From Deltaproteobacteria bacterium (GTDB lineage Bacteria; Desulfobacterota; Binatia; UBA9968), in the NCBI GenBank assembly GCA_016874755.1, contig VGTH01000009.1:68933-132932 (forward strand): 64,000 nucleotides of DNA, in the 5' to 3' direction. The position numbers and the translations under genes were made by a program. Below are positions 1-64,000 of the stretch, piece after piece; positions within the stretch are counted from its first letter, which is position 1; each line of letters begins with the position of its first letter. Under the pieces are notes generated by a model. The model was not told where the DNA came from and searched no databases. It was given only the letters and a program-made list of their open reading frames with translations.

Positions 1-1
1 T

Positions 2-391
2 CTGGTGCGGTTTTTGACTGTGGCTTTTCAAACCGTCGAAGCCGGACTGACGCGCGTGACACCGTCGATGGACGATGCCGCGCGCAGCCTGGGCTTGTCG
101 CCGGCACGCACGCTGGTACGCGTGCATGCGCCGATCATGCGCGGCAGCATGGCCACCGCGGCGCTGCTCGTGTTTGTCGATGTCATGAAAGAATTGCCGG
201 CCACGTTTGCCATGCGGCCGTTTAACTTTGACACGCTGGCGATAGAAGCTTACAACTTGGCCAAGGACGAACGCATCGCCGAAGCGGCGCTGCCCGCGCT
301 GGTGATGGTCGCCATCGCGCTGGTGCCGCTGGTGCTCCTGTCGCGCCAGATCGCGGCTTCCGCTCGACGCTCAAGGGAAAACATCCATTGA
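2..391 (+). CDS. Iron(III)-type ABC transporter permease, C-terminal part
   Basis: This is the 3' end of a binding-protein-dependent ABC permease; the reading frame is already open at the window edge, so the true start lies outside. The cytoplasmic EAA-type loop that docks on the ATPase is visible (DDAARSLGLSP, then RVHAPI about ten residues later). It is followed by a KELPATFAMRPFNFDTLA segment typical of Fe3+ (FbpB/SfuB-like) permeases and a last hydrophobic helix (LPALVMVAIALVPLVLL). The stop is 12 bases before the FTR1 gene, so the two are probably co-transcribed. The iron specificity rests on the family motif and the FTR1 neighbour. Another oxyanion or polyamine permease of the same fold is less likely. 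Confidence 0.8.
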   Translation: MVRFLTVAFQTVEAGLTRVTPSMDDAARSLGLSPARTLVRVHAPIMRGSMATAALLVFVDVMKELPATFAMRPFNFDTLAIEAYNLAKDERIAEAALPALVMVAIALVPLVLLSRQIAASARRSRENIH

Positions 392-403
392 GATGAGATC
401 ACT

Positions 404-2386
404 ATGATCAACCGCTCGGCCCGCCTGCGCTGCACACTTATTGTTTCGTTGCTGGCAATTCCTGTGCTGACCCATCGGGCGCTAGCGGCCGACGAACCAC
501 GCAAACTGGTGGCACTCCTCGACTACCTGGGCAGTGATTACAAAAACGCGGTTAAAGACGGCAAGATACTCAGCAAAGACGAATATCAGGAGATGCAGGA
601 GTTCGCTAAGCGCGGCCAGGAACTGTTCAGCCAACTCAAGCAACAAGATAACGGCGACAAAGCCGGCATCCAAGCAGCGGTCGAAACCCTTGCCGCCCAT
701 GTCGCCAGCAAAGCCGATCCCAGCGCGGTTGCCGAGCTCGCCCAGAGCGCCAAAGACAAACTGATCGCCGCCTACAATATCGTACCGTACCCCAGGCGGC
801 TGCCTGCGCTCGCCACTGGCAAAAAAATCTACGAAGAGAACTGCGCGCAATGCCACGGCGCCACCGGCAAAGGCGATGGGCCAGGGCGTGAGTCGATGAA
901 CCCTAAGACACCGCTGCCGGCCAACTTCACCGACCCGGAACGGATCGGCGGTCTATCGCCATTCAAAGCTTACAACACCACGACCTTTGGCATCGACGGC
1001 ACCGCGATGGCATCATTCGCTGCGCTCAGCGAAGAACAACGTTGGCAAGTGGCGTTCTACATCTTCTCGCTGCGCTTCACCGAGGAAGCAGCCAAGGCCG
1101 GCGCGGCGCTCGCCAAAGCCAAGAATTTGCCGGCGGAGCTGCGCACAACCGCGGCGCTGGCGACCAGCGCCGACGAAATCTTGTTGGATCGATTGAAGGC
1201 GATCGCGCCACAGCAAGCCGACGCCATGACTCTGCTGGCTTACCTGCGTCGTGGCATGCTGGAAACCAAACTTGCCGATCCGCTGTCGATTGCCCGCGGG
1301 CTCATGCGTGAAGCTGTCGAACTCTACGGCAAGCGCGACAAGGAAAGAGCCTACCAGAAAGCCGTCGAAGCCTATCTTGACGGCTATGAATTTGCCGAGC
1401 CCACCTTGGTCGCAAAAGACGCCGCCCTGGGCCGCGGCATCGAGGCGCAGTTCACCCAGATGCGTAACGCCATGAAGCAAGGCGAGGCGGCCGAAGCGAT
1501 CCAGAAACGCCACTTAGAAATCGAAGTCAAACTCGATCAGGCGGCGAAACTGCTTGCCAGCGACGATAGCTTTACAGGCTATTACGCCTTCGCCAACTCG
1601 GCGCTGATTATTTTGCGCGAAGGGTTGGAAGCGTCGCTCATCATCGCCGCCATCCTCGCCATGCTGAAAGTCGTCGGCGCCAGCGAAGTCACCAAATACA
1701 TTCATCTGGGCTGGGTTCTAGCGCTGGTCGCCGGCGGGCTCACCTGGTTGGCGACCGAGACGGTGCTGACGCTCAGCGGCCAACACCGCGAGAGCATGGA
1801 AGGGTTCATCTCGGTGTTTGCGGCGATTGCATTATTCTACGTCGGCTATTGGCTGCACACCCGTTCGGAGGCGCGCCGCTGGCGCGAATTCATCGAGGAC
1901 AGAGTCAAAGCCGGCATCTCCAGCCACCGCGTGCTCGGCCTGGTCGGCATCTCCTTCTTCGCGGTCTACCGCGAAGCCTTCGAGCTCGTGCTCTTCTATC
2001 AAGCGCTTTGGCTGCAAAACGAAACCGCCCATGGCGCCGTGCTATGGGGCTTTGCCGCGGGGTTTGCCGTTCTGCTGCTGGCGACATTTGCGATCCTCAA
2101 GCTCGGCATGCAGATTCCGCTGAAATATTTTTTCACCGCCACTGGCACGCTGCTTTACATTGTCGCGTTTATATTCGCCGGCAACGGCATCAAAGAGTTG
2201 CAGGCCGCCCAGTGGGTGCCAACCACACCGCTGCCAGCGCCGCAGGCGATCCCTTTTCTCGGTATTTATCCGACCATGGAAACGCTGGGCGCGCAGCTGA
2301 TCATGTTGTGCGCTTTTATCGCCACATCTTTGTGGATGTCCAAACAACGGCAGATCGCTAGTCATCCTATCAAGGATACCCGATGA
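404..2386 (+). CDS. FTR1-family iron permease fused to cytochrome c domain
   Basis: This is a 660-residue membrane protein predicted to import iron. A signal peptide (about residues 1-28) leads into a periplasmic part with a class I haem-binding motif C147-A-Q-C150-H151, and a helical region follows. The C-terminal half (about 390-655) is an FTR1/EfeU permease with about seven membrane helices and the two acidic motifs expected for iron binding, R405-E-G-L-E409 and R523-E-A-F-E527. Plain EfeU proteins are about 280 residues, so the N-terminal half is a real fusion. A cytochrome domain next to an oxidation-linked iron permease suggests that the electron released on Fe(II) oxidation is passed to haem; that is inference. 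It follows an iron ABC permease and overlaps the next gene at ATGA. Confidence 0.9.
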   Translation: MINRSARLRCTLIVSLLAIPVLTHRALAADEPRKLVALLDYLGSDYKNAVKDGKILSKDEYQEMQEFAKRGQELFSQLKQQDNGDKAGIQAAVETLAAHVASKADPSAVAELAQSAKDKLIAAYNIVPYPRRLPALATGKKIYEENCAQCHGATGKGDGPGRESMNPKTPLPANFTDPERIGGLSPFKAYNTTTFGIDGTAMASFAALSEEQRWQVAFYIFSLRFTEEAAKAGAALAKAKNLPAELRTTAALATSADEILLDRLKAIAPQQADAMTLLAYLRRGMLETKLADPLSIARGLMREAVELYGKRDKERAYQKAVEAYLDGYEFAEPTLVAKDAALGRGIEAQFTQMRNAMKQGEAAEAIQKRHLEIEVKLDQAAKLLASDDSFTGYYAFANSALIILREGLEASLIIAAILAMLKVVGASEVTKYIHLGWVLALVAGGLTWLATETVLTLSGQHRESMEGFISVFAAIALFYVGYWLHTRSEARRWREFIEDRVKAGISSHRVLGLVGISFFAVYREAFELVLFYQALWLQNETAHGAVLWGFAAGFAVLLLATFAILKLGMQIPLKYFFTATGTLLYIVAFIFAGNGIKELQAAQWVPTTPLPAPQAIPFLGIYPTMETLGAQLIMLCAFIATSLWMSKQRQIASHPIKDTR

Positions 2387-3072
2387 TGAAGACCGACAAG
2401 TTAATTTTAGCGTTCGCGGGATTGGCCTTATCCATTGCCACCCAAGCTAAGGCGCACTATCTCTGGCTTGAGCGTGACGGCAACGGTCCGGCCAAAGCCT
2501 ATTTCGGCGAATATGCCGACGATCGCCACGAGAAAGCCGGCGGCTTGCTCGACCGCTTTACCAATCTACGCGCATTCTTGGCCTCACCCAAAGATATGCT
2601 GGTCGTCGAAAAACGCAGCGAAGGATTTGACATCGCCGCCAAAGGCGCCGGCGATCTGCGCGCCTTTGATGACAGCATCGCCGCGCGCCCAGACAGCGAA
2701 AGGGGCGGCAAGACCCGCACGATTTATTATGCCAAAGCAGGACGCGCCGAGACCGCGGCTAAGTTAGATTTCGAGTTGGTGCCGGCGGCGGCCAATGGCA
2801 AAGATTTCACACTGCTGCTACGCGGTGCACCGCTCGCTAAGACTGAGTTGACGGTTTTCGCACCGTCGAAGTGGGGCAAAACTCTCAGCACCGATGATAA
2901 AGGCCGGGTCACGCTGCCCCTGCCCTGGGCCGGCCGCTACGTCGTCGAAGTCGTCCACTTCGAAGACAAACCCAGCGGCGAAGGCGATGGTAAGTACGAC
3001 CGCACGCGCCACATCACGTCGATCTCGTTTACCGAGCCGAATGGGATGCGTTGGGTCGAGAAGCGCCGGTAA
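2383..3072 (+). CDS. DUF4198-like periplasmic protein
   Basis: This is a 229-residue exported protein. The N-terminus has a short basic stretch, a hydrophobic core and an AxA cleavage site (TQAKAHYLWLE), leaving a mature N-terminus that starts close to His-Tyr. That arrangement is seen in DUF4198 proteins, which are linked to nickel, cobalt or iron uptake. The body looks all-beta, with a C-terminal stretch like an immunoglobulin or carboxypeptidase-regulatory fold (KGRVTLPLPWAGRYVVEVVHFED). Its ATG overlaps the stop of the FTR1 gene (ATGA), so translation is probably coupled and the role is probably metal uptake. A second ATG three bases on could also serve. The specific function is unknown. 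Confidence 0.7.
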   Translation: MMKTDKLILAFAGLALSIATQAKAHYLWLERDGNGPAKAYFGEYADDRHEKAGGLLDRFTNLRAFLASPKDMLVVEKRSEGFDIAAKGAGDLRAFDDSIAARPDSERGGKTRTIYYAKAGRAETAAKLDFELVPAAANGKDFTLLLRGAPLAKTELTVFAPSKWGKTLSTDDKGRVTLPLPWAGRYVVEVVHFEDKPSGEGDGKYDRTRHITSISFTEPNGMRWVEKRR

Positions 3073-3169
3073 TAAGGCCGGTCGCAAAGTGTCTTTAGTC
3101 GGAACAAAATAAACTGCATAAATTGAGCTGAACAACGTCACAAAGCCTAGCGGCCAACGGCACGAACCT

Positions 3170-3208
3170 AGAGCCCAATGTCACCAACGAGTGAACTGGG
3201 CTCTTTTG
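3170..3208 (+). terminator. Probable terminator of the iron-uptake operon
   Basis: AGAGCCCA (3170-3177) pairs with TGGGCTCT (3197-3204). A second small stem TCAC/GTGA lies inside, and TTTTGG follows the outer stem. It lies about 100 bases after the DUF4198-like gene. The T-run is short, so the call is moderate. Confidence 0.45.
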
Positions 3209-3394
3209 GTTCACGGATCGACGTCGCGCAAGGCAAAGTTGATGACGGCGCCGGTCCAGGCGATCCCAGCCAGTTTCAGCTCGTCTGGACCGCCGCCAAT
3301 GGCACTTGCTTGCGCACCAATGCGACTAGCTGTGAGAGCAACGTGTCGGCCTCCTGGTCAGCCAGCATCAGCGCAACCGGATTGCCGGCGCAAA

Positions 3395-3490
3395 ACTCCG
3401 GAACCCTCTTCACTGCTACTGACTACTGTAGGTGCTGGATTAGTCGGCGCCGCCGTCATCCGGCGCGAGCAGAACGCTCGCCTGAGGTAA
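3395..3490 (+). pseudogene. Orphan PEP-CTERM tail of a decayed exported protein
   Basis: The frame ending at the TAA at 3488-3490 encodes TPEPSSLLLTTVGAGLVGAA followed by VIRREQNARLR. This has the three parts of a PEP-CTERM sorting signal: the PEP motif, a hydrophobic span and a basic tail. A strong terminator starts 15 bases after the stop, as expected for a real gene end. Upstream in this frame there is no start with a plausible signal peptide, and the neighbouring frame carries Ser/Thr/Asn-rich sequence that looks like the body of such a protein. The best reading is a gene broken by frameshifts and deletion. An intact neighbour with the same tail type lies at 3898. Confidence 0.5.
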
Positions 3491-3504
3491 CTTCGCTCAC
3501 AACG

Positions 3505-3540
3505 GCATCGGCCCGCGATCAACGGGCCGATGCCTTTCTT
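3505..3540 (+). terminator. Intrinsic terminator after the PEP-CTERM remnant
   Basis: A perfect 11-base-pair stem, GCATCGGCCCG (3505-3515) with CGGGCCGATGC (3523-3533), has a 7-base loop and the tail CTTTCTT. It ends a + strand transcript. Confidence 0.8.
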
Positions 3541-3766
3541 CGTGTGCAATAACCTTGAGCATTACCAAGAACTAGAAAGAAACCGCATTTTTGTCATCAT
3601 TTGCAGAAGAGTGGTCATAAAAATTACAATCCCAATTTGAAAATTCACTATATGGCACAAGAGGTTAGATATTGGAAAAAATTGGTCGCAATAAAATGCA
3701 ACAAAACTTTACACATCACTCAAGTACGAGACAACAAAAACATAGTTATTTCAAATACATACAACA

Positions 3767-3781
3767 AGGCGCAATAATTGC
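3767..3781 (+). promoter_or_regulatory. Sigma-54-like -24/-12 promoter of the PEP-CTERM gene
   Basis: The element AGGCGCAATAATTGC fits the sigma-54 pattern TGGYRYR-N4-TTGC at all informative positions except the first base. It has GG (3768-3769) and GC (3780-3781) separated by exactly 10 bases. It lies in AT-rich DNA about 115 bases before the start codon. PEP-CTERM genes in other bacteria are known to depend on RpoN with the PrsK/PrsR two-component system, which makes this reading plausible. No activator site was identified. Confidence 0.5.
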
Positions 3782-3897
3782 GTCAGAATGGTATAAATTT
3801 GCCAGAGCGGCCCCAGATTTCGGTGTTTGAGTCGCGTGTGGGCGTTGTTTTGTGTTCTAGCTGGTTATCTACGACAGACCAAAAACTGGAGTGTTAG

Positions 3898-4539
3898 ATG
3901 CTGAAGAGGTTTCTTGGTTTACTCGCCTTAGTCTTTTGCTTAGTCCCTGGAACTGGCCGGGCAGCACCGATCTTTAGTGATAATTTTAATGTCGAAACTC
4001 TCGGGGTGAACTACAATTCATTCCTGCAGTGGACTGTCACCAATGGCACCGTAGACCTTATTGGAAATCCGAATTTCTTCGATTTACTCCCGGGCAACGG
4101 AAGATATGTCGACCTTGATGGCACTGCACGTGATCCAGGCGTCATGCGGTCGGGTGCATTATCTCTTGTGGCGGGCGTGACGTATGAACTGAAGTTCAGC
4201 CTCGCTGGCTCCCAGCGCGGAGACGCGCCGAATACAGTGACATACGGAATCGACCTCAATTCCGATGGGGCTTTGGAACATTTCGGTAGCCAGACTTTGC
4301 CGAGTGCTGCCAGTTTCAGCGTGTTCACTCTGACCTTCACGCCGGGAGCCAATACCAACATCGCGCGTATTCAGTTTGGTCAAACCGACGTCGGTGCCAC
4401 GGACGACATCGGGCTCATCTTGGATAACGTTGAACTCAACTCACTTACCGCAAGTGTGCCAGAACCCGCATCTCTCCTCCTTCTTGGAGCAGCTGCCATC
4501 TATGGTTTGGCCCGGTGGCGTAGAAAACCAGTACGGTGA
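3898..4539 (+). CDS. PEP-CTERM sorted surface/exopolysaccharide-associated protein
   Basis: This is a 213-residue exported protein. A signal peptide (about 1-22, ending GRAAP) is followed by a beta-sandwich body of about 160 residues (DLDGTARDPGVM, then VTYELKFSLAGSQRG) resembling DUF642/CBM-type jelly rolls. The C-terminus is a textbook PEP-CTERM signal: VPEP, then ASLLLLGAAAIYGLA, then the basic end RWRRKPVR. Such tails are processed by exosortase (EpsH/XrtA) in Gram-negative bacteria that make exopolysaccharide. No exosortase is in the window. A sigma-54-like promoter lies upstream. The gene converges on the polysaccharide lyase, with 36 bases between the stops. Confidence 0.85.
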   Translation: MLKRFLGLLALVFCLVPGTGRAAPIFSDNFNVETLGVNYNSFLQWTVTNGTVDLIGNPNFFDLLPGNGRYVDLDGTARDPGVMRSGALSLVAGVTYELKFSLAGSQRGDAPNTVTYGIDLNSDGALEHFGSQTLPSAASFSVFTLTFTPGANTNIARIQFGQTDVGATDDIGLILDNVELNSLTASVPEPASLLLLGAAAIYGLARWRRKPVR

Positions 4540-4575
4540 CTATCTAAGGAAGAAGCTGACTGAATCGGGGCGTCC

Positions 4576-6852
4576 TTACAAAACATCCGCCTGATCCATG
4601 GAACCGTCCGCGTAGTACACGATAACGCGGAAGCGATTCGACGGATACTGTTCAAACCAAAAGTGGCCGTTGCCCTGACCGTCGTATTGCGTTGCGACAA
4701 TCCAGTTGTAGCCATTGAACGGAGTTTCCCAAACGCCACCGGTGTCGCTCAGGATGGTCACCCTGCGGGCCTGGCCGCGCAATCCCGAAACGCTCACGTG
4801 GAAATCGGCGGCACCATTTGGAGCCGTCTGATTAACTCGTCCCACCTTGTCTTCGCCAGTGATACCTAAATAACTTGCCCGCAGCGGAGCGCTGCCGGTT
4901 ACACCGCCACCTGTATTGCTGGCTTCCACGTCATCGTTGGAACCATCAGCGTAGCGCGCGATGACACGAAATCGGTTTGACGGATACTGTTCGAACCAAA
5001 AATGGCCGCTGCCTTGACCATCGTACTGAGTTGCGATGATCCAATTGTAGCCATTGAACGGGGTTTCCCAAACACCGCCGGTGTCGCTGACAATCGTCAC
5101 TTTATTCGGTGTGCCGCGCAGGCCGGAGACACTCATGTGGAAATCAGCCTTGCCATTGCCGCTGGTCTGATTGATTTCCCCCACTCTGTCCTCGCCCGTC
5201 ACTCCCAAGTTGATCGCCCGGAATTGGCCGCCGCTCGCTGCCGGGGCATTGCCCGCATCGGCTGTTGCGGTCGTGCCATCGGAATACCAGACCTGGACTC
5301 GGAAAATGCTGGAAGCGAAAGGCTCAAACCAGAAGTGTGCGTTACCTTGACCATCGTACTGGGTTGCGATGATCCAATTCTGTCCGTTGAAAGGGGTCTC
5401 CCAGATGCCACCGGAATTGCTTGTGATTCTCACCCTCGTTGGGGTCGCGCGCAGGCCGCCAGCCGCGATATGAAAATCCGCGGTTCCGTTGGGCGTGTTT
5501 TGATTCATTTTTCCAACCTTGTCTTCACCGGTGATGCCGAGATTGGTTGCGGTGATGACCGTCACCGGTTGAGGTATGGTGGGAGGCGGAGGGGGAGGCG
5601 GCGTGATAACAACCGGCGGTGGGGGAGGCGGTGTAACTCCAGAGCCTGCCGTCCACGGGCCAGGTCTCGCTCCGGTGGCGATCACCAGCTGATCGAACAA
5701 AACATACGTGTCCTCTTTCATAGCGACGCCGCTGCCGCCGGCAAGGACATTGAACCAGGCCGCCCGGACGCCCAAATTGTTATGCCCGACGTTGCGGAAA
5801 TTGACATTGGTCTTTTGGTAGCGCAGCTCGCCGTCAAGCCAAGCCTCCATAACGCCGTTAGCCTGCCCGGGAGTGTTCATTTTCACGTGGACCTCGACTA
5901 AATACCATTTGTCATTGACTAAACCCGGAACCCCGTAGCCGCAGGCCGGCGTGGAGCCGTATGGGCCGCCACCGAAACCGTAGGTGCTAGTGCAGGGGCC
6001 GTTCATACTGCCGCGCCCATCACCATCCCAATAGATAGCTGAATAGCGGGTGCCGCCATTGACACCATCCCAGTACAGATAGGGGTACCAGCCAAAACGC
6101 GTTGTGGCATTGGGGTTGCCGCCTTCCGCGCATGGGTTGCGCCATCCGTTCGCCCCGACACCGCAGATCTGATAAGTCAGACGCAACGACCAACATTCCG
6201 TCCCACGGGTCGGCCCCTCGCCGCCATTGCCACACTGTTCGCTGGGCGTGTTCTGATAACCATTGGTTGCGTCGGACAGGCCAGGAAATTTTCCACCGCC
6301 GCCCTGTGGCGACCCATCGGAAGTCGCGTAATTCTCCGGGTCGAAGTTCGGAGCCAATTTCATATAGTAGCGCATATAGATTTCTTGTTGGGGAACGCAT
6401 CCAAGCGTCGCGTGGCTGCATCCGCCCTGGCCGGGAATAATCCAGTTCTGCGCCATGTACGCGCCGCCACCGTTCCGCCAACTGTTCATGTTGACTTTAA
6501 GACAGGAGCCGGAGAGACAGCCCGTTGTGACGATCTGCGTACTGGCCACCGAGGCGGCATCCACCGGGTAGCGATAGAAACGCCGGCCGTCGAGCGCGCT
6601 TCCCGTGTCGCCTTGGTCGCGGTACCAGCCGCCTTGGTGCCATGTTGTGGACTCCCACGGCTCACACTTGAGAATATCCGCGCGGCCAGCGAGGCCGCCT
6701 TCGGACTCGCAGCCGGCAACCGTCTGCCCCCATCCATCTTGGTGCGTCACCAACGGCAGGCAAACCACCAGAGCCCCAAAAACCAAAAAAACTAATCTGC
6801 GGTGCAAACAAAAAACTTTGGCAGACATATCCATAGCTGTGATCGCTCCCAT
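4576..6852 (-). CDS. Secreted PL14-like polysaccharide (alginate) lyase with three C-terminal repeats
   Basis: This is a 758-residue exported protein. The signal peptide core is LVFLVFGALVVCLPLV. A catalytic-type domain (about 45-410) has the signature of polysaccharide lyase family 14: IYMRYYMKLAPNFD, GGGGKFPGL, WSLRLTYQ, WYLVEVHVKMNTPGQANGVM and DTYVLFDQLVIAT. A proline-rich linker (about 415-437) follows, then three copies of a module of about 100 residues. Many cysteines suggest disulphides. The start is uncertain: in-frame ATGs also lie at 6834 and 6828, and none has an ideal ribosome site. Substrate assignment (alginate or another uronate polymer) is from family only. Its convergent neighbour is a PEP-CTERM protein, so a role in matrix turnover is plausible. 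Confidence 0.8.
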   Translation of the reverse strand: MGAITAMDMSAKVFCLHRRLVFLVFGALVVCLPLVTHQDGWGQTVAGCESEGGLAGRADILKCEPWESTTWHQGGWYRDQGDTGSALDGRRFYRYPVDAASVASTQIVTTGCLSGSCLKVNMNSWRNGGGAYMAQNWIIPGQGGCSHATLGCVPQQEIYMRYYMKLAPNFDPENYATSDGSPQGGGGKFPGLSDATNGYQNTPSEQCGNGGEGPTRGTECWSLRLTYQICGVGANGWRNPCAEGGNPNATTRFGWYPYLYWDGVNGGTRYSAIYWDGDGRGSMNGPCTSTYGFGGGPYGSTPACGYGVPGLVNDKWYLVEVHVKMNTPGQANGVMEAWLDGELRYQKTNVNFRNVGHNNLGVRAAWFNVLAGGSGVAMKEDTYVLFDQLVIATGARPGPWTAGSGVTPPPPPPVVITPPPPPPPTIPQPVTVITATNLGITGEDKVGKMNQNTPNGTADFHIAAGGLRATPTRVRITSNSGGIWETPFNGQNWIIATQYDGQGNAHFWFEPFASSIFRVQVWYSDGTTATADAGNAPAASGGQFRAINLGVTGEDRVGEINQTSGNGKADFHMSVSGLRGTPNKVTIVSDTGGVWETPFNGYNWIIATQYDGQGSGHFWFEQYPSNRFRVIARYADGSNDDVEASNTGGGVTGSAPLRASYLGITGEDKVGRVNQTAPNGAADFHVSVSGLRGQARRVTILSDTGGVWETPFNGYNWIVATQYDGQGNGHFWFEQYPSNRFRVIVYYADGSMDQADVL
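4579..5560 (-). repeat. Three tandem ~111-113-residue repeats in the lyase gene
   Basis: Three copies of a module end the lyase. The shared landmarks are LG(I/V)TGED(K/R)VG, NG.ADFH, WETPFNG.NWI(I/V)ATQYD and GHFWFE or AHFWFE. Aligning the GED codon block puts the copies 339 and 333 bases apart (113 and 111 residues). Copies 2 and 3 (central and C-terminal) are closer to each other than to copy 1. The conserved Trp and Tyr residues suggest a carbohydrate-binding or adhesive beta-sandwich. I cannot name the family. Confidence 0.85.
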
Positions 6853-7162
6853 CTTTGTTTTGGCGTAAATGGCTCTTGCAGCGGCCCGAGTAGATCGGCC
6901 GTTTCCGGAACTCCTGCCATCGGGGTGTCGTCGCGGATAACGGCAGGACTGTCTCTCAGTAAAAGCTCCTGACGGTAGAATCCAATTAGTGTGCCATCAT
7001 ATCGACACTCGATAGTCGTTGCCCAATAGCGCCCACAAACGTACAAAAGGCTTCAAGACGACGATCAGCGCATGAACTTTGCGATAGTGGTGCAGGGAAA
7101 AATCTACAGGCGAACGCACCCAAATCCATCCACGACTCAATAAGTAGATAGACAAACAGCAC
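6853..7162. other. Non-coding spacer between the lyase and the ribosomal block
   Basis: I see no convincing gene. On the minus strand, TGGCACACTAATTGG (6982-6996) has the sigma-54 spacing, but the essential GC of the -12 element is GG, so it is only a weak promoter candidate for the lyase. An 84-codon minus-strand frame (6792-7046) has a TTG start and overlaps the lyase signal peptide; I do not support it as a gene. Confidence 0.5.
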
Positions 7163-7195
7163 AAAAAAGCCGGAGGCGGTAAACCGCTCTCCGGC
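7163..7195 (-). terminator. rplQ: Intrinsic terminator of the alpha (rpsM-rplQ) operon
   Basis: On the minus strand GCCGGAG pairs with CTCCGGC, extended by an inner GCGGT/ACCGC stem, and six T follow. It starts 24 bases after the L17 stop and closes the long ribosomal transcript. Confidence 0.9.
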
Positions 7196-7218
7196 CTTTC
7201 CGAGTTCTCGGTTGGAGA

Positions 7219-7656
7219 CTAGGCGCGCTGCTGCGCCTGTTGTTGGGCTTCGCGCCGTCTCGCACGGCGGCCTTTTTTCGGCGCCGCGACTTTTTCCTCG
7301 GCACCGACCACCAGCTCGATAATCGAGACCGGCGCGGCGTCGCCGCGGCGGATGCCGATCTTGATGATGCGGGTATAGCCGCCGGGGCGGTCTTTGAAGC
7401 GCGGCGCGATGGTGTCGAACAGTTTGCGCACAACCAGCTTGTCTTGCACGATCGCCAGCGCCTGGCGGCGCGCGTGCAAACTGCCTTGTTTACCGAGTGT
7501 GATCACACGATCGGCCCAGCGCCGCAGCTCCTTGGCTTTGGCATCGGTGGTTTGAATTTTTTCTTCGCGCAACAGCGCCGTAACCAAATTGCGCATGAGC
7601 GCCCAGCGATGGCTGGAGTTGCGGCTTAGCTGCCGGCCTGACTTTAGGTGACGCAT
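7219..7656 (-). CDS. rplQ: 50S ribosomal protein L17
   Basis: L17 is a 23S rRNA-binding protein near the peptide exit tunnel. The conserved N-terminus ([20 protein letters not shown]) and the central [20 protein letters not shown] block are present. At 145 residues it is longer than the usual 115-130, with an Arg/Gln-rich extension at the C-terminus ([16 protein letters not shown]). It starts 3 bases after rpoA and is the last gene before the operon terminator, the standard position in the alpha operon. Confidence 0.97.
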
Positions 7657-7659
7657 GGC

Positions 7660-8688
7660 TTAAGCGGTCTCTTTCTGCTGGGCGCGCTTGCGCGCGTCTA
7701 TCTCTTCACGCGGCGGAAAGTGGTCGACCTTCATGCCCAGCTCCAAGCCCATTTCGCGCAGGATCTCCTTGATCTCGTTGAGCGACTTGTGGCCAAAGTT
7801 CTTGGTCTTGAGCATTTCCTGCTCTGATTTCTGCACCAGCTCGCCGATGTATTTGATATCGGCGTTTTGCAAACAGTTTTGCGAGCGCACGGAAAACTCT
7901 AACTCATCGACGCTGCGGAACAGATTGTCGTTAAGCGGAATCGACGGCCCATCGTCGCGCTTTTCGGCGCGCGGCTCGTCCTGAAAGTTGACGAAAATGC
8001 TCAGCTGGTCTTGCAAAATCTTGGCGGCGTAGGCCATGGCATCGTCGGGCTTGACGCTGCCGTCGGTGTGCACTTCAAATACGATGCGGTCATAGTCGGT
8101 GCGCTGGCCGACGCGCGCGTTGGTGACACTGAAGTTTACTTTGCGCACCGGCGAGAAGACCGCGTCGATGAAAATCGTGTCCACCGGCAGGTTTTCTTCC
8201 TTGTTGCGCTCCGCCGGCACGTAGCCGCGGCCCAGCTTGGCGATCATTTCCATTTCCAACTTGGCATCGCGCGACAGAGTGGCGATCTTATGCTCGGGGT
8301 TGAGCACTTCGATGGACGGCGGCGCAATGATATCCTTCGCCGTCACCACGCCAGGCCCCTTGGCTTCGATCTTCAATGTTTGCGCCTCGCCCTCATGGGC
8401 GCGCAGGCGCACTTCTTTCAAATTCAAAATGATATCGGTGACGTCCTCGGTAACGCCGGCAACGGTCGAGAACTCATGTAGAATGCCTTTGATGCGCACG
8501 GCGACGATCGATGCGCCCATGAGCGAAGACAAGAGGATGCGGCGCAGCGAATTGCCGATGGTCTGGCCATAGCCGCGCTCAAAGGGCTCAGCGTAAAACT
8601 TACCGTACGTGGCGCCCAGGCTCTTTTCATCCACCTCCAATTGCTTCGGTTTAATCAACTCCTCCCAATGTTTATACATGATGGACAT
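7660..8688 (-). CDS. rpoA: RNA polymerase alpha subunit
   Basis: RpoA (342 residues) nucleates RNA polymerase assembly. The N-terminal dimerisation domain (about 1-235) shows the conserved [17 protein letters not shown] motif. After an acidic linker, the C-terminal domain (about 265-325) carries the DNA/activator-contacting helix-hairpin-helix block SVRSQNCL, then [14 protein letters not shown]. It lies between rpsD and rplQ as in most bacteria. Confidence 0.98.
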
Positions 8689-8709
8689 GGTTTCTCCCCG
8701 CTATCCGAA

Positions 8710-9336
8710 TTACTTCGAATACAACTCGACGATCAATTTTTCGTTTATGGGCATCGTAATGTCGCTGCGCGTGGGGAAGATTTTGATGCGCCCGCTAAAC
8801 GATTCGCGGTCCAACTCCGCCCAATCCGGCACGCCGCGGCGCTGTGCCCCTTCGAGCGCGGTCAACACGCGGCCCATCTGCCGGCTCTTTTCTTTGATGG
8901 AAATGACATCGCCCACGCGCACGGAATACGAAGGAATATTGACCTTCTTGCCGTTCACCAAAATATGCCCTTGGCGCACCAGGGTGCGCGCCTCGGCGCG
9001 CGAGCTGGAAAAGCCAAGCCGGTAGGTGGCGTTGTCAAGGCGCCGTTCCAGCAAAATCAACAGGGTCTCGCCGGTAATACCTTTAGTACGCGCCGCTTCG
9101 GCAAAGGTACGGCGAAATTGATTTTCCAATAGGCCGTACATGCGCTTGACCTTTTGTTTTTCGCGCAGCTGAATGCTGTACTCGGAAAACTTCGGCCGCC
9201 CTTGGCCGTGCTGCCCTGGCGGATAGTTGCGCCGTTCGATGGCGCACTTGTCGGAATAGCAGCGCTCACCCTTGAGAAACAGCTTTAAATTCTCGCGCCG
9301 GCATAGGCGGCACACGGAATCGGTGTATCTAGCCAA
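8710..9336 (-). CDS. rpsD: 30S ribosomal protein S4, zinc-type
   Basis: S4 (208 residues) is a primary 16S rRNA binder and assembly initiator. The N-terminus contains four cysteines at C9, C12, C26 and C31, the zinc-binding form. An S4 RNA-binding domain follows ([20 protein letters not shown], then [14 protein letters not shown]). The C-terminus ends ELYSK as usual. It lies in the alpha operon between rpsK and rpoA; S4 commonly represses this operon, but the mRNA site was not resolved here. Confidence 0.97.
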
Positions 9337-9355
9337 TCCTTCCTCCTCTCGCTAA

Positions 9356-9793
9356 TCAAACCCGTCGACGCTTCGGCGGACGGCAACCATTGTGGGGTAT
9401 CGGGGTTACGTCTTTGATCAAGCTAATGTTGATACCGGCGGACTGTAACGCGCGCAACGCCGATTCCCGGCCGGCGCCCGGGCCGCGCACGAAAATTTGC
9501 ACGCTGCGCAAGCCATGGTCCATCGCTTTCTTTGCCGCGCTATCGGCGGCTTGCTGGGCCGCGAAGGGAGTCCCCTTGCGCGAGCCTTTGAAACCCATGG
9601 CACCGGCGCTCGACCAGGAAATCACGTTGCCTTGATAGTCGGTAATCGTGATGATGGTGTTGTTAAACGTCGAATGGATGTGCACCACGCCTTCGGCGAT
9701 GTTTTTTCTGCCGCGCCGCTTGCGCGCCGCCGCCTTATCTTCGCCCTTACCGGCTTCTTTTTTCTCTTCGCCGCCTTCGTCAGCTCTTGCCAT
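9356..9793 (-). CDS. rpsK: 30S ribosomal protein S11
   Basis: S11 (145 residues) is a platform protein that contacts the mRNA near the E site. The conserved core [20 protein letters not shown] and the C-terminal [18 protein letters not shown] are present. The first 25 residues are a charged Glu/Lys extension, which makes it somewhat longer than the usual 125-130. It lies between rpsM and rpsD. Confidence 0.97.
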
Positions 9794-9816
9794 AAAATCG
9801 ATTCTCCTAAATTCGC

Positions 9817-10200
9817 TTAGCCCTTGGACGGCGCTTGTTTCTTGCCGGCCACCGTCTTACGCGGCCCCTTGCGCGTGCGCGCATTGGTGTGGGTGCGCTG
9901 CCCGTGCACCGGCAGATTCCTGCGATGGCGCAAACCGCGATAGGAGTTCATATCGAGGTGGCGCTTGATATTCGCCGTCACGTCGCGGCGCAGATCGCCT
10001 TCGACTTTGTAGCTTTGATCGATGACAGTGCGGATCTTGACGACGTCATCGTCGGTCAAATCGTCGCTCTTGAGATCGAGGTTGATACCCGCCTGTTTCA
10101 GGATGCTTCGCGACATGCTCCGGCCAATGCCATAAATGTAGGTTAGCGCAACTTCCATGCGCTTGGCCCGGGGTAGATCAACGCCTGCGATACGCGCCAT
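9817..10200 (-). CDS. rpsM: 30S ribosomal protein S13
   Basis: S13 (127 residues) sits in the head of the 30S subunit and contacts tRNA and the 50S subunit. The N-terminal helix-two-turn-helix ([26 protein letters not shown]) and the C-terminal basic tail ([16 protein letters not shown]) are conserved. It opens the alpha operon here and is separated from rpmJ by a repeat-containing spacer. Confidence 0.97.
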
Positions 10201-10215
10201 AGATCCTCACTTCGT

Positions 10216-10279
10216 TCGGAATTTCAAATTCCAGATCCCAAATTTCAGATTTCAGTGGCGGGCGACCAGCCGGTCGCCC
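10216..10279. repeat. Repeat-like insert with palindrome between rpsM and rpmJ
   Basis: The spacer carries an AT-rich motif whose first 15 bases (10216-10230, TCGGAATTTCAAATT) recur exactly at 53704-53718. A REP-like palindrome follows: GGGCGACC (10260-10267) and GGTCGCCC (10272-10279) with a 4-base loop. Both look like dispersed intergenic elements, not ribosomal regulatory sequence. Confidence 0.6.
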
Positions 10280-10299
10280 CTACAACTCTTTCGATTACA

Positions 10300-10413
10300 C
10301 TATCCTTGCCGCTGTTTGTGCTTGGTGTTTTCGCACAGCACGCGGACCACGCCCTTGCGCCGGATCACTTTGCATTTGTTACAAATCTTTTTCACCGAGG
10401 CTCTTACTTTCAC
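10300..10413 (-). CDS. rpmJ: 50S ribosomal protein L36, zinc-type
   Basis: L36 is 37 residues long, in the frame [20 protein letters not shown] and on to a C-terminal HKQRQG. The zinc ligands C11, C14, C27 and H32 are present. The start is GTG at 10411-10413, preceded by GGAG six bases upstream; no in-frame ATG exists. It lies between infA and rpsM as in most bacteria. Confidence 0.93.
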
Positions 10414-10422
10414 GACTCGCTC

Positions 10423-10641
10423 CTATCGCTCGCGGAACACGATTCGGCCGCGCGCCAAATCGTAGGGCGACAGCTCGATTTTCACCTTGTCGCCCGGCAG
10501 AATTTTGATGTAGTGCATGCGCATCTTGCCGGAAATATGGGCCAGGACTTTGTGACCGTTGTCCAACTTAACGCGAAACATCGCGTTGGGCAGAGTCTCT
10601 AGCACCGTGCCGGTGACTTCGATCGCATCTTCTTTAGCCAT
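10423..10641 (-). CDS. infA: Translation initiation factor IF-1
   Basis: IF-1 (72 residues) binds the 30S A site during initiation. It is a single S1/OB fold, with [40 protein letters not shown] and the C-terminal [15 protein letters not shown] block all in place. It starts 30 bases after map and precedes rpmJ by 9 bases, the classical secY-adk-map-infA-rpmJ order. Confidence 0.98.
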
Positions 10642-10671
10642 AGATTGCTTCGCGCATCTGCTTACATCCCA

Positions 10672-11430
10672 TTAAAGTTGGCTCAAAATGTACGGACCGT
10701 TCTTGGTCACCGCTACCGAGTGCTCAAAATGCGCCGCCAGGCTGCCGTCCTTGGTCACCGCGGTCCAGCCGTCGTCGAGAATCTCCACTTCGTAGCCGCC
10801 GATGTTGACCATGGGTTCGATCGCCAGCACCATGCCTTCCTTCAGACGGATGCCGCGGTCTGGCTCGCCGTAGTTCGGCACCGGCGGCTCCTCGTGCAGC
10901 CTCTTGCCGATGCCATGGCCGACAAACGCGCGCACCACCGAATAGCCGGCGCCCTCGGCAATCTCCTGCACGCGATGGCCCAAGTCGCCGAGCCGTTTAC
11001 CTTCATGCAGCTGCTGGATCGCTTCATAGAGCGAATGCTCTGTCACTGCCATCAGCCGCCGCGCCTCGTCGCTTATCTTTCCCACCCCCACCGTCACCGC
11101 CGAATCGCCATAAAAACCTTCGTAAATCACACCGTAGTCGAGGCCAATGATATCGCCTTCGCGCAACGCCCGGTTGGACGGTATGCCGTGAACGATTTCG
11201 TTGTTCACCGACGCGCACAAGCAGCGCGGATAAATCCGCCCGGCAACGTTGTAGCCTTTGAACGCCGGGATGGCGCTTCTCTTTAGCGTCATCTCTTCGG
11301 CGATGGCGTCGAGATCCAAAGTCGTAACGCCCGGGGCCACACTTTTCTTTAGCTCCTCCAGCACCTCCGCAACAATCACATTTGCCCGCCGCATGATCCC
11401 GATTTCTCGAGCCGTCTTGAGCGAGATCAC
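10672..11430 (-). CDS. map: Methionine aminopeptidase, type I
   Basis: Map (252 residues) removes the initiator methionine from nascent proteins. The pita-bread fold metal ligands can be read as D98, D109, H172, E205 and E236, with H81 as the conserved substrate-side histidine. The motifs are IIGLDYG, GFYGDSA, FVGHGIG and LAIEP. It lacks the N-terminal zinc finger of type Ic enzymes. The start overlaps the adk stop by 4 bases (ATGA), so it is translationally coupled to adk. Confidence 0.97.
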   Translation of the reverse strand: MISLKTAREIGIMRRANVIVAEVLEELKKSVAPGVTTLDLDAIAEEMTLKRSAIPAFKGYNVAGRIYPRCLCASVNNEIVHGIPSNRALREGDIIGLDYGVIYEGFYGDSAVTVGVGKISDEARRLMAVTEHSLYEAIQQLHEGKRLGDLGHRVQEIAEGAGYSVVRAFVGHGIGKRLHEEPPVPNYGEPDRGIRLKEGMVLAIEPMVNIGGYEVEILDDGWTAVTKDGSLAAHFEHSVAVTKNGPYILSQL

Positions 11431-12092
11431 TGCACTAAATCTCCTAGCGCCGCATACACCCGGGTGCGAATCTCATCGATAGTGCCGACCCCATCCACCT
11501 CACGCAACAAACCTTGCTTGGCGTAGTAGCTCGCCAGCGGCGCCGTCTGACTTTCGTAAACATCGAGACGCTTCTTAATGGTGGCTTCCTGATCGTCGTC
11601 CCGCTGAAACAACTCGCCGCCGCACTTATCGCATACCCCCTGAGCGCGGGGCGGGTCGAAGGTAATATGGAACAGCGCGCCGCATTTCCGGCAAGTGCGG
11701 CGACCGGACAACCGTTCAACGATTTCGGCGTGCGGCACCCGCACCGAAAGCACGCAATTGAGCGGCTGCCCCATGCGTTTCAACGTTGCGTCCAGGCTTT
11801 CGGCCTGGGGGATGGTGCGCGGAAAGCCGTCAAGGATAAAACCCTGCTTGCAATCGTCAGCCGCCAGGCGCTCGCCGACTATGTTGATAATCAGATCGTC
11901 GGGCACCAGCGCACCTCGGTTCATGAAATCGGCGGCCTGTTTGCCCAACGCGGTCTGATCGGCTACTGCCTTGCGCAAGATATCCCCCGTCGATATCTGC
12001 GGCGCAGCAAACTTTTCTTGCAACAGCTTCGCTTGAGTGCCCTTGCCTGCCCCGGGCGCACCCAGCAAAACCAGCCGAATTGCCTTGGCCAA
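11427..12092 (-). CDS. adk: Adenylate kinase, zinc-LID type
   Basis: Adk (221 residues) interconverts ATP + AMP and 2 ADP. The P-loop is G11-A-P-G-A-G-K17-G-T19. The DGFPRT motif is present, and the long LID domain holds a zinc site formed by C134, C137, C154 and C157. The start chosen is TTG at 12090-12092: it lies 2 bases after the secY stop, has GAGG six bases upstream and leaves the normal N-terminus. The open frame runs on to 12524, but that extension overlaps secY and is not credible. Confidence 0.93.
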   Translation of the reverse strand: MAKAIRLVLLGAPGAGKGTQAKLLQEKFAAPQISTGDILRKAVADQTALGKQAADFMNRGALVPDDLIINIVGERLAADDCKQGFILDGFPRTIPQAESLDATLKRMGQPLNCVLSVRVPHAEIVERLSGRRTCRKCGALFHITFDPPRAQGVCDKCGGELFQRDDDQEATIKKRLDVYESQTAPLASYYAKQGLLREVDGVGTIDEIRTRVYAALGDLVQ

Positions 12093-12094
12093 GC

Positions 12095-13405
12095 CTACCC
12101 TCGTCTCCCGCGCAGCCGGCCTCGCTTCATGAAACCCTCGTAGTTGCGCGAAATCAGGTGCGTCTCTATTTGGGCCACGGTGTCGAGGGCAACGCCAACG
12201 ACGATCAACAGCGCCGTGCCGCCAAAGTAAAAGGGCACGTTGAACTGACCCACTAAGATCGTCGGCAAGAGCGATACGATGCAAAGATAAATAGCGCCGC
12301 TCAACGTGATGCGTGACAGCACGCGCTCGATAAACTCGGCGGTCTTCGGGCCGGGCCGAATGCCCGGAATATAACCGCCAAACTTCTTCATGTTCTCGGC
12401 GACGTCCGCCGGATTGAAAACCACAGCGGTGTAGAAAAACGCAAAAAAGATAATCAAGACGACAAAAACGACATCGTGCAGCCAGGCACCGGGAGCGAGA
12501 GCCGTGGAGACCGCTTGCACCCAAGGATAGTTGGCAAACTGCGCCAGCGTTGCCGGAAAGATCAAGATCGACGAGGCAAAGATCGGCGGAATCACGTTGG
12601 CGGTGTTGATCTTGAGCGGCAAATGCGAAGTCTGGCCGCCGTACATTTTGCGCCCGACGACGCGTTTGGCATATTGGACCTGAATCCGCCGTTGACCCCG
12701 CTCGACAAAAATGATGGCGCCCACCACAAGCACGCTCAGGACCAAAATCAGCAGGGCCACCAGCACACCCATCTCACCCTCGCGAACAAATTGGAAAGTA
12801 GTGGCCACGGCCGACGGCAGCCCGGCCACTATGCCAGCAAAGATGATCAGCGAAATGCCGTTACCGATGCCCCGTTCGGTGATCTGCTCGCCCAGCCACA
12901 TGATAAACGCGGTGCCGGAAGTCAGGGTGATCACGGTCATGATGCGGAAATTCCAGCCCGGGTCGAGCACCAAACTATGGCCACCTGGGCCGCGCGTGCC
13001 TTCCAATCCGACGCTGATCATGATGCCTTGAACGATCGACAAGACCACCGTGCCATAGCGCGTGTACTGGGTAATTTTCCGGCGGCCGGCTTCACCTTCT
13101 TTGGATAGCCGCTCCAGATACGGAAAGACGACCGTCAGCAATTGCAGGATAATCGACGCGCTGATGTAGGGCATGATACCCAACGAAAAAACCGAAAACT
13201 GTTCCAGCGCGCCGCCCGAAAATAGGTTGAGAAAGCCGAACAGCGTGCCCTTTTGTTGTTCGAAAAAAGCCGCCATCGCCTGGCGATCGATTCCCGGCGT
13301 CGGCACGTGAACGCCCAAGCGGTAAACCGCTAGCATCGCCGCGGTAAACAACAGCCGCTTCTTGAGCTCGGGAACGCGCGCCGCGTTCTGAAATCCACTA
13401 AGCAT
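12095..13405 (-). CDS. secY: Protein translocase subunit SecY
   Basis: SecY (436 residues) forms the channel of the general secretion pathway. About ten membrane helices can be seen. Family landmarks are the N-terminal [20 protein letters not shown], the plug region after [30 protein letters not shown], and the loop [17 protein letters not shown]. It overlaps the rplO stop by 8 bases and is followed by adk after 2 bases. Its partner secE lies at 36483. Confidence 0.97.
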
Positions 13406-13850
13406 GGATCGCGATCAACTCCGTCTTGCCGCCGGCTGCTTCGATTTTTTCTTTGGCTTTGGCGGAAAACCCGTGGGCTTTGACCGTCAACGCTTTGGAC
13501 AACGCGCCGTCGCCAAGAATTTTCACTTGCCGCTCTTTGCCGCGCACCAAACCCTTTTCTGACAGGGCTTGCGGCGTAATCTCACTGCCAGCATCGAAGA
13601 CTTCGAGCTGCTGCAAATTAATCACCGCCACGTCCACTTTAAAAGGGCTACGAAAGCCGCGCTTTGGCAGGCGCCGCTGCAGCGGCATCTGACCGCCTTC
13701 GAAGCCGGGGGCGATATTGCCGCCGGAGCGCGCCCCTTGACCTTTGTGACCACGGCAAGAAGTTTTGCCATGCCCCGAGCCGTCACCCCGCCCCACCCGC
13801 TTGCGCTTGCGATTTGACCCGGGAGCCGGTTTCAGTTCATCCAGTTTCAT
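13398..13850 (-). CDS. rplO: 50S ribosomal protein L15
   Basis: L15 (150 residues) is a late-assembly 23S rRNA binder. The glycine/arginine-rich N-terminal arm ([20 protein letters not shown]) is followed by a compact C-terminal domain. It begins only 2 bases after rpsE, so the rpmD (L30) gene that usually lies between them is absent. Confidence 0.97.
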
Positions 13851-13852
13851 GA

Positions 13853-14350
13853 TTAGCGAATCTCCGCCAAAACTTTACCGCGCCGATCGGCGATCTCGTC
13901 GGGCGTGCGCAGATCGCGCAAGGCCTCGAAGGTCGCCTTCACCATGTTGTGCGGATTGTTAGAGCCAATGCATTTGGTCAATACATTTTGAATGCCCGCC
14001 GCCTCCACCACCGCCCGCACGCCGCCGCCCGCGATAACGCCGGTTCCATCGGAGGCGGGCTTGAGCATGACATAGCCCGCGCCAAAATGACCGGTCACTT
14101 CAAACGGAATCGTGCCGTCCATGACCGGCACACGGATCAGATTCTTCTTGGCCTGCTCAAGGCCCTTGCGAATCGCTTCCGGCACCTCGTTCGCTTTACC
14201 CATGCCGTAACCGACCACCGCGTGATTGTCCCCAACCACCACCAGCGCGCTGAAACTAAAGCGTCGCCCACCCTTGACCACTTTGGCAACGCGGCTGATG
14301 TGAACGACTTTTTCTTTGAGCTCTAGACCCTGCGAGTCAATCCGTTCCAA
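13853..14350 (-). CDS. rpsE: 30S ribosomal protein S5
   Basis: S5 (165 residues) acts in mRNA entry and decoding fidelity. The S5 double-stranded-RNA-binding fold shows [20 protein letters not shown] and [11 protein letters not shown]. The C-terminal domain shows [17 protein letters not shown] and [10 protein letters not shown]. It lies in the spc operon between rplR and rplO. Confidence 0.97.
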
Positions 14351-14377
14351 AGAGACCTCATCTTCGCGCTAGCGCGG

Positions 14378-14731
14378 TTAAAATTGCAATCCGCCTTCAC
14401 GGGCGCCGTCGGCCACCGCTTTGACGCGGCCGTGATAGAGAAATCCGTTGCGGTCGAAAACCACCTGATTAATATTTTTTTCTCTGCACAGCTTGGCAAG
14501 CGCCATCCCCACCTGTTTCGCGACTTCAATGCCCTTGCCGTCATGGATGCCGTCCGACAGGCTCGAAACCGCCGCCAAGGTTTTGCCTTGAGCGTCGGAA
14601 ATCACTTGCGCATAGATGTGCTTATTGCTGCGAAACACACAAACCCGCGGCCGCGCGTCGCTGCCCGTGAGCTTCTTACGCACCCGCGCTTGGCGCCGCA
14701 CCCGTGGGCTAATATTCTTCTTGCTCGACAT
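14378..14731 (-). CDS. rplR: 50S ribosomal protein L18
   Basis: L18 (117 residues) binds 5S rRNA with L5. The basic N-terminus (VRRQARVRKKLTGSDARPR) and the core RVCVFRSNKHIYAQVI are conserved. The C-terminus keeps VVFDRNGFLYHGRVKAVADG. It is in the normal spc-operon position, rplF-rplR-rpsE. Confidence 0.97.
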   Translation of the reverse strand: MSSKKNISPRVRRQARVRKKLTGSDARPRVCVFRSNKHIYAQVISDAQGKTLAAVSSLSDGIHDGKGIEVAKQVGMALAKLCREKNINQVVFDRNGFLYHGRVKAVADGAREGGLQF

Positions 14732-14754
14732 AGACCAACCTCAAAAACTCAAAA

Positions 14755-15306
14755 CTAAGAGCCGCCGCCGGAACCCACGGCCTTGCCGGCTTTGCGTTTA
14801 ATAAATTCTTCACGGTACTTGATGCCCTTGCCCTTGTACGGTTCCGGGCCGCGCAGCTCGCGAATCTTGGCCGCGGTCTCGCCCAGCACCTGGCGGTCAG
14901 CGCCGCTCAAGGTGATCACCACCTGCCGTTCCACCGCCGCCGAGATCCCCGCAGGCAGCTTAAACACCACGGGATGCGAATAGCCGAGCGTCATGTGCAC
15001 CTCTTGGCCCTTGACTTCGGCGCGGTAGCCAACGCCGTTAATCTCCAGCACGCGGCTAAAACCGGCGCTTACCCCTTGGGCCATGTTGGCGATCAGTTTG
15101 CGTGTCAGGCCATGCAGTGCACGCATCTTGCGCTCGTCGTTGGCGCGCTCGACCCGCACTACGTTGCCGTCGACTTTGACGCTAACGCCCGCGGGAATCG
15201 AGGTTTGCAACTTCCCCTTGGGACCTTCGAGCCGCACGTCGCTGCTTTGCACGGCGATCTTGACCCCGTTGGGGATAGTGATGGGCAGCTTTCCAATACG
15301 CGACAC
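14755..15306 (-). CDS. rplF: 50S ribosomal protein L6
   Basis: L6 (183 residues) lies near the factor-binding site at the L7/L12 stalk base. It has two related alpha-beta domains; the C-terminal L6 signature is PEPYKGKGIKYREEFIKRK. The protein ends with a small Gly/Ser tail. It lies 39 bases after rpsH in the spc operon. Confidence 0.97.
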   Translation of the reverse strand: MSRIGKLPITIPNGVKIAVQSSDVRLEGPKGKLQTSIPAGVSVKVDGNVVRVERANDERKMRALHGLTRKLIANMAQGVSAGFSRVLEINGVGYRAEVKGQEVHMTLGYSHPVVFKLPAGISAAVERQVVITLSGADRQVLGETAAKIRELRGPEPYKGKGIKYREEFIKRKAGKAVGSGGGS

Positions 15307-15345
15307 TTTACACCTCTAAAAGCACCGAGGGTTGCTACACTCCGC

Positions 15346-15750
15346 TTACCAAATCGAACACAACAGCTCGCCGCCGACCTTGGCTTTCTGTGCTTCACGG
15401 TCCACCAGAATCCCACGCGGCGTCGATAAGATATTGATGCCCAGGCCTTTACGGATCGGCGTTACATCCTGGGTGCCGACATAGACACGGCGGCCAGGGC
15501 TGCTGACCCGCTTCATGCCGGCAATGATCGGCCGATTCTCACGGTCAAAGCGCAGTTGAATCAGCAGCTCATCGCCGCCGCCTGCAGCGGCTTTGACTTT
15601 TTTCAGCTCTTTTAAATAACCTTCATCGACCATCACCTTGGCGATGTTTTCTTTCACTCGCGAGTAGGGCACCGAAACTTTTTGGTGGCGCGCCCGAGCG
15701 GCGTTGCGAATGCGGGTTAGCATATCGGCGATTGGATCAGTCATTCCCAT
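15346..15750 (-). CDS. rpsH: 30S ribosomal protein S8
   Basis: S8 (134 residues) binds the central domain of 16S rRNA and in many bacteria represses the spc operon. The N-terminal MTDPIADMLTRIRNAARAR and the C-terminal STPRGILVDREAQKAKVGGE motifs are conserved. It lies 15 bases after rpsN. Confidence 0.97.
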   Translation of the reverse strand: MGMTDPIADMLTRIRNAARARHQKVSVPYSRVKENIAKVMVDEGYLKELKKVKAAAGGGDELLIQLRFDRENRPIIAGMKRVSSPGRRVYVGTQDVTPIRKGLGINILSTPRGILVDREAQKAKVGGELLCSIW

Positions 15751-15765
15751 GTGAATCTCCGCTGC

Positions 15766-15951
15766 CTACCAGCTGGCCTTGATCAAACCCGGAATATGGC
15801 CCTTGCGCGCATGATCGCGCAGGCACAGCCGGCACATGCGAAAGCGCCGAAAAAAGGCGCGCGCCCGGCCGCAGAGCGGGCAGCGATTGTATTCTCGCAC
15901 TTTGAACTTATTCGGTCGTTCCGCTTTGATTCGTAGACAAGTCTTCGCCAA
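15766..15951 (-). CDS. rpsN: 30S ribosomal protein S14, zinc (type Z) form
   Basis: S14 type Z is 61 residues long with a C24-P-L-C27 and C40-R-L-C43 zinc site and the usual C-terminal GHIPGLIKASW. The start is TTG at 15949-15951, giving the normal N-terminus MAKTCLRIKAERPNKFKVRE, with GGGAG seven bases upstream. The frame is open for 20 codons further upstream, but that stretch has no family match. It lies in the spc operon between rplE and rpsH. Confidence 0.95.
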   Translation of the reverse strand: MAKTCLRIKAERPNKFKVREYNRCPLCGRARAFFRRFRMCRLCLRDHARKGHIPGLIKASW

Positions 15952-15970
15952 TGGCCTTCTCCCTAAAGTA

Positions 15971-16510
15971 TTAGCTCGCGAACGGCATTCCCATAAGCTT
16001 AAGCAGGGCACGCCCTTCCGGGTCCGACTTTGCAGTCGTCGTTATCGTGATTGTCATGCCTCGGGTTTTATCCACCTTGTCGGCGGAGATCTCCGGGAAA
16101 ATGATCTGCTCGCGCAGCCCCAGCGAGTAGTTGCCGCGACCGTCGAAGGACTTGTCCGAGATGCCCTTGAAGTCGCGGACCCGCGGCAGCGCCACGTGGA
16201 TCAGGCGGTCGAGAAACTCATACATGCGCTCGCGCCGGAGGGTAACCATGCAGCCGATCGGAATGCCCTCGCGCAGTTTGAAATTGGCGATGGCTTTTTT
16301 GGCCTTAGTCACCACCGGTTTTTGCCCCGCGATGGCGGTAATATCGCCCACCGCACTGTCCACCACTTTGGCGTTTTGCGTCGCCTCGCCCAAACCGACG
16401 TTGATCGTAATCTTTTCCAAGCGCGGCACCTGCATGACGTTCTTGTAGTCAAACTCCTGCGTCATCGCCGCGACCACTTCGTTCTTATATTTGTCTTTCA
16501 GTCGTGCCAT
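15971..16510 (-). CDS. rplE: 50S ribosomal protein L5
   Basis: L5 (179 residues) binds 5S rRNA and contacts P-site tRNA. Conserved blocks are the N-terminal [30 protein letters not shown], and the C-terminal [20 protein letters not shown]. It lies in the spc operon, 9 bases after rplX. Confidence 0.97.
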
Positions 16511-16519
16511 GGGCGTTTA

Positions 16520-16837
16520 TCAATCCAAAGCTTCATTGCAGCGCCGGCAAATACGGATTTTCTTGTCGTCACTTAAGATTTTATGACCGATGCGCACCGG
16601 CGCGTTGCACTTATCGCACATGATCATGATATTCGAGGCATGGATGGCGGCTTCCTTCTCGACAATACCGCCGGGTTGCTGCGGCCCTCTAGGCTTGCTG
16701 TGCCGCTTGACCATGTTGAGCCGCTCGACGATCACTCGGTCTTTGTCCGGCAGCACACGCAGGACCTTACCGGTCTTACCGCGTTCTTTGCCGGCAATGA
16801 CCATTACGCTGTCGTTTTTGCGAATCTCCACGCGCAC
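16520..16837 (-). CDS. rplX: 50S ribosomal protein L24
   Basis: L24 (105 residues) initiates 50S assembly. The KOW motif ([20 protein letters not shown]) is at the N-terminus. The C-terminal part carries two CxxC pairs (CDKC and CRRC), a zinc-ribbon-like arrangement found in many but not all bacterial L24 proteins. It lies in the spc operon between rplN and rplE. Confidence 0.97.
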
Positions 16838-16867
16838 GTTCTCCCAAATTTCTTATACCGCCGCCGG

Positions 16868-17236
16868 CTACAATACTTCCGGAGCTAACGAAATAATTTT
16901 CATGAACTTCTTAGCGCGCAGCTCACGCGCCACCGGTCCAAAGATACGGGTGCCCACCGGTTCCTTTTGATTGTCGATCAACACCGCCGAATTATTATCG
17001 AAGCGAATGTACGAGCCGTCCGGCCGCCCAGTCTCCTTGGCGGTGCGCACCACCACCGCCTTCATGACATCGCCCTTTTTCACCTTGCCGTTGGGGATCG
17101 CTTCCTTGACAGCAACAACGATGATATCGCCAATCGCCGCATACTTGCGCTTGCTGCCGCCCAGCACTTTGATGCACTGAACCCGCCTCGCCCCCGAGTT
17201 ATCCGCCACATCCAACACCGTTTTTGTCTGAATCAT
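16868..17236 (-). CDS. rplN: 50S ribosomal protein L14
   Basis: L14 (122 residues) forms part of the intersubunit bridge. The signature [20 protein letters not shown] and the C-terminal [20 protein letters not shown] are present. It is the first gene of the spc gene order, 27 bases after rpsQ. Confidence 0.98.
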
Positions 17237-17263
17237 GATTCAACCTCGACCGGCTTCACCCCT

Positions 17264-17548
17264 TTAGGTACTCGCCGGCCCCGATTCCGTTGTCTTCGCG
17301 CGCTCTAAGACCTTGCTCACACGCCAACGCTTATCGCGGCTCAGTGGCCGGCATTCGACGATCATGACGCGATCGCCGATGTGGCATTGATTGGTTTCGT
17401 CATGGGCTTTTACTTTGGTGCGGCGCTTCATGTACTTTTTGTACTTTGGATCCATGACAGTGCGCTCCAGTGACACCACCACGGTTTTCTGCATCCGGTC
17501 GCTGACCACCAACCCATTGCGCTCTTTGGTTAAACCTCTCGTGCTCAT
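17264..17548 (-). CDS. rpsQ: 30S ribosomal protein S17
   Basis: S17 (94 residues) is an OB-fold primary 16S rRNA binder. The core GLVVSDRMQKTVVVSLERTV and the block GDRVMIVECRPLSRDKRWRV are conserved. It is the last gene of the S10 gene order, 12 bases after rpmC. Confidence 0.97.
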   Translation of the reverse strand: MSTRGLTKERNGLVVSDRMQKTVVVSLERTVMDPKYKKYMKRRTKVKAHDETNQCHIGDRVMIVECRPLSRDKRWRVSKVLERAKTTESGPAST

Positions 17549-17560
17549 GCTGCGCCCTTC

Positions 17561-17755
17561 CTATCCTTTTAGCGCCATCTGTCGCAAAATCGTTTCGACG
17601 CGAGCCAGATCCCGCTTGGTCTGGCGCAACACCATTGGATTTTCCAGCCGGCTGGTAGCGCGCTTCAACTTTAGATGGCCAATCTCTTCGCGCAGTTCGG
17701 TGCGCTTCTGACTCAATTCGTCGGCGCTCATGGCGCGCAAATCTTTAGCTTCCAT
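17561..17755 (-). CDS. rpmC: 50S ribosomal protein L29
   Basis: L29 (64 residues) is a helical hairpin at the tunnel exit where chaperones and SRP dock. The family pattern is [20 protein letters not shown] followed by RRDLAR-type sequence (here [13 protein letters not shown]). Its start overlaps the rplP stop by 11 bases. Confidence 0.96.
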
Positions 17756-18170
17756 GAACCTGCGCTCTCCGTTCTACCACCGTTGTCGGGATGGACAATT
17801 TGTGCGAGGCCAGACGAAAAGCCTCGCGCGCGAGCGCCCCTTCGACGCCTTCCATTTCGAACAGGATGCGCCCAGGCTGCACCACCGCCACCCACATTTC
17901 CGGCGCGCCTTTGCCTTTTCCCATGCGGGTTTCCAGCGGTTTTTTGGTCAACGGCTTATCGGGAAAAATACGAATCCAAACTTTGCCGCCGCGCTTCAAG
18001 TAACGAGTTAACGCCACGCGCGCCGCCTCTATCTCGCGCGCGCTCATCCAGCCGCGGCCCATGGCCTTGAGCCCGAAATCGCCAAACGCCAAGGTCGAGC
18101 CACGCTGCGCCGAGCCCCGGCGCCGCCCCTTCTGCAATTTTCGGTACTTTACTTTTTTTGGTTCGAGCAT
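17745..18170 (-). CDS. rplP: 50S ribosomal protein L16
   Basis: L16 (141 residues) organises the A site of the 50S subunit. The N-terminal [20 protein letters not shown] and the region [20 protein letters not shown] with [12 protein letters not shown] are conserved. It lies between rpsC and rpmC. Confidence 0.98.
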
Positions 18171-18201
18171 GTTACTGGTCTTTTTGTTCGGTCAAACTAT
18201 C

Positions 18202-18864
18202 TCAGCCACCCAACATCGCTTTTTGCTGCTGTTCTTCTTCGGTCAACACTTCGCCGCGAAAGATCCAGGCTTTCACGCCAATGATGCCGTAGGTTGTGCG
18301 CGCTTCGGCAAAGCCATAGTTGACGTCGGCGCGCAGTGTGTGCAAGGGCACCCGCCCTTCGCGGTACCACTCCGTACGGGCGATTTCCGAGCCGCCCAAA
18401 CGGCCGGCGCATTGAATCTTGACGCCCTGCGCCCCCATGCGCATGGCGCGCGAGACGCTTTCTTTCATGGCGCGGCGAAAGGCCACGCGCCGCTCGAGCT
18501 GTAGCGCGACGTTCTCCGAGACCAATTGCGCATCCAGATCGGGGCGGCGCACTTCATGAATATTGATATACGTCTCACGGCGCGTCAGCTTGGTGATCTC
18601 TTCTTTGAGCTTTTCGATCTCGGCGCCCTTTTTGCCGATGACGATTCCCGGCCGAGCCGTATGAATATTGATCTTCGCTTTGTTCGCCGCCCGCTCGATT
18701 TCAATCTTCGAGATGCCGGCGTGATAGAGCCGCTTTTTCAAAAACTTCTTAACGTCAAAATCTTCATGCAAGAGCTTCGGATAATCGCCGCGCGCAAACC
18801 ACTTGGAGTCCCAGGTTTCGATCACCCCGAGGCGAAAAACTTTCGGATGCGTTTTTTGACCCAT
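18202..18864 (-). CDS. rpsC: 30S ribosomal protein S3
   Basis: S3 (220 residues) lines the mRNA entry channel. It starts [20 protein letters not shown]. The KH domain shows [20 protein letters not shown], and the C-terminal domain shows [20 protein letters not shown]. It follows rplV closely, with 6 bases between the genes. Confidence 0.98.
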
Positions 18865-18870
18865 CAGGCC

Positions 18871-19215
18871 TTAACTCCTCTCGCTGGCTTCGTCGAGGAC
18901 GATCGTCACGTGGCTCAGGCGCTTACGAATTTTAGTAGCCCGCCCCTGCGCCCGCGGCATAAAACGCTTCCACATGCCGGCGCCGTCCACCGTGGCGCGC
19001 TTGACATAGAGCCGATCGACATCGACGCTCTGGGTGCTCTCCGCATTGGCGACCGCCGTGCGCAGCGTCTTGGTGATCACCCCGGCTGAGCGCTTGGGCA
19101 CGAACTTGAGAATGTTGAGCGCTTCTTCGACGCCCTTGCCGCGAATCTGATCGATCACCAAGCGCATTTTTTGCGGCGAGATCCGGACAAATTTAGTAAC
19201 TGCGCGCGTTTCCAT
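18871..19215 (-). CDS. rplV: 50S ribosomal protein L22
   Basis: L22 (114 residues) lines the exit tunnel with a long beta hairpin, the site of some macrolide-resistance changes. The motifs are VRISPQKMRLVIDQIRGKGV and the hairpin MWKRFMPRAQGRATKIRKRL. No insertion is seen in the hairpin tip. It lies between rpsS and rpsC. Confidence 0.97.
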   Translation of the reverse strand: METRAVTKFVRISPQKMRLVIDQIRGKGVEEALNILKFVPKRSAGVITKTLRTAVANAESTQSVDVDRLYVKRATVDGAGMWKRFMPRAQGRATKIRKRLSHVTIVLDEASERS

Positions 19216-19254
19216 AAAAAGATCTACAAATCAGCGAACCAGACCCTAACACAC

Positions 19255-19584
19255 TTACGACTTGGCGGGCGCCGCCCCCGGCGCCGCCCGCGGCGCTCCT
19301 GAAGTCTCCTTGGCTTCGGACTTCCGATCGCCCGAATGGGCATAAAATGTTCGGGTCGGCGAAAACTCGCCAAGCTTGTGGCCCACCATGTTTTCCGAAA
19401 CAAAAACGGGAATGAATTTTCTACCGTTGTGCACTCCGATGGTATGACCCACCATGTCCGGAGTGATCGTCGAGCGGCGCGACCAGGTGCGCACCACCTG
19501 TTTCTGCCGTGACTGATTCATCGCGGCGATCTTTTTTACCAGGTGCTCGTCAATGAAAGGGCCTTTTTTTACCGAACGCGCCAT
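19255..19584 (-). CDS. rpsS: 30S ribosomal protein S19
   Basis: S19 (109 residues) forms the head of the 30S subunit with S13. The core [20 protein letters not shown] and [20 protein letters not shown] are standard. The C-terminus has an unusual Ala/Pro/Gly-rich extension of about 15 residues ([13 protein letters not shown]), where the family normally ends near residue 93. It starts 2 bases after rplB. Confidence 0.97.
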
Positions 19585-19586
19585 GA

Positions 19587-20414
19587 CTACTTAGCCTTCC
19601 TTCCCTTGACGATATACTTGTCGGATTGATGATTTTTGCGCGTCTTGTAGCCTTTGGTGGGCTTGCCCCAAGGCGTCATCGGATGATTGCCCTTAGACCG
19701 CCCCTCACCACCGCCATGGGGATGATCGACCGGGTTCTTCGCTATACCGCGAGTGGCGCCGCGAAATCCCAACCAGCGCATCCGACCGGCCTTGCCCATG
19801 GAGACGTTTTCTTGATCCAAGTTACCGAGTTGGCCAATGCTGGCGCGGCACTCGGCCAAGACGTTGCGCAGCTCCCCCGACGGCAGCTTGAGGAGCGCGT
19901 AGGAGCCCTCTTTCGCCATCAATTGCGCGCCCGAGCCGGCACTGCGCACCAACTGCCCGCCCTTGCCGATCTTGAGCTCGACGTTGTGCACGACCGTGCC
20001 AACCGGGATAAACTTTAGCGGCAAGGAATTACCCGGTTGAATGTCGATGTTATCATCGCCGGCGATCACCGAAGCTCCCACTTGGAGCTTTTCCGGCGCC
20101 AGAATGTAGCGCCGCTCACCGTCGGCGTAGCACAACAGCGCGATGCGCGCCGTGCGGTTGGGATCGTATTCGATCGCTTCAACTTTCGCCGGGATATTTT
20201 TTTTATTGCGCTTGAAATCGATCAACCGGTACAAACGCTTGTGGCCGCCGCCGCGATGATGCGCCGTCACGCGGCCGGTGTTGCTGCGGCCGCCGCTGCG
20301 CCTAAGCGCCTCGCTTAGCCCCTTCTCCGGACGCTTGGGCGTAATTTCATCGAACGTCAGCCCGGTGCGAAAACGCATGCCTGCGGAAGTGGGCCTATAA
20401 GTCTTGATTGCCAT
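19587..20414 (-). CDS. rplB: 50S ribosomal protein L2
   Basis: L2 (275 residues) is needed for peptidyl transfer and subunit association. The motifs [20 protein letters not shown] and the active C-terminal block [20 protein letters not shown], which holds the functionally important histidine, are present. It lies between rplW and rpsS. Confidence 0.98.
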
Positions 20415-20427
20415 GATTTAGCTCTCT

Positions 20428-20718
20428 CTACGCGCCGCCAAAAAAATCGATGCGATCGCCTTCTTTGAGCGTTACGTAGGCCTTTTTCCATTGCGAACGC
20501 CGCCCCATGCTGCGGCCGATGCGGCGGACTTTGCCGAGATAGCGGGCCAAGCGAACTTTTTCCACTTTCACTTTGAATAGCGCTTCGACGGCCTTTTTGA
20601 CTTCGATCTTGTTCGCGTCAGGCTTGACCTTGAACAAGACCTGATTGGTCGTCTCGGCCAAGAGCGAACCCTTTTCCGAGATCAAAGGCGCTTGAATAAC
20701 GTCCTGTGGCCCCTTCAT
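20428..20718 (-). CDS. rplW: 50S ribosomal protein L23
   Basis: L23 (96 residues) is at the tunnel exit and is the main docking site for trigger factor (tig, at 47817) and SRP. The motifs VIQAPLISEKGSLLAETTNQ and FKVKVEKVRLARYLGKVRR are conserved. It overlaps the rplD stop by 4 bases. Confidence 0.97.
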   Translation of the reverse strand: MKGPQDVIQAPLISEKGSLLAETTNQVLFKVKPDANKIEVKKAVEALFKVKVEKVRLARYLGKVRRIGRSMGRRSQWKKAYVTLKEGDRIDFFGGA

Positions 20719-21311
20719 GCCGCCAACCTCTCTTCGAGCGCCTTGAGCGCTGCTTCGGTCAAAATCAAGTGCTCATAGCGCATCAGATCGTAAACATTCA
20801 AGCCCGCAACGCGCAGCACCTTGACCTTGGGCAAGTTGCGCGCGGAGCGCTCGACTTTGTCGTCCGCCCGATCGATCACGATCAATGCAGACTTGATCTC
20901 CAGATCGGCGAGCGCCTTGGCCATGATCTTGGTCTTCGGCTGCTCCGGTTCGAGTTTGTCGACGACGATCAACTTACCGTCCTGTTTCTTGAGACTGAGC
21001 GCCGAGAGCAGAGCTTCTTTGCGCGCCGAGCGCGGCATACGATAGGAATAATCGCGCGGCGTCGGACCGAAAACCGTGCCGCCACCGACCCAGATCGGTG
21101 AGCGAATGCTGCCGGAACGGGCGCGGCCGGTGCCCTTCTGTTTCCATGGCTTCTTGCCGCCGCCGCTGACAAAGCCTTTGGACTTGGTCGCAGCCGTTCC
21201 AGCCCGGCGGTTGGCCAACTGCATGACCACTGCCTGGTGCAACAGCGAAGGCCGAGTTTTGACACCGAAAATAGCTGGATTCAGGTTTGGCTCGATCTTA
21301 CGAAGTTCCAT
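20715..21311 (-). CDS. rplD: 50S ribosomal protein L4
   Basis: L4 (198 residues) reaches into the exit tunnel and in some bacteria represses the S10 operon. The loop KPWKQKGTGRARSGSIRSPI, GGGTVFGPTPRDYSYRMPR and a C-terminal helical part are present. It lies between rplC and rplW. Confidence 0.97.
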   Translation of the reverse strand: MELRKIEPNLNPAIFGVKTRPSLLHQAVVMQLANRRAGTAATKSKGFVSGGGKKPWKQKGTGRARSGSIRSPIWVGGGTVFGPTPRDYSYRMPRSARKEALLSALSLKKQDGKLIVVDKLEPEQPKTKIMAKALADLEIKSALIVIDRADDKVERSARNLPKVKVLRVAGLNVYDLMRYEHLILTEAALKALEERLAA

Positions 21312-21316
21312 GGCTC

Positions 21317-21961
21317 TTAACCTTTGACAGCGCGGCGCAGAATCACCACACCCTGCTTCACGCCCGGGACCGCGCCTCTAATCAACATGAGATTTTGTTC
21401 GGCGCGCACATCGACGACTTCAAGGTTCTGCGTTGAAACTTGCTCATCGCCCCAATGGCCGGCCATCTTTTTGCCTTTGCGCACACGACCCGGGTAGGAA
21501 CGGTTGCCGATCGAACCACCGTGGCGGAAGTATTCGTGCGTGCCATGGGAACCGGGGAAACCGGCAAAGGACCAGCGTTTGATAACCCCAGCGTAACCGT
21601 GGCCTTTAGAAGTTCCGGCGACATCGATGAAGTCGCCCGCCTTGAACAGATCGGCCACCTTAATCTCCTGGCCGACAGAGTAATGCGAGACATCGTCAAG
21701 GCGAAACTCGCGCAGCACCGCAAACGCCCCCTTGCCAGCTTTCGCCATGTGGCCTTGCATCGCTTTGTTGACGCGTTGGTTTTTTTTCTCGCCAAAGCCC
21801 ACCTGCACGGCGTTGTAACCGTCGGTGGCGGCTTCCTTCTTCTGCACTACCACACAGGGACCGGCTTCGATCACGGTAACCGGGATAATGTTACCCTCCG
21901 CATTGTAGTACTGCGTCATGCCAACTTTTCTGCCGATGAGCCCGTTCATAGTGATATCCAA
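21317..21961 (-). CDS. rplC: 50S ribosomal protein L3
   Basis: L3 (up to 214 residues) reaches the peptidyl transferase centre. GLIGRKVGMTQYYNAEGN opens the domain, and FAGFPGSHGTHEYFRHGGS with GHWGDEQVSTQNL is the family signature region. The start is ambiguous: TTG at 21961 gives 214 residues, and ATG at 21949 gives 210 residues starting MNGLIGRKVGM. The ATG is more typical. Confidence 0.95.
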   Translation of the reverse strand: MDITMNGLIGRKVGMTQYYNAEGNIIPVTVIEAGPCVVVQKKEAATDGYNAVQVGFGEKKNQRVNKAMQGHMAKAGKGAFAVLREFRLDDVSHYSVGQEIKVADLFKAGDFIDVAGTSKGHGYAGVIKRWSFAGFPGSHGTHEYFRHGGSIGNRSYPGRVRKGKKMAGHWGDEQVSTQNLEVVDVRAEQNLMLIRGAVPGVKQGVVILRRAVKG

Positions 21962-21985
21962 TTATCTCGCTGCTCCGACGCCTTG

Positions 21986-22294
21986 CTACTGGAGCTTAAT
22001 TTCCACATCGACGCCGGCGGCAATGTCGAGCTTGCCCAACGCGTCGACGGTCTGCTGCGTCGGTTCTAAAATATCGAGCAAACGTTTGTGCGTCCGGATC
22101 TCGTATTGATCGCGCGATTTTTTATCGACATGGGGCGAACGGTTCACGGTGAAACGCTCGATGCGCGTCGGCAAAGGAATCGGCCCCGCCACCCTGCCTC
22201 CCGTGCGACGCACCGTCTCGACGATCTCACCCACCGATTGGTCGAGCACGCGGTGGTCGTAAGCCTTTAACCGAATCCGAATCTTTTCGTTCAT
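21986..22294 (-). CDS. rpsJ: 30S ribosomal protein S10
   Basis: S10 (102 residues) functions in the ribosome and, as NusE, in transcription antitermination. It begins [20 protein letters not shown] and has [20 protein letters not shown]. Its start overlaps the fusA stop by 4 bases, so the S10 genes directly continue the str operon with no tuf gene between. Confidence 0.98.
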
Positions 22295-24387
22295 ACCTTG
22301 TCATCCGACTTGCCAGTGAACTTGGCAACAATTCCTTCGGCCACCGCCGCAGGCACTGGTTCGTAGTGAGAAAATTGCATGGTGTAAGTTGCGCGCCCTT
22401 GGGTCATCGAGCGCAGATCGGTCGCATAGCCAAACATCTGCGCCAGGGGCACGCGGGCGTCGATCGCCTGCGCCGCCGGCCGGGTATCCATCCCCAACAC
22501 TTTGCCGCGCCGCGAATTGAGATCGCCGATCACGTCGCCCATGAAGTCCTCGGGAACCACGACTTCAACGGACATGATCGGTTCCAAAAGCACTGGGCTT
22601 GCTTTGCGGCAGGCTTCTTTGAAAGCCATCGAGCCGGCGATCTTAAAAGCGATTTCCGATGAATCGACGTCGTGATAGCTGCCGTCGAACAATGTCACTT
22701 TGACATCGACCACCGGGTAACCGGCCAATGTGCCATTGTCGGTGGCTTCTTTGATGCCTTTTTCAACGGCCGGAATGTATTCGCGCGGGATGGAGCCGCC
22801 CTTGATGGCATCGACAAACTCGAAGCCTTTGCCGGCTTCTTGCGGTTCGAGCTTAATCCAAACGTCGCCGTATTGACCGCGACCACCGGTCTGGCGCACG
22901 AAGCGGCCCTGTTGTTCCACTGCTCTGCGAACTGTTTCACGATACGCAACCTGCGGCTTGCCGACGTTGGCGCCGACGTTGAATTCGCGCAGCAACCGAT
23001 CGACGATGATTTCCAAGTGCAGCTCACCCATGCCGGAAATAATCGTCTGACCGGTTTCTTCATCGGTGCGCACTTTGAACGACGGATCTTCGGTGGCTAG
23101 CTTCTGCAGCGAAAGACCCAATTTTTCTTGATCAGCTTTGCTTTTGGGCTCGATGGCGATGGAAATAACCGGATCGGGAAAATCGATGGACTCAAGAATA
23201 ATCGGCTCCTCTTCGTCGCACAGAGTGTCGCCGGTCGTCGCCGTCTTCAGACCGACCGCCGCCGCGATATCGCCGGCGTAGACTTCCTTGATCTCTTCAC
23301 GCTTGTTGGCGTGCATCTTTAGCAGCCGGCCGATGCGCTCCCGCCTGCCTTTGGTCGAGTTGTAAATGCTTGCGCCGGAGTTGAGCGACCCGGAATAGAC
23401 CCGGAAGAAACTCAAAGTTCCCACGAAGGGATCGGTCATGATTTTGAAAGCAAGAGCGGAAAAAGGCGCATCATCTTTGGCCGGGCGATTCTCGTCGGCT
23501 TGGGAATCGGGATTGACGCCCTTAATCGGCGGGATATCCACCGGCGAGGGCAGGTATTCAACCACCGCATCGAGCATGGGCTGAACGCCCTTGTTGCGGA
23601 AAGCCGAGCCGCAGACAATCGGCACTATTTTCAACGACAGGGTGCCGGCGCGCAGCGCGCTGCGCAGCTCCTCTTCGCCGACCGGCTTGCCCTCGAGATA
23701 CTTTTCCATAATCGCTTCGTCGCAGTCAGCGGCCGCTTCCAAGAGCTTTTCGCGATATTCGTCGGCCTGGGCCTTGATGTCGGCTGGAACCGCCTCTTCA
23801 TGAAATTTTGCGCCCAGACTTTCTTCTTCCCAGACAACTGCTTTCATCTTCACTAAGTCGACGAGGCCGACGAACTTGTCTTCCGCGCCGATGGGCAACT
23901 GCAACACCGCCGGACGGGCGCCCAAGCGGTCCTTGATCATGTTGACGACACGATAAAAGTCGGCGCCGAGCCGATCCATCTTGTTGATGAATGCCAAACG
24001 CGGCACGCCGTACTTGTCCGCCTGGCGCCAGACGGTTTCGGTCTGCGGCTCAACGCCACCGACCGAGCAGAAAACCGCAACCGCGCCGTCAAGCACGCGC
24101 AAGGAGCGCTCTACTTCGATGGTAAAATCCACGTGACCCGGCGTATCGATGATGTTGACCCGGTGGTCGCGCCAAAAGCAGGTGGTCGCCGCCGAAGTGA
24201 TAGTAATGCCGCGCTCCTGCTCCTGGACCATCCAGTCCATGGTCGCAGTGCCTTCATGCACTTCACCGATCTTGTAGTTGATCCCGGTGTAGTACAGGAT
24301 CCGCTCGGTGGTCGTAGTTTTGCCCGCATCGATGTGCGCCATGATGCCGATATTGCGGGTCTTCTCTAATGCTACGGTTCGCGCCAT
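22291..24387 (-). CDS. fusA: Translation elongation factor G
   Basis: EF-G (698 residues) is the GTPase that drives ribosomal translocation. The GTP-binding motifs are the P-loop AHIDAGKTT (residues 17-25), DTPGHVDF and NKMD. The domain IV/V blocks [14 protein letters not shown] and the C-terminal [19 protein letters not shown] are typical. A strong intrinsic terminator lies between it and rpsG just upstream, so its expression may be partly uncoupled from rpsL-rpsG. Confidence 0.98.
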
Positions 24388-24405
24388 ATACTCTGCGTTG
24401 AACGG

Positions 24406-24434
24406 AAAAAAAGGAGGCGGTGAACGCCTCCTTT
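24406..24434 (-). terminator. Intrinsic terminator between rpsG and fusA
   Basis: On the minus strand AAAGGAGGCG pairs perfectly with CGCCTCCTTT (24425-24434 with 24410-24419) around a 5-base loop, and the T-run continues for four more bases. It stands inside the str operon, after rpsG and before fusA, and probably acts as a partial terminator. Confidence 0.8.
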
Positions 24435-24459
24435 ATAGAAAACCTAAAATACTAGACGG

Positions 24460-24930
24460 CTACCAACGATAATGGGCAAAGGCCCGGTTGGCTTCCGCCA
24501 TCCGGTGAGTATCGTCTTTTTTCTTGATCGCGGTTCCCCGATTATTCGCCGCGTCAATCAACTCGGCCGCTAACTTTTCTTCCATTGACTTTTCCGCCCG
24601 CTCACGGGCAGCGTCGATCAGCCAGCGCATGCTCAGCGACAACCGGCGCTGCGGCCGGACTTCGACGGGCACTTGATAGGTCGCGCCGCCGACGCGCCGA
24701 GAGCGCACTTCGACGGTGGGTCGCGTGTTGTCCAGCGCCCGTTTAAAAATCCCCAGGGAGTCCTCTTTGGTTTTCGCCGTCACAATATCGAGCGAACGAT
24801 ACAGAATAGACTCGGCAACGCTCTTCTTGCCCCGATTCATAATAGTGTTGACAAACTTAGCAACGAGCTTGTCCCCATACTTTGGGTCGGGCAGAATCTC
24901 TCGCTTCTTGACTTCACCTTTGCGCGGCAT
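24460..24930 (-). CDS. rpsG: 30S ribosomal protein S7
   Basis: S7 (156 residues) organises the 30S head and lies near the E site. It begins [20 protein letters not shown] and ends [14 protein letters not shown], a full-length protein. The open frame extends 33 codons upstream into rpsL, but the ATG at 24930, 1 base after the rpsL stop, is the family start. Confidence 0.97.
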
Positions 24931-24931
24931 G

Positions 24932-25303
24932 TTACTTCGGCCTCTTGGCGCCGTACTTCGAACGGCCCTGGCGGCGGTCTTGCACGCCGATGGAATCCAA
25001 TGTTCCGCGGATGATGTGATAGCGCACACCCGGCAAGTCCTTCACACGGCCACCGCGGATCAGCACCACTGAGTGTTCTTGCAAGTTATGCCCGACGCCG
25101 GGAATGTAAGAAGTCACTTCGATGCCGTTGGTTAACCGCACGCGGGCCACTTTGCGTAGCGCTGAGTTTGGCTTTTTAGGCGTCGAGGTATAGACGCGCG
25201 TGCAAACACCGCGCTTCTGCGGGCAGTTTTGCAGCGCCGGCGCAGTGTTCTTGCGCCGCTGTTTCTCCCGACTTTCTCGAATCAACTGATTAATCGTAGG
25301 CAT
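24932..25303 (-). CDS. rpsL: 30S ribosomal protein S12
   Basis: S12 (123 residues) controls decoding accuracy. The segments [20 protein letters not shown] and [12 protein letters not shown] are present. Lysines stand at residues 43, 44 and 88, with proline at 91, the pattern of a streptomycin-sensitive ribosome. It is the first gene of the str operon and has its own promoter close upstream. Confidence 0.98.
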
Positions 25304-25374
25304 AGAATCTCGCTGAACAACCCACTCCGCGATGCTCCTTTAGCTTACCAATATGCGTCGCTGGAAAATCCAAT

Positions 25375-25403
25375 TTACTAACAAAATAATCTCCACTTGT
25401 CAA
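25375..25403 (-). promoter_or_regulatory. Sigma-70-type promoter of the str operon
   Basis: On the minus strand TTGACA (25398-25403) is followed after exactly 17 bases by TAGTAA (25375-25380). It lies immediately downstream of the rpoC stop and about 72 bases before the rpsL start, so rpsL can be transcribed apart from rpoBC. Confidence 0.6.
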
Positions 25404-25408
25404 AGTGC

Positions 25409-29536
<4,128 letters not shown>

Positions 29537-29564
29537 TTAAGGCTTACCTCCGGTTAGGGGTTAC

Positions 29565-33668
<4,104 letters not shown>

Positions 33669-33744
33669 GCGTGCTCCTCTCTCGCACTAGCGGTTGTTAA
33701 TCCAACTTTGAATTCTCAAAGGGAAAACCTCCAGCGCCAGAGAC

Positions 33745-34128
33745 CTACTTGATTTCGACCTTCGCTCCCTCGGCTTCCAATTTTTGCTTGATGGTATCGG
33801 CTTCGGCTTTTGGCACGCCTTCCTTGATCGGTTTGGGCGCGCCGTCGACCAAGTCCTTGGCCTCTTTGAGACCCAAGCCGGTGAGTTCGCGCACAACTTT
33901 GATGACCTGGATCTTCTTCTCACCGGCGCTGGCCAAGATCACGTTGAACTCGGTCTTCTCTTCCGCCGCCGCCGCTGCCGGCGCACCGCCGCCACCGGCC
34001 ACCATGGCCACCGGCGCCGCCGCGCTGACACCCAACTCTTCCTCAAGTTCTTTGACTAACGCCGCAGCGTCCATCAAGGTCATGTTCTTGATGAAATCTT
34101 TAACCTGTTCTCTCGATACGTCTGCCAT
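33745..34128 (-). CDS. rplL: 50S ribosomal protein L7/L12
   Basis: L7/L12 (127 residues) forms the flexible stalk that recruits translational GTPases. An N-terminal dimerisation part is followed by an Ala/Gly hinge (about 36-57) and the globular C-terminal domain ([20 protein letters not shown]). It lies between rplJ and rpoB as usual. Confidence 0.98.
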
Positions 34129-34163
34129 ATGTCCCCCTATTAAATTTCGCTTCCGTTAAAAAC

Positions 34164-34706
34164 TTAGCCTTCTTTGCCTTTGCGGACGGTTTCCAAAAGC
34201 CGGACAACGCGGGCGCCCGGTTCTTGAATCAAGCGCACCAATTGTGTCGCCGGCGCATTGATCAACGCCAAGAGCTTCGCCTGCAACTCCGGTTTGCTCG
34301 GCATTTGCGACAGCGCCTTGACGTTGGCGGCGTCCATGAACTGTCCCTCGAAGACCCCGCCCTTGATCGCAAGTTTGTCGGTGTCGTCAGCAAATTTGCA
34401 GAGCGCCTTCGACAGCACTACCGGGTCTTCATAGGCGAAAACCCAACCGTTGGGGCCTTCGAGCAACCGCTCCAACTGCCCGTACATGGTGTCTTTGAGC
34501 GCCCGGCGCACCAGGGTATTTTTGATCACCTGGTACTCGCCTTGCGCGCTACGAATCTCGCTGCGCAGCTTGGTCATCTGGGCTACCGAGAGGCCGCGAT
34601 ACTCGGTCACGATGGCCATTTTGGCCGCTTTCAAAGTCTTATGAATTTCCGCCACCGTTTCGGCCTTCTCACCGTGGCCGGCGCGGGCTACTTCCGTCTC
34701 TGCCAT
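34164..34706 (-). CDS. rplJ: 50S ribosomal protein L10
   Basis: L10 (180 residues) anchors L7/L12 to the 23S rRNA. The first 15 residues are a non-conserved extension. The core AKMAIVTEYRGLSVAQMTKL and LRSEIRSAQGEYQVIKNTL is standard, and the C-terminal helix that holds L12 dimers is present. In many bacteria the L10-L12 complex represses this operon; the leader here is short (33 bases after rplA). Confidence 0.97.
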   Translation of the reverse strand: MAETEVARAGHGEKAETVAEIHKTLKAAKMAIVTEYRGLSVAQMTKLRSEIRSAQGEYQVIKNTLVRRALKDTMYGQLERLLEGPNGWVFAYEDPVVLSKALCKFADDTDKLAIKGGVFEGQFMDAANVKALSQMPSKPELQAKLLALINAPATQLVRLIQEPGARVVRLLETVRKGKEG

Positions 34707-34739
34707 TGCATTCTCCTAAGTACTATTCCTGGGCGCCGG

Positions 34740-35441
34740 CTAGGCCGCCATGGCGCGGACTTGCGCCAAGTCTACTTTGATGCCTGGGCCCATAGTGGTC
34801 GACACGGTCACCGCACGCAAATAGTTACCCTTTGCAGAAGCTGGCTTGGCGCGCAGGATCGCGTGCAGCACCGCATCGGCATTGTCGACCAACTGCTCGG
34901 CGGCAAACGACGCCTTGCCGACTGGAACGTGGATAATGCCAGCCTTGTCAACGCGAAATTCTAGTTTGCCGGCCTTGATCTCTTTGACGGCTTTGCCGAT
35001 GTCCAAAGACACGGTGCCGGTTTTCGGGTTGGGCATGAGACCGCGCGGTCCGAGGATCTTGCCGATACGACCGACAGCCGCCATCATGTCAGGCGTTGCC
35101 ACCGCCTTATCGAAGTCGACCCAGCCTTCGCTAATTTTTTTGATCAGCTCATCGCTGCCAACGAAATCAGCGCCTGCATCCTGCGCTTCCTTTTCCTTTT
35201 CGCCCTTGGCAAAGGCAAGCACGCGAACCGTTTTACCCATGCCGTGCGGCAAACTAACGGTACCGCGAATGTTTTGGTCGGCTTGGCGCGGGTCCACTCC
35301 CAAGCGAATCGCCATCTCGACAGTTTCGTCAAACTTGGCCCGCGCAGTATCCTTGGCCAAACGCAAGCCGTCAGCTAACGCGTAACGGCTACTGCGATCA
35401 ACCTTCGCCAAAGACTCGCGATATTTCTTGCCATTGTTCAT
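34740..35441 (-). CDS. rplA: 50S ribosomal protein L1
   Basis: L1 (233 residues) moves deacylated tRNA at the E site. The signature [20 protein letters not shown] and the N-terminal [20 protein letters not shown] are present. It lies between rplK and rplJ. In other bacteria L1 represses the rplKA unit by binding its mRNA; no site was assigned here. Confidence 0.97.
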
Positions 35442-35487
35442 CGCTATTCCTCAAAGTGCTCGATTGGTTCTCAAACGGTGAAACCAG

Positions 35488-35913
35488 TTATCCTTCGACT
35501 TCCAGCCCCAAACTGCGCGCCGTTCCTTCGATGGACTTTTCTGCCGCCGCCAAATCCTTAGCCGTCAAGTCCTTCAGCTTCAGCTCAGCAATCTGACGAA
35601 TCTGCGCCCGGGTTACCTTGCCAACTTTGTTTTTCCCCGGAGCCGTGGAGCCCTTATCAAGCCCGACGGCTTTCTTTAACAGCACAGACGCCGGCGGAGT
35701 TTTCGTGACAAATGTAAAGGAACGATCGGCGTAGACGGTGATGATCACCGGTGTGACCATGCCCTGCTGCGCCTGCGTGGCTGCATTAAAAGCTTTGCAA
35801 AACTCCATGATGTTCACACCCCGCTGACCTAAAGCCGGCCCGACCGGTGGGCTCGGGTTCGCTTGTCCGGCAGGAATCTGCAGCTTAATTTCACCAATAA
35901 TTTTCTTGGCCAT
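35488..35913 (-). CDS. rplK: 50S ribosomal protein L11
   Basis: L11 (141 residues) forms the GTPase-associated region with 23S rRNA. The proline-rich N-terminal stretch [20 protein letters not shown] and the C-terminal [10 protein letters not shown] are conserved. It follows nusG by 20 bases. Confidence 0.98.
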
Positions 35914-35933
35914 TTCTTTGAGTCCTTGAAAAG

Positions 35934-36464
35934 CTAATTCCGCTCCACCTGAACGAACTCCAGCTCCACCGGAGTCGCGCGGCCGAATATACTGATCAAC
36001 ACCCGGAGCTTGCCCTTGTCCGGTTTGACCTCTTCGACGACGCCGTTGAAATCGGCAAAGGGCCCGTCCACGACCTTGACGTTTTCACCCACCGAGAAAA
36101 GCACGCGCGGCTTGGGCTTGATCGCCCCCTCCTCCATGTGCTGGGTGATCGTCCGCACTTCTTCGTCGCTCACGGGCGCCGGCTGCGTCGTGCCGCCGAC
36201 AAACCCGGTGATCTTTGGGGTTTCCTTGACCACATGCCAGGTGTCATCGTTCAATTCCATCTGCACCAGGATATAGCCCGGGAAAAACTTTCGTGACGAG
36301 GTCTTCTTTTTCCCTTTGACCAGCTCGACGACCTTTTCGACCGGCACCAAGATTTCGCCGAATTGGTCCTGCTTGCCTAGAGTCCGAATGCGCTCCTCTA
36401 AGGCAGCTTTCGCTTTCTGTTCATAACCGGAAAAGGTATGAACGATGTACCATTGTTTCGCCAT
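35934..36464 (-). CDS. nusG: Transcription termination/antitermination factor NusG
   Basis: NusG (176 residues) links RNA polymerase to Rho or the ribosome. The NGN domain begins [20 protein letters not shown] and includes [13 protein letters not shown]. The C-terminal KOW domain shows [20 protein letters not shown]. It lies between secE and rplK in the standard order. Confidence 0.98.
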
Positions 36465-36482
36465 ACGCGAGACTCTTCAGTG

Positions 36483-36698
36483 TCAGCCGAGCATTGCCTG
36501 AATCGCTTTGGTCAACCCCAGATCGACGATGGCCAAGAAAATCGAAAAAACCACAACCACCAAGATCACTACCGCAGTCGCCGTGTAGGTCTCCTTGCGC
36601 GAAGGCCAATGAACCTTTTTCAGCTCCTGCCACGCCTCCTGACAAAAAGTGACCAGCTGCCGCGCGCCAACTTGGACTTTTTGCAACCAATCACCCAT
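36483..36698 (-). CDS. secE: Protein translocase subunit SecE
   Basis: SecE (71 residues, single-helix form) stabilises SecY. A short cytoplasmic amphipathic helix (EAWQELKKVHWPSRKETYTA) precedes one membrane span (VVILVVVVFSIFLAIVDLGL). The chosen ATG at 36696-36698 has GAGG five bases upstream. The frame stays open 18 codons further into the tRNA-Trp gene, which is not coding. Confidence 0.94.
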   Translation of the reverse strand: MGDWLQKVQVGARQLVTFCQEAWQELKKVHWPSRKETYTATAVVILVVVVFSIFLAIVDLGLTKAIQAMLG

Positions 36699-36719
36699 AA
36701 GGTCCTCAACACATTGAGA

Positions 36720-36796
36720 TGGCGGGTCAGGCAGGACTCGAACCTGCAACAACCGGATTTGGAGTCCGGCGCTCTAGCCATTGGAGCTACTGACCC
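36720..36796 (-). tRNA. tRNA-Trp (CCA)
   Basis: The cloverleaf has a GGGTCAG/CTGACCC acceptor, discriminator G and an encoded CCA end. The anticodon CCA sits in the loop CTCCAAA. It lies between rpmG and secE, the place where many proteobacteria carry it. Confidence 0.95.
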
Positions 36797-36806
36797 CGAT
36801 AACTCG

Positions 36807-36959
36807 TTAAACCTTCACCTCACGGTGCGTGGTGTGGGTCCGGCACGCCGCGCAGAATTTCTTGAGCGACAATTTTTCCGTGGTCTTTTTGCGGTTTTTC
36901 GTTGACGTATAATTTTTGCGCTTGCATTGATCGCAAGCGAATCCTACCAGCTCACGCAT
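36807..36959 (-). CDS. rpmG: 50S ribosomal protein L33, zinc-type
   Basis: L33 is 50 residues long, read from ATG at 36957-36959 (MRELVGFACDQCKRKNYTST) to the TAA at 36807-36809. Zinc ligands C9 and C12, C36 and C39 are all present, the C+ form. It lies between tuf and tRNA-Trp. Confidence 0.95.
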   Translation of the reverse strand: MRELVGFACDQCKRKNYTSTKNRKKTTEKLSLKKFCAACRTHTTHREVKV

Positions 36960-36991
36960 GACGACACCCCCCCCTTTCAGTTCAATCGACG

Positions 36992-38182
<1,191 letters not shown>

Positions 38183-38237
38183 CTCACCCTCCTAAAGTGA
38201 AATACCAATTTTAATTTTTTCACCAGCAAATCAAAAA

Positions 38238-38310
38238 AGCCCAGGAGCGGGCTTGAACCGCCGACCTCGTCCTTACCAAGGACGTGCTCTACCGACTGAG
38301 CTACCTGGGC
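38238..38310 (-). tRNA. tRNA-Thr (GGT)
   Basis: The acceptor is GCCCAGG/CCTGGGC with discriminator T, and CCA is not encoded. The anticodon is GGT within loop TTGGTAA. It is the last tRNA before tuf and corresponds in position to E. coli thrT. Confidence 0.95.
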
Positions 38311-38380
38311 ACATCCGACGATGGCCAATGGCAGGCACCGAGTACCGCCAGTGTTCGCATGCCATCAGCCATCCCAAAAC

Positions 38381-38456
<76 letters not shown>

Positions 38457-38464
38457 AATCAATA

Positions 38465-38550
<86 letters not shown>

Positions 38551-38612
38551 TGATCGATACAATTCCCGAACCCAATTGCTAAGCGCCTGCGACCGATCTT
38601 CAACGCTCAAAC

Positions 38613-38687
38613 TGGAGCTGGCGATAGGACTTGAACCTACAACCTGCTGATTACAAATCAGCTGCTCTACCGTTGAGCTACGCCAGC
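38613..38687 (-). tRNA. tRNA-Thr (TGT)
   Basis: The acceptor is GCTGGCG/CGCCAGC with discriminator T and encoded CCA. The anticodon is TGT in loop TTTGTAA. It is the first gene of the tRNA-tuf transcript and corresponds in position to E. coli thrU. Confidence 0.95.
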
Positions 38688-38854
38688 CAACCCATCATCT
38701 TCCATGCTCACACGCGAGACAAAAAACTCTTGCCCCTGTAGCATCAATCAAATGGCCGCATACGCTGATTCAATAAACCAAAATGTGTAAGAAAATCGGG
38801 CTCTTACTGGCAAACCCCTACGCCGGAGTGCTTATCCCCATTCGTAAACGGTTA

Positions 38855-38883
38855 TTTAAACCACCTATGGCACTTAATGTCAA
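38855..38883 (-). promoter_or_regulatory. Strong sigma-70-type promoter of the tRNA-tuf operon
   Basis: On the minus strand a consensus TTGACA (38878-38883) is separated by 17 bases from TTTAAA (38855-38860). The predicted transcript starts near 38848, about 160 bases before tRNA-Thr. The rest of the spacer (38688-38920) shows no gene. Confidence 0.7.
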
Positions 38884-38920
38884 TAGCTAGACAAGGCCCG
38901 TAGACAAAGGGAAACCGCGC

Positions 38921-39691
38921 CTAGCTGCGAGCTTGCCTTTGCCGCATTACCTCATAAAGAAACACGGCTGCGGCGACCGAGACGTTCAGCGACGCCACTC
39001 TGCCGAGCATCGGGATCGACACCAGAAAATCACATTCCTGACGAATTAGGGTTCGAATGCCGTCGCCTTCGCTACCGAGCACCAAACAGAGCTTTGCGGG
39101 ATAAACCCGGTCGAAGATGCTTTCGGCGACCCCGACCGATAGCCCTACGGTCCAAAACCCCCGCTCCTTGAGCCCATCCATGGCTCGGCGGAGGTTCGTT
39201 GCCTTATGTATTTTCAGATGATGCACCGCACCCGCCGAAGTCTTGCTGACGACCGGTGTAACTTCCACCGAACGATCTTTAGGGATAACGATATGTTTTA
39301 CTCCGACCGCTTCGGCGGTACGGAGAATCGCGCCAAAGTTATGCGGATCAGTGACGCCGTCTAACGCAACAATGCTGCCTGACCAATCCGAAGCGGCAAC
39401 CGCCTCGAACAAGTCGTCCATGCCGCTGTATTCAAAGGGCTTGATTTTGGCCACCGCGCCTTGATGCCGTTGGCCCTGGGCAAGCCGGTCCAAGAAAGCG
39501 CGGCGCACCACCGTCGACCGCACGCCGCGCTTTTTCGCTTCGTCGCAAAGCTCACGAACCGCGTTGGCACCGGACTCTTGAGCAACTAGTATTTCCAGCA
39601 CATCGTTTGCCTGGGCGCGCAGTTTTTCGCGGATCGCGTGCAGACCATAGAGCAGCCAGGGTTCTTGATTCATCGCGTTTTCTCTTCTCAT
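38921..39691 (-). CDS. rlmB: 23S rRNA (guanosine 2'-O) methyltransferase, RlmB/TrmH family
   Basis: This is a 256-residue SpoU-class SAM methyltransferase. The N-terminal substrate-binding domain begins YGLHAIREKL. The catalytic knot carries the three SpoU motifs: DGVTDPHNFGAILRTAEAVG, LVLGSEGDGIR and IPMLGRVASLNVSVAAAVFL. The usual target is G2251 of 23S rRNA, but specificity in this family cannot be settled by sequence alone. A second in-frame ATG at 39673 may be the true start. It is divergent from lptF. Confidence 0.92.
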   Translation of the reverse strand: MRRENAMNQEPWLLYGLHAIREKLRAQANDVLEILVAQESGANAVRELCDEAKKRGVRSTVVRRAFLDRLAQGQRHQGAVAKIKPFEYSGMDDLFEAVAASDWSGSIVALDGVTDPHNFGAILRTAEAVGVKHIVIPKDRSVEVTPVVSKTSAGAVHHLKIHKATNLRRAMDGLKERGFWTVGLSVGVAESIFDRVYPAKLCLVLGSEGDGIRTLIRQECDFLVSIPMLGRVASLNVSVAAAVFLYEVMRQRQARS

Positions 39692-39705
39692 TTTGCCGCA
39701 GTGAA

Positions 39706-39734
39706 TTTACAAAGAATCGCTCAACCGATAACAT
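39706..39734 (+). promoter_or_regulatory. Candidate promoter of lptFG, very close to the start codon
   Basis: TTTACA (39706-39711), a 17-base spacer and TAACAT (39729-39734) fit a sigma-70 promoter on the + strand. The expected transcript start is only a few bases before the GTG of lptF, so the mRNA could be nearly leaderless. Confidence 0.4.
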
Positions 39735-39743
39735 GCTGTCACC

Positions 39744-40943
39744 GTGAAGCGAAAGAGACTGTCGCGCTATTTGATTTCCGAGATCTTGCCGCCCTTCTTG
39801 TTCGGCATCGTGACCTTCACTTGCATGCTCATGGTGTTCCGTATCCTGAAGTTGATCGATCTCGTAGTGACCCGGGGCGTGCCGCTATCGCAGGTGGGAA
39901 AATTACTTTCGCTCATCGTGCCGACCTTTCTCGAGTTGACCGTGCCAATGGCGTTTCTCCTGGCTATCTTGCTAGGGTTGGGACGACTGGCCGGGGATCA
40001 AGAAATCATCGCCCTGAAAGCTTCCGGTGTGAGCCCCTGGCAAATCCTCAAACCGATTGCCTGTCTTGCCGCGGTTGTGGCGCTCATCACCCTTGGGCTT
40101 ACGCTTTTCGCGCGCCCTGCGGCGAATCAGGCGCTGCGCCGGGAACTTTTCAGTATTGCTAAAGTCCGCCTCGGTACGGCGTTAAAAGAAAAGGTCTTCA
40201 ACGACGATTTTCCTAAGATCCTGCTTTACATTGAAGAGTTGGTACCGCCCGGCAACACGGCCAAGGGCGTTATGATCATCGACAAAAGAGAGCGCAACAA
40301 AGACGACATCATCCTCGGCAAGGTTGCGTTCATCAGCACCGATGAGGAAACCAACAGCCTCGGCTTCAGGGTCTTCGATGGTTCGGTCTACAGCCGTGAA
40401 AAGAGCAAGCCTGGATTTAGCCAGACCAAATTCAACATATACGACTTCAAGCTCGACCTTGACGAGCTTGTCAGTCCGGCCAAGAGAAAGGACGCGGGTC
40501 CCAAAGAGACTTCGCTGGCACGGCTGCTCAATACCATCCGAAGCAAAGAGAGCCAGGGCATTAAAGTGATCGCCGAGAAGATGGAACTACACCAACGCCT
40601 CTCCTTTGCTTTTGTGCCGCTGGTTTTTTGTTTGTTGGGAGTAGCCCTGACGTTGTTACCGCGAAGCTCCCGGGCAAGCCGCTCATGGGCGTTTACCTTA
40701 TGCCTCTTTTGGCTCATGGCTTACTATGCTTTGCTTTCGCTGGGCAAAGCTTTGGGTGACAAAGGCACTCTACCCCCCTGGGTCGCGCTATGGCTTCCCA
40801 ACATGGTTGTCGGCACCATCGCCGCGCAGCTCTTTTTTAAGGCGATCAAGGAAAGTCCTCTGAAAATGCAAACCTGGTTCGATTGGGCGCTCAACTGGGG
40901 GGCTCGACGCAGGATTGCATTTCGCAAGCGAGCTCAAGCTTAA
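39744..40943 (+). CDS. lptF: LPS export permease LptF
   Basis: LptF (399 residues) pairs with LptG in the inner-membrane ABC transporter that extracts lipopolysaccharide. It has three N-terminal membrane helices, a periplasmic beta-jellyroll (about 125-290) and three C-terminal helices. The family feature GLGRLAGDQEIIALKASGVS, the coupling region, is clear. The start is GTG; no ATG is available before the first helix. The other Lpt genes are not in the window. Its presence argues for an LPS outer membrane. Confidence 0.93.
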   Translation: MKRKRLSRYLISEILPPFLFGIVTFTCMLMVFRILKLIDLVVTRGVPLSQVGKLLSLIVPTFLELTVPMAFLLAILLGLGRLAGDQEIIALKASGVSPWQILKPIACLAAVVALITLGLTLFARPAANQALRRELFSIAKVRLGTALKEKVFNDDFPKILLYIEELVPPGNTAKGVMIIDKRERNKDDIILGKVAFISTDEETNSLGFRVFDGSVYSREKSKPGFSQTKFNIYDFKLDLDELVSPAKRKDAGPKETSLARLLNTIRSKESQGIKVIAEKMELHQRLSFAFVPLVFCLLGVALTLLPRSSRASRSWAFTLCLFWLMAYYALLSLGKALGDKGTLPPWVALWLPNMVVGTIAAQLFFKAIKESPLKMQTWFDWALNWGARRRIAFRKRAQA

Positions 40944-40947
40944 CCCG

Positions 40948-42057
40948 ATGAATGTTCGTGCCCGGACAAAATTTCTCCCCATTGGTTCAGTGCTCGACCG
41001 TTATCTTGGCGTGTCCTTCCTGCGAATGTTTTTTGCCAGCCTGGCGGTCGTTACGGCTCTGTTTCTAGTGGTCGATTTCTTCGACCGCGTCAGCACCTTC
41101 CTTGAGACGGGCACGTCGCTTTGGACCGTCCTGCGCCTGTTTTTCTATCGGGCGCCTTTGTCGATCTCGCGCATGACCGGGTTCGCCACGCTTTTTTCTA
41201 CCTTGTTTTGTTTGAGTGTGATGGCTCGCACACAAGAAATCACCGCCATGCGCTCGAGCGGACTGAGCGTGCAACGCCTGGCCCTGCCAATATTTCTGTT
41301 ATCGCTGCTGATCGGTGCAGGCACCTTTTTCTGGAATGAGACCCTCGTGCCGAGTTTTTCACACCGCGCCGAGGTGATCTATCGAACTGAGATCAAAAAC
41401 AAGAAACAACAAAGCCTGATTGGCACCACCGACATTTGGATGCGCTCGGCAAATAGCTTTATCAACATCGACAGTTTCGACACCAAAACCAGCGCGCTGA
41501 AGGGTATTACAATTCTGCGGCTCGACAGGGACTTCGGTCTGATTGGCTTCGTCGAGATCCCCGACTCACGTTGGCTCGGCAAGCGTTGGGAAGCCCGCCC
41601 CGCAACCGAATGGAATTTTGCGCCAGACGGGAAGTTGACAAGCAAAACCACTAACCTTGCTCCCCCGCTAGTGGAAACTCCGGATGACCTTAAGCTGCTC
41701 GCCCGCAATACCGACCAGTTTGGCTTTTTTGATTTGCAGAAACAAATCGCCGACATGAAGAGCAAGGGGATCGATGCCACCAATTATGAGGTCGATCTGC
41801 AATCCAAACTCGCGGTGCCGCTGATTTCGCCGCTGATGGTCCTGGTGGCGATTCCCTTCGCCCTGAAAAAGCGTGTCAATGCCGGTTTGGCCTTGAGTTT
41901 TGGCTTTGCCATGGCGATCGGATTCAGCTACTGGGTCCTCTCCGCTTTCTGCATATCGCTGGGCCACGGCGCGGCTTTGCCGCCATGGATTGCGGCGTGG
42001 CTGCCCAACGCGATTTTTACGTTGATCGGATTATATTACGCCACTGCCGAGCAGTGA
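40948..42057 (+). CDS. lptG: LPS export permease LptG
   Basis: LptG (369 residues from this ATG) has the same architecture as LptF: N-terminal helices, a periplasmic jellyroll and C-terminal helices. The sequence SVMARTQEITAMRSSGLSVQ is the coupling motif. The open frame runs back to a TTG at 40915 inside lptF, but the ATG at 40948, 4 bases after the lptF stop, gives the usual N-terminus. It ends at a bidirectional terminator shared with rpsI. Confidence 0.92.
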   Translation: MNVRARTKFLPIGSVLDRYLGVSFLRMFFASLAVVTALFLVVDFFDRVSTFLETGTSLWTVLRLFFYRAPLSISRMTGFATLFSTLFCLSVMARTQEITAMRSSGLSVQRLALPIFLLSLLIGAGTFFWNETLVPSFSHRAEVIYRTEIKNKKQQSLIGTTDIWMRSANSFINIDSFDTKTSALKGITILRLDRDFGLIGFVEIPDSRWLGKRWEARPATEWNFAPDGKLTSKTTNLAPPLVETPDDLKLLARNTDQFGFFDLQKQIADMKSKGIDATNYEVDLQSKLAVPLISPLMVLVAIPFALKKRVNAGLALSFGFAMAIGFSYWVLSAFCISLGHGAALPPWIAAWLPNAIFTLIGLYYATAEQ

Positions 42058-42081
42058 CGGGAAAAGCATCCTGAAAAATAG

Positions 42082-42116
42082 AAAACGGGCGGCAGGGTTA
42101 GTGCTCGCCCGTTTTT
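42082..42116. terminator. Bidirectional terminator between lptG and rpsI
   Basis: AAAACGGGCG (42082-42091) pairs with CGCCCGTTTT (42106-42115) around a 14-base loop, with a T-run on the + strand and an A-run on the other side. It serves both convergent genes. Confidence 0.85.
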
Positions 42117-42140
42117 GTGCTTCCAGTTTTCCGAAAGAAA

Positions 42141-42533
42141 TTAACGCTTTGAATACTGCGGCCGTTTGCGCGCTTTGTGACGGCCATACTTTTTTCGCTC
42201 GACCGCGCGCGGATCGCGTGTCACGAAACCGGCTTTTTTCAGAGGCGGGCGAAGGTCGGGATTGAAATCGATAAGCGCGCGCGTGATGCCATGGCGTATC
42301 GCGCCGGCCTGGCCTGAGATGCCACCGCCGGTGACGTTGACGTCAATGTCAAAATTACCCTTGGTTTGTGTCACATCGAAGGGTTGCAACACGATCATCC
42401 GGGCTGTTTCTCTGCCAAAGTATTCTTCGAGAGAACGGTTGTTGATTTTGATGACGCCTTTGCCACGAGCCAGAAACACGCGGGCTACCGAAGTCTTCCG
42501 CCTGCCGGTTGCGTTCGATATTTTCTCTGCCAT
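42141..42533 (-). CDS. rpsI: 30S ribosomal protein S9
   Basis: S9 (130 residues) sits in the 30S head, and its C-terminal tail touches P-site tRNA. It has [20 protein letters not shown], the domain motif [20 protein letters not shown] and the required tail KRPQYSKR. It lies 21 bases after rplM, as in nearly all bacteria. Confidence 0.98.
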
Positions 42534-42554
42534 TCGACTGTTGCTCCCTCAGTT

Positions 42555-42977
42555 CTAAACGATCGCCAACGGCTGCGGTTTTTGCGCATCGTGTGGGTGC
42601 TCCGCGCCAGCGTAAACCTTCAACTTCGTCATGAGCTTGCGGCTCAAACGATTCTTCGGCAACATGCCTTTGACGGCAAGCCGCACTAGCTGCTCGGGCT
42701 TTTCGTTTAACATTTCCGTTGCGCTGCGTTCGCGAATGCCGCCGGGATACTCGGTGTGACGGTAATAGATTTTATCTTCCAACTTCTTCCCGGTGAGCTT
42801 GACCCCCCGGGCGTTCACAACGATAACGAAATCCCCGGCATCCATGTTCGGCGTAAACGTCGGCTTGTGCTTGCCGCGCAAAACTTTGCCGATCTCAGTC
42901 GCCATTCGCCCAAGGACTTTTCCCTGAGCATCGACGATGAACCACTTTCTCTGGGCCAATGCCTCTTTAGCATTCAT
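42555..42977 (-). CDS. rplM: 50S ribosomal protein L13
   Basis: L13 (140 residues) is an early 50S assembly protein. It shows [38 protein letters not shown] and [20 protein letters not shown]. The ATG at 42975-42977 was chosen because AGGTGA lies four bases upstream; the frame also has an ATG five codons earlier. Confidence 0.96.
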
Positions 42978-43018
42978 GATATCACCTGGCATGTGCCGCC
43001 AGTCTCAGTCCAAAAAAA

Positions 43019-43095
<77 letters not shown>

Positions 43096-43151
43096 GACAG
43101 ACAAAAGACTCAGACTATGGCGACTCCTGCTTCACCTATTCATCACTTTGC

Positions 43152-43226
43152 TGGTAGGCGGTACAGGATTTGAACCTGTGACCCCCGGCTTGTAAGGCCG
43201 ATGCTCTCCCGCTGAGCTAACCGCCT
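43152..43226 (-). tRNA. tRNA-Val (TAC)
   Basis: The acceptor is AGGCGGT/ACCGCCT with discriminator A and encoded CCA. The anticodon TAC lies in the loop CTTACAA. It lies 56 bases upstream of tRNA-Asp. Confidence 0.95.
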
Positions 43227-43379
43227 CCAAAACTGCCCATGTCCATTGCTACTGGCAAAACCATGAACAGCCCACCAGCAGCTCAATCCAATCTTCCAAA
43301 AAATGGCTGCCGCGGCTCAGTCGAAAGGCGCGCTGGACACACGGTTGCGCACAAACTTTTTGCAAAAAATCTATATAAC

Positions 43380-43419
43380 AACCAGGATGCCGAGTGTCAA
43401 ATCACCCGGCATCCTGGTT
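43380..43419 (-). terminator. Probable terminator of the tig-clpP-clpX-lon operon
   Basis: A perfect 13-base-pair stem (43380-43392 with 43407-43419) starts 5 bases after the lon stop. On the minus strand the run TTTTTT appears only about 10 bases after the stem, so termination may be imperfect. Confidence 0.65.
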
Positions 43420-43423
43420 CGCG

Positions 43424-45889
43424 TTATTGTGGTAAGATTTCCGGACTGGGGGCGTCATCCACCTTGTCAGCGAAGGGCGTGGACTCTTCCTTCGATTCGG
43501 CGGCGAGCGAGAGATTCTTGAACAGATTCTCCGGATCGTCGACCACCAATGCCTTTTTCAGTACATCATCGACGTGCGAGACCAACTCAAGCTCAACGCT
43601 TTTTAGCACCGTAGCGGGGATCTCCTCAATGTCTTTTTCGTTCTCTGCCGGAATCAAAACTCTCTTGATACCGGCGCGATGGGCCGCCAAAACCTTTTCT
43701 TTCAGACCGCCTATAGGCAGCACCGAACCGCGCAAGGTAATCTCGCCGGTCATGGCCATATCGCTGCGCACCGGGATTCGCACCAGTGCGGATACCAGAG
43801 ATGTCGCCATCGTGATACCCGCGGACGGACCGTCTTTGGGAATCGCTCCTTCGGGAACATGGATATGGACATCGATCTTTTGATAAAAGTCTTTGTCTAA
43901 CCCGAGCTCGGTGGCGCGTGAGCGCACGTAGCTCATTGCCGCACGGGCCGACTCCTGCATGACGTCACCAAGTTTGCCGGTGATAATCAGCTGGCCTTTC
44001 CCCGGCATGATGGTCACTTCGGTCGCAAGCAACTCCCCGCCGAGCTCGGTCCATGCTAGACCGGTGGTGACACCAACCTTATGTTCTTCATCCGCCTTGC
44101 CGTAACGGAATCGGATCGGCCCGAGGTACTTGTGCAGGCTCTTGCTGCCGATCTGCATGTGCGCGTTGCGATCTTTCTTGACGACCTCCACCGCAACTTT
44201 TCTGCAAATGGCCGAGATCTCGCGCTCGAGACTACGCACGCCGGCTTCCTTGGTGTAATGTCGGATCACGCCGAGCAGCGCATTGTCCGTAAACACGACG
44301 TTATCGGGTGTTAGGCCATTGGCTTCTTTTTGCTTCTCCAAAAGATACTTTTTCGCGATGCTCAGTTTTTCCAGCTCCGTATAGCCTGCGATCCGGATGA
44401 TCTCCATCCGATCTTGCAGCGGGCGCGGGATGCGGTCCAAAGTATTTGCCGTGCTTATAAACATCACTTTGGAAAGGTCATAATCGAGGTCCAGGTAGTG
44501 ATCATTGAAGGACGTGTTCTGCTCGGGATCGAGCACTTCGAGCAATGCTGAAGAAGGATCACCGCGGAAATCAGTCGACATCTTGTCGATTTCATCCATC
44601 AAGAACACCGGATTACTGGAGCCGGCTTTTTTCATCGATTGGACGATCTTGCCGGGCAAAGCACCGATATAAGTGCGCCGGTGACCGCGAATCTCAGCTT
44701 CGTCGCGCACGCCGCCAAGCGAAACACGGACAAATTTTCTGCCGGTCGAGCGTGCGATCGAGCGCCCCAATGAGGTCTTGCCGACACCAGGAGGGCCAAC
44801 CAGGCAAAGGATCGGCCCCTTGATTTTGCCCACCAAGCTTTGCACCGCCAAGTATTCGAGAATTCTCTCTTTGACCTTCTCTAAACCGTAGTGATCTTCT
44901 TCAAGAACTTTCTCGGCTTCGTTGATATCCAACTTATCATCGGTAAATTCGCTCCAAGGCAAGCTAAGGATCCAGTCGATGTAGTTGCGGACAACCGTCG
45001 CTTCCGCTGACATGGGCGACATCATCTTGAGCTTCTTCAGCTCCTTTTCGACCTTGTCCTTCGCTTCGGCGGAGAGCTTTTTTTGTTTGATCTTTTCTTC
45101 TATCTCCTGGATTTCGTTTTTAAACTCATCTTTTTCGCCGAGCTCTTTCTGAATCGCGCGCATCTGCTCGTTGAGATAGTATTCTTTCTGCGAACGTTCC
45201 ATCTGCTTCTTGACGCGCGAGCGAATCCGCCGCTCGACCTCCAGGATTTCGATTTCGGCGCGCATATGCGCGAGGACTTTTTCCAATCGCTCTGAAGCGT
45301 TAAAGGTCTCGAGCAAATTTTGCCGGTCGGCAAGCTTGATGCCGAGGTGGGCGACGATCGTGTCGGCCAGACGGCCAGGATCATCGATCGAAGAAACCGA
45401 CATCACCATTTCGGGCGGGATCTTCTTTTTCAGCTTGACATAATTCTCGAAAGTCGTGTGCACCTCGCGCGTCAAAGCCTCGATCTCAGTGTTGCGCTCG
45501 ACAACTTCAGGGGCATCTTCGACTTCCACCAGAAAAAAGTCCGGGTTGTTCACAAAGCGAGCGACCTGGGCCCTCTTTTTCCCTTCGATTAGGACTTTAA
45601 CCGTGCCGTCGGGCAGCTTGAGCATCTGCACCACCGCGCCCAGAGTACCGATTTTGAAAATATCTTCTTCGCTAGGCTCGTTGGTCTTGGCGTCCTTCTG
45701 CGAGGAAAGAAAAATCGGGCTCTGTTTCTGGGTTGCCTCTTCCAACGCTTTGATCGAGCGCTGCCGCCCGACGAACAGCGGCACTACCATGTGCGGAAAG
45801 ACTACGATATCTCTCAGCGGCAATAGGGGCACACGTGTCGCGCCCCCCGCTTGGTCTTTGTCGTCTTTTTTGTCGTTGCGAAACAACAT
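43424..45889 (-). CDS. lon: ATP-dependent protease Lon
   Basis: Lon (821 residues) degrades misfolded and regulatory proteins in the cytoplasm. The N-terminal substrate-binding domain ([20 protein letters not shown]) and a long coiled-coil region lead to the AAA+ module with Walker [12 protein letters not shown]. The protease domain has the catalytic dyad S689 (in KDGPSAG) and K732 (in GGLKEK). It is the last gene of the tig-clpP-clpX-lon cluster. Confidence 0.97.
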
Positions 45890-45904
45890 AGATTCGTTTC
45901 CCCC

Positions 45905-47152
45905 CTAAGCGCTCTCCGCAGCCTTGGTGTATACGACTATCGGCGGTTCGTTTTTCTCAACAACATCCTGAGAAATCACAACCTCTTTGATATTCGGCTG
46001 CGACGGCATATCATACATGATCTCAAGCATGATGTTCTCCATGATCGCCCGCAGCCCGCGCGCTCCCGACTTGCGCTTCATCGCTTCGCGCGCAATGGCG
46101 CGCAACGCGTCTTCGTGAAACTTGAGATGCACGCTCTCCATCTCAAAAAGTTTAGAATACTGCTTGGTCAGCGCGTTCTTTGGCTCTTTCAAGATGCGCA
46201 CCAAAGCCGATTCATCCAATTCATCCAGCGTTGCGATCACCGGCAAGCGGCCGATAAACTCGGGAATCAAGCCAAATTTCAGCAAATCCTCCGGTTGCAC
46301 ATCGTGTAGCAGCTCAGTCGGCCGGCGCCCGTCTTCTAACTGACCACCGAATCCCATGCGCTTCCTGCCGATCCGCTTGCGGATTATGTCCTCAAGTCCG
46401 ACGAATGCGCCGCCGCAGATAAACAAGATGTTGGTCGTATCAACTTGCAAAAACTCCTGTTGCGGATGCTTTCTGCCCCCCTTGGGAGGCACACTCGCCA
46501 TCGTCCCTTCGACTATCTTTAGCAGCGCCTGCTGCACCCCTTCGCCCGAAACGTCGCGGGTAATCGAAGGATTGTCCGACTTGCGCGAAATCTTATCGAT
46601 CTCGTCTATATAGACGATGCCGCGCTGCGCTTTTTCAACGTCGTAGTCAGCGGCCTGCAATAAATTCAAGATGATATTCTCTACGTCCTCACCGACGTAG
46701 CCAGCCTCAGTTAGGCTAGTCGCATCCGCGATCGTGAACGGAACCTGCAGGAAACGGGCCAAAGTCTGAGCCAGCAACGTTTTTCCAGAACCCGTGGGGC
46801 CGAGTAGAAGAATATTGCTCTTCTGTAACTCGACATCGCCGGTCACCATCTGGCTGTCGATTCGTTTATAGTGATTATGAACCGCAACTGCGAGAATTTT
46901 CTTAGCACGCTCCTGACCGATCACATATTGGTCGAGGACGCGCTTTATTTCCGAAGGCTTGGGAACGTTGGAGGACGCATTGAGGGTCTCGTCGTGATCG
47001 ACTTCTTCGGCGATGATATCGTTGCACAGGTCGATACATTCATCACAAATATAAACCGTCGGGCCGGCGATGAGTTTGCGAACTTCATCCTGACTTTTGC
47101 CGCAGAAAGAGCAAACCAGATTTCCGGATCGGTCATCGCCATGCTTTGGCAT
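45905..47152 (-). CDS. clpX: ClpX, ATPase subunit of the ClpXP protease
   Basis: ClpX (415 residues) unfolds substrates and feeds them to ClpP. The N-terminal zinc-binding domain has C14, C17, C36 and C39. The AAA+ core shows Walker [12 protein letters not shown], Walker [10 protein letters not shown] and the pore loop GYVGEDV. The IGF-type ClpP-docking loop reads [12 protein letters not shown] in the expected region. It starts 24 bases after clpP. Confidence 0.97.
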
Positions 47153-47176
47153 AAAACCCCTCGTGTGGGCAGCTTT

Positions 47177-47782
47177 CTACTTCTTGAGTAAGCCAGTGTC
47201 GGGACGGCTGGCGATCACTTCGTCGACCAAACCATATTCCTGGGCCTGCTTCCCCGTCATAAATAGGTCGCGATCGGTGTCCTTTTCAATTCGCTTCAAG
47301 CTCTGCCCGGTGTGCCGCGTCAAGATGTTATTGAGCTCTTCGCGCATGCGCAATATTTCTCTAGCCTGGATGTCAATGTCTGTGGCTTGTCCCTGGAAGC
47401 CGCCCAATGGCTGGTGAATCATGATGCGCGAATGGGGTAACGCAAAACGCTTGCCTTTAGCTCCCGCTGCCAACAACACGGCACCCATACTCGCCGCTTG
47501 ACCGACACAAACCGTCGAGATTTGTGGGCGGATATACTGCATCGTGTCGTAGATTGCCAAACCGGCCGTCACCGATCCACCCGGGCTGTTAATGTAGAAG
47601 AAAATATCGCGCTCAGGGTCTTCAGACTCGAGGAAAAGCAGCTGGGCAGTGATGAGATTGGCAACTTCGTCGCTAACGACAGTGCCAAGAAATACGATCC
47701 GATCTTTAAGCAGGCGAGAATAAATGTCGTAGGCGCGTTCCCCGCGTCCGGTTTGTTCAACAACGATCGGAATGAAACTCAT
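47177..47782 (-). CDS. clpP: ClpP protease proteolytic subunit
   Basis: ClpP (201 residues) forms the double-ring serine protease chamber. The catalytic triad S98 ([11 protein letters not shown]), H123 (MIHQP) and D172 (DTDRDLFM) is intact at the standard spacing. The N-terminal part is short, consistent with a brief propeptide. It lies 34 bases after tig. Confidence 0.98.
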
Positions 47783-47816
47783 GACTCGGGGGACTCCTTA
47801 ACCGTCAGTTCCGAGT

Positions 47817-49139
47817 CTAGCTTTTTTTGCCTTCATCATCAACCTTAGGAGCCGGCGGATCGACCTCTTTTATCAGCGATTTTTCCAAAAGAAAGCTTAA
47901 AGTTCGGTCAAAAACTATCTGCGCGCGCAAATCTTCGCGCGCTTCAGGCCGCGCATAGTAATCGCGCACGGTTTTGGCGCGCTCGCCCGATGAGCGGGCC
48001 ATCGTATCGATGCGTTCTTGCAGCTCCCGATCATTCACTTCAATCTTTTCTTGCTGCGAAATCTTTTCGACCAGCAGCGTCGCCTGAATTTGTCGGGCAG
48101 CGCGGCCCTCGAAGAGCTTTTTCGTCTCTTCGGTGGTCGCCGGCGCCTCGTCCGATGCGCCGTTGGCAGCACCGCGATCATCGTACCGTTCCATTAGATA
48201 GCGAGTTTGCCGTTCAACCATAGCTGGTGGCGGCGTAACCGAGTGCTTGTCTAAAATACGACTTAGGACCTGCTCCTTGAGCTCCTCTTCTTGGTAACGC
48301 TTGAACTCATCCTCCAAGCGCCCACGAATTTTTCCTCTAAGTTCCTCCAACGATGCGCACTCGCCGTGGTCCTTGGCGAATTCGTCATCTAGAGTCGGCA
48401 GGACTTTTTGCTTTAAGTCGCGCACGAGGATTTCAAAGTCCACCGTCTTACCCGCTATTTCTTTATTGGGGTAATCTTCTGGGTAAGGCACTTGAATCGC
48501 GTCACGCTCACCCACCTTTAAGCCAATTAACGAAGTTTCAAACTGCGGTAGAACCTGCCCCGCGCCGATTTGCAAAGGATAGTTTTCACCTTTTCCGCCG
48601 GCGAAAGGTTTGCCCGAAAGGGAGCCAGAAAAATCGAGGGTGATGAAATCGCCCTTGTGCACGACCTCACGATTCTCCACCGGCTCGAGCCGCGCGTGGC
48701 CCTCCTGCAGGCGTGCCAAGGCCGCGTCCACTTGCTCATCGGTAATGGCGAAACGGACTTTCTCGACCTCGACTCCGAGATAATCCTGGATTTGGATTTC
48801 AGGCTTGACCTCAAAGACCGCGGAAAACGAAAACGGCCCGCCGTCTTTCAATTCATGGGCATCGATCTCCGGGCGTGAAACGATCTGCATCCCACGATCT
48901 CGGATAACTTCGCCCAAACTCTCTTCGACCAGGTGAGAACGCACCTCGCCGGTAATTTCCTCGCCGTACATCCGTTGCAGCACCGTGCGCGGCGCCTTGC
49001 CGGCGCGAAAACCGCGAATACGCACACGCCGGCCGAGGTCGCGATAGGCGCGCACAAATTCGTCAGTGACCTTTGCTGAGGGCAACTCGATCTGAACTTT
49101 TCGTTGAACCGGACTTATTTCAGCGACATCCACTTTCAT
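47817..49139 (-). CDS. tig: Trigger factor, ribosome-associated chaperone
   Basis: Trigger factor (440 residues) meets nascent chains at L23. The ribosome-docking signature GFRAGKAPRTVLQRMYG lies in the N-terminal domain. A FKBP-type isomerase domain (about 160-245, VHKGDFITLDFSGSLSGKPF) and the helical C-terminal chaperone domain follow. The start is ATG at 49137-49139; the open frame begins two codons earlier at TTG. Confidence 0.95.
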   Translation of the reverse strand: MKVDVAEISPVQRKVQIELPSAKVTDEFVRAYRDLGRRVRIRGFRAGKAPRTVLQRMYGEEITGEVRSHLVEESLGEVIRDRGMQIVSRPEIDAHELKDGGPFSFSAVFEVKPEIQIQDYLGVEVEKVRFAITDEQVDAALARLQEGHARLEPVENREVVHKGDFITLDFSGSLSGKPFAGGKGENYPLQIGAGQVLPQFETSLIGLKVGERDAIQVPYPEDYPNKEIAGKTVDFEILVRDLKQKVLPTLDDEFAKDHGECASLEELRGKIRGRLEDEFKRYQEEELKEQVLSRILDKHSVTPPPAMVERQTRYLMERYDDRGAANGASDEAPATTEETKKLFEGRAARQIQATLLVEKISQQEKIEVNDRELQERIDTMARSSGERAKTVRDYYARPEAREDLRAQIVFDRTLSFLLEKSLIKEVDPPAPKVDDEGKKS

Positions 49140-49260
49140 AGTCAAAAGCGCGCGGCGATCCTCGGCTCCCTCGCAAAAATCTCTTTACTCAACCCCGCGG
49201 CGGCAGCCGATCGATGACCCGACGTTTCACCTTTCTCGATTTGCGTTGCAGCACCATACT

Positions 49261-49343
49261 TGGTGCGAGAGGGGGGACTCGAACCCCCACGGTTGCCCGC
49301 TAGATCCTAAGTCTAGTGCGTCTGCCAATTCCGCCACTCTCGC
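49261..49343 (-). tRNA. tRNA-Leu (TAG)
   Basis: This class II tRNA has a long variable arm, acceptor GCGAGAG/CTCTCGC, discriminator A and encoded CCA. The anticodon TAG lies in the loop CTTAGGA. It lies just upstream of tig, a position often seen in deltaproteobacteria-like genomes. Confidence 0.95.
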
Positions 49344-49387
49344 ACGACTTTTTGCGTTATTGCGCGAACATCTGGCAAATCTAGGGC

Positions 49388-49416
49388 AGAGTAGGAAACA
49401 CCTTGCACTATGTCAA
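49388..49416 (-). promoter_or_regulatory. Candidate promoter of tRNA-Leu and the tig operon
   Basis: On the minus strand TTGACA (49411-49416) has a 17-base spacer to TACTCT (49388-49393). The expected start is about 38 bases before tRNA-Leu. The -35 is perfect but the -10 is weak. Confidence 0.5.
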
Positions 49417-49505
49417 GGACTGAACGGCTGCTTTCTCGCGTGGTTGCGCGCAAAATTTCTCTTTAAAAATGGCCAACTACCCGTTATTAGTGTTTCCGAC
49501 AGCCC

Positions 49506-50741
49506 ATGAAGAACTTTTTCAAAGTGGTCACGCCCAAAGAAGCCTATCACCAGCTCGCACAGGCAAACCCGGGCGCACCCGAGTCCATCGATGTGGTTAA
49601 GGCGCGCGGCCGGGTTCTGGCGAACGATCTTTTTTCGGCAGTCGACCTGCCCCACTTTCATCGTGCCGGCATGGACGGATTTGCCGTGCGCGCCAAAGAC
49701 ACCTTTGGCGCCAGCGCCACTTTGCCGGCCTATCTCAAACTCACCGGCACGGTGGACATGGGAAAAGACGTAACGCAAAGCGTCGCCCCGGGGGAAACCA
49801 TGCGCATCTCCACCGGCGGCATGTTGCCCCCCGAATGCGACGCCGTGGTTATGGTCGAATACACCGAAGAGCTCGACAACGGCACGGTGGAAATCCAACG
49901 CGCGGTAGCGCCATGGCAAAATGTCATTCAGATCGGCGACGATATCAGGAAAGGCGATTTGGTTTTTCCCCGCGGCCGCCGTTTGCGCGCCCACGATCTC
50001 GGCGCACTCACCGGCATCGGAGTAAGCTCGGTGGAAGTTTTCAAGAAACCGCGTATTGCGCTGATCTCGACCGGCGATGAAATCATCGACGCCGCGAGCG
50101 AGCCCGGCCCAGGCCAGGTGCGCAATATCAATCAACACTCGCTCGCCGGTTTGATTGAAGAATGGGGCGCCGAGCTGCATGACTACGGCGTTGTCCGCGA
50201 TGATCGGCAGGCATTGGAACAAACGATCAACAGAGCCCTGATACAAGCCGACTCCTTATTTCTCTCTGGCGGCAGCTCGGTTGGCGCCCGCGACATCACG
50301 CTCGATGCAATCTTGGCGATGCCGGAGGCAAAAATCTTTTTTCACGGCATTTCTGTGAGCCCAGGCAAGCCGACAATCTATGCCGAAGCGTGCGGCAAAC
50401 CGATTCTCGGCCTGCCCGGGTATCCGGTATCGGCGCTGGTGATTTTTGATCTGTTTGCGGTCCCGCTACTGCGCCGATTGTCCGGGGAAACTTTGGACGA
50501 GGCAGAGCACTTTCACGCCAACTGCCGTGCTATACTGAAGACCAATGTCGCCTCACAAAGCGGCCGCGAAGACTACGTGCGCGTCAGCCTCGAGCGCGCT
50601 TCGGACAAGCTTTACGCAACTCCTCTTCCCAACAAATCCGGCGCGATCTTCACCTTGGTCAAAGCCGACGGCATGATCCGCATCGAGCTCAACCAAGAAG
50701 GCGTGGAAGCCGGCGAAGAAGTTGACGTGATGTTGTTCTAG
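49506..50741 (+). CDS. moeA: Molybdopterin molybdenumtransferase MoeA (first copy)
   Basis: MoeA (411 residues) inserts molybdate into adenylylated molybdopterin. It contains the N-terminal FHRAGMDGFAVRAKDTFGAS motif, ISTGDEII, the substrate-binding loop LFLSGGSSVGARDIT and LPGYPVSALVIFD, followed by the C-terminal beta domain. The length is normal for the family. A second MoeA-type gene follows after 13 bases, so the two are co-transcribed. Duplicated MoeA proteins often divide labour, for example between Mo and W; which does what is unknown here. Confidence 0.94.
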   Translation: MKNFFKVVTPKEAYHQLAQANPGAPESIDVVKARGRVLANDLFSAVDLPHFHRAGMDGFAVRAKDTFGASATLPAYLKLTGTVDMGKDVTQSVAPGETMRISTGGMLPPECDAVVMVEYTEELDNGTVEIQRAVAPWQNVIQIGDDIRKGDLVFPRGRRLRAHDLGALTGIGVSSVEVFKKPRIALISTGDEIIDAASEPGPGQVRNINQHSLAGLIEEWGAELHDYGVVRDDRQALEQTINRALIQADSLFLSGGSSVGARDITLDAILAMPEAKIFFHGISVSPGKPTIYAEACGKPILGLPGYPVSALVIFDLFAVPLLRRLSGETLDEAEHFHANCRAILKTNVASQSGREDYVRVSLERASDKLYATPLPNKSGAIFTLVKADGMIRIELNQEGVEAGEEVDVMLF

Positions 50742-50754
50742 CGACGGACGTTCG

Positions 50755-52686
50755 ATGGCGCGCAAACGATACTTGAAGAAAACGCCGCTGCATGAAGCCC
50801 GCGAGCTCTTTCTCGCGCGCATCGATCCAAGCCAATTGGAGTCGGAAACCGTCGCGGTCGGCCAGGCGCTCAATCGCACCACCGCAGTGCCTGTGTTCGC
50901 CAAGATCTCGGCACCGCATTACCACGGCTCGGCGATGGACGGCATCTGCGTGCGCGCTGAGGACACCTTTGGCGCCACCGAGTTCAATCGTAAACAGCTG
51001 CGCTTGCTCACCCGTGAAGACGCGCCGACGGGTCGTTTCGCCTACGTCGACACCGGCCACGCGCTGCCGCTCTGGGCCAACGCTGTGATCATGATCGAAA
51101 AAGTGCACCAGGTCGACGACCAGACGTTAGAAATTTTCGAATCGGCAGCGCCCTGGCAAAACGTCCGGTTGGTCGGCGAAGACGTGGTCGCCACTGAATC
51201 GCTGCTACCGCGCGCCCATCGGCTGCGCCCCTACGATCTCGGCGCATTGCTTGCCGCCGGCCATACCGAAGTGAGAGTCCTCGCGCGGCCGCGCGTGGCG
51301 ATCATTCCCACCGGCGATGAAATCGTTCAGCCCGGGCCCAATGTCCAACCGGGGCGGATCATCGACTTCAACTCCACCGTTTTAGCTGCGCTGATTACGG
51401 ACGCCGGCGGCGACGCGACCATTTTGCCAACCGCGAGCGACGATCCGGCAAAAATCAAAGAGAGTCTTGCTGCCGCGCTCAAAGATCATCACATGGTCGC
51501 CATCATCGCCGGCTCCTCCGCCGGCGAACATGATTTCACTGCGCAGGCGATCGAAGAAAACGGCGAGCTGCTCGCGCACGGCATCGACGTTATGCCCGGC
51601 AAGCCGGCGATTCTCGGCGTTGTCCAAGACAAACCGGTAATCGGCGTGCCCGGCTATCCGGTCTCCGCCATCGTCGTTGCGCGCGAAATCATCGAAGCCG
51701 CGCTGGCGAAATTTCTCGGCCAAGGTTTCGTTGCGCGCACCAAGGTCAATGCCTATATCCCCAAGAAAATCGCCTCCCATTTGGGCACCGAAGAATTGCT
51801 CCGCGTCACGCTCGGACGGGTCGAAAACAAACTCGTCGCCGTGCCGCTGCGGCGCGGCGCCGGCGTGATCACGACGATGGTGCAGGCCGACGGCCTGTTG
51901 CGGATTCCTAGTCTCGTCGAAGGCATCAATGCCGGGGAAGAAGTCGAGATCGAGCTGCTCCGCCCGGCTGAAGCCATCGATCGGACGGTCCTCTGCACCG
52001 GCAGCCACGATCTTACAATTGACGTCCTTGGCGATGAGCTAAAACGCAATTTCCCAGGCATGCGGATCGCCGCCAGCAATGTCGGGAGCCTCGGAGGCCT
52101 AACCGCCATCCAACGCGGCGAAACCCACATCGCCGGCACGCACCTGCTAGACATGGCAACCGGTCGCTACAACGTTCCTGATATACAGCGTTCGATCGCA
52201 AAGACACCGATAGTCTTGGTTCATTTGGTGCGCCGCCAACAAGGTTTGCTCGTGGCACCAGGCAATCCGAAGAATATTGCCGCGCTAAAAGACATCGCGC
52301 GCACTGACATCAGGTTCGTCAATCGCCAACCCGGCTCCGGCACCCGCGTGCTGCTCGACTACGAGTTGCAAAAATTGAGGGTCGAGCCGCGCGCAATCCA
52401 CGGCTACGAACGCGAAGAGTTCACGCACATGGGCGTTGCCGTCGCCATTGCCAGTGGCCTTGCCGACGTCGGCTTAGGCGTGCGCTCCGCGGCAAACGCG
52501 CTCAATCTCGAATTCATCCCGGTGGGTGAGGAAGAGTACGACTTACTGATCCGCCGCTCGTTCTTTGCCTCCGACGCCGGTGCCAATTTGCTCCAAGTGA
52601 TCCGCTCCGCAGAGTTTCGTAAAGCGGTCGAAGCCCTCGGCGGTTACGACGCCGGCGTTTCGGGCGAGCTCGTCTATCAACAATAA
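50755..52686 (+). CDS. MoeA fused to a periplasmic-binding-protein-like domain
   Basis: This is a 643-residue two-part protein. Residues 1 to about 405 are a second MoeA, with YHGSAMDGICVRAEDTFGAT, IPTGDEIV, IAGSSAGEHDFTAQ and VPGYPVSAIVV. Residues about 410-640 form a two-lobed substrate-binding domain like those of molybdate- or LysR-type sensors (LCTGSHDLTIDVLGDELKRN, FVNRQPGSGTRVLLDYELQK, GVAVAIASGLADVGLGVRSA). No signal peptide is present, so the binding domain is cytoplasmic. It may sense or present the oxyanion or cofactor (inference). MoeA proteins with this fusion are known in archaea and some bacteria. The stop abuts the stop of the convergent gene with no spacer. Confidence 0.9.
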   Translation: MARKRYLKKTPLHEARELFLARIDPSQLESETVAVGQALNRTTAVPVFAKISAPHYHGSAMDGICVRAEDTFGATEFNRKQLRLLTREDAPTGRFAYVDTGHALPLWANAVIMIEKVHQVDDQTLEIFESAAPWQNVRLVGEDVVATESLLPRAHRLRPYDLGALLAAGHTEVRVLARPRVAIIPTGDEIVQPGPNVQPGRIIDFNSTVLAALITDAGGDATILPTASDDPAKIKESLAAALKDHHMVAIIAGSSAGEHDFTAQAIEENGELLAHGIDVMPGKPAILGVVQDKPVIGVPGYPVSAIVVAREIIEAALAKFLGQGFVARTKVNAYIPKKIASHLGTEELLRVTLGRVENKLVAVPLRRGAGVITTMVQADGLLRIPSLVEGINAGEEVEIELLRPAEAIDRTVLCTGSHDLTIDVLGDELKRNFPGMRIAASNVGSLGGLTAIQRGETHIAGTHLLDMATGRYNVPDIQRSIAKTPIVLVHLVRRQQGLLVAPGNPKNIAALKDIARTDIRFVNRQPGSGTRVLLDYELQKLRVEPRAIHGYEREEFTHMGVAVAIASGLADVGLGVRSAANALNLEFIPVGEEEYDLLIRRSFFASDAGANLLQVIRSAEFRKAVEALGGYDAGVSGELVYQQ

Positions 52687-52995
52687 CTAAACCTTCCGAC
52701 AAACCGAACAAGGGCACAGCCCGCGCAGATACTCGTAGGTGTAAATTCCGGTGCTGTGGCCGTCGTGCCAGCGAAATTCGATGGCGTAGTTACCCACGGG
52801 TTGAACGCCAACCAGCTGCGCGTCCGGCACATCGATAAACCGGCGCTGCGCCCCATGCCCCTGGCACAGCGCACAGGGACAGTAGCCGCGCAAATAGGTT
52901 TCAGCGTAGTCACCGATATGGCCATCGTCCCAAGTGATGCGCACCACTTGGTTGGCTTTGACGTGATTGATCTCCGTTGGCAAATGCGCGCCCAC
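52687..52995 (-). CDS. DUF971-family small protein
   Basis: This is a 102-residue protein with the pattern of DUF971 (the N-terminal domain of gamma-butyrobetaine hydroxylase-like proteins). It includes VVRITWDDGHIGDYAETYLR, GYCPCALCQG, YAIEFRWHDGHSTGIYTYEY and LRGLCPCSVCR. The two CPCxxC clusters are a possible metal site. The start is GTG with AGAGGA five bases upstream. Stand-alone members often sit near iron-sulphur or Mrp genes; here it follows an unrecognised gene and converges on the MoeA fusion. The function is unknown. Confidence 0.85.
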   Translation of the reverse strand: MGAHLPTEINHVKANQVVRITWDDGHIGDYAETYLRGYCPCALCQGHGAQRRFIDVPDAQLVGVQPVGNYAIEFRWHDGHSTGIYTYEYLRGLCPCSVCRKV

Positions 52996-53004
52996 AAAAA
53001 TCCT

Positions 53005-53508
53005 CTAACTCGCAGTGCTGATGCAGTTGATTAGGTTTCGATTCACCAGAAAAGTGCGCGCGGGAATATCCCGCCTGTCGAGAAAAACCGCCTCGGTGAC
53101 GGGAACAAACCGGGTGCGCGCCATTAAGATTTCTTGCACATGGGCGCCCGGCGTCAGATGGACGTTGCCTTCAATCCAATAACGTCCCACGCCGAGCACC
53201 GCCCGACTCGGATCTTTCTTGACATAAAGATGTTCAAACCCCGCCCGGCTTTGGCGCAGCTGCGGACTCAAATCGGCTATCAGCAAGACCTGCTGCATGT
53301 AAACTAAATATTGACTCGCCAAGCTGCTCAGCGCATTGCCGGCAAGATCCGTCAACGCCGCATCACGCAACGAAAAGGCTTCCTCCCCTTCACGCAAGAG
53401 CAAGTGATTGCTCAAGCGATCTTGATGGGTGACAAGAACGCCACGGAGCACCGCCGTGTCGAAGTAAACTTCGAGCGGCATCGAGTAAGTCATGAAGTCT
53501 TGCGCCAT
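53005..53508 (-). CDS. Protein of unknown function, 167 residues
   Basis: I do not recognise this protein. It has no signal peptide or membrane helix and is predicted mostly beta at both ends: DFMTYSMPLEVYFDTAVLRG, VHLTPGAHVQEILMARTRFV, then VFLDRRDIPARTFLVNRNLI. A central helical piece may contact ligands or RNA. The ATG at 53506-53508 was preferred over an upstream TTG at 53562. It lies between tRNA-Lys and the DUF971 gene, 9 bases from the latter, so the two probably form a unit. Confidence 0.7.
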   Translation of the reverse strand: MAQDFMTYSMPLEVYFDTAVLRGVLVTHQDRLSNHLLLREGEEAFSLRDAALTDLAGNALSSLASQYLVYMQQVLLIADLSPQLRQSRAGFEHLYVKKDPSRAVLGVGRYWIEGNVHLTPGAHVQEILMARTRFVPVTEAVFLDRRDIPARTFLVNRNLINCISTAS

Positions 53509-53611
53509 AGAGTTTCTCGAAGAAAGCGGGAAAATTATCGCATTCGCTTCAGCCGCTGACAAGCTGAAGTCGGCAGGAGAAATTAATTTGGGGCTAAAGT
53601 GGAGAGAAATT

Positions 53612-53687
<76 letters not shown>

Positions 53688-53703
53688 ACTGTCCTCGCGT
53701 TGC

Positions 53704-53770
53704 TCGGAATTTCAAATTGCAAATCTCAGATTCACCAACGATTTGGAATCTGGAATTTTCGATTCTGTAA
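53704..53770. repeat. Dispersed AT-rich intergenic repeat, copy 2
   Basis: Its first 15 bases (53704-53718, TCGGAATTTCAAATT) are identical to 10216-10230. More degenerate copies of the same AATTTC/GAATCT motif follow in both orientations. It lies between tRNA-Lys and tRNA-His. Confidence 0.55.
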
Positions 53771-53786
53771 TCCCGCTTGGCGGGTA

Positions 53787-53864
53787 TGGGGTGAGTGAAG
53801 GGACTTGAACCCTCAACCCCTGGAACCACAATCCAGTGCTCTAACCAGTTGAGCTACACTCACC
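53787..53864 (-). tRNA. tRNA-His (GTG)
   Basis: The acceptor is GTGAGTG/CACTCAC with the extra 5' G (position -1) opposite discriminator C, diagnostic of tRNA-His. CCA is encoded. The anticodon GTG lies in the loop TTGTGGT. Confidence 0.95.
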
Positions 53865-53879
53865 GCATCCAAAACGTTC

Positions 53880-53956
53880 TGGCGCGCCAGAAGGGATTCG
53901 AACCCCTGACCTACGGCTTAGAAGGCCGTTGCTCTATCCAGCTGAGCTACTGGCGC
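53880..53956 (-). tRNA. tRNA-Arg (TCT)
   Basis: The acceptor is GCGCCAG/CTGGCGC with discriminator G and encoded CCA. The anticodon TCT lies in the loop CTTCTAA. Confidence 0.95.
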
Positions 53957-53966
53957 TTACCAAAGT

Positions 53967-54043
53967 ATGAAGGATGAAAGCGGAAGGAGGACCGGCCCGG
54001 GGCCCGTCTCTTTCTCATCCTTCATCCTTCATAATTCATCCTT
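53967..54043. repeat. ATGAAGG heptamer repeat in inverted arrangement
   Basis: ATGAAGGATGA (53967-53977) is matched by its reverse complement TCATCCTTCAT (54015-54025), which continues into further TCATCCTT units to 54043. A related run lies at 56796-56811 upstream of amt. It fills the spacer between tRNA-Pro and tRNA-Arg. Confidence 0.55.
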
Positions 54044-54046
54044 TGA

Positions 54047-54123
54047 TGGTCGGGGCGAGAAGATTTGAACTTCCGACCCCCTGCGCCCAAGGCAGGTGCG
54101 CTACCAGTCTGCGCTACGCCCCG
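54047..54123 (-). tRNA. tRNA-Pro (TGG)
   Basis: The acceptor is CGGGGCG/CGCCCCG with discriminator A and encoded CCA. The anticodon loop CTTGGGC reads TGG at positions 34-36. It is the first gene of the Pro-Arg-His-Lys tRNA run. Confidence 0.93.
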
Positions 54124-54142
54124 TCAAAATAAACAGAAGTGC

Positions 54143-54170
54143 ATTCTACACGGGAGAGGCTTTAAATCAA
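54143..54170 (-). promoter_or_regulatory. Sigma-70-type promoter of the tRNA-Pro-Arg-His-Lys unit
   Basis: On the minus strand TTGATT (54165-54170) has a 16-base spacer to TAGAAT (54143-54148). The expected start lies about 13 bases before the tRNA-Pro 5' end. Confidence 0.6.
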
Positions 54171-54203
54171 CCCTAAATGTCACGTTCAGCTTCGCGCCGC
54201 GCC

Positions 54204-54950
54204 TCACAAACGCGCAGCGCTGCGACTCTCGCTGCGTCGCTTAGCGCGGCTGGCCCGGGGGATAAATTCGGAGAGAAAACGCTCGCTATAATATTTTAGC
54301 GTCGGCGCATAGTTTTGCGTATCGGAGAGAATCTTTTCGGGGACGACATACGGCGATTGCGCCAGCTCTTTGGATCGTTCGTCGACCCAGCGCACGATCA
54401 TGCGCGGGGTCACTTCGAGATGAAACTGCAGCGCGTAGATTGTTTTGCCTATACGGAAAGCCTGATTTTTGAAATTCACCGACGAAGCGAGATGAATGGC
54501 ACCGGGCGGCAGCTCAAACCCGTCGCTATGCCACTGAAACACGGTGGCGCTTTCCGAAAGATAACCCAGCAGAGAATCCACCTGTCCATGGGGTGTGATT
54601 GAGATCGGACTCCAACCGATCTCTTTCACGGGGCCACGATAAACCGTCGCGCCCAACGCCGCGGCGATGAGCTGTGCGCCGAGGCAAATGCCCAGCGTCG
54701 GCACATGGTCGTCAATGGCCGCGCGAATGATCCTTTTTTCCCAGCGCAAAAACGGAAAAGACTCTTCGTCGCCGACACTCATCGGACCACCAAGCAAAAT
54801 CAATGCGCCAACCCGCTCCCAATCCTCAACCGGGATCTCGTCGTGAAATAGACGGATAATCCGATAGCGCACCCCTTGCTTTTCCAAAACGTCGGCGAAG
54901 AAACCAAGCTCTTCGAAGGGATCGTGCTGAAAAACTAAGACCTCTTCCAT
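54204..54950 (-). CDS. Class I glutamine amidotransferase (GMP synthase-like)
   Basis: This is a 248-residue stand-alone glutaminase-type domain. The nucleophile C89 lies in LGICLGAQ, and the partner residues H177 and E179 lie in [21 protein letters not shown] forms the oxyanion loop. It lacks the ATP-pyrophosphatase domain of GMP synthase, so it belongs to the GuaA-like group whose substrates include gamma-glutamyl compounds. The ATG at 54948-54950 was chosen over an extension of 20 codons. It lies downstream of amt on the same strand, compatible with nitrogen metabolism. Confidence 0.85.
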
Positions 54951-55099
54951 AGAGTCATGCCGAATCGCCAGTGTTGAGCATTGACGTTTCTGATCCGTCT
55001 CCACCCTCAACGCTCAGCTATCGAGAGCCGGATTTACGGACACTGCTTTGTTTGGCTCGTTTATTTGTTCAGTTCGCTCCTTCACCTAACGTGAGTCGC

Positions 55100-55143
55100 C
55101 GAGCCGGGCTGGCACCGGAAAAAGCTGGCGGCAGCCCGACTCG
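55100..55143 (-). other. Hairpin 3' of amt
   Basis: CGAGCCGGGCTG (55100-55111) and CAGCCCGACTCG (55132-55143) form a stem with one mismatch, 11 bases after the amt stop. No T-run follows on the minus strand, so it is a possible 3' stabiliser or a Rho-assisted end, not a clear terminator. Confidence 0.35.
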
Positions 55144-55154
55144 CCTTGAGCGTT

Positions 55155-56762
55155 TTAGGACTTGCTCTCGGTGGCAAACACCGCAGCGGTTTGGCGAGCT
55201 TGTTCCATCGCCACACCGCTGCCGCCTCCGCCTCCGAAGGAACGAGACATTCCAGAAGTTGTCGAAACGAAATCAGGGTAGGCGATATTGCCGTGCTCAC
55301 CGATATCCAAACCCTCGATCTCTTCTTCGGCGGAGACGCGAATACCGATGGTGGCGTCGAGAATCTTCCAGAGTATGAAAGAAGTAATCAAGACAAAGGC
55401 GCCGACTCCGACGACGCCGATCAACTGGGCAAACAGCAGCTTGGTGCCGCCACCGAAGAACAGACCGTTGCCCGTCGTATTGGGTGTGAAATGGTCCTGA
55501 GCGAACAGGCCCACACAGATCGTTCCGAAAACTCCGCACACCAAGTGCACCGAGGTCGCACCGACGGGGTCGTCGATTTTAATTCTGTCGAAGAACAGTA
55601 CTGAAACAACGACCAGAACACCGGCCATCAAGCCGATGATCAGCGAGCTCGGGATGCTGACGAAGGCACAAGCCGCAGTGATGGCTACCAGCCCGGCCAA
55701 AGCGCCGTTAAGGATCATCGTCAAATCCGGCTTTCCTAGTAGCATCCACGCCGCGATGGAAGCCGAAATCGCAGCCGCTGCGGCGGCAGTGTTGGTCGCA
55801 ACGGCGATACGGCCAATGGCGCCAGCATCGGCCGCCATGGTGCTGCCAGGATTGAAGCCAAACCAACCAAACCAGAGGACGAAGACACCGATGGTGGCCA
55901 TGGCGATGCTGTGCCCCGGAATCGGCAGAGGTTTGCCGTCGCGATTGTATTTGCCAATGCGCGGACCGAGTAGCATGGCACCAGTCAGAGCGGCCCAACC
56001 GCCGACGGAATGCACCACCGTCGAACCAGCAAAATCGAACATACCGAGCTTGGCAAGCCAACCGCCACCCCAGATCCAGTGTCCAACGATGGGATAGATT
56101 AACGCCACCATGACAAACGTGAATACATAAAAGGCGCCAAACTTGACGCGTTCGGCCACCGCCCCTGAGACAATCGTCGCCGCGGTCGCCGCAAACACCA
56201 ACTGAAAGAAAAATTTCGTCCACAGCGGTACGCCGGTCCAGTTGATCGACGAGTAAACACCTTTGTAAGCGTCACCCATGGCCGGGCTATTGTCGGCGCC
56301 GCCGACAAACCACAATCCCTGCGTGCCGAAGAAAGCGTTGCCATCGCCAAACATGAGGCCCCAGCCGAGCACGAGGAAAGCGATCGAGGCGGCGGCGAAG
56401 ACAACGAAGTTTTTGGCGAGAATCGTCACAGTATTTTTCGCCCGGCACAGCCCCGACTCCACCGAGGCAAACCCCAGGTTCATGAGAAACACCAGCATGC
56501 CGGCGATCAGCACCCAGACCGTATCGATCGCCACCTTGGCGCCGCCAATCTGATCGAGCAAACCCTGAGTGAACTGCGCCGGCTTGGCTGCCGGATCTTC
56601 CTTCTTCGCTGGTTCCGCAACCGGAGCAGCGACAGCAGGGGCTTGAGCTTTAACCCCTTCCGGTGCGACGGCGTCCTGAGCCAATGACAATCCCGTGAAA
56701 AACATCGCGCTGAGCGCAAGCGCGCAAGCAAAAACTTGCAAACTAAACTTAGACAATTTCAT
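55155..56762 (-). CDS. amt: Ammonium transporter Amt
   Basis: Amt (535 residues) conducts ammonium across the inner membrane. A signal peptide (about 1-28) and an unusual Ala/Pro/Lys-rich stretch (about 29-60) precede eleven predicted helices. The pore histidines are in VVHSVGGWAALTGAMLLGPR and GATSVHLVCGVFGTI. The long soluble N-terminal stretch is uncommon, since most Amt proteins start directly after the signal. It lies 49 bases after the PII gene, and both are behind a sigma-54 promoter. Confidence 0.95.
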   Translation of the reverse strand: MKLSKFSLQVFACALALSAMFFTGLSLAQDAVAPEGVKAQAPAVAAPVAEPAKKEDPAAKPAQFTQGLLDQIGGAKVAIDTVWVLIAGMLVFLMNLGFASVESGLCRAKNTVTILAKNFVVFAAASIAFLVLGWGLMFGDGNAFFGTQGLWFVGGADNSPAMGDAYKGVYSSINWTGVPLWTKFFFQLVFAATAATIVSGAVAERVKFGAFYVFTFVMVALIYPIVGHWIWGGGWLAKLGMFDFAGSTVVHSVGGWAALTGAMLLGPRIGKYNRDGKPLPIPGHSIAMATIGVFVLWFGWFGFNPGSTMAADAGAIGRIAVATNTAAAAAAISASIAAWMLLGKPDLTMILNGALAGLVAITAACAFVSIPSSLIIGLMAGVLVVVSVLFFDRIKIDDPVGATSVHLVCGVFGTICVGLFAQDHFTPNTTGNGLFFGGGTKLLFAQLIGVVGVGAFVLITSFILWKILDATIGIRVSAEEEIEGLDIGEHGNIAYPDFVSTTSGMSRSFGGGGGSGVAMEQARQTAAVFATESKS

Positions 56763-56811
56763 GGTTTCCTCCCAATGAGTTTCATCATTCCGCCCTCATC
56801 CTTCATCCTTC

Positions 56812-57207
<396 letters not shown>

Positions 57208-57211
57208 TTAC

Positions 57212-57227
57212 AGCAATGCCGGTGCCA
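57212..57227 (-). promoter_or_regulatory. Sigma-54 promoter of glnK-amt
   Basis: On the minus strand TGGCACCGGCATTGCT is a perfect match to the sigma-54 consensus TGGCAC-N5-TTGCW. The predicted start is about 50 bases before glnK. It is the expected control for nitrogen-limitation (NtrC) induction. NtrC sites were not resolved upstream. Confidence 0.9.
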
Positions 57228-57366
57228 GCACGGTCTGATCACCGCGAACCAGCCACTAAATATTGGAATCGTTAGAGATTATATGGCGGAGAGAAAAACT
57301 CTGGGAACGCGCGGCGAAGCGAGAGTTGCCTAGAATTTGGAGCGGCGCGATTAATAACTAAGCAGG

Positions 57367-57555
57367 TTACGTATCGATCTCGCGTAGAATCGCTTGGGTA
57401 AATTTCATGTCCGTCGGACTACCGCCGAGACCCGCGCCAGATAGGCGTTTTGCACAAGCACTTTTTTCCAACGCACTCTCGATCCGGCCAGCGGCGACCC
57501 GCTCGCCGATATGGCGCAGCATCATGACCGCCGCCGTAATCATCGCCGATGATGG
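57367..57555 (-). pseudogene. C-terminal remnant of an isocitrate/isopropylmalate dehydrogenase
   Basis: On the minus strand a 62-codon piece reads PSSAMITAAVMMLRHIGERV, AAGRIESALE, LGGSPTDMKFTQAIL, and ends REID-T-stop at 57367-57369. This matches the end of the NAD(P)-dependent isocitrate/3-isopropylmalate dehydrogenase family (helix with the LRHIGE motif, then LGG and FT.AIL). The rest of the gene, including all catalytic residues, is gone. It lies immediately after the nitrilase stop in the same frame, so a deletion joined the two. Confidence 0.75.
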
Positions 57556-57573
57556 TCTGCAATGAAAGAAAGG

Positions 57574-58377
57574 CTAAAGCCGCCGGTGCGCTAGCGCCGG
57601 CAGCTCGGCGCGAATTTTGGCGAGGTGCTCAAAGTCGAGTTCCGCGGTGATCACGCCTGGGCCATCTGGCAACTCCGCCAACACCGTGCCCCAGGGATCG
57701 ACGATCATCGAGTGGCCGTGGCATTCGAAACTCTTTGGCGCTTTGCCGAATTGATCGGCGGCAATGACATACGCCTGATTTTCGATGGCGCGGGCGCGCA
57801 GTAAAGTTTCCCAATGCGCTTGGCCGGTAAATGCGGTAAACGCGGCGGGGACAAAAATCAAATGTGCGCCCTTGTCAGCGAGGCCGCGGTAGAGCTCGGG
57901 AAAGCGCAGATCGTAGCAAACCGTCAAGCCCATCGTGCCCAGCTCGGTTTCGGCGGCAACCACCTCCGCGCCATGCGCCCGCGTGTCCGATTCGCGCAGC
58001 GACACGCCGTTGGCAAGGTCGACGTCGAAGAGATGCACTTTGCGATAGGTGGCCAGCAACTTGCCATTGGGGTCGAATAGCAAACTCGTGTTGAAAGCTT
58101 TATTGCTGCCGGGAATCTCTTCGAGGATCGAACCCGCAAGAAAATAGATCCGCAGCTCGCGCGCCAGGCTCGCCAAAAATTCCGATGCAGGCCCGGGGAT
58201 ATTTTCCGCTGCGCCGCGTTCTTCTTTCTTGTTGCCGCGCCAGATAAACACTTCGGGCAACACCACCAAGCGCGCGCCCATTCGCACGGCTTCGCGCACC
58301 CAGCGTTCGGCTTCTTTCAAATTGGCCGCCTTGTCATCCGAGGCGACCATCTGCACGGCGGCAGCAGTGAATTTCAT
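57574..58377 (-). CDS. Nitrilase-superfamily carbon-nitrogen hydrolase (Nit/omega-amidase type)
   Basis: This is a 267-residue cytoplasmic hydrolase. The catalytic Glu-Lys-Cys triad is E42 (VVLPEVF), K113 (TYRKVHLFD) and C154 (LTVCYDLRFPELY). The LFD-D pattern after the lysine is typical of Nit1/Nit2-like enzymes, which hydrolyse deaminated glutathione or alpha-ketoglutaramate. The exact substrate is not decided. It lies near the glutamine amidotransferase and Amt genes. Its stop is directly followed by the remnant of a dehydrogenase gene. Confidence 0.88.
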   Translation of the reverse strand: MKFTAAAVQMVASDDKAANLKEAERWVREAVRMGARLVVLPEVFIWRGNKKEERGAAENIPGPASEFLASLARELRIYFLAGSILEEIPGSNKAFNTSLLFDPNGKLLATYRKVHLFDVDLANGVSLRESDTRAHGAEVVAAETELGTMGLTVCYDLRFPELYRGLADKGAHLIFVPAAFTAFTGQAHWETLLRARAIENQAYVIAADQFGKAPKSFECHGHSMIVDPWGTVLAELPDGPGVITAELDFEHLAKIRAELPALAHRRL

Positions 58378-58423
58378 AGGCTTGCGACGTTGAGCGATGG
58401 AACCGTTAAACCGTGAACGCGAT

Positions 58424-59260
58424 TTACCGGTTGAGGAACACCGGGCACGGGCTATTTCTCAAGACGTATTCGGTGGTGCTGCCGAGCACCATATTGATAA
58501 TGCGCCGGTGGCCATGGGCGCCGATGAAGAGCAGATCGTAATCGCCTTCGTTCAAACGCTCGATGATCTTCTGTTCCGGATAACCACGATCGGTTTCGTA
58601 ACGCACGGCGATCGAGTACGAGTTCAGGTATGATTTCGCCTGCCGAACATTGTCCTCCGCAAGCTTGGCCTCTCTGGCGATGCACAGCACGGTGAGCGGC
58701 AGTTTGAGCACGGTGCAAAACTCGGCCGCCGATTCCATCGCCGAGCTGGCGCGTTGGCTGCCGTCGTAGGCGAGCAAGGGTTTCTGGATAACGCTAAAAT
58801 GCTTGGTGGAAACGAAGATCGGCCGCGGGCATTTACGCACGATGCTCTCCGCGGTCGTGCCCAGCAGGCCGGTCGTAAAATCTTCATTGACACCCCGATG
58901 ACCAATGATCACCAAGTCGGCAACCTTCGAGCGCTCGCAAATCTCGTTGGCGATGATTCCGGTATCAACCACTGTCTGATGTTTGATGTTTTTCGCCTGG
59001 CAGCGTTGCACGAAGTCTTCGAGAATCATCTTGCCGCGATCTTCGAGGATCGCGCGCATTTTGGTCGACAGATCCAGATAGGGCTCCGCGCCCAGCGATC
59101 CCGAGATATCGTGGAAGAAAGTTCCTTCGAGGGAGATCGAGTCAATGACATGTTGACCGGTCAGCATGCCGTCGAACTGCTCGGTTATCCACAACGCGTA
59201 ATCGAGCGCGCCGTACGAGTGTTCCGACCCGTCGAGGGGGATCAAGATATTTTTGATCAT
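58424..59260 (-). CDS. Tandem-domain universal stress protein
   Basis: This is a 278-residue protein with two UspA folds, about 1-150 and 155-278. Both keep the nucleotide-binding pattern: GHRG then GLLGTTAE in the first, and GAHG-N9-GSTTEYVL in the second. The N-terminus is MIKNILIPLDGSEHSYGALD. ATP binding and a stress or dormancy role are family-level knowledge. It lies 46 bases upstream of the nitrilase on the same strand. Confidence 0.9.
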   Translation of the reverse strand: MIKNILIPLDGSEHSYGALDYALWITEQFDGMLTGQHVIDSISLEGTFFHDISGSLGAEPYLDLSTKMRAILEDRGKMILEDFVQRCQAKNIKHQTVVDTGIIANEICERSKVADLVIIGHRGVNEDFTTGLLGTTAESIVRKCPRPIFVSTKHFSVIQKPLLAYDGSQRASSAMESAAEFCTVLKLPLTVLCIAREAKLAEDNVRQAKSYLNSYSIAVRYETDRGYPEQKIIERLNEGDYDLLFIGAHGHRRIINMVLGSTTEYVLRNSPCPVFLNR

Positions 59261-59419
59261 CGTTTGCCTCCTTTGCTAGCGGCTGCGGCACACATTCTTG
59301 TGGCGACGCTACCTTAACAACCCGAAGCAAATTTACAAGGCAAAATTGTTCCTTGCGGGCGAGGGATCAACGGTGGTAGAAGCCAGCGATAAGAGCGCTT
59401 TCTAATAAGGAGAAACATC

Positions 59420-59532
59420 ATGGCAGCACAATTTATCGACCTTTTGAAAATCCCCGAGCTTTCGCCAAGCGCGATTTAGATAAAATCAAAGCGCCGGACG
59501 AGAAGAAGGCCAGAGCGCGAGCCGAAGGTTAG
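59420..59532 (+). pseudogene. Frameshifted mini-gene with good ribosome site
   Basis: ATG at 59420 follows AAGGAG at a normal distance and reads MAAQFIDLLKIPEL, then hits a stop at 59477-59479. Restoring one base at about 59460 would give a 37-codon frame continuing FAKRDLDKIKAPDEKKARAR and ending at 59530-59532. The next gene has its own AAGGAG right after. I do not recognise the product. It may be a decayed leader gene or an assembly error. Confidence 0.35.
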
Positions 59533-59560
59533 GACAAACCTATTAAGGAGATCACGTCCA

Positions 59561-59854
59561 ATGATCTACGAAATCGCCATCCAACAAGTCGACCCGGCCA
59601 AACGGGACGAATACATCAAGAACTTCGGCAAGACCTTGATCGACGCCAATTTTGCCGGGTCGCATTCGATAAAGATTTTTGAATGCATCGAAGATCCGGC
59701 AAAAGTAATTTTGCTGATCGCCTGGGACAGCGTCGAGGCGCACACGCAGCATCGCGGCACGCCGGCGCACAACCACATGCGCGAAGAAAACTCGCGCTAC
59801 CAAACCGCCAAGAGCGACGGTGCCCATTACCAGCTGCACGAGATCAAGCCTTAG
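59561..59854 (+). CDS. Antibiotic-biosynthesis-monooxygenase (ABM)-like small protein
   Basis: This 97-residue dimeric alpha-beta barrel type protein starts MIYEIAIQQVDPAKRDEYIK. A middle strand IKIFECIEDPAKVILLIAWD and the final HYQLHEI fit the ABM/DUF4188-like fold. AAGGAG lies ten bases before the ATG. Members act on quinols, haem or other aromatics without cofactor, or have no enzyme role. It lies 71 bases upstream of a bicupin dioxygenase, so a part in aromatic-compound metabolism is plausible. Confidence 0.75.
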   Translation: MIYEIAIQQVDPAKRDEYIKNFGKTLIDANFAGSHSIKIFECIEDPAKVILLIAWDSVEAHTQHRGTPAHNHMREENSRYQTAKSDGAHYQLHEIKP

Positions 59855-59925
59855 CTTTAGGCGCAACATTGCTTGACAGCTCTAAGCCCCCTCTGTATTC
59901 AACAGAGAATTATTGGAGGGACTGC

Positions 59926-60915
59926 ATGAATCTTGATGAGCTCAGCCAGTGGATGAAAGACCGCAACTTAAAGGGCCACTGGGAACATTCGGAGTGGTCG
60001 CAAAAGGTCCAGCCCCATCTCTGGAAAGGCCAAGAAATCTTGCAGGCGCTCAACTGGTCCGGCGAGTTGATCACCACCGGTGAAGCGGGGCGCCGCACCA
60101 TTCAGATGCGCAACCCCGGACTTTCCGCCGGCATGACCAATACCGTGCATATCTCAGTCCAGCTCGTGAAACCCGGCGAAGTCGCCGCGGCGCACCGCCA
60201 CACGGCGGCGGCGATTCGCTTCATCGTCAAAGGGACGCCCAACGCCTACACCGTGGTCGAGGGGGAGCGTTTTCCGATGTTCGAAGGCGATTTCATTACG
60301 ACGCCGAACTGGACCTGGCATGATCATTTCAATGACGCGACGGAGCCGGTCATGTGGCTCGACGGGCTGGACGTAAGACTGGTCACCCACCTTGGCGCAA
60401 TGATTCAGGAGAACTTCAAAGCCGCGCAGCAACCGGTGGAGAAACCCGAGAGCTATTCGTCAAAGGTTTTCTCCCATGCGCGGCCGAGCTGGATCAAGAA
60501 CGCCTTCGACGCCCCGCCCTATCGCTACCCTTGGGAAGAGACCAACGCGACGCTGCAATCGCTCAAAACCAGCGCCGGCGACCCCTACGACGGAATTCTT
60601 TTGGAGTACACCAATCCGGTCGACGGCGGCCACACCTTGCCAACTTGCTCTTGCTCGATTCAGCTTTTGCGACCCAAAGAAAGAACCAAGACCCATCGCC
60701 ACACCAGCACCACCGTTTACTACGCGTTTCGCGGCAGTGGTATGACCAGAGTCTCGGCCAACGAACTGCGCTGGGACAAGACCGATATTTTCGTTGTGCC
60801 ATCGTGGCAATGGCACTCCCACGAAAACGCGAGCAACGAAGACGCCATCCTGTTCTCGATCAGCGATCGACCGGCGACTGAATCGCTCGGGCTTTACCGC
60901 GAAGAAACAGAATAA
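59926..60915 (+). CDS. Bicupin dioxygenase (gentisate 1,2-dioxygenase-like)
   Basis: This is a 329-residue protein with two cupin domains. The first has AAAHRHTAAAIRFIVKG and TPNWTWHDHFND. The second has RTKTHRHTSTTVYYAFRG and PSWQWHSHENAS, so both metal-site histidine sets are kept. Overall sequence order matches gentisate or 1-hydroxy-2-naphthoate dioxygenases, Fe(II) enzymes that cleave aromatic rings. The start ATG has GGAGGG five bases upstream; the open frame runs further back but overlaps the ABM gene. The exact substrate is unknown. Confidence 0.85.
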   Translation: MNLDELSQWMKDRNLKGHWEHSEWSQKVQPHLWKGQEILQALNWSGELITTGEAGRRTIQMRNPGLSAGMTNTVHISVQLVKPGEVAAAHRHTAAAIRFIVKGTPNAYTVVEGERFPMFEGDFITTPNWTWHDHFNDATEPVMWLDGLDVRLVTHLGAMIQENFKAAQQPVEKPESYSSKVFSHARPSWIKNAFDAPPYRYPWEETNATLQSLKTSAGDPYDGILLEYTNPVDGGHTLPTCSCSIQLLRPKERTKTHRHTSTTVYYAFRGSGMTRVSANELRWDKTDIFVVPSWQWHSHENASNEDAILFSISDRPATESLGLYREETE

Positions 60916-60937
60916 TTGGGCGGTGTTTTGATCAGCG

Positions 60938-60990
60938 AAGGGTAAGACCCCGTAGGATGCTCTTGCCCTTGCTTCTTTCCCTCTTCTTTT
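60938..60990 (+). terminator. Probable terminator of the bicupin gene
   Basis: AAGGGTAAGA (60938-60947) pairs with TCTTGCCCTT (60961-60970) with one G-T pair, and a pyrimidine run ending in TTTT follows. The remaining spacer to 61199 shows no gene. Confidence 0.55.
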
Positions 60991-61199
60991 AAGGCCGCGC
61001 ACTACAGCCGAACATTGCTTTCCCACGGCAGGTCTCGCTGCGTCCGCAAGCAGTTTGGCCCAATTGCGGGAACTTTTGCCCGCGAACTAGCCTTACCGCG
61101 CCCGCTTGCCGCGATCTGGTCTCAATTTTCTGCACACCGCGCCGATAGACAGCTTAGGCAATTGATTGCCGACAATGAATTGGTTGACGGAGGGAAATG

Positions 61200-62366
61200 A
61201 TGTCTATCGGTGATGAACAGCAAGATGTGCCCAACAGCAGCGAAGGACAGCTTGCTGCCGAATCCGGTCCAGCGAAAGAACGCACCGCCAAGCCCAAGCA
61301 ATCCGCCAAAGCCCACCTGTTCGTGACCATTACTCACTGGGCTATGGTCATTCTGCTGCTTTTGGCGTTGCTTTCGGGCATGCGCATCGGCTGGGGCTAT
61401 ACGGAAAGCCCGCTCGGAGGCGAGCAAGGTCTGTGGGCTAGCTTTCTAAACAGCATCGCTCCTAAAGGCGATTTGTTTGGCTTCAACCTCATTGACCTCC
61501 ATGTTCCATTGGCGCTCTTCATGATCGCCGTCTCGGCCGTCTACGCGATCTACATGTTCCGCTCGCGTGCATCCAAGCGCCTGCGCGTCACCGGCAAGGA
61601 CATGGAGAAGCTCCAAAAAGGCTTGCGCGCAGGAAACTTCTGGCGCAACAAAGCTGCGCTCTGGTCGGCAAACTTGATTGTTTACTGGGTTGCGTTCGTG
61701 TTCGTCATCGTGCTCGTTGGCACCGGCTTGGCGATGTACTTTCTCAACTCCGGCCTCGCCGATTTTGGCCCCATGGAGTATGTCGGCGGCTACTCGACGG
61801 TGCGGTTGCTGCACGGCCTGATCGCCTACCTGTTAATCCCCTACACGATTCTGCACTCTCTATTACAATGGTTCTTCGGCCGCTTCTGGTCGATTTTCAA
61901 AGCCCAGCTCTACCGTCCGCATATGCGTGCCGGCGCCATCGGTCTCGTGTTTGGCGTTATCTGGTTCGGCTGGCTTTACGCGTGGAACGAAAAGCCGCTG
62001 AGCATGACCGTGGCGCGGCTGCCGGCGACCGTCTCTCCTCCCGTCCTTGACGGCATCGAGAATGAGGCCGCCTGGGAATACGTCAAATCCGTCCCCGCCC
62101 AGCGTGCGGTGCTCTTGCGCACGCCGGCGAAAATTCAGCTTTGGTTCAATGAGCCGCTTGAATCAAAGTATTCAAGCCTGAGCGTTACGGATGAGGCGGG
62201 CAAAAGCATTGCGCTTTCCGGGCTCGAAGTCGGCGGCGACGAACCGAAACGCATTACCGCCAATCTGAGCGCTCTCCCCGCTGGTCGTTACATAGTTAAA
62301 TACCGCGTGCTTTCCGTCGATGGCCACATCGTTCAAGACCAGTTCACTTTTACCATCAAACAATGA
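61200..62366 (+). CDS. Cytochrome b561-like membrane protein fused to CopC domain
   Basis: This is a 388-residue protein. A charged cytoplasmic N-terminus of about 35 residues precedes four to five membrane helices with histidines placed as in bacterial di-haem b-type cytochromes: FVTITHWAMVILLLLALLSG, IDLHVPLALFMIAVSAVYAI and VRLLHGLIAYLLIPYTILHS. The periplasmic C-terminus (about 275-388) is a CopC-type beta-barrel (IQLWFNEPLESKYSSLSVTD, LPAGRYIVKYRVLSVDGHIV). ATG at 61200 was chosen for its spacing from GGAGGG. The next gene is a CopD fusion overlapping at ATGA. Together they suggest copper handling coupled to electron transfer (inference). Confidence 0.85.
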   Translation: MSIGDEQQDVPNSSEGQLAAESGPAKERTAKPKQSAKAHLFVTITHWAMVILLLLALLSGMRIGWGYTESPLGGEQGLWASFLNSIAPKGDLFGFNLIDLHVPLALFMIAVSAVYAIYMFRSRASKRLRVTGKDMEKLQKGLRAGNFWRNKAALWSANLIVYWVAFVFVIVLVGTGLAMYFLNSGLADFGPMEYVGGYSTVRLLHGLIAYLLIPYTILHSLLQWFFGRFWSIFKAQLYRPHMRAGAIGLVFGVIWFGWLYAWNEKPLSMTVARLPATVSPPVLDGIENEAAWEYVKSVPAQRAVLLRTPAKIQLWFNEPLESKYSSLSVTDEAGKSIALSGLEVGGDEPKRITANLSALPAGRYIVKYRVLSVDGHIVQDQFTFTIKQ

Positions 62367-64000
62367 CTGAGCTAGCTGCACGGGTGCGCTTTCTTCATCT
62401 AGTCGCATCGGTGCTGCTGGTTGGGCGCTTCGCGTTCGCTTGCTTCATCTTGCGCGGCTATCCGTCGCTGGCGTTGGTCACTCAACATGAAAAGCTCCAA
62501 GCTCGTCTGACGGCATTCTACTTGACGATAGCTTTCATAACTCACCTTGCCGCGCTGATCTTACAAGCGAGTTTGGTCAACGCGACGGACGTGCAAGCGG
62601 TCCTCTCGTTTGTTACGAGCACGCGCTATGGCAGCGTTTGGCTCACACGCTTGATCTTACTTTGCCTCCTGGCATTGGTGGGTCGATTGGCCGGCGGCAA
62701 AACCGCCGCGGCGCTCTTGCTGAGCGCAGCCCATCTCGCAACTCTGTCCCTATCGGGTCACGCAGCCGCAGCCGAGGGATCAGCCTTCGCTCTGCAAACG
62801 AGCGCGGACGCGCTGCACCTCTTAGCGACGGGTATATGGTTGGGCGGCCTCCTGCCCCTTGCGCATTTGCTTTCTCGCGCTAGCGCAGCCGACGACGATA
62901 AAGCATTTTCTCTGCTTCAAACCAGCGTGCAGCGTTTTTCCAATTGGGCGTTGTTGTGTGCCGTTCTCATTGTCGTCACCGGCAGCGCCAACGCTTGGAA
63001 TCTTGTCGGCGGCTTTCCCCAACTCTTTGGCAGTGAATACGGCAGGCTCTTGTTAGGCAAACTGGCTTTGCTGTTGCCGCTTCTCGCAGTCGCGGCGCGG
63101 AACCTTCGCCGCGTGAAACCCAGTTTGAGCGCACCCATCGCGAGTAACGGCCAATTCATTGAAAGCGTCTTGCGACTCCGGCGCAACGTGCTCCTCGAAA
63201 CGACACTCGGTATGGCCATTCTACTGATCGTTGGTCATCTCGGCGTCACGCCGCCAGCGCGCCATGTGCAGCCGGACTGGCCTTTCCCCTTTCGCTGGGA
63301 TTGGAGCGTGCTCGACAAAAGCGCCAAGGCTCGCGCGGAGTTTGACCGCGGCGTGGTTTGGGCCGTGGTCGGCGCCGGTGCGCTCCTGTGCCCGCTGCTG
63401 CGACGGCGGCGCCGAACCGTTACGACGCTCATCGGCGTCTCCGCCTTGGGATACGCGGGCTACGTGGTGAACGACCTTGTCGTCATCGACGCCTATCCAA
63501 CCACTTACAAACGGCCGGGAGTTTCCTACAACGCGATTTCCGTCGCCAACGGCGGCGCACTGTACCATGAGAGCGGCTGTGTTTCGTGCCACGGCGTTAA
63601 CGGCTATGGCGACGGGCCGAACGCCCAGGACCTCAATCCCAAGCCCGTCGACCTCACTGCGGCTCACGCCAACGCGCATACGGCCGGCGATCTGTACTGG
63701 TGGTTGAGCTATGGCGTGAAGCCGACGTCGGCGATGCCTGGCTTCAGCGAAAGTTTGAGTGAAGAAGAGCGCTGGGACCTGATCAATTACCTGCGCGCGC
63801 TGTCGAGCAGCAAGCGGGCTCGCGGGCTGGCACCACTGATCGAAGAAAAGCCGTGGCTGGTGGCGCCGGATTTCGCTTATACAACCGACAAAGGTGAAAG
63901 CAGAACGCTGCGCGATCACCGCGGCAACAAGATTGTCTTGCTCGTCTTGTTGAACTTGCCGAGCGCCGAGCGACGCCTGCGCGAGTTGGCCATCGCCATG
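62363..64000 (+). CDS. CopD-cytochrome c-redoxin fusion protein, runs off the window
   Basis: The frame is open from ATG at 62363 to the last base (546 codons). Residues 1 to about 290 are a CopD-type membrane domain with about eight helices (LHLLATGIWLGGLLPLAHLL, LLGKLALLLPLLAVAARNLR). After another helix pair, a mono-haem cytochrome c domain follows with C406-V-S-C409-H410 and a later AMPGF methionine ligand region (TSAMPGFSESLSEEERWDLI). The visible end (PDFAYTTDKGESRTLRDHRG, NKIVLLVLLNL) looks like the start of a thioredoxin/SCO-like domain. The gene overlaps the CopC fusion by 4 bases, so the two gene products probably act together. Confidence 0.85.
   Translation, partial: MTELAARVRFLHLVASVLLVGRFAFACFILRGYPSLALVTQHEKLQARLTAFYLTIAFITHLAALILQASLVNATDVQAVLSFVTSTRYGSVWLTRLILLCLLALVGRLAGGKTAAALLLSAAHLATLSLSGHAAAAEGSAFALQTSADALHLLATGIWLGGLLPLAHLLSRASAADDDKAFSLLQTSVQRFSNWALLCAVLIVVTGSANAWNLVGGFPQLFGSEYGRLLLGKLALLLPLLAVAARNLRRVKPSLSAPIASNGQFIESVLRLRRNVLLETTLGMAILLIVGHLGVTPPARHVQPDWPFPFRWDWSVLDKSAKARAEFDRGVVWAVVGAGALLCPLLRRRRRTVTTLIGVSALGYAGYVVNDLVVIDAYPTTYKRPGVSYNAISVANGGALYHESGCVSCHGVNGYGDGPNAQDLNPKPVDLTAAHANAHTAGDLYWWLSYGVKPTSAMPGFSESLSEEERWDLINYLRALSSSKRARGLAPLIEEKPWLVAPDFAYTTDKGESRTLRDHRGNKIVLLVLLNLPSAERRLRELAIAM

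Follow-up and report, generated by a model that had tools for sequence, protein, structure and literature searches.

The two genes at the end of the window (the whole stretch of 64,000 nucleotides analysed here) most likely encode, to judge from their sequences, a copper-handling membrane protein that carries a haem c of its own and works with a CopC domain tethered to a cytochrome b. They are neighbouring frames on the + strand with a start-stop overlap, ATGA, at positions 62363-62366, as the first-pass annotation of this DNA had described. That annotation also read gene 1 as a b-type cytochrome with a CopC domain and gene 2 as a CopD protein with a CxxCH cytochrome, and Pfam models for all four domains matched above their cut-offs (Table 1); in each gene a copper domain is thus physically linked to a haem domain, as it had said. 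The assembly holding the window comprises 5.56 Mb in 101 contigs, and the contig continues beyond the window. Reading past the end of the window, a check that the annotation had proposed, places the gene 2 stop 336 bases further on; the full frame occupies positions 7296-9269 of the assembly contig stretch L005 and closes at 657 amino acids with a predicted thioredoxin fold. At gathering scores, Rfam models found nothing except a tRNA between positions 54000 and 64000, and scanning L005 5800-9500 for promoters and terminators gave no excess over shuffled sequences.

Table 1. Coordinates of the gene pair and its features (window positions unless stated otherwise)
Feature	Position	Strand	Description
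Gene 1	61197..62366	+	389 aa; b561-type cytochrome b fused to CopC
Gene 1 cytochrome b domain	61317..61889	+	PF01292; His47, His102, His206, His220
Gene 1 EB_dh stub, PPVLDGIENEAAWE	62037..62078	+	Residues 281-294; similarity to the L038 protein stops here
Gene 1 CopC domain	62082..62357	+	PF04234; without signal peptide or N-terminal His
Gene 1 Asp375-Gly-His377 (SVDGH)	62319..62327	+	Remnant of the CopC copper site
Gene 2	62363..64000 in window	+	657 aa whole; CopD, cytochrome c, thioredoxin fold
Gene 2 CopD membrane part	62363..63268	+	Residues 1-302
Gene 2 cytochrome c domain	63542..63802	+	PF00034; CxxCH at 63578-63592; Met458
Gene 2 thioredoxin-fold domain, start	63824..64000	+	Residues 488 on; Cys-free
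Gene 2 C-terminal tail, H655-x-H657	L005 9258-9266, outside window		

The domain search was also the place where the annotation had expected its reading to fail if it were wrong, and both copper domains were recovered. In gene 2, the CopD model (PF05425) matches residues 189-292 with 81.3 bits against a cut-off of 32.1, while the stricter NCBIfam CopD equivalog NF033808 is missed at 174.7 bits vs. 195. Residues R9, H12, H133, E138, H152, W159, K233 and E279 align with R10, H13, H135, E140, H154, W161, K230 and E270 of Escherichia coli YebZ; the CopD residues, among them the conserved His of YebZ, are intact. The cytochrome c model (PF00034) matches residues 394-480 with 47 bits (cut-off 21.3), and the presence of CxxCH and a distal Met in 24 of 24 aligned rows indicates a c-type cytochrome. 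Its predicted structure agrees, with a Z of 15.4 to a Kuenenia cytochrome.

The annotation had seen a thioredoxin- or SCO-like end in gene 2, and the first half of that description stood while the second did not. An end without a thioredoxin fold, named by the annotation as refuting its reading, was not what the longer frame showed. An AhpC-TSA match over residues 501-617 is below threshold (21.0 bits vs. 26), and the fold is supported by the AlphaFold model (mean pLDDT 81), whose C-terminal end matched DsbE, ResA, Bcp and AhpE in Foldseek (best E 1.4e-4) and aligned by VIA-align to DsbE over 134 residues with a Z of 13.3 and to ResA with 13.2. A relationship to SCO proteins was not borne out, as gene 2 gave no match to PF02630 (SCO1/SenC) at E<=0.1, three relatives (L007, L032, L036) gave none at E<=1, and a CxxC or CxxxC motif after the haem domain occurs in 0 of the 24 rows. 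SCO structures are also absent among the 50 structural matches listed for gene 2, which alone excludes nothing. The catalytic Cys of the TlpA/ResA/AhpC type is missing, the domain having no Cys in gene 2; the same part is free of Cys in 11 of the 24 rows and has one or two in the others. Without a Cys pair in any row, the domain should not act as a thiol-disulfide enzyme or as an SCO protein. H606 was considered as an SCO-type His ligand and rejected, since that column holds His in only 13 of the 24 rows.

Gene 2 is not a local oddity, because 23 relatives from its own genus, the Rokubacteria and the methanotroph-rich Beijerinckiaceae have the same three-part layout. The alignment of 24 rows comprises the window protein, 2 from its own genus, 7 from Rokubacteria and 14 from Alphaproteobacteria. 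Placed outside it were L056 (the same gene as L036), the G005 copy split over several frames (L026/L009), additional copies, full-length or nearly so, in G446, G447 and G448, matches ending near position 537 (G533, G456, G498) or 495 (G599), and the CopD-only proteins L010-L014. Invariant in all 24 rows are R9, H152, W159, K233, E279, H301 and W306, the CxxCH motif, H439, M458, H655 and H657; H133 is present in 23, with a gap in one. The C-terminal His tail is likewise invariant, as HxH or, in three rows, HxxH. A tree divides the family into four groups, each accounted for by one change and with support of 99-100, namely a pmo clade, other alphaproteobacterial copies, Rokubacteria and the window's own genus; its root is untrustworthy because two long branches meet there. 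The place of gene 2 in a conserved group of long CopD proteins, one clade of which is the CopD encoded in the extended pmo operon, is well supported; its layout, invariant residues, kinship and gene neighbours are shown by sequence. A literature search, mostly of papers open without subscription, yielded no recognised description of the CopD-cytochrome c-thioredoxin layout; the family is known by name, as CopD, and its haem and thioredoxin domains were not found described in the searchable papers.

Close relatives of gene 2, the only ones that a short-peptide scan can catch, were found at 11 loci among 84,980 species genomes: one in a Deltaproteobacteria MAG, seven in Rokubacteria and three in Hyphomicrobiales or Methylocapsa, including Methylocapsa palsarum. 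Among 58 genomes made up of the window genome and its relatives, four match at E<1e-100 (the window genome G000, G002, G003 and G005, the last broken over several frames). The genus has four other genomes here, and in two of them, G001 and G004, no full-length gene 2 was found; the gene is thus dispensable within the genus, which counts against the copper-handling account given below. An even sample of the phylum gave 1 match in 395 genomes at E<=1e-30, the window genome itself, and among plasmids 53 records match parts of gene 2 and 0 cover 80% of it.

The annotation had suggested surveying genomes for co-occurrence with methane monooxygenase (pMMO), and that link is real for the alphaproteobacterial relatives. 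Of 149 genomes sampled from the family of Methylocapsa, 12 match gene 2 at E<=1e-80 (42 at E<=1e-30, the extra ones being mostly CopD alone). PF02461 (AmoA/PmoA) was found in 11 of the 149 and in 0 of 14 control genomes, and all 11 fall within the 12 gene 2 holders (Fisher p 9e-16, uncorrected for relatedness); the twelfth holder, G508, gave no PF02461 match, though its gene 2 adjoins a pmoD-like gene. In one clade, tblastn recovered the order PmoD-like, CopC, gene 2, PCuAC at 10 of 10 loci; in six of these genomes PF02461 and gene 2 share contig and strand and are no more than about 4 kb apart, and in the other four PF02461 is on another contig or missing. The Pfam-named neighbours at one such locus are AMO, Monooxygenase_B, CopC, gene 2 and PCuAC, and the protein that follows Monooxygenase_B, unmatched by Pfam, carries Cx7MxH, the motif given for PmoD (PMC6189053). 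By this gene order, gene 2 matches the copD of an extended pmo operon published for alphaproteobacterial methanotrophs (pmoCAB-pmoD-copC-copD-pCuAC), a gene for which no cytochrome is mentioned in the operon description consulted (PMC6189053). Upstream of four more copies from Alphaproteobacteria (L034-L036, L057) stands CopC, and the stretches examined gave no PmoB- or PmoD-like match; PF02461 is matched in full in three of their genomes and as fragments in one (G450). PF02461 is absent from all four holders in the window's own family and from all seven in Rokubacteria, and pMMO was rejected for the window genome on this ground. One rokubacterial copy (L032) has a CusF_Ec protein and another cytochrome c beside it, and two others (L027, L074) have CopC.

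Gene 1 matches the cytochrome b561 model (PF01292) over residues 41-231 with 53.5 bits (cut-off 30.1), and its four His listed in Table 1 each face a His in a 663-residue protein, L038, of a genome from another family of the same class (G037). These four could be enough for two b haems, and together with the above-cut-off match their transmembrane position places the domain, on present evidence, in the Cytochrome b561 / Ni_hydr_CYTB group. The CopC model (PF04234) matches residues 296-387 with 73.5 bits (cut-off 23.3); the stricter NCBIfam equivalog NF033814 is not reached (58.1 bits vs. 95). The AlphaFold model has a mean pLDDT of 71, with low confidence over residues 264-301, and its CopC part aligns to the CopC of Methylosinus trichosporium (PDB 5ICU) with a Z of 12.6, tied with other CopC chains. 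The histidine brace of CopC is formed by the N-terminal His left after signal peptide cleavage (PMC7529816). At the predicted mature start all eight CopC relatives compared have His, where gene 1 reads AWEYVKS, so the N-terminal His of the copper brace is gone. The internal Asp-x-His of the site is kept (D375, H377), and His377 is the sole His within the domain. With the N-terminal His missing, Cu(II) is expected to bind in the brace manner weakly or not at all, and the loss of the brace makes delivery of copper by gene 1 less plausible.

The same relative shows where the two parts of gene 1 meet. Residues 34-301 are 52% identical to L038, which by Pfam is a cytochrome b561 with an ethylbenzene-dehydrogenase (EB_dh) domain, and the similarity reaches the first EB_dh residues ('DGIENEAAW'), where CopC begins in gene 1. 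Gene 1 looks like the front of a cytochrome b-EB_dh protein that breaks off shortly after EB_dh begins and continues as a CopC without its signal peptide. Matches to gene 1 at E<=1e-8 occur in 20 of 148 class genomes: the fusion in one, the cytochrome part in one, and the CopC part only in 18 (loci were read for 7 of these, and the remaining 11 were classed by matched range alone). The fusion was found in none of the 148 outside the window genome, and at none of 16 CopC loci does the frame of CopC also match the cytochrome part of gene 1. Three loci with long frames around CopC (L044, L045, L047) were rejected as further fusions, as their CopC is not joined to this cytochrome. A search of PHROGs with gene 1 gave no match. 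The fusion, with its damaged copper site, appears to be unusual and so far known from this genome only.

Two further explanations concern gene 1 itself. An in-frame deletion may have fused a cytochrome b-EB_dh gene to copC by accident, leaving a product of little or altered function; the single occurrence fits this, as does a join at which both the signal peptide and His1 are lost and a stub of EB_dh remains. Against it, no stop interrupts the 389 codons, all four haem His are conserved along with the CopC fold, third-position G+C is coding-like in both halves (0.74 and 0.62), and the stop of gene 1 overlaps the start of gene 2. We consider an accident possible but doubtful. That the assembly merged two genes in error would also account for a fusion seen in one genome only, and is very unlikely, because the join is in frame, on the predicted periplasmic side and exactly at the mature start of CopC, and because gene 2 and several neighbours keep the same company in the sister genome G003. 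There, a secreted CopC follows a rhodanese gene at the position equivalent to gene 1, with gene 2 downstream, and both genomes share the order gene 2, SBP, DsbH-like protein, 424-residue protein. A Rieske dioxygenase pair lies near gene 2 in both, but at different places, and three other L005 genes and the upstream cupins have no match at the G003 locus. Besides CopC and gene 2, the genes common to the two loci are 56-82% identical.

The closest known systems include the pmo-operon CopD, which is likewise a three-part protein with a CopC gene directly upstream, the same invariant residues and the His tail. Unlike it, gene 2 falls in a separate clade, its thioredoxin part is without Cys and its CopC partner is fused to cytochrome b; moreover, the window genome lacks PF02461, and L005 gave no match to PmoD, PmoB or PCuAC. 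The annotation held that CopC and CopD are normally separate; fusions of the two are known, YcnJ of Bacillus subtilis (CopC-CopD-YtkA) being one, and the cytochrome b-CopC fusion was found in one of the 148 class genomes. YcnJ resembles the pair in having CopC and CopD domains that work together, and differs in that no haem domain is described for it in the source consulted and in that its CopC His24, lost in gene 1, is present and needed (PMC13344008). The best sequence match of the gene 1 CopC is that of M. trichosporium OB3b (PDB 5ICU; E 6.8e-14), which has the N-terminal His brace, whereas the gene 1 domain is membrane-tethered without one. In L038, a domain of about 310 residues, EB_dh, stands where gene 1 has CopC.

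We favour an account, which we rate as evenly balanced between right and wrong when taken whole, in which a long CopD with haem c and a His-tailed, redox-dead thioredoxin domain handles copper and CopC is tethered to cytochrome b. The CopC, haem c and thioredoxin domains would all be periplasmic, judging from the model helices and the periplasmic nature of EB_dh and CopC. On the periplasmic side, the conserved His of the CopD part of gene 2 would take copper; the haem c would exchange electrons with that copper, most simply reducing Cu(II) to Cu(I); and the thioredoxin domain with its HxH tail would hold the copper or pass it to a periplasmic cuproenzyme. The client would be pMMO in methanotrophs and another enzyme in the window genome, perhaps a CuA oxidase. 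In the window genome the secreted CopC of relatives is replaced by the cytochrome b-tethered form, which may serve as a docking domain that lets quinol-derived electrons on haem b reach the gene 2 haem c. Thus, the pair may couple copper handling to electron flow, as the annotation had proposed; its observation is confirmed, and its interpretation, half right, is partly supported. In YcnJ, CopC His24 and CopD His295 are needed for function under copper limitation, and His295 is conserved in YebZ (PMC13344008); we read it as the His aligned with H152 of gene 2. According to the passage of a review, a copCD mutant of M. trichosporium is apparently outside the copper switch, and copCD seems not critical for copper uptake (PMC7558416). 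This argues against a pure importer and, as far as that passage tells, leaves a redox or hand-over role untouched.

The same report would also suit a gene 2 that is an electron conduit and not a copper permease, with a b haem in CopD carrying electrons from quinol through haem c to a periplasmic copper enzyme. The predicted CopD model aligns to CydA, subunit I of cytochrome bd, with a best Z of 20.0 (rmsd 3.5 over 276 residues) and to membrane subunits of alternative complex III with a Z of about 16, but this likeness comes from a predicted model only, and helical models without clear relatives typically reach a best Z of 14. Sequence-level homology of CopD and CydA was rejected at an hhalign probability of 0.4 against one E. 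coli CydA sequence, and the conserved His of CopD is treated as a copper residue in the work on YcnJ and YebZ (PMC13344008); we regard a conduit as unlikely. An extension of the idea to the family, which we find quite unlikely, would make the long CopDs, that of the pmo operon among them, haem-b/haem-c membrane conduits of cytochrome-bd-like fold that drive the reduction of copper or pass electrons to copper enzymes such as pMMO, with the Cys-free thioredoxin domain for His-based copper hand-over and, in the window genome, a second cytochrome b wired in through a docking CopC. It is likewise improbable that the pair is an SCO-like assembly factor loading CuA of cytochrome c oxidase. COX2 is present in the window genome, and in B. 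subtilis the oxidase is supported in its function by YcnJ, which combines CopC and CopD. However, gene 2 has neither an SCO match nor a Cys pair, the window genome has three SCO1 matches on different contigs from the pair, no COX2 was found in the gene 2 holders G005 and G444 (both incomplete assemblies), and inspection by eye found no oxidase genes beside gene 2 in the loci examined. COX2 and the separate SCO1 matches do make the oxidase a possible client of the pair under the copper-handling account.

For pMMO, components for loading, assembly or electron delivery, still unidentified, may be missing, according to the passage of PMC6189053 on this question. A protein of the pMMO operon that combines a CopD part with haem c is an obvious candidate for the supply of copper or electrons to the enzyme. 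The gene 2 copies in genomes where no pMMO was found, those of the window genome and the Rokubacteria, let the protein's own function be separated from that of pMMO, and the brace-less CopC on cytochrome b is a natural test of the role of CopC without its usual holding of Cu(II).

CopD is regarded as a copper permease. In the AlphaFold model of gene 2, however, the CopD part resembles CydA of cytochrome bd in structure (Z 20) and also the membrane subunits of alternative complex III (Z about 16). In the window's own genome, the genes for COX2 and a short CopD-like protein stand head to head.

On a Burkholderia cenocepacia replicon, a cytochrome c protein without a long CopD carries a region that resembles the last part of gene 2 (27% identity over residues 364-651 of gene 2). 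This gene adjoins putative ABC transporter genes, named by eye. In G005, a genome from the same family as the window's, gene 2 is split across several frames, reflecting either a pseudogene or a sequencing error. Elsewhere in the window, four consecutive tRNA genes (Lys, His, Arg and Pro) lie close to an ammonium transporter and P-II pair, both named by eye.

Coordinates of the features discussed
Locus	Positions	Feature
Window	62363-63268	CopD part of gene 2 (L005, same contig, 7296-8201)
L003	163-1839	COX2 and short CopD-like protein
L055	5677-6882	Burkholderia cytochrome c protein
L026	3684-5739	G005 gene 2
Window	53612-54123	tRNA genes
L032	7126-10324	Rokubacterial gene 2 and neighbors
L027	10304-11664	Rokubacterial gene 2 surroundings
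L074	1789-6583	Rokubacterial gene 2 surroundings
L032	2552-4646	CopC-CopD-CopC, opposite strand

The Rokubacterial relatives of gene 2 are accompanied by a membrane-anchored CusF_Ec protein and an additional cytochrome c (L032), by a YncE-like propeller and CopC (L027), or by CopC (L074, whose remaining genes were named by eye). L032 also carries, on the opposite strand, a CopC gene, a CopD gene with a CxxCH end and another CopC gene, assigned partly by eye; on that partly visual assignment, this set is a second kind of CopD-haem arrangement, at the same locus as gene 2.
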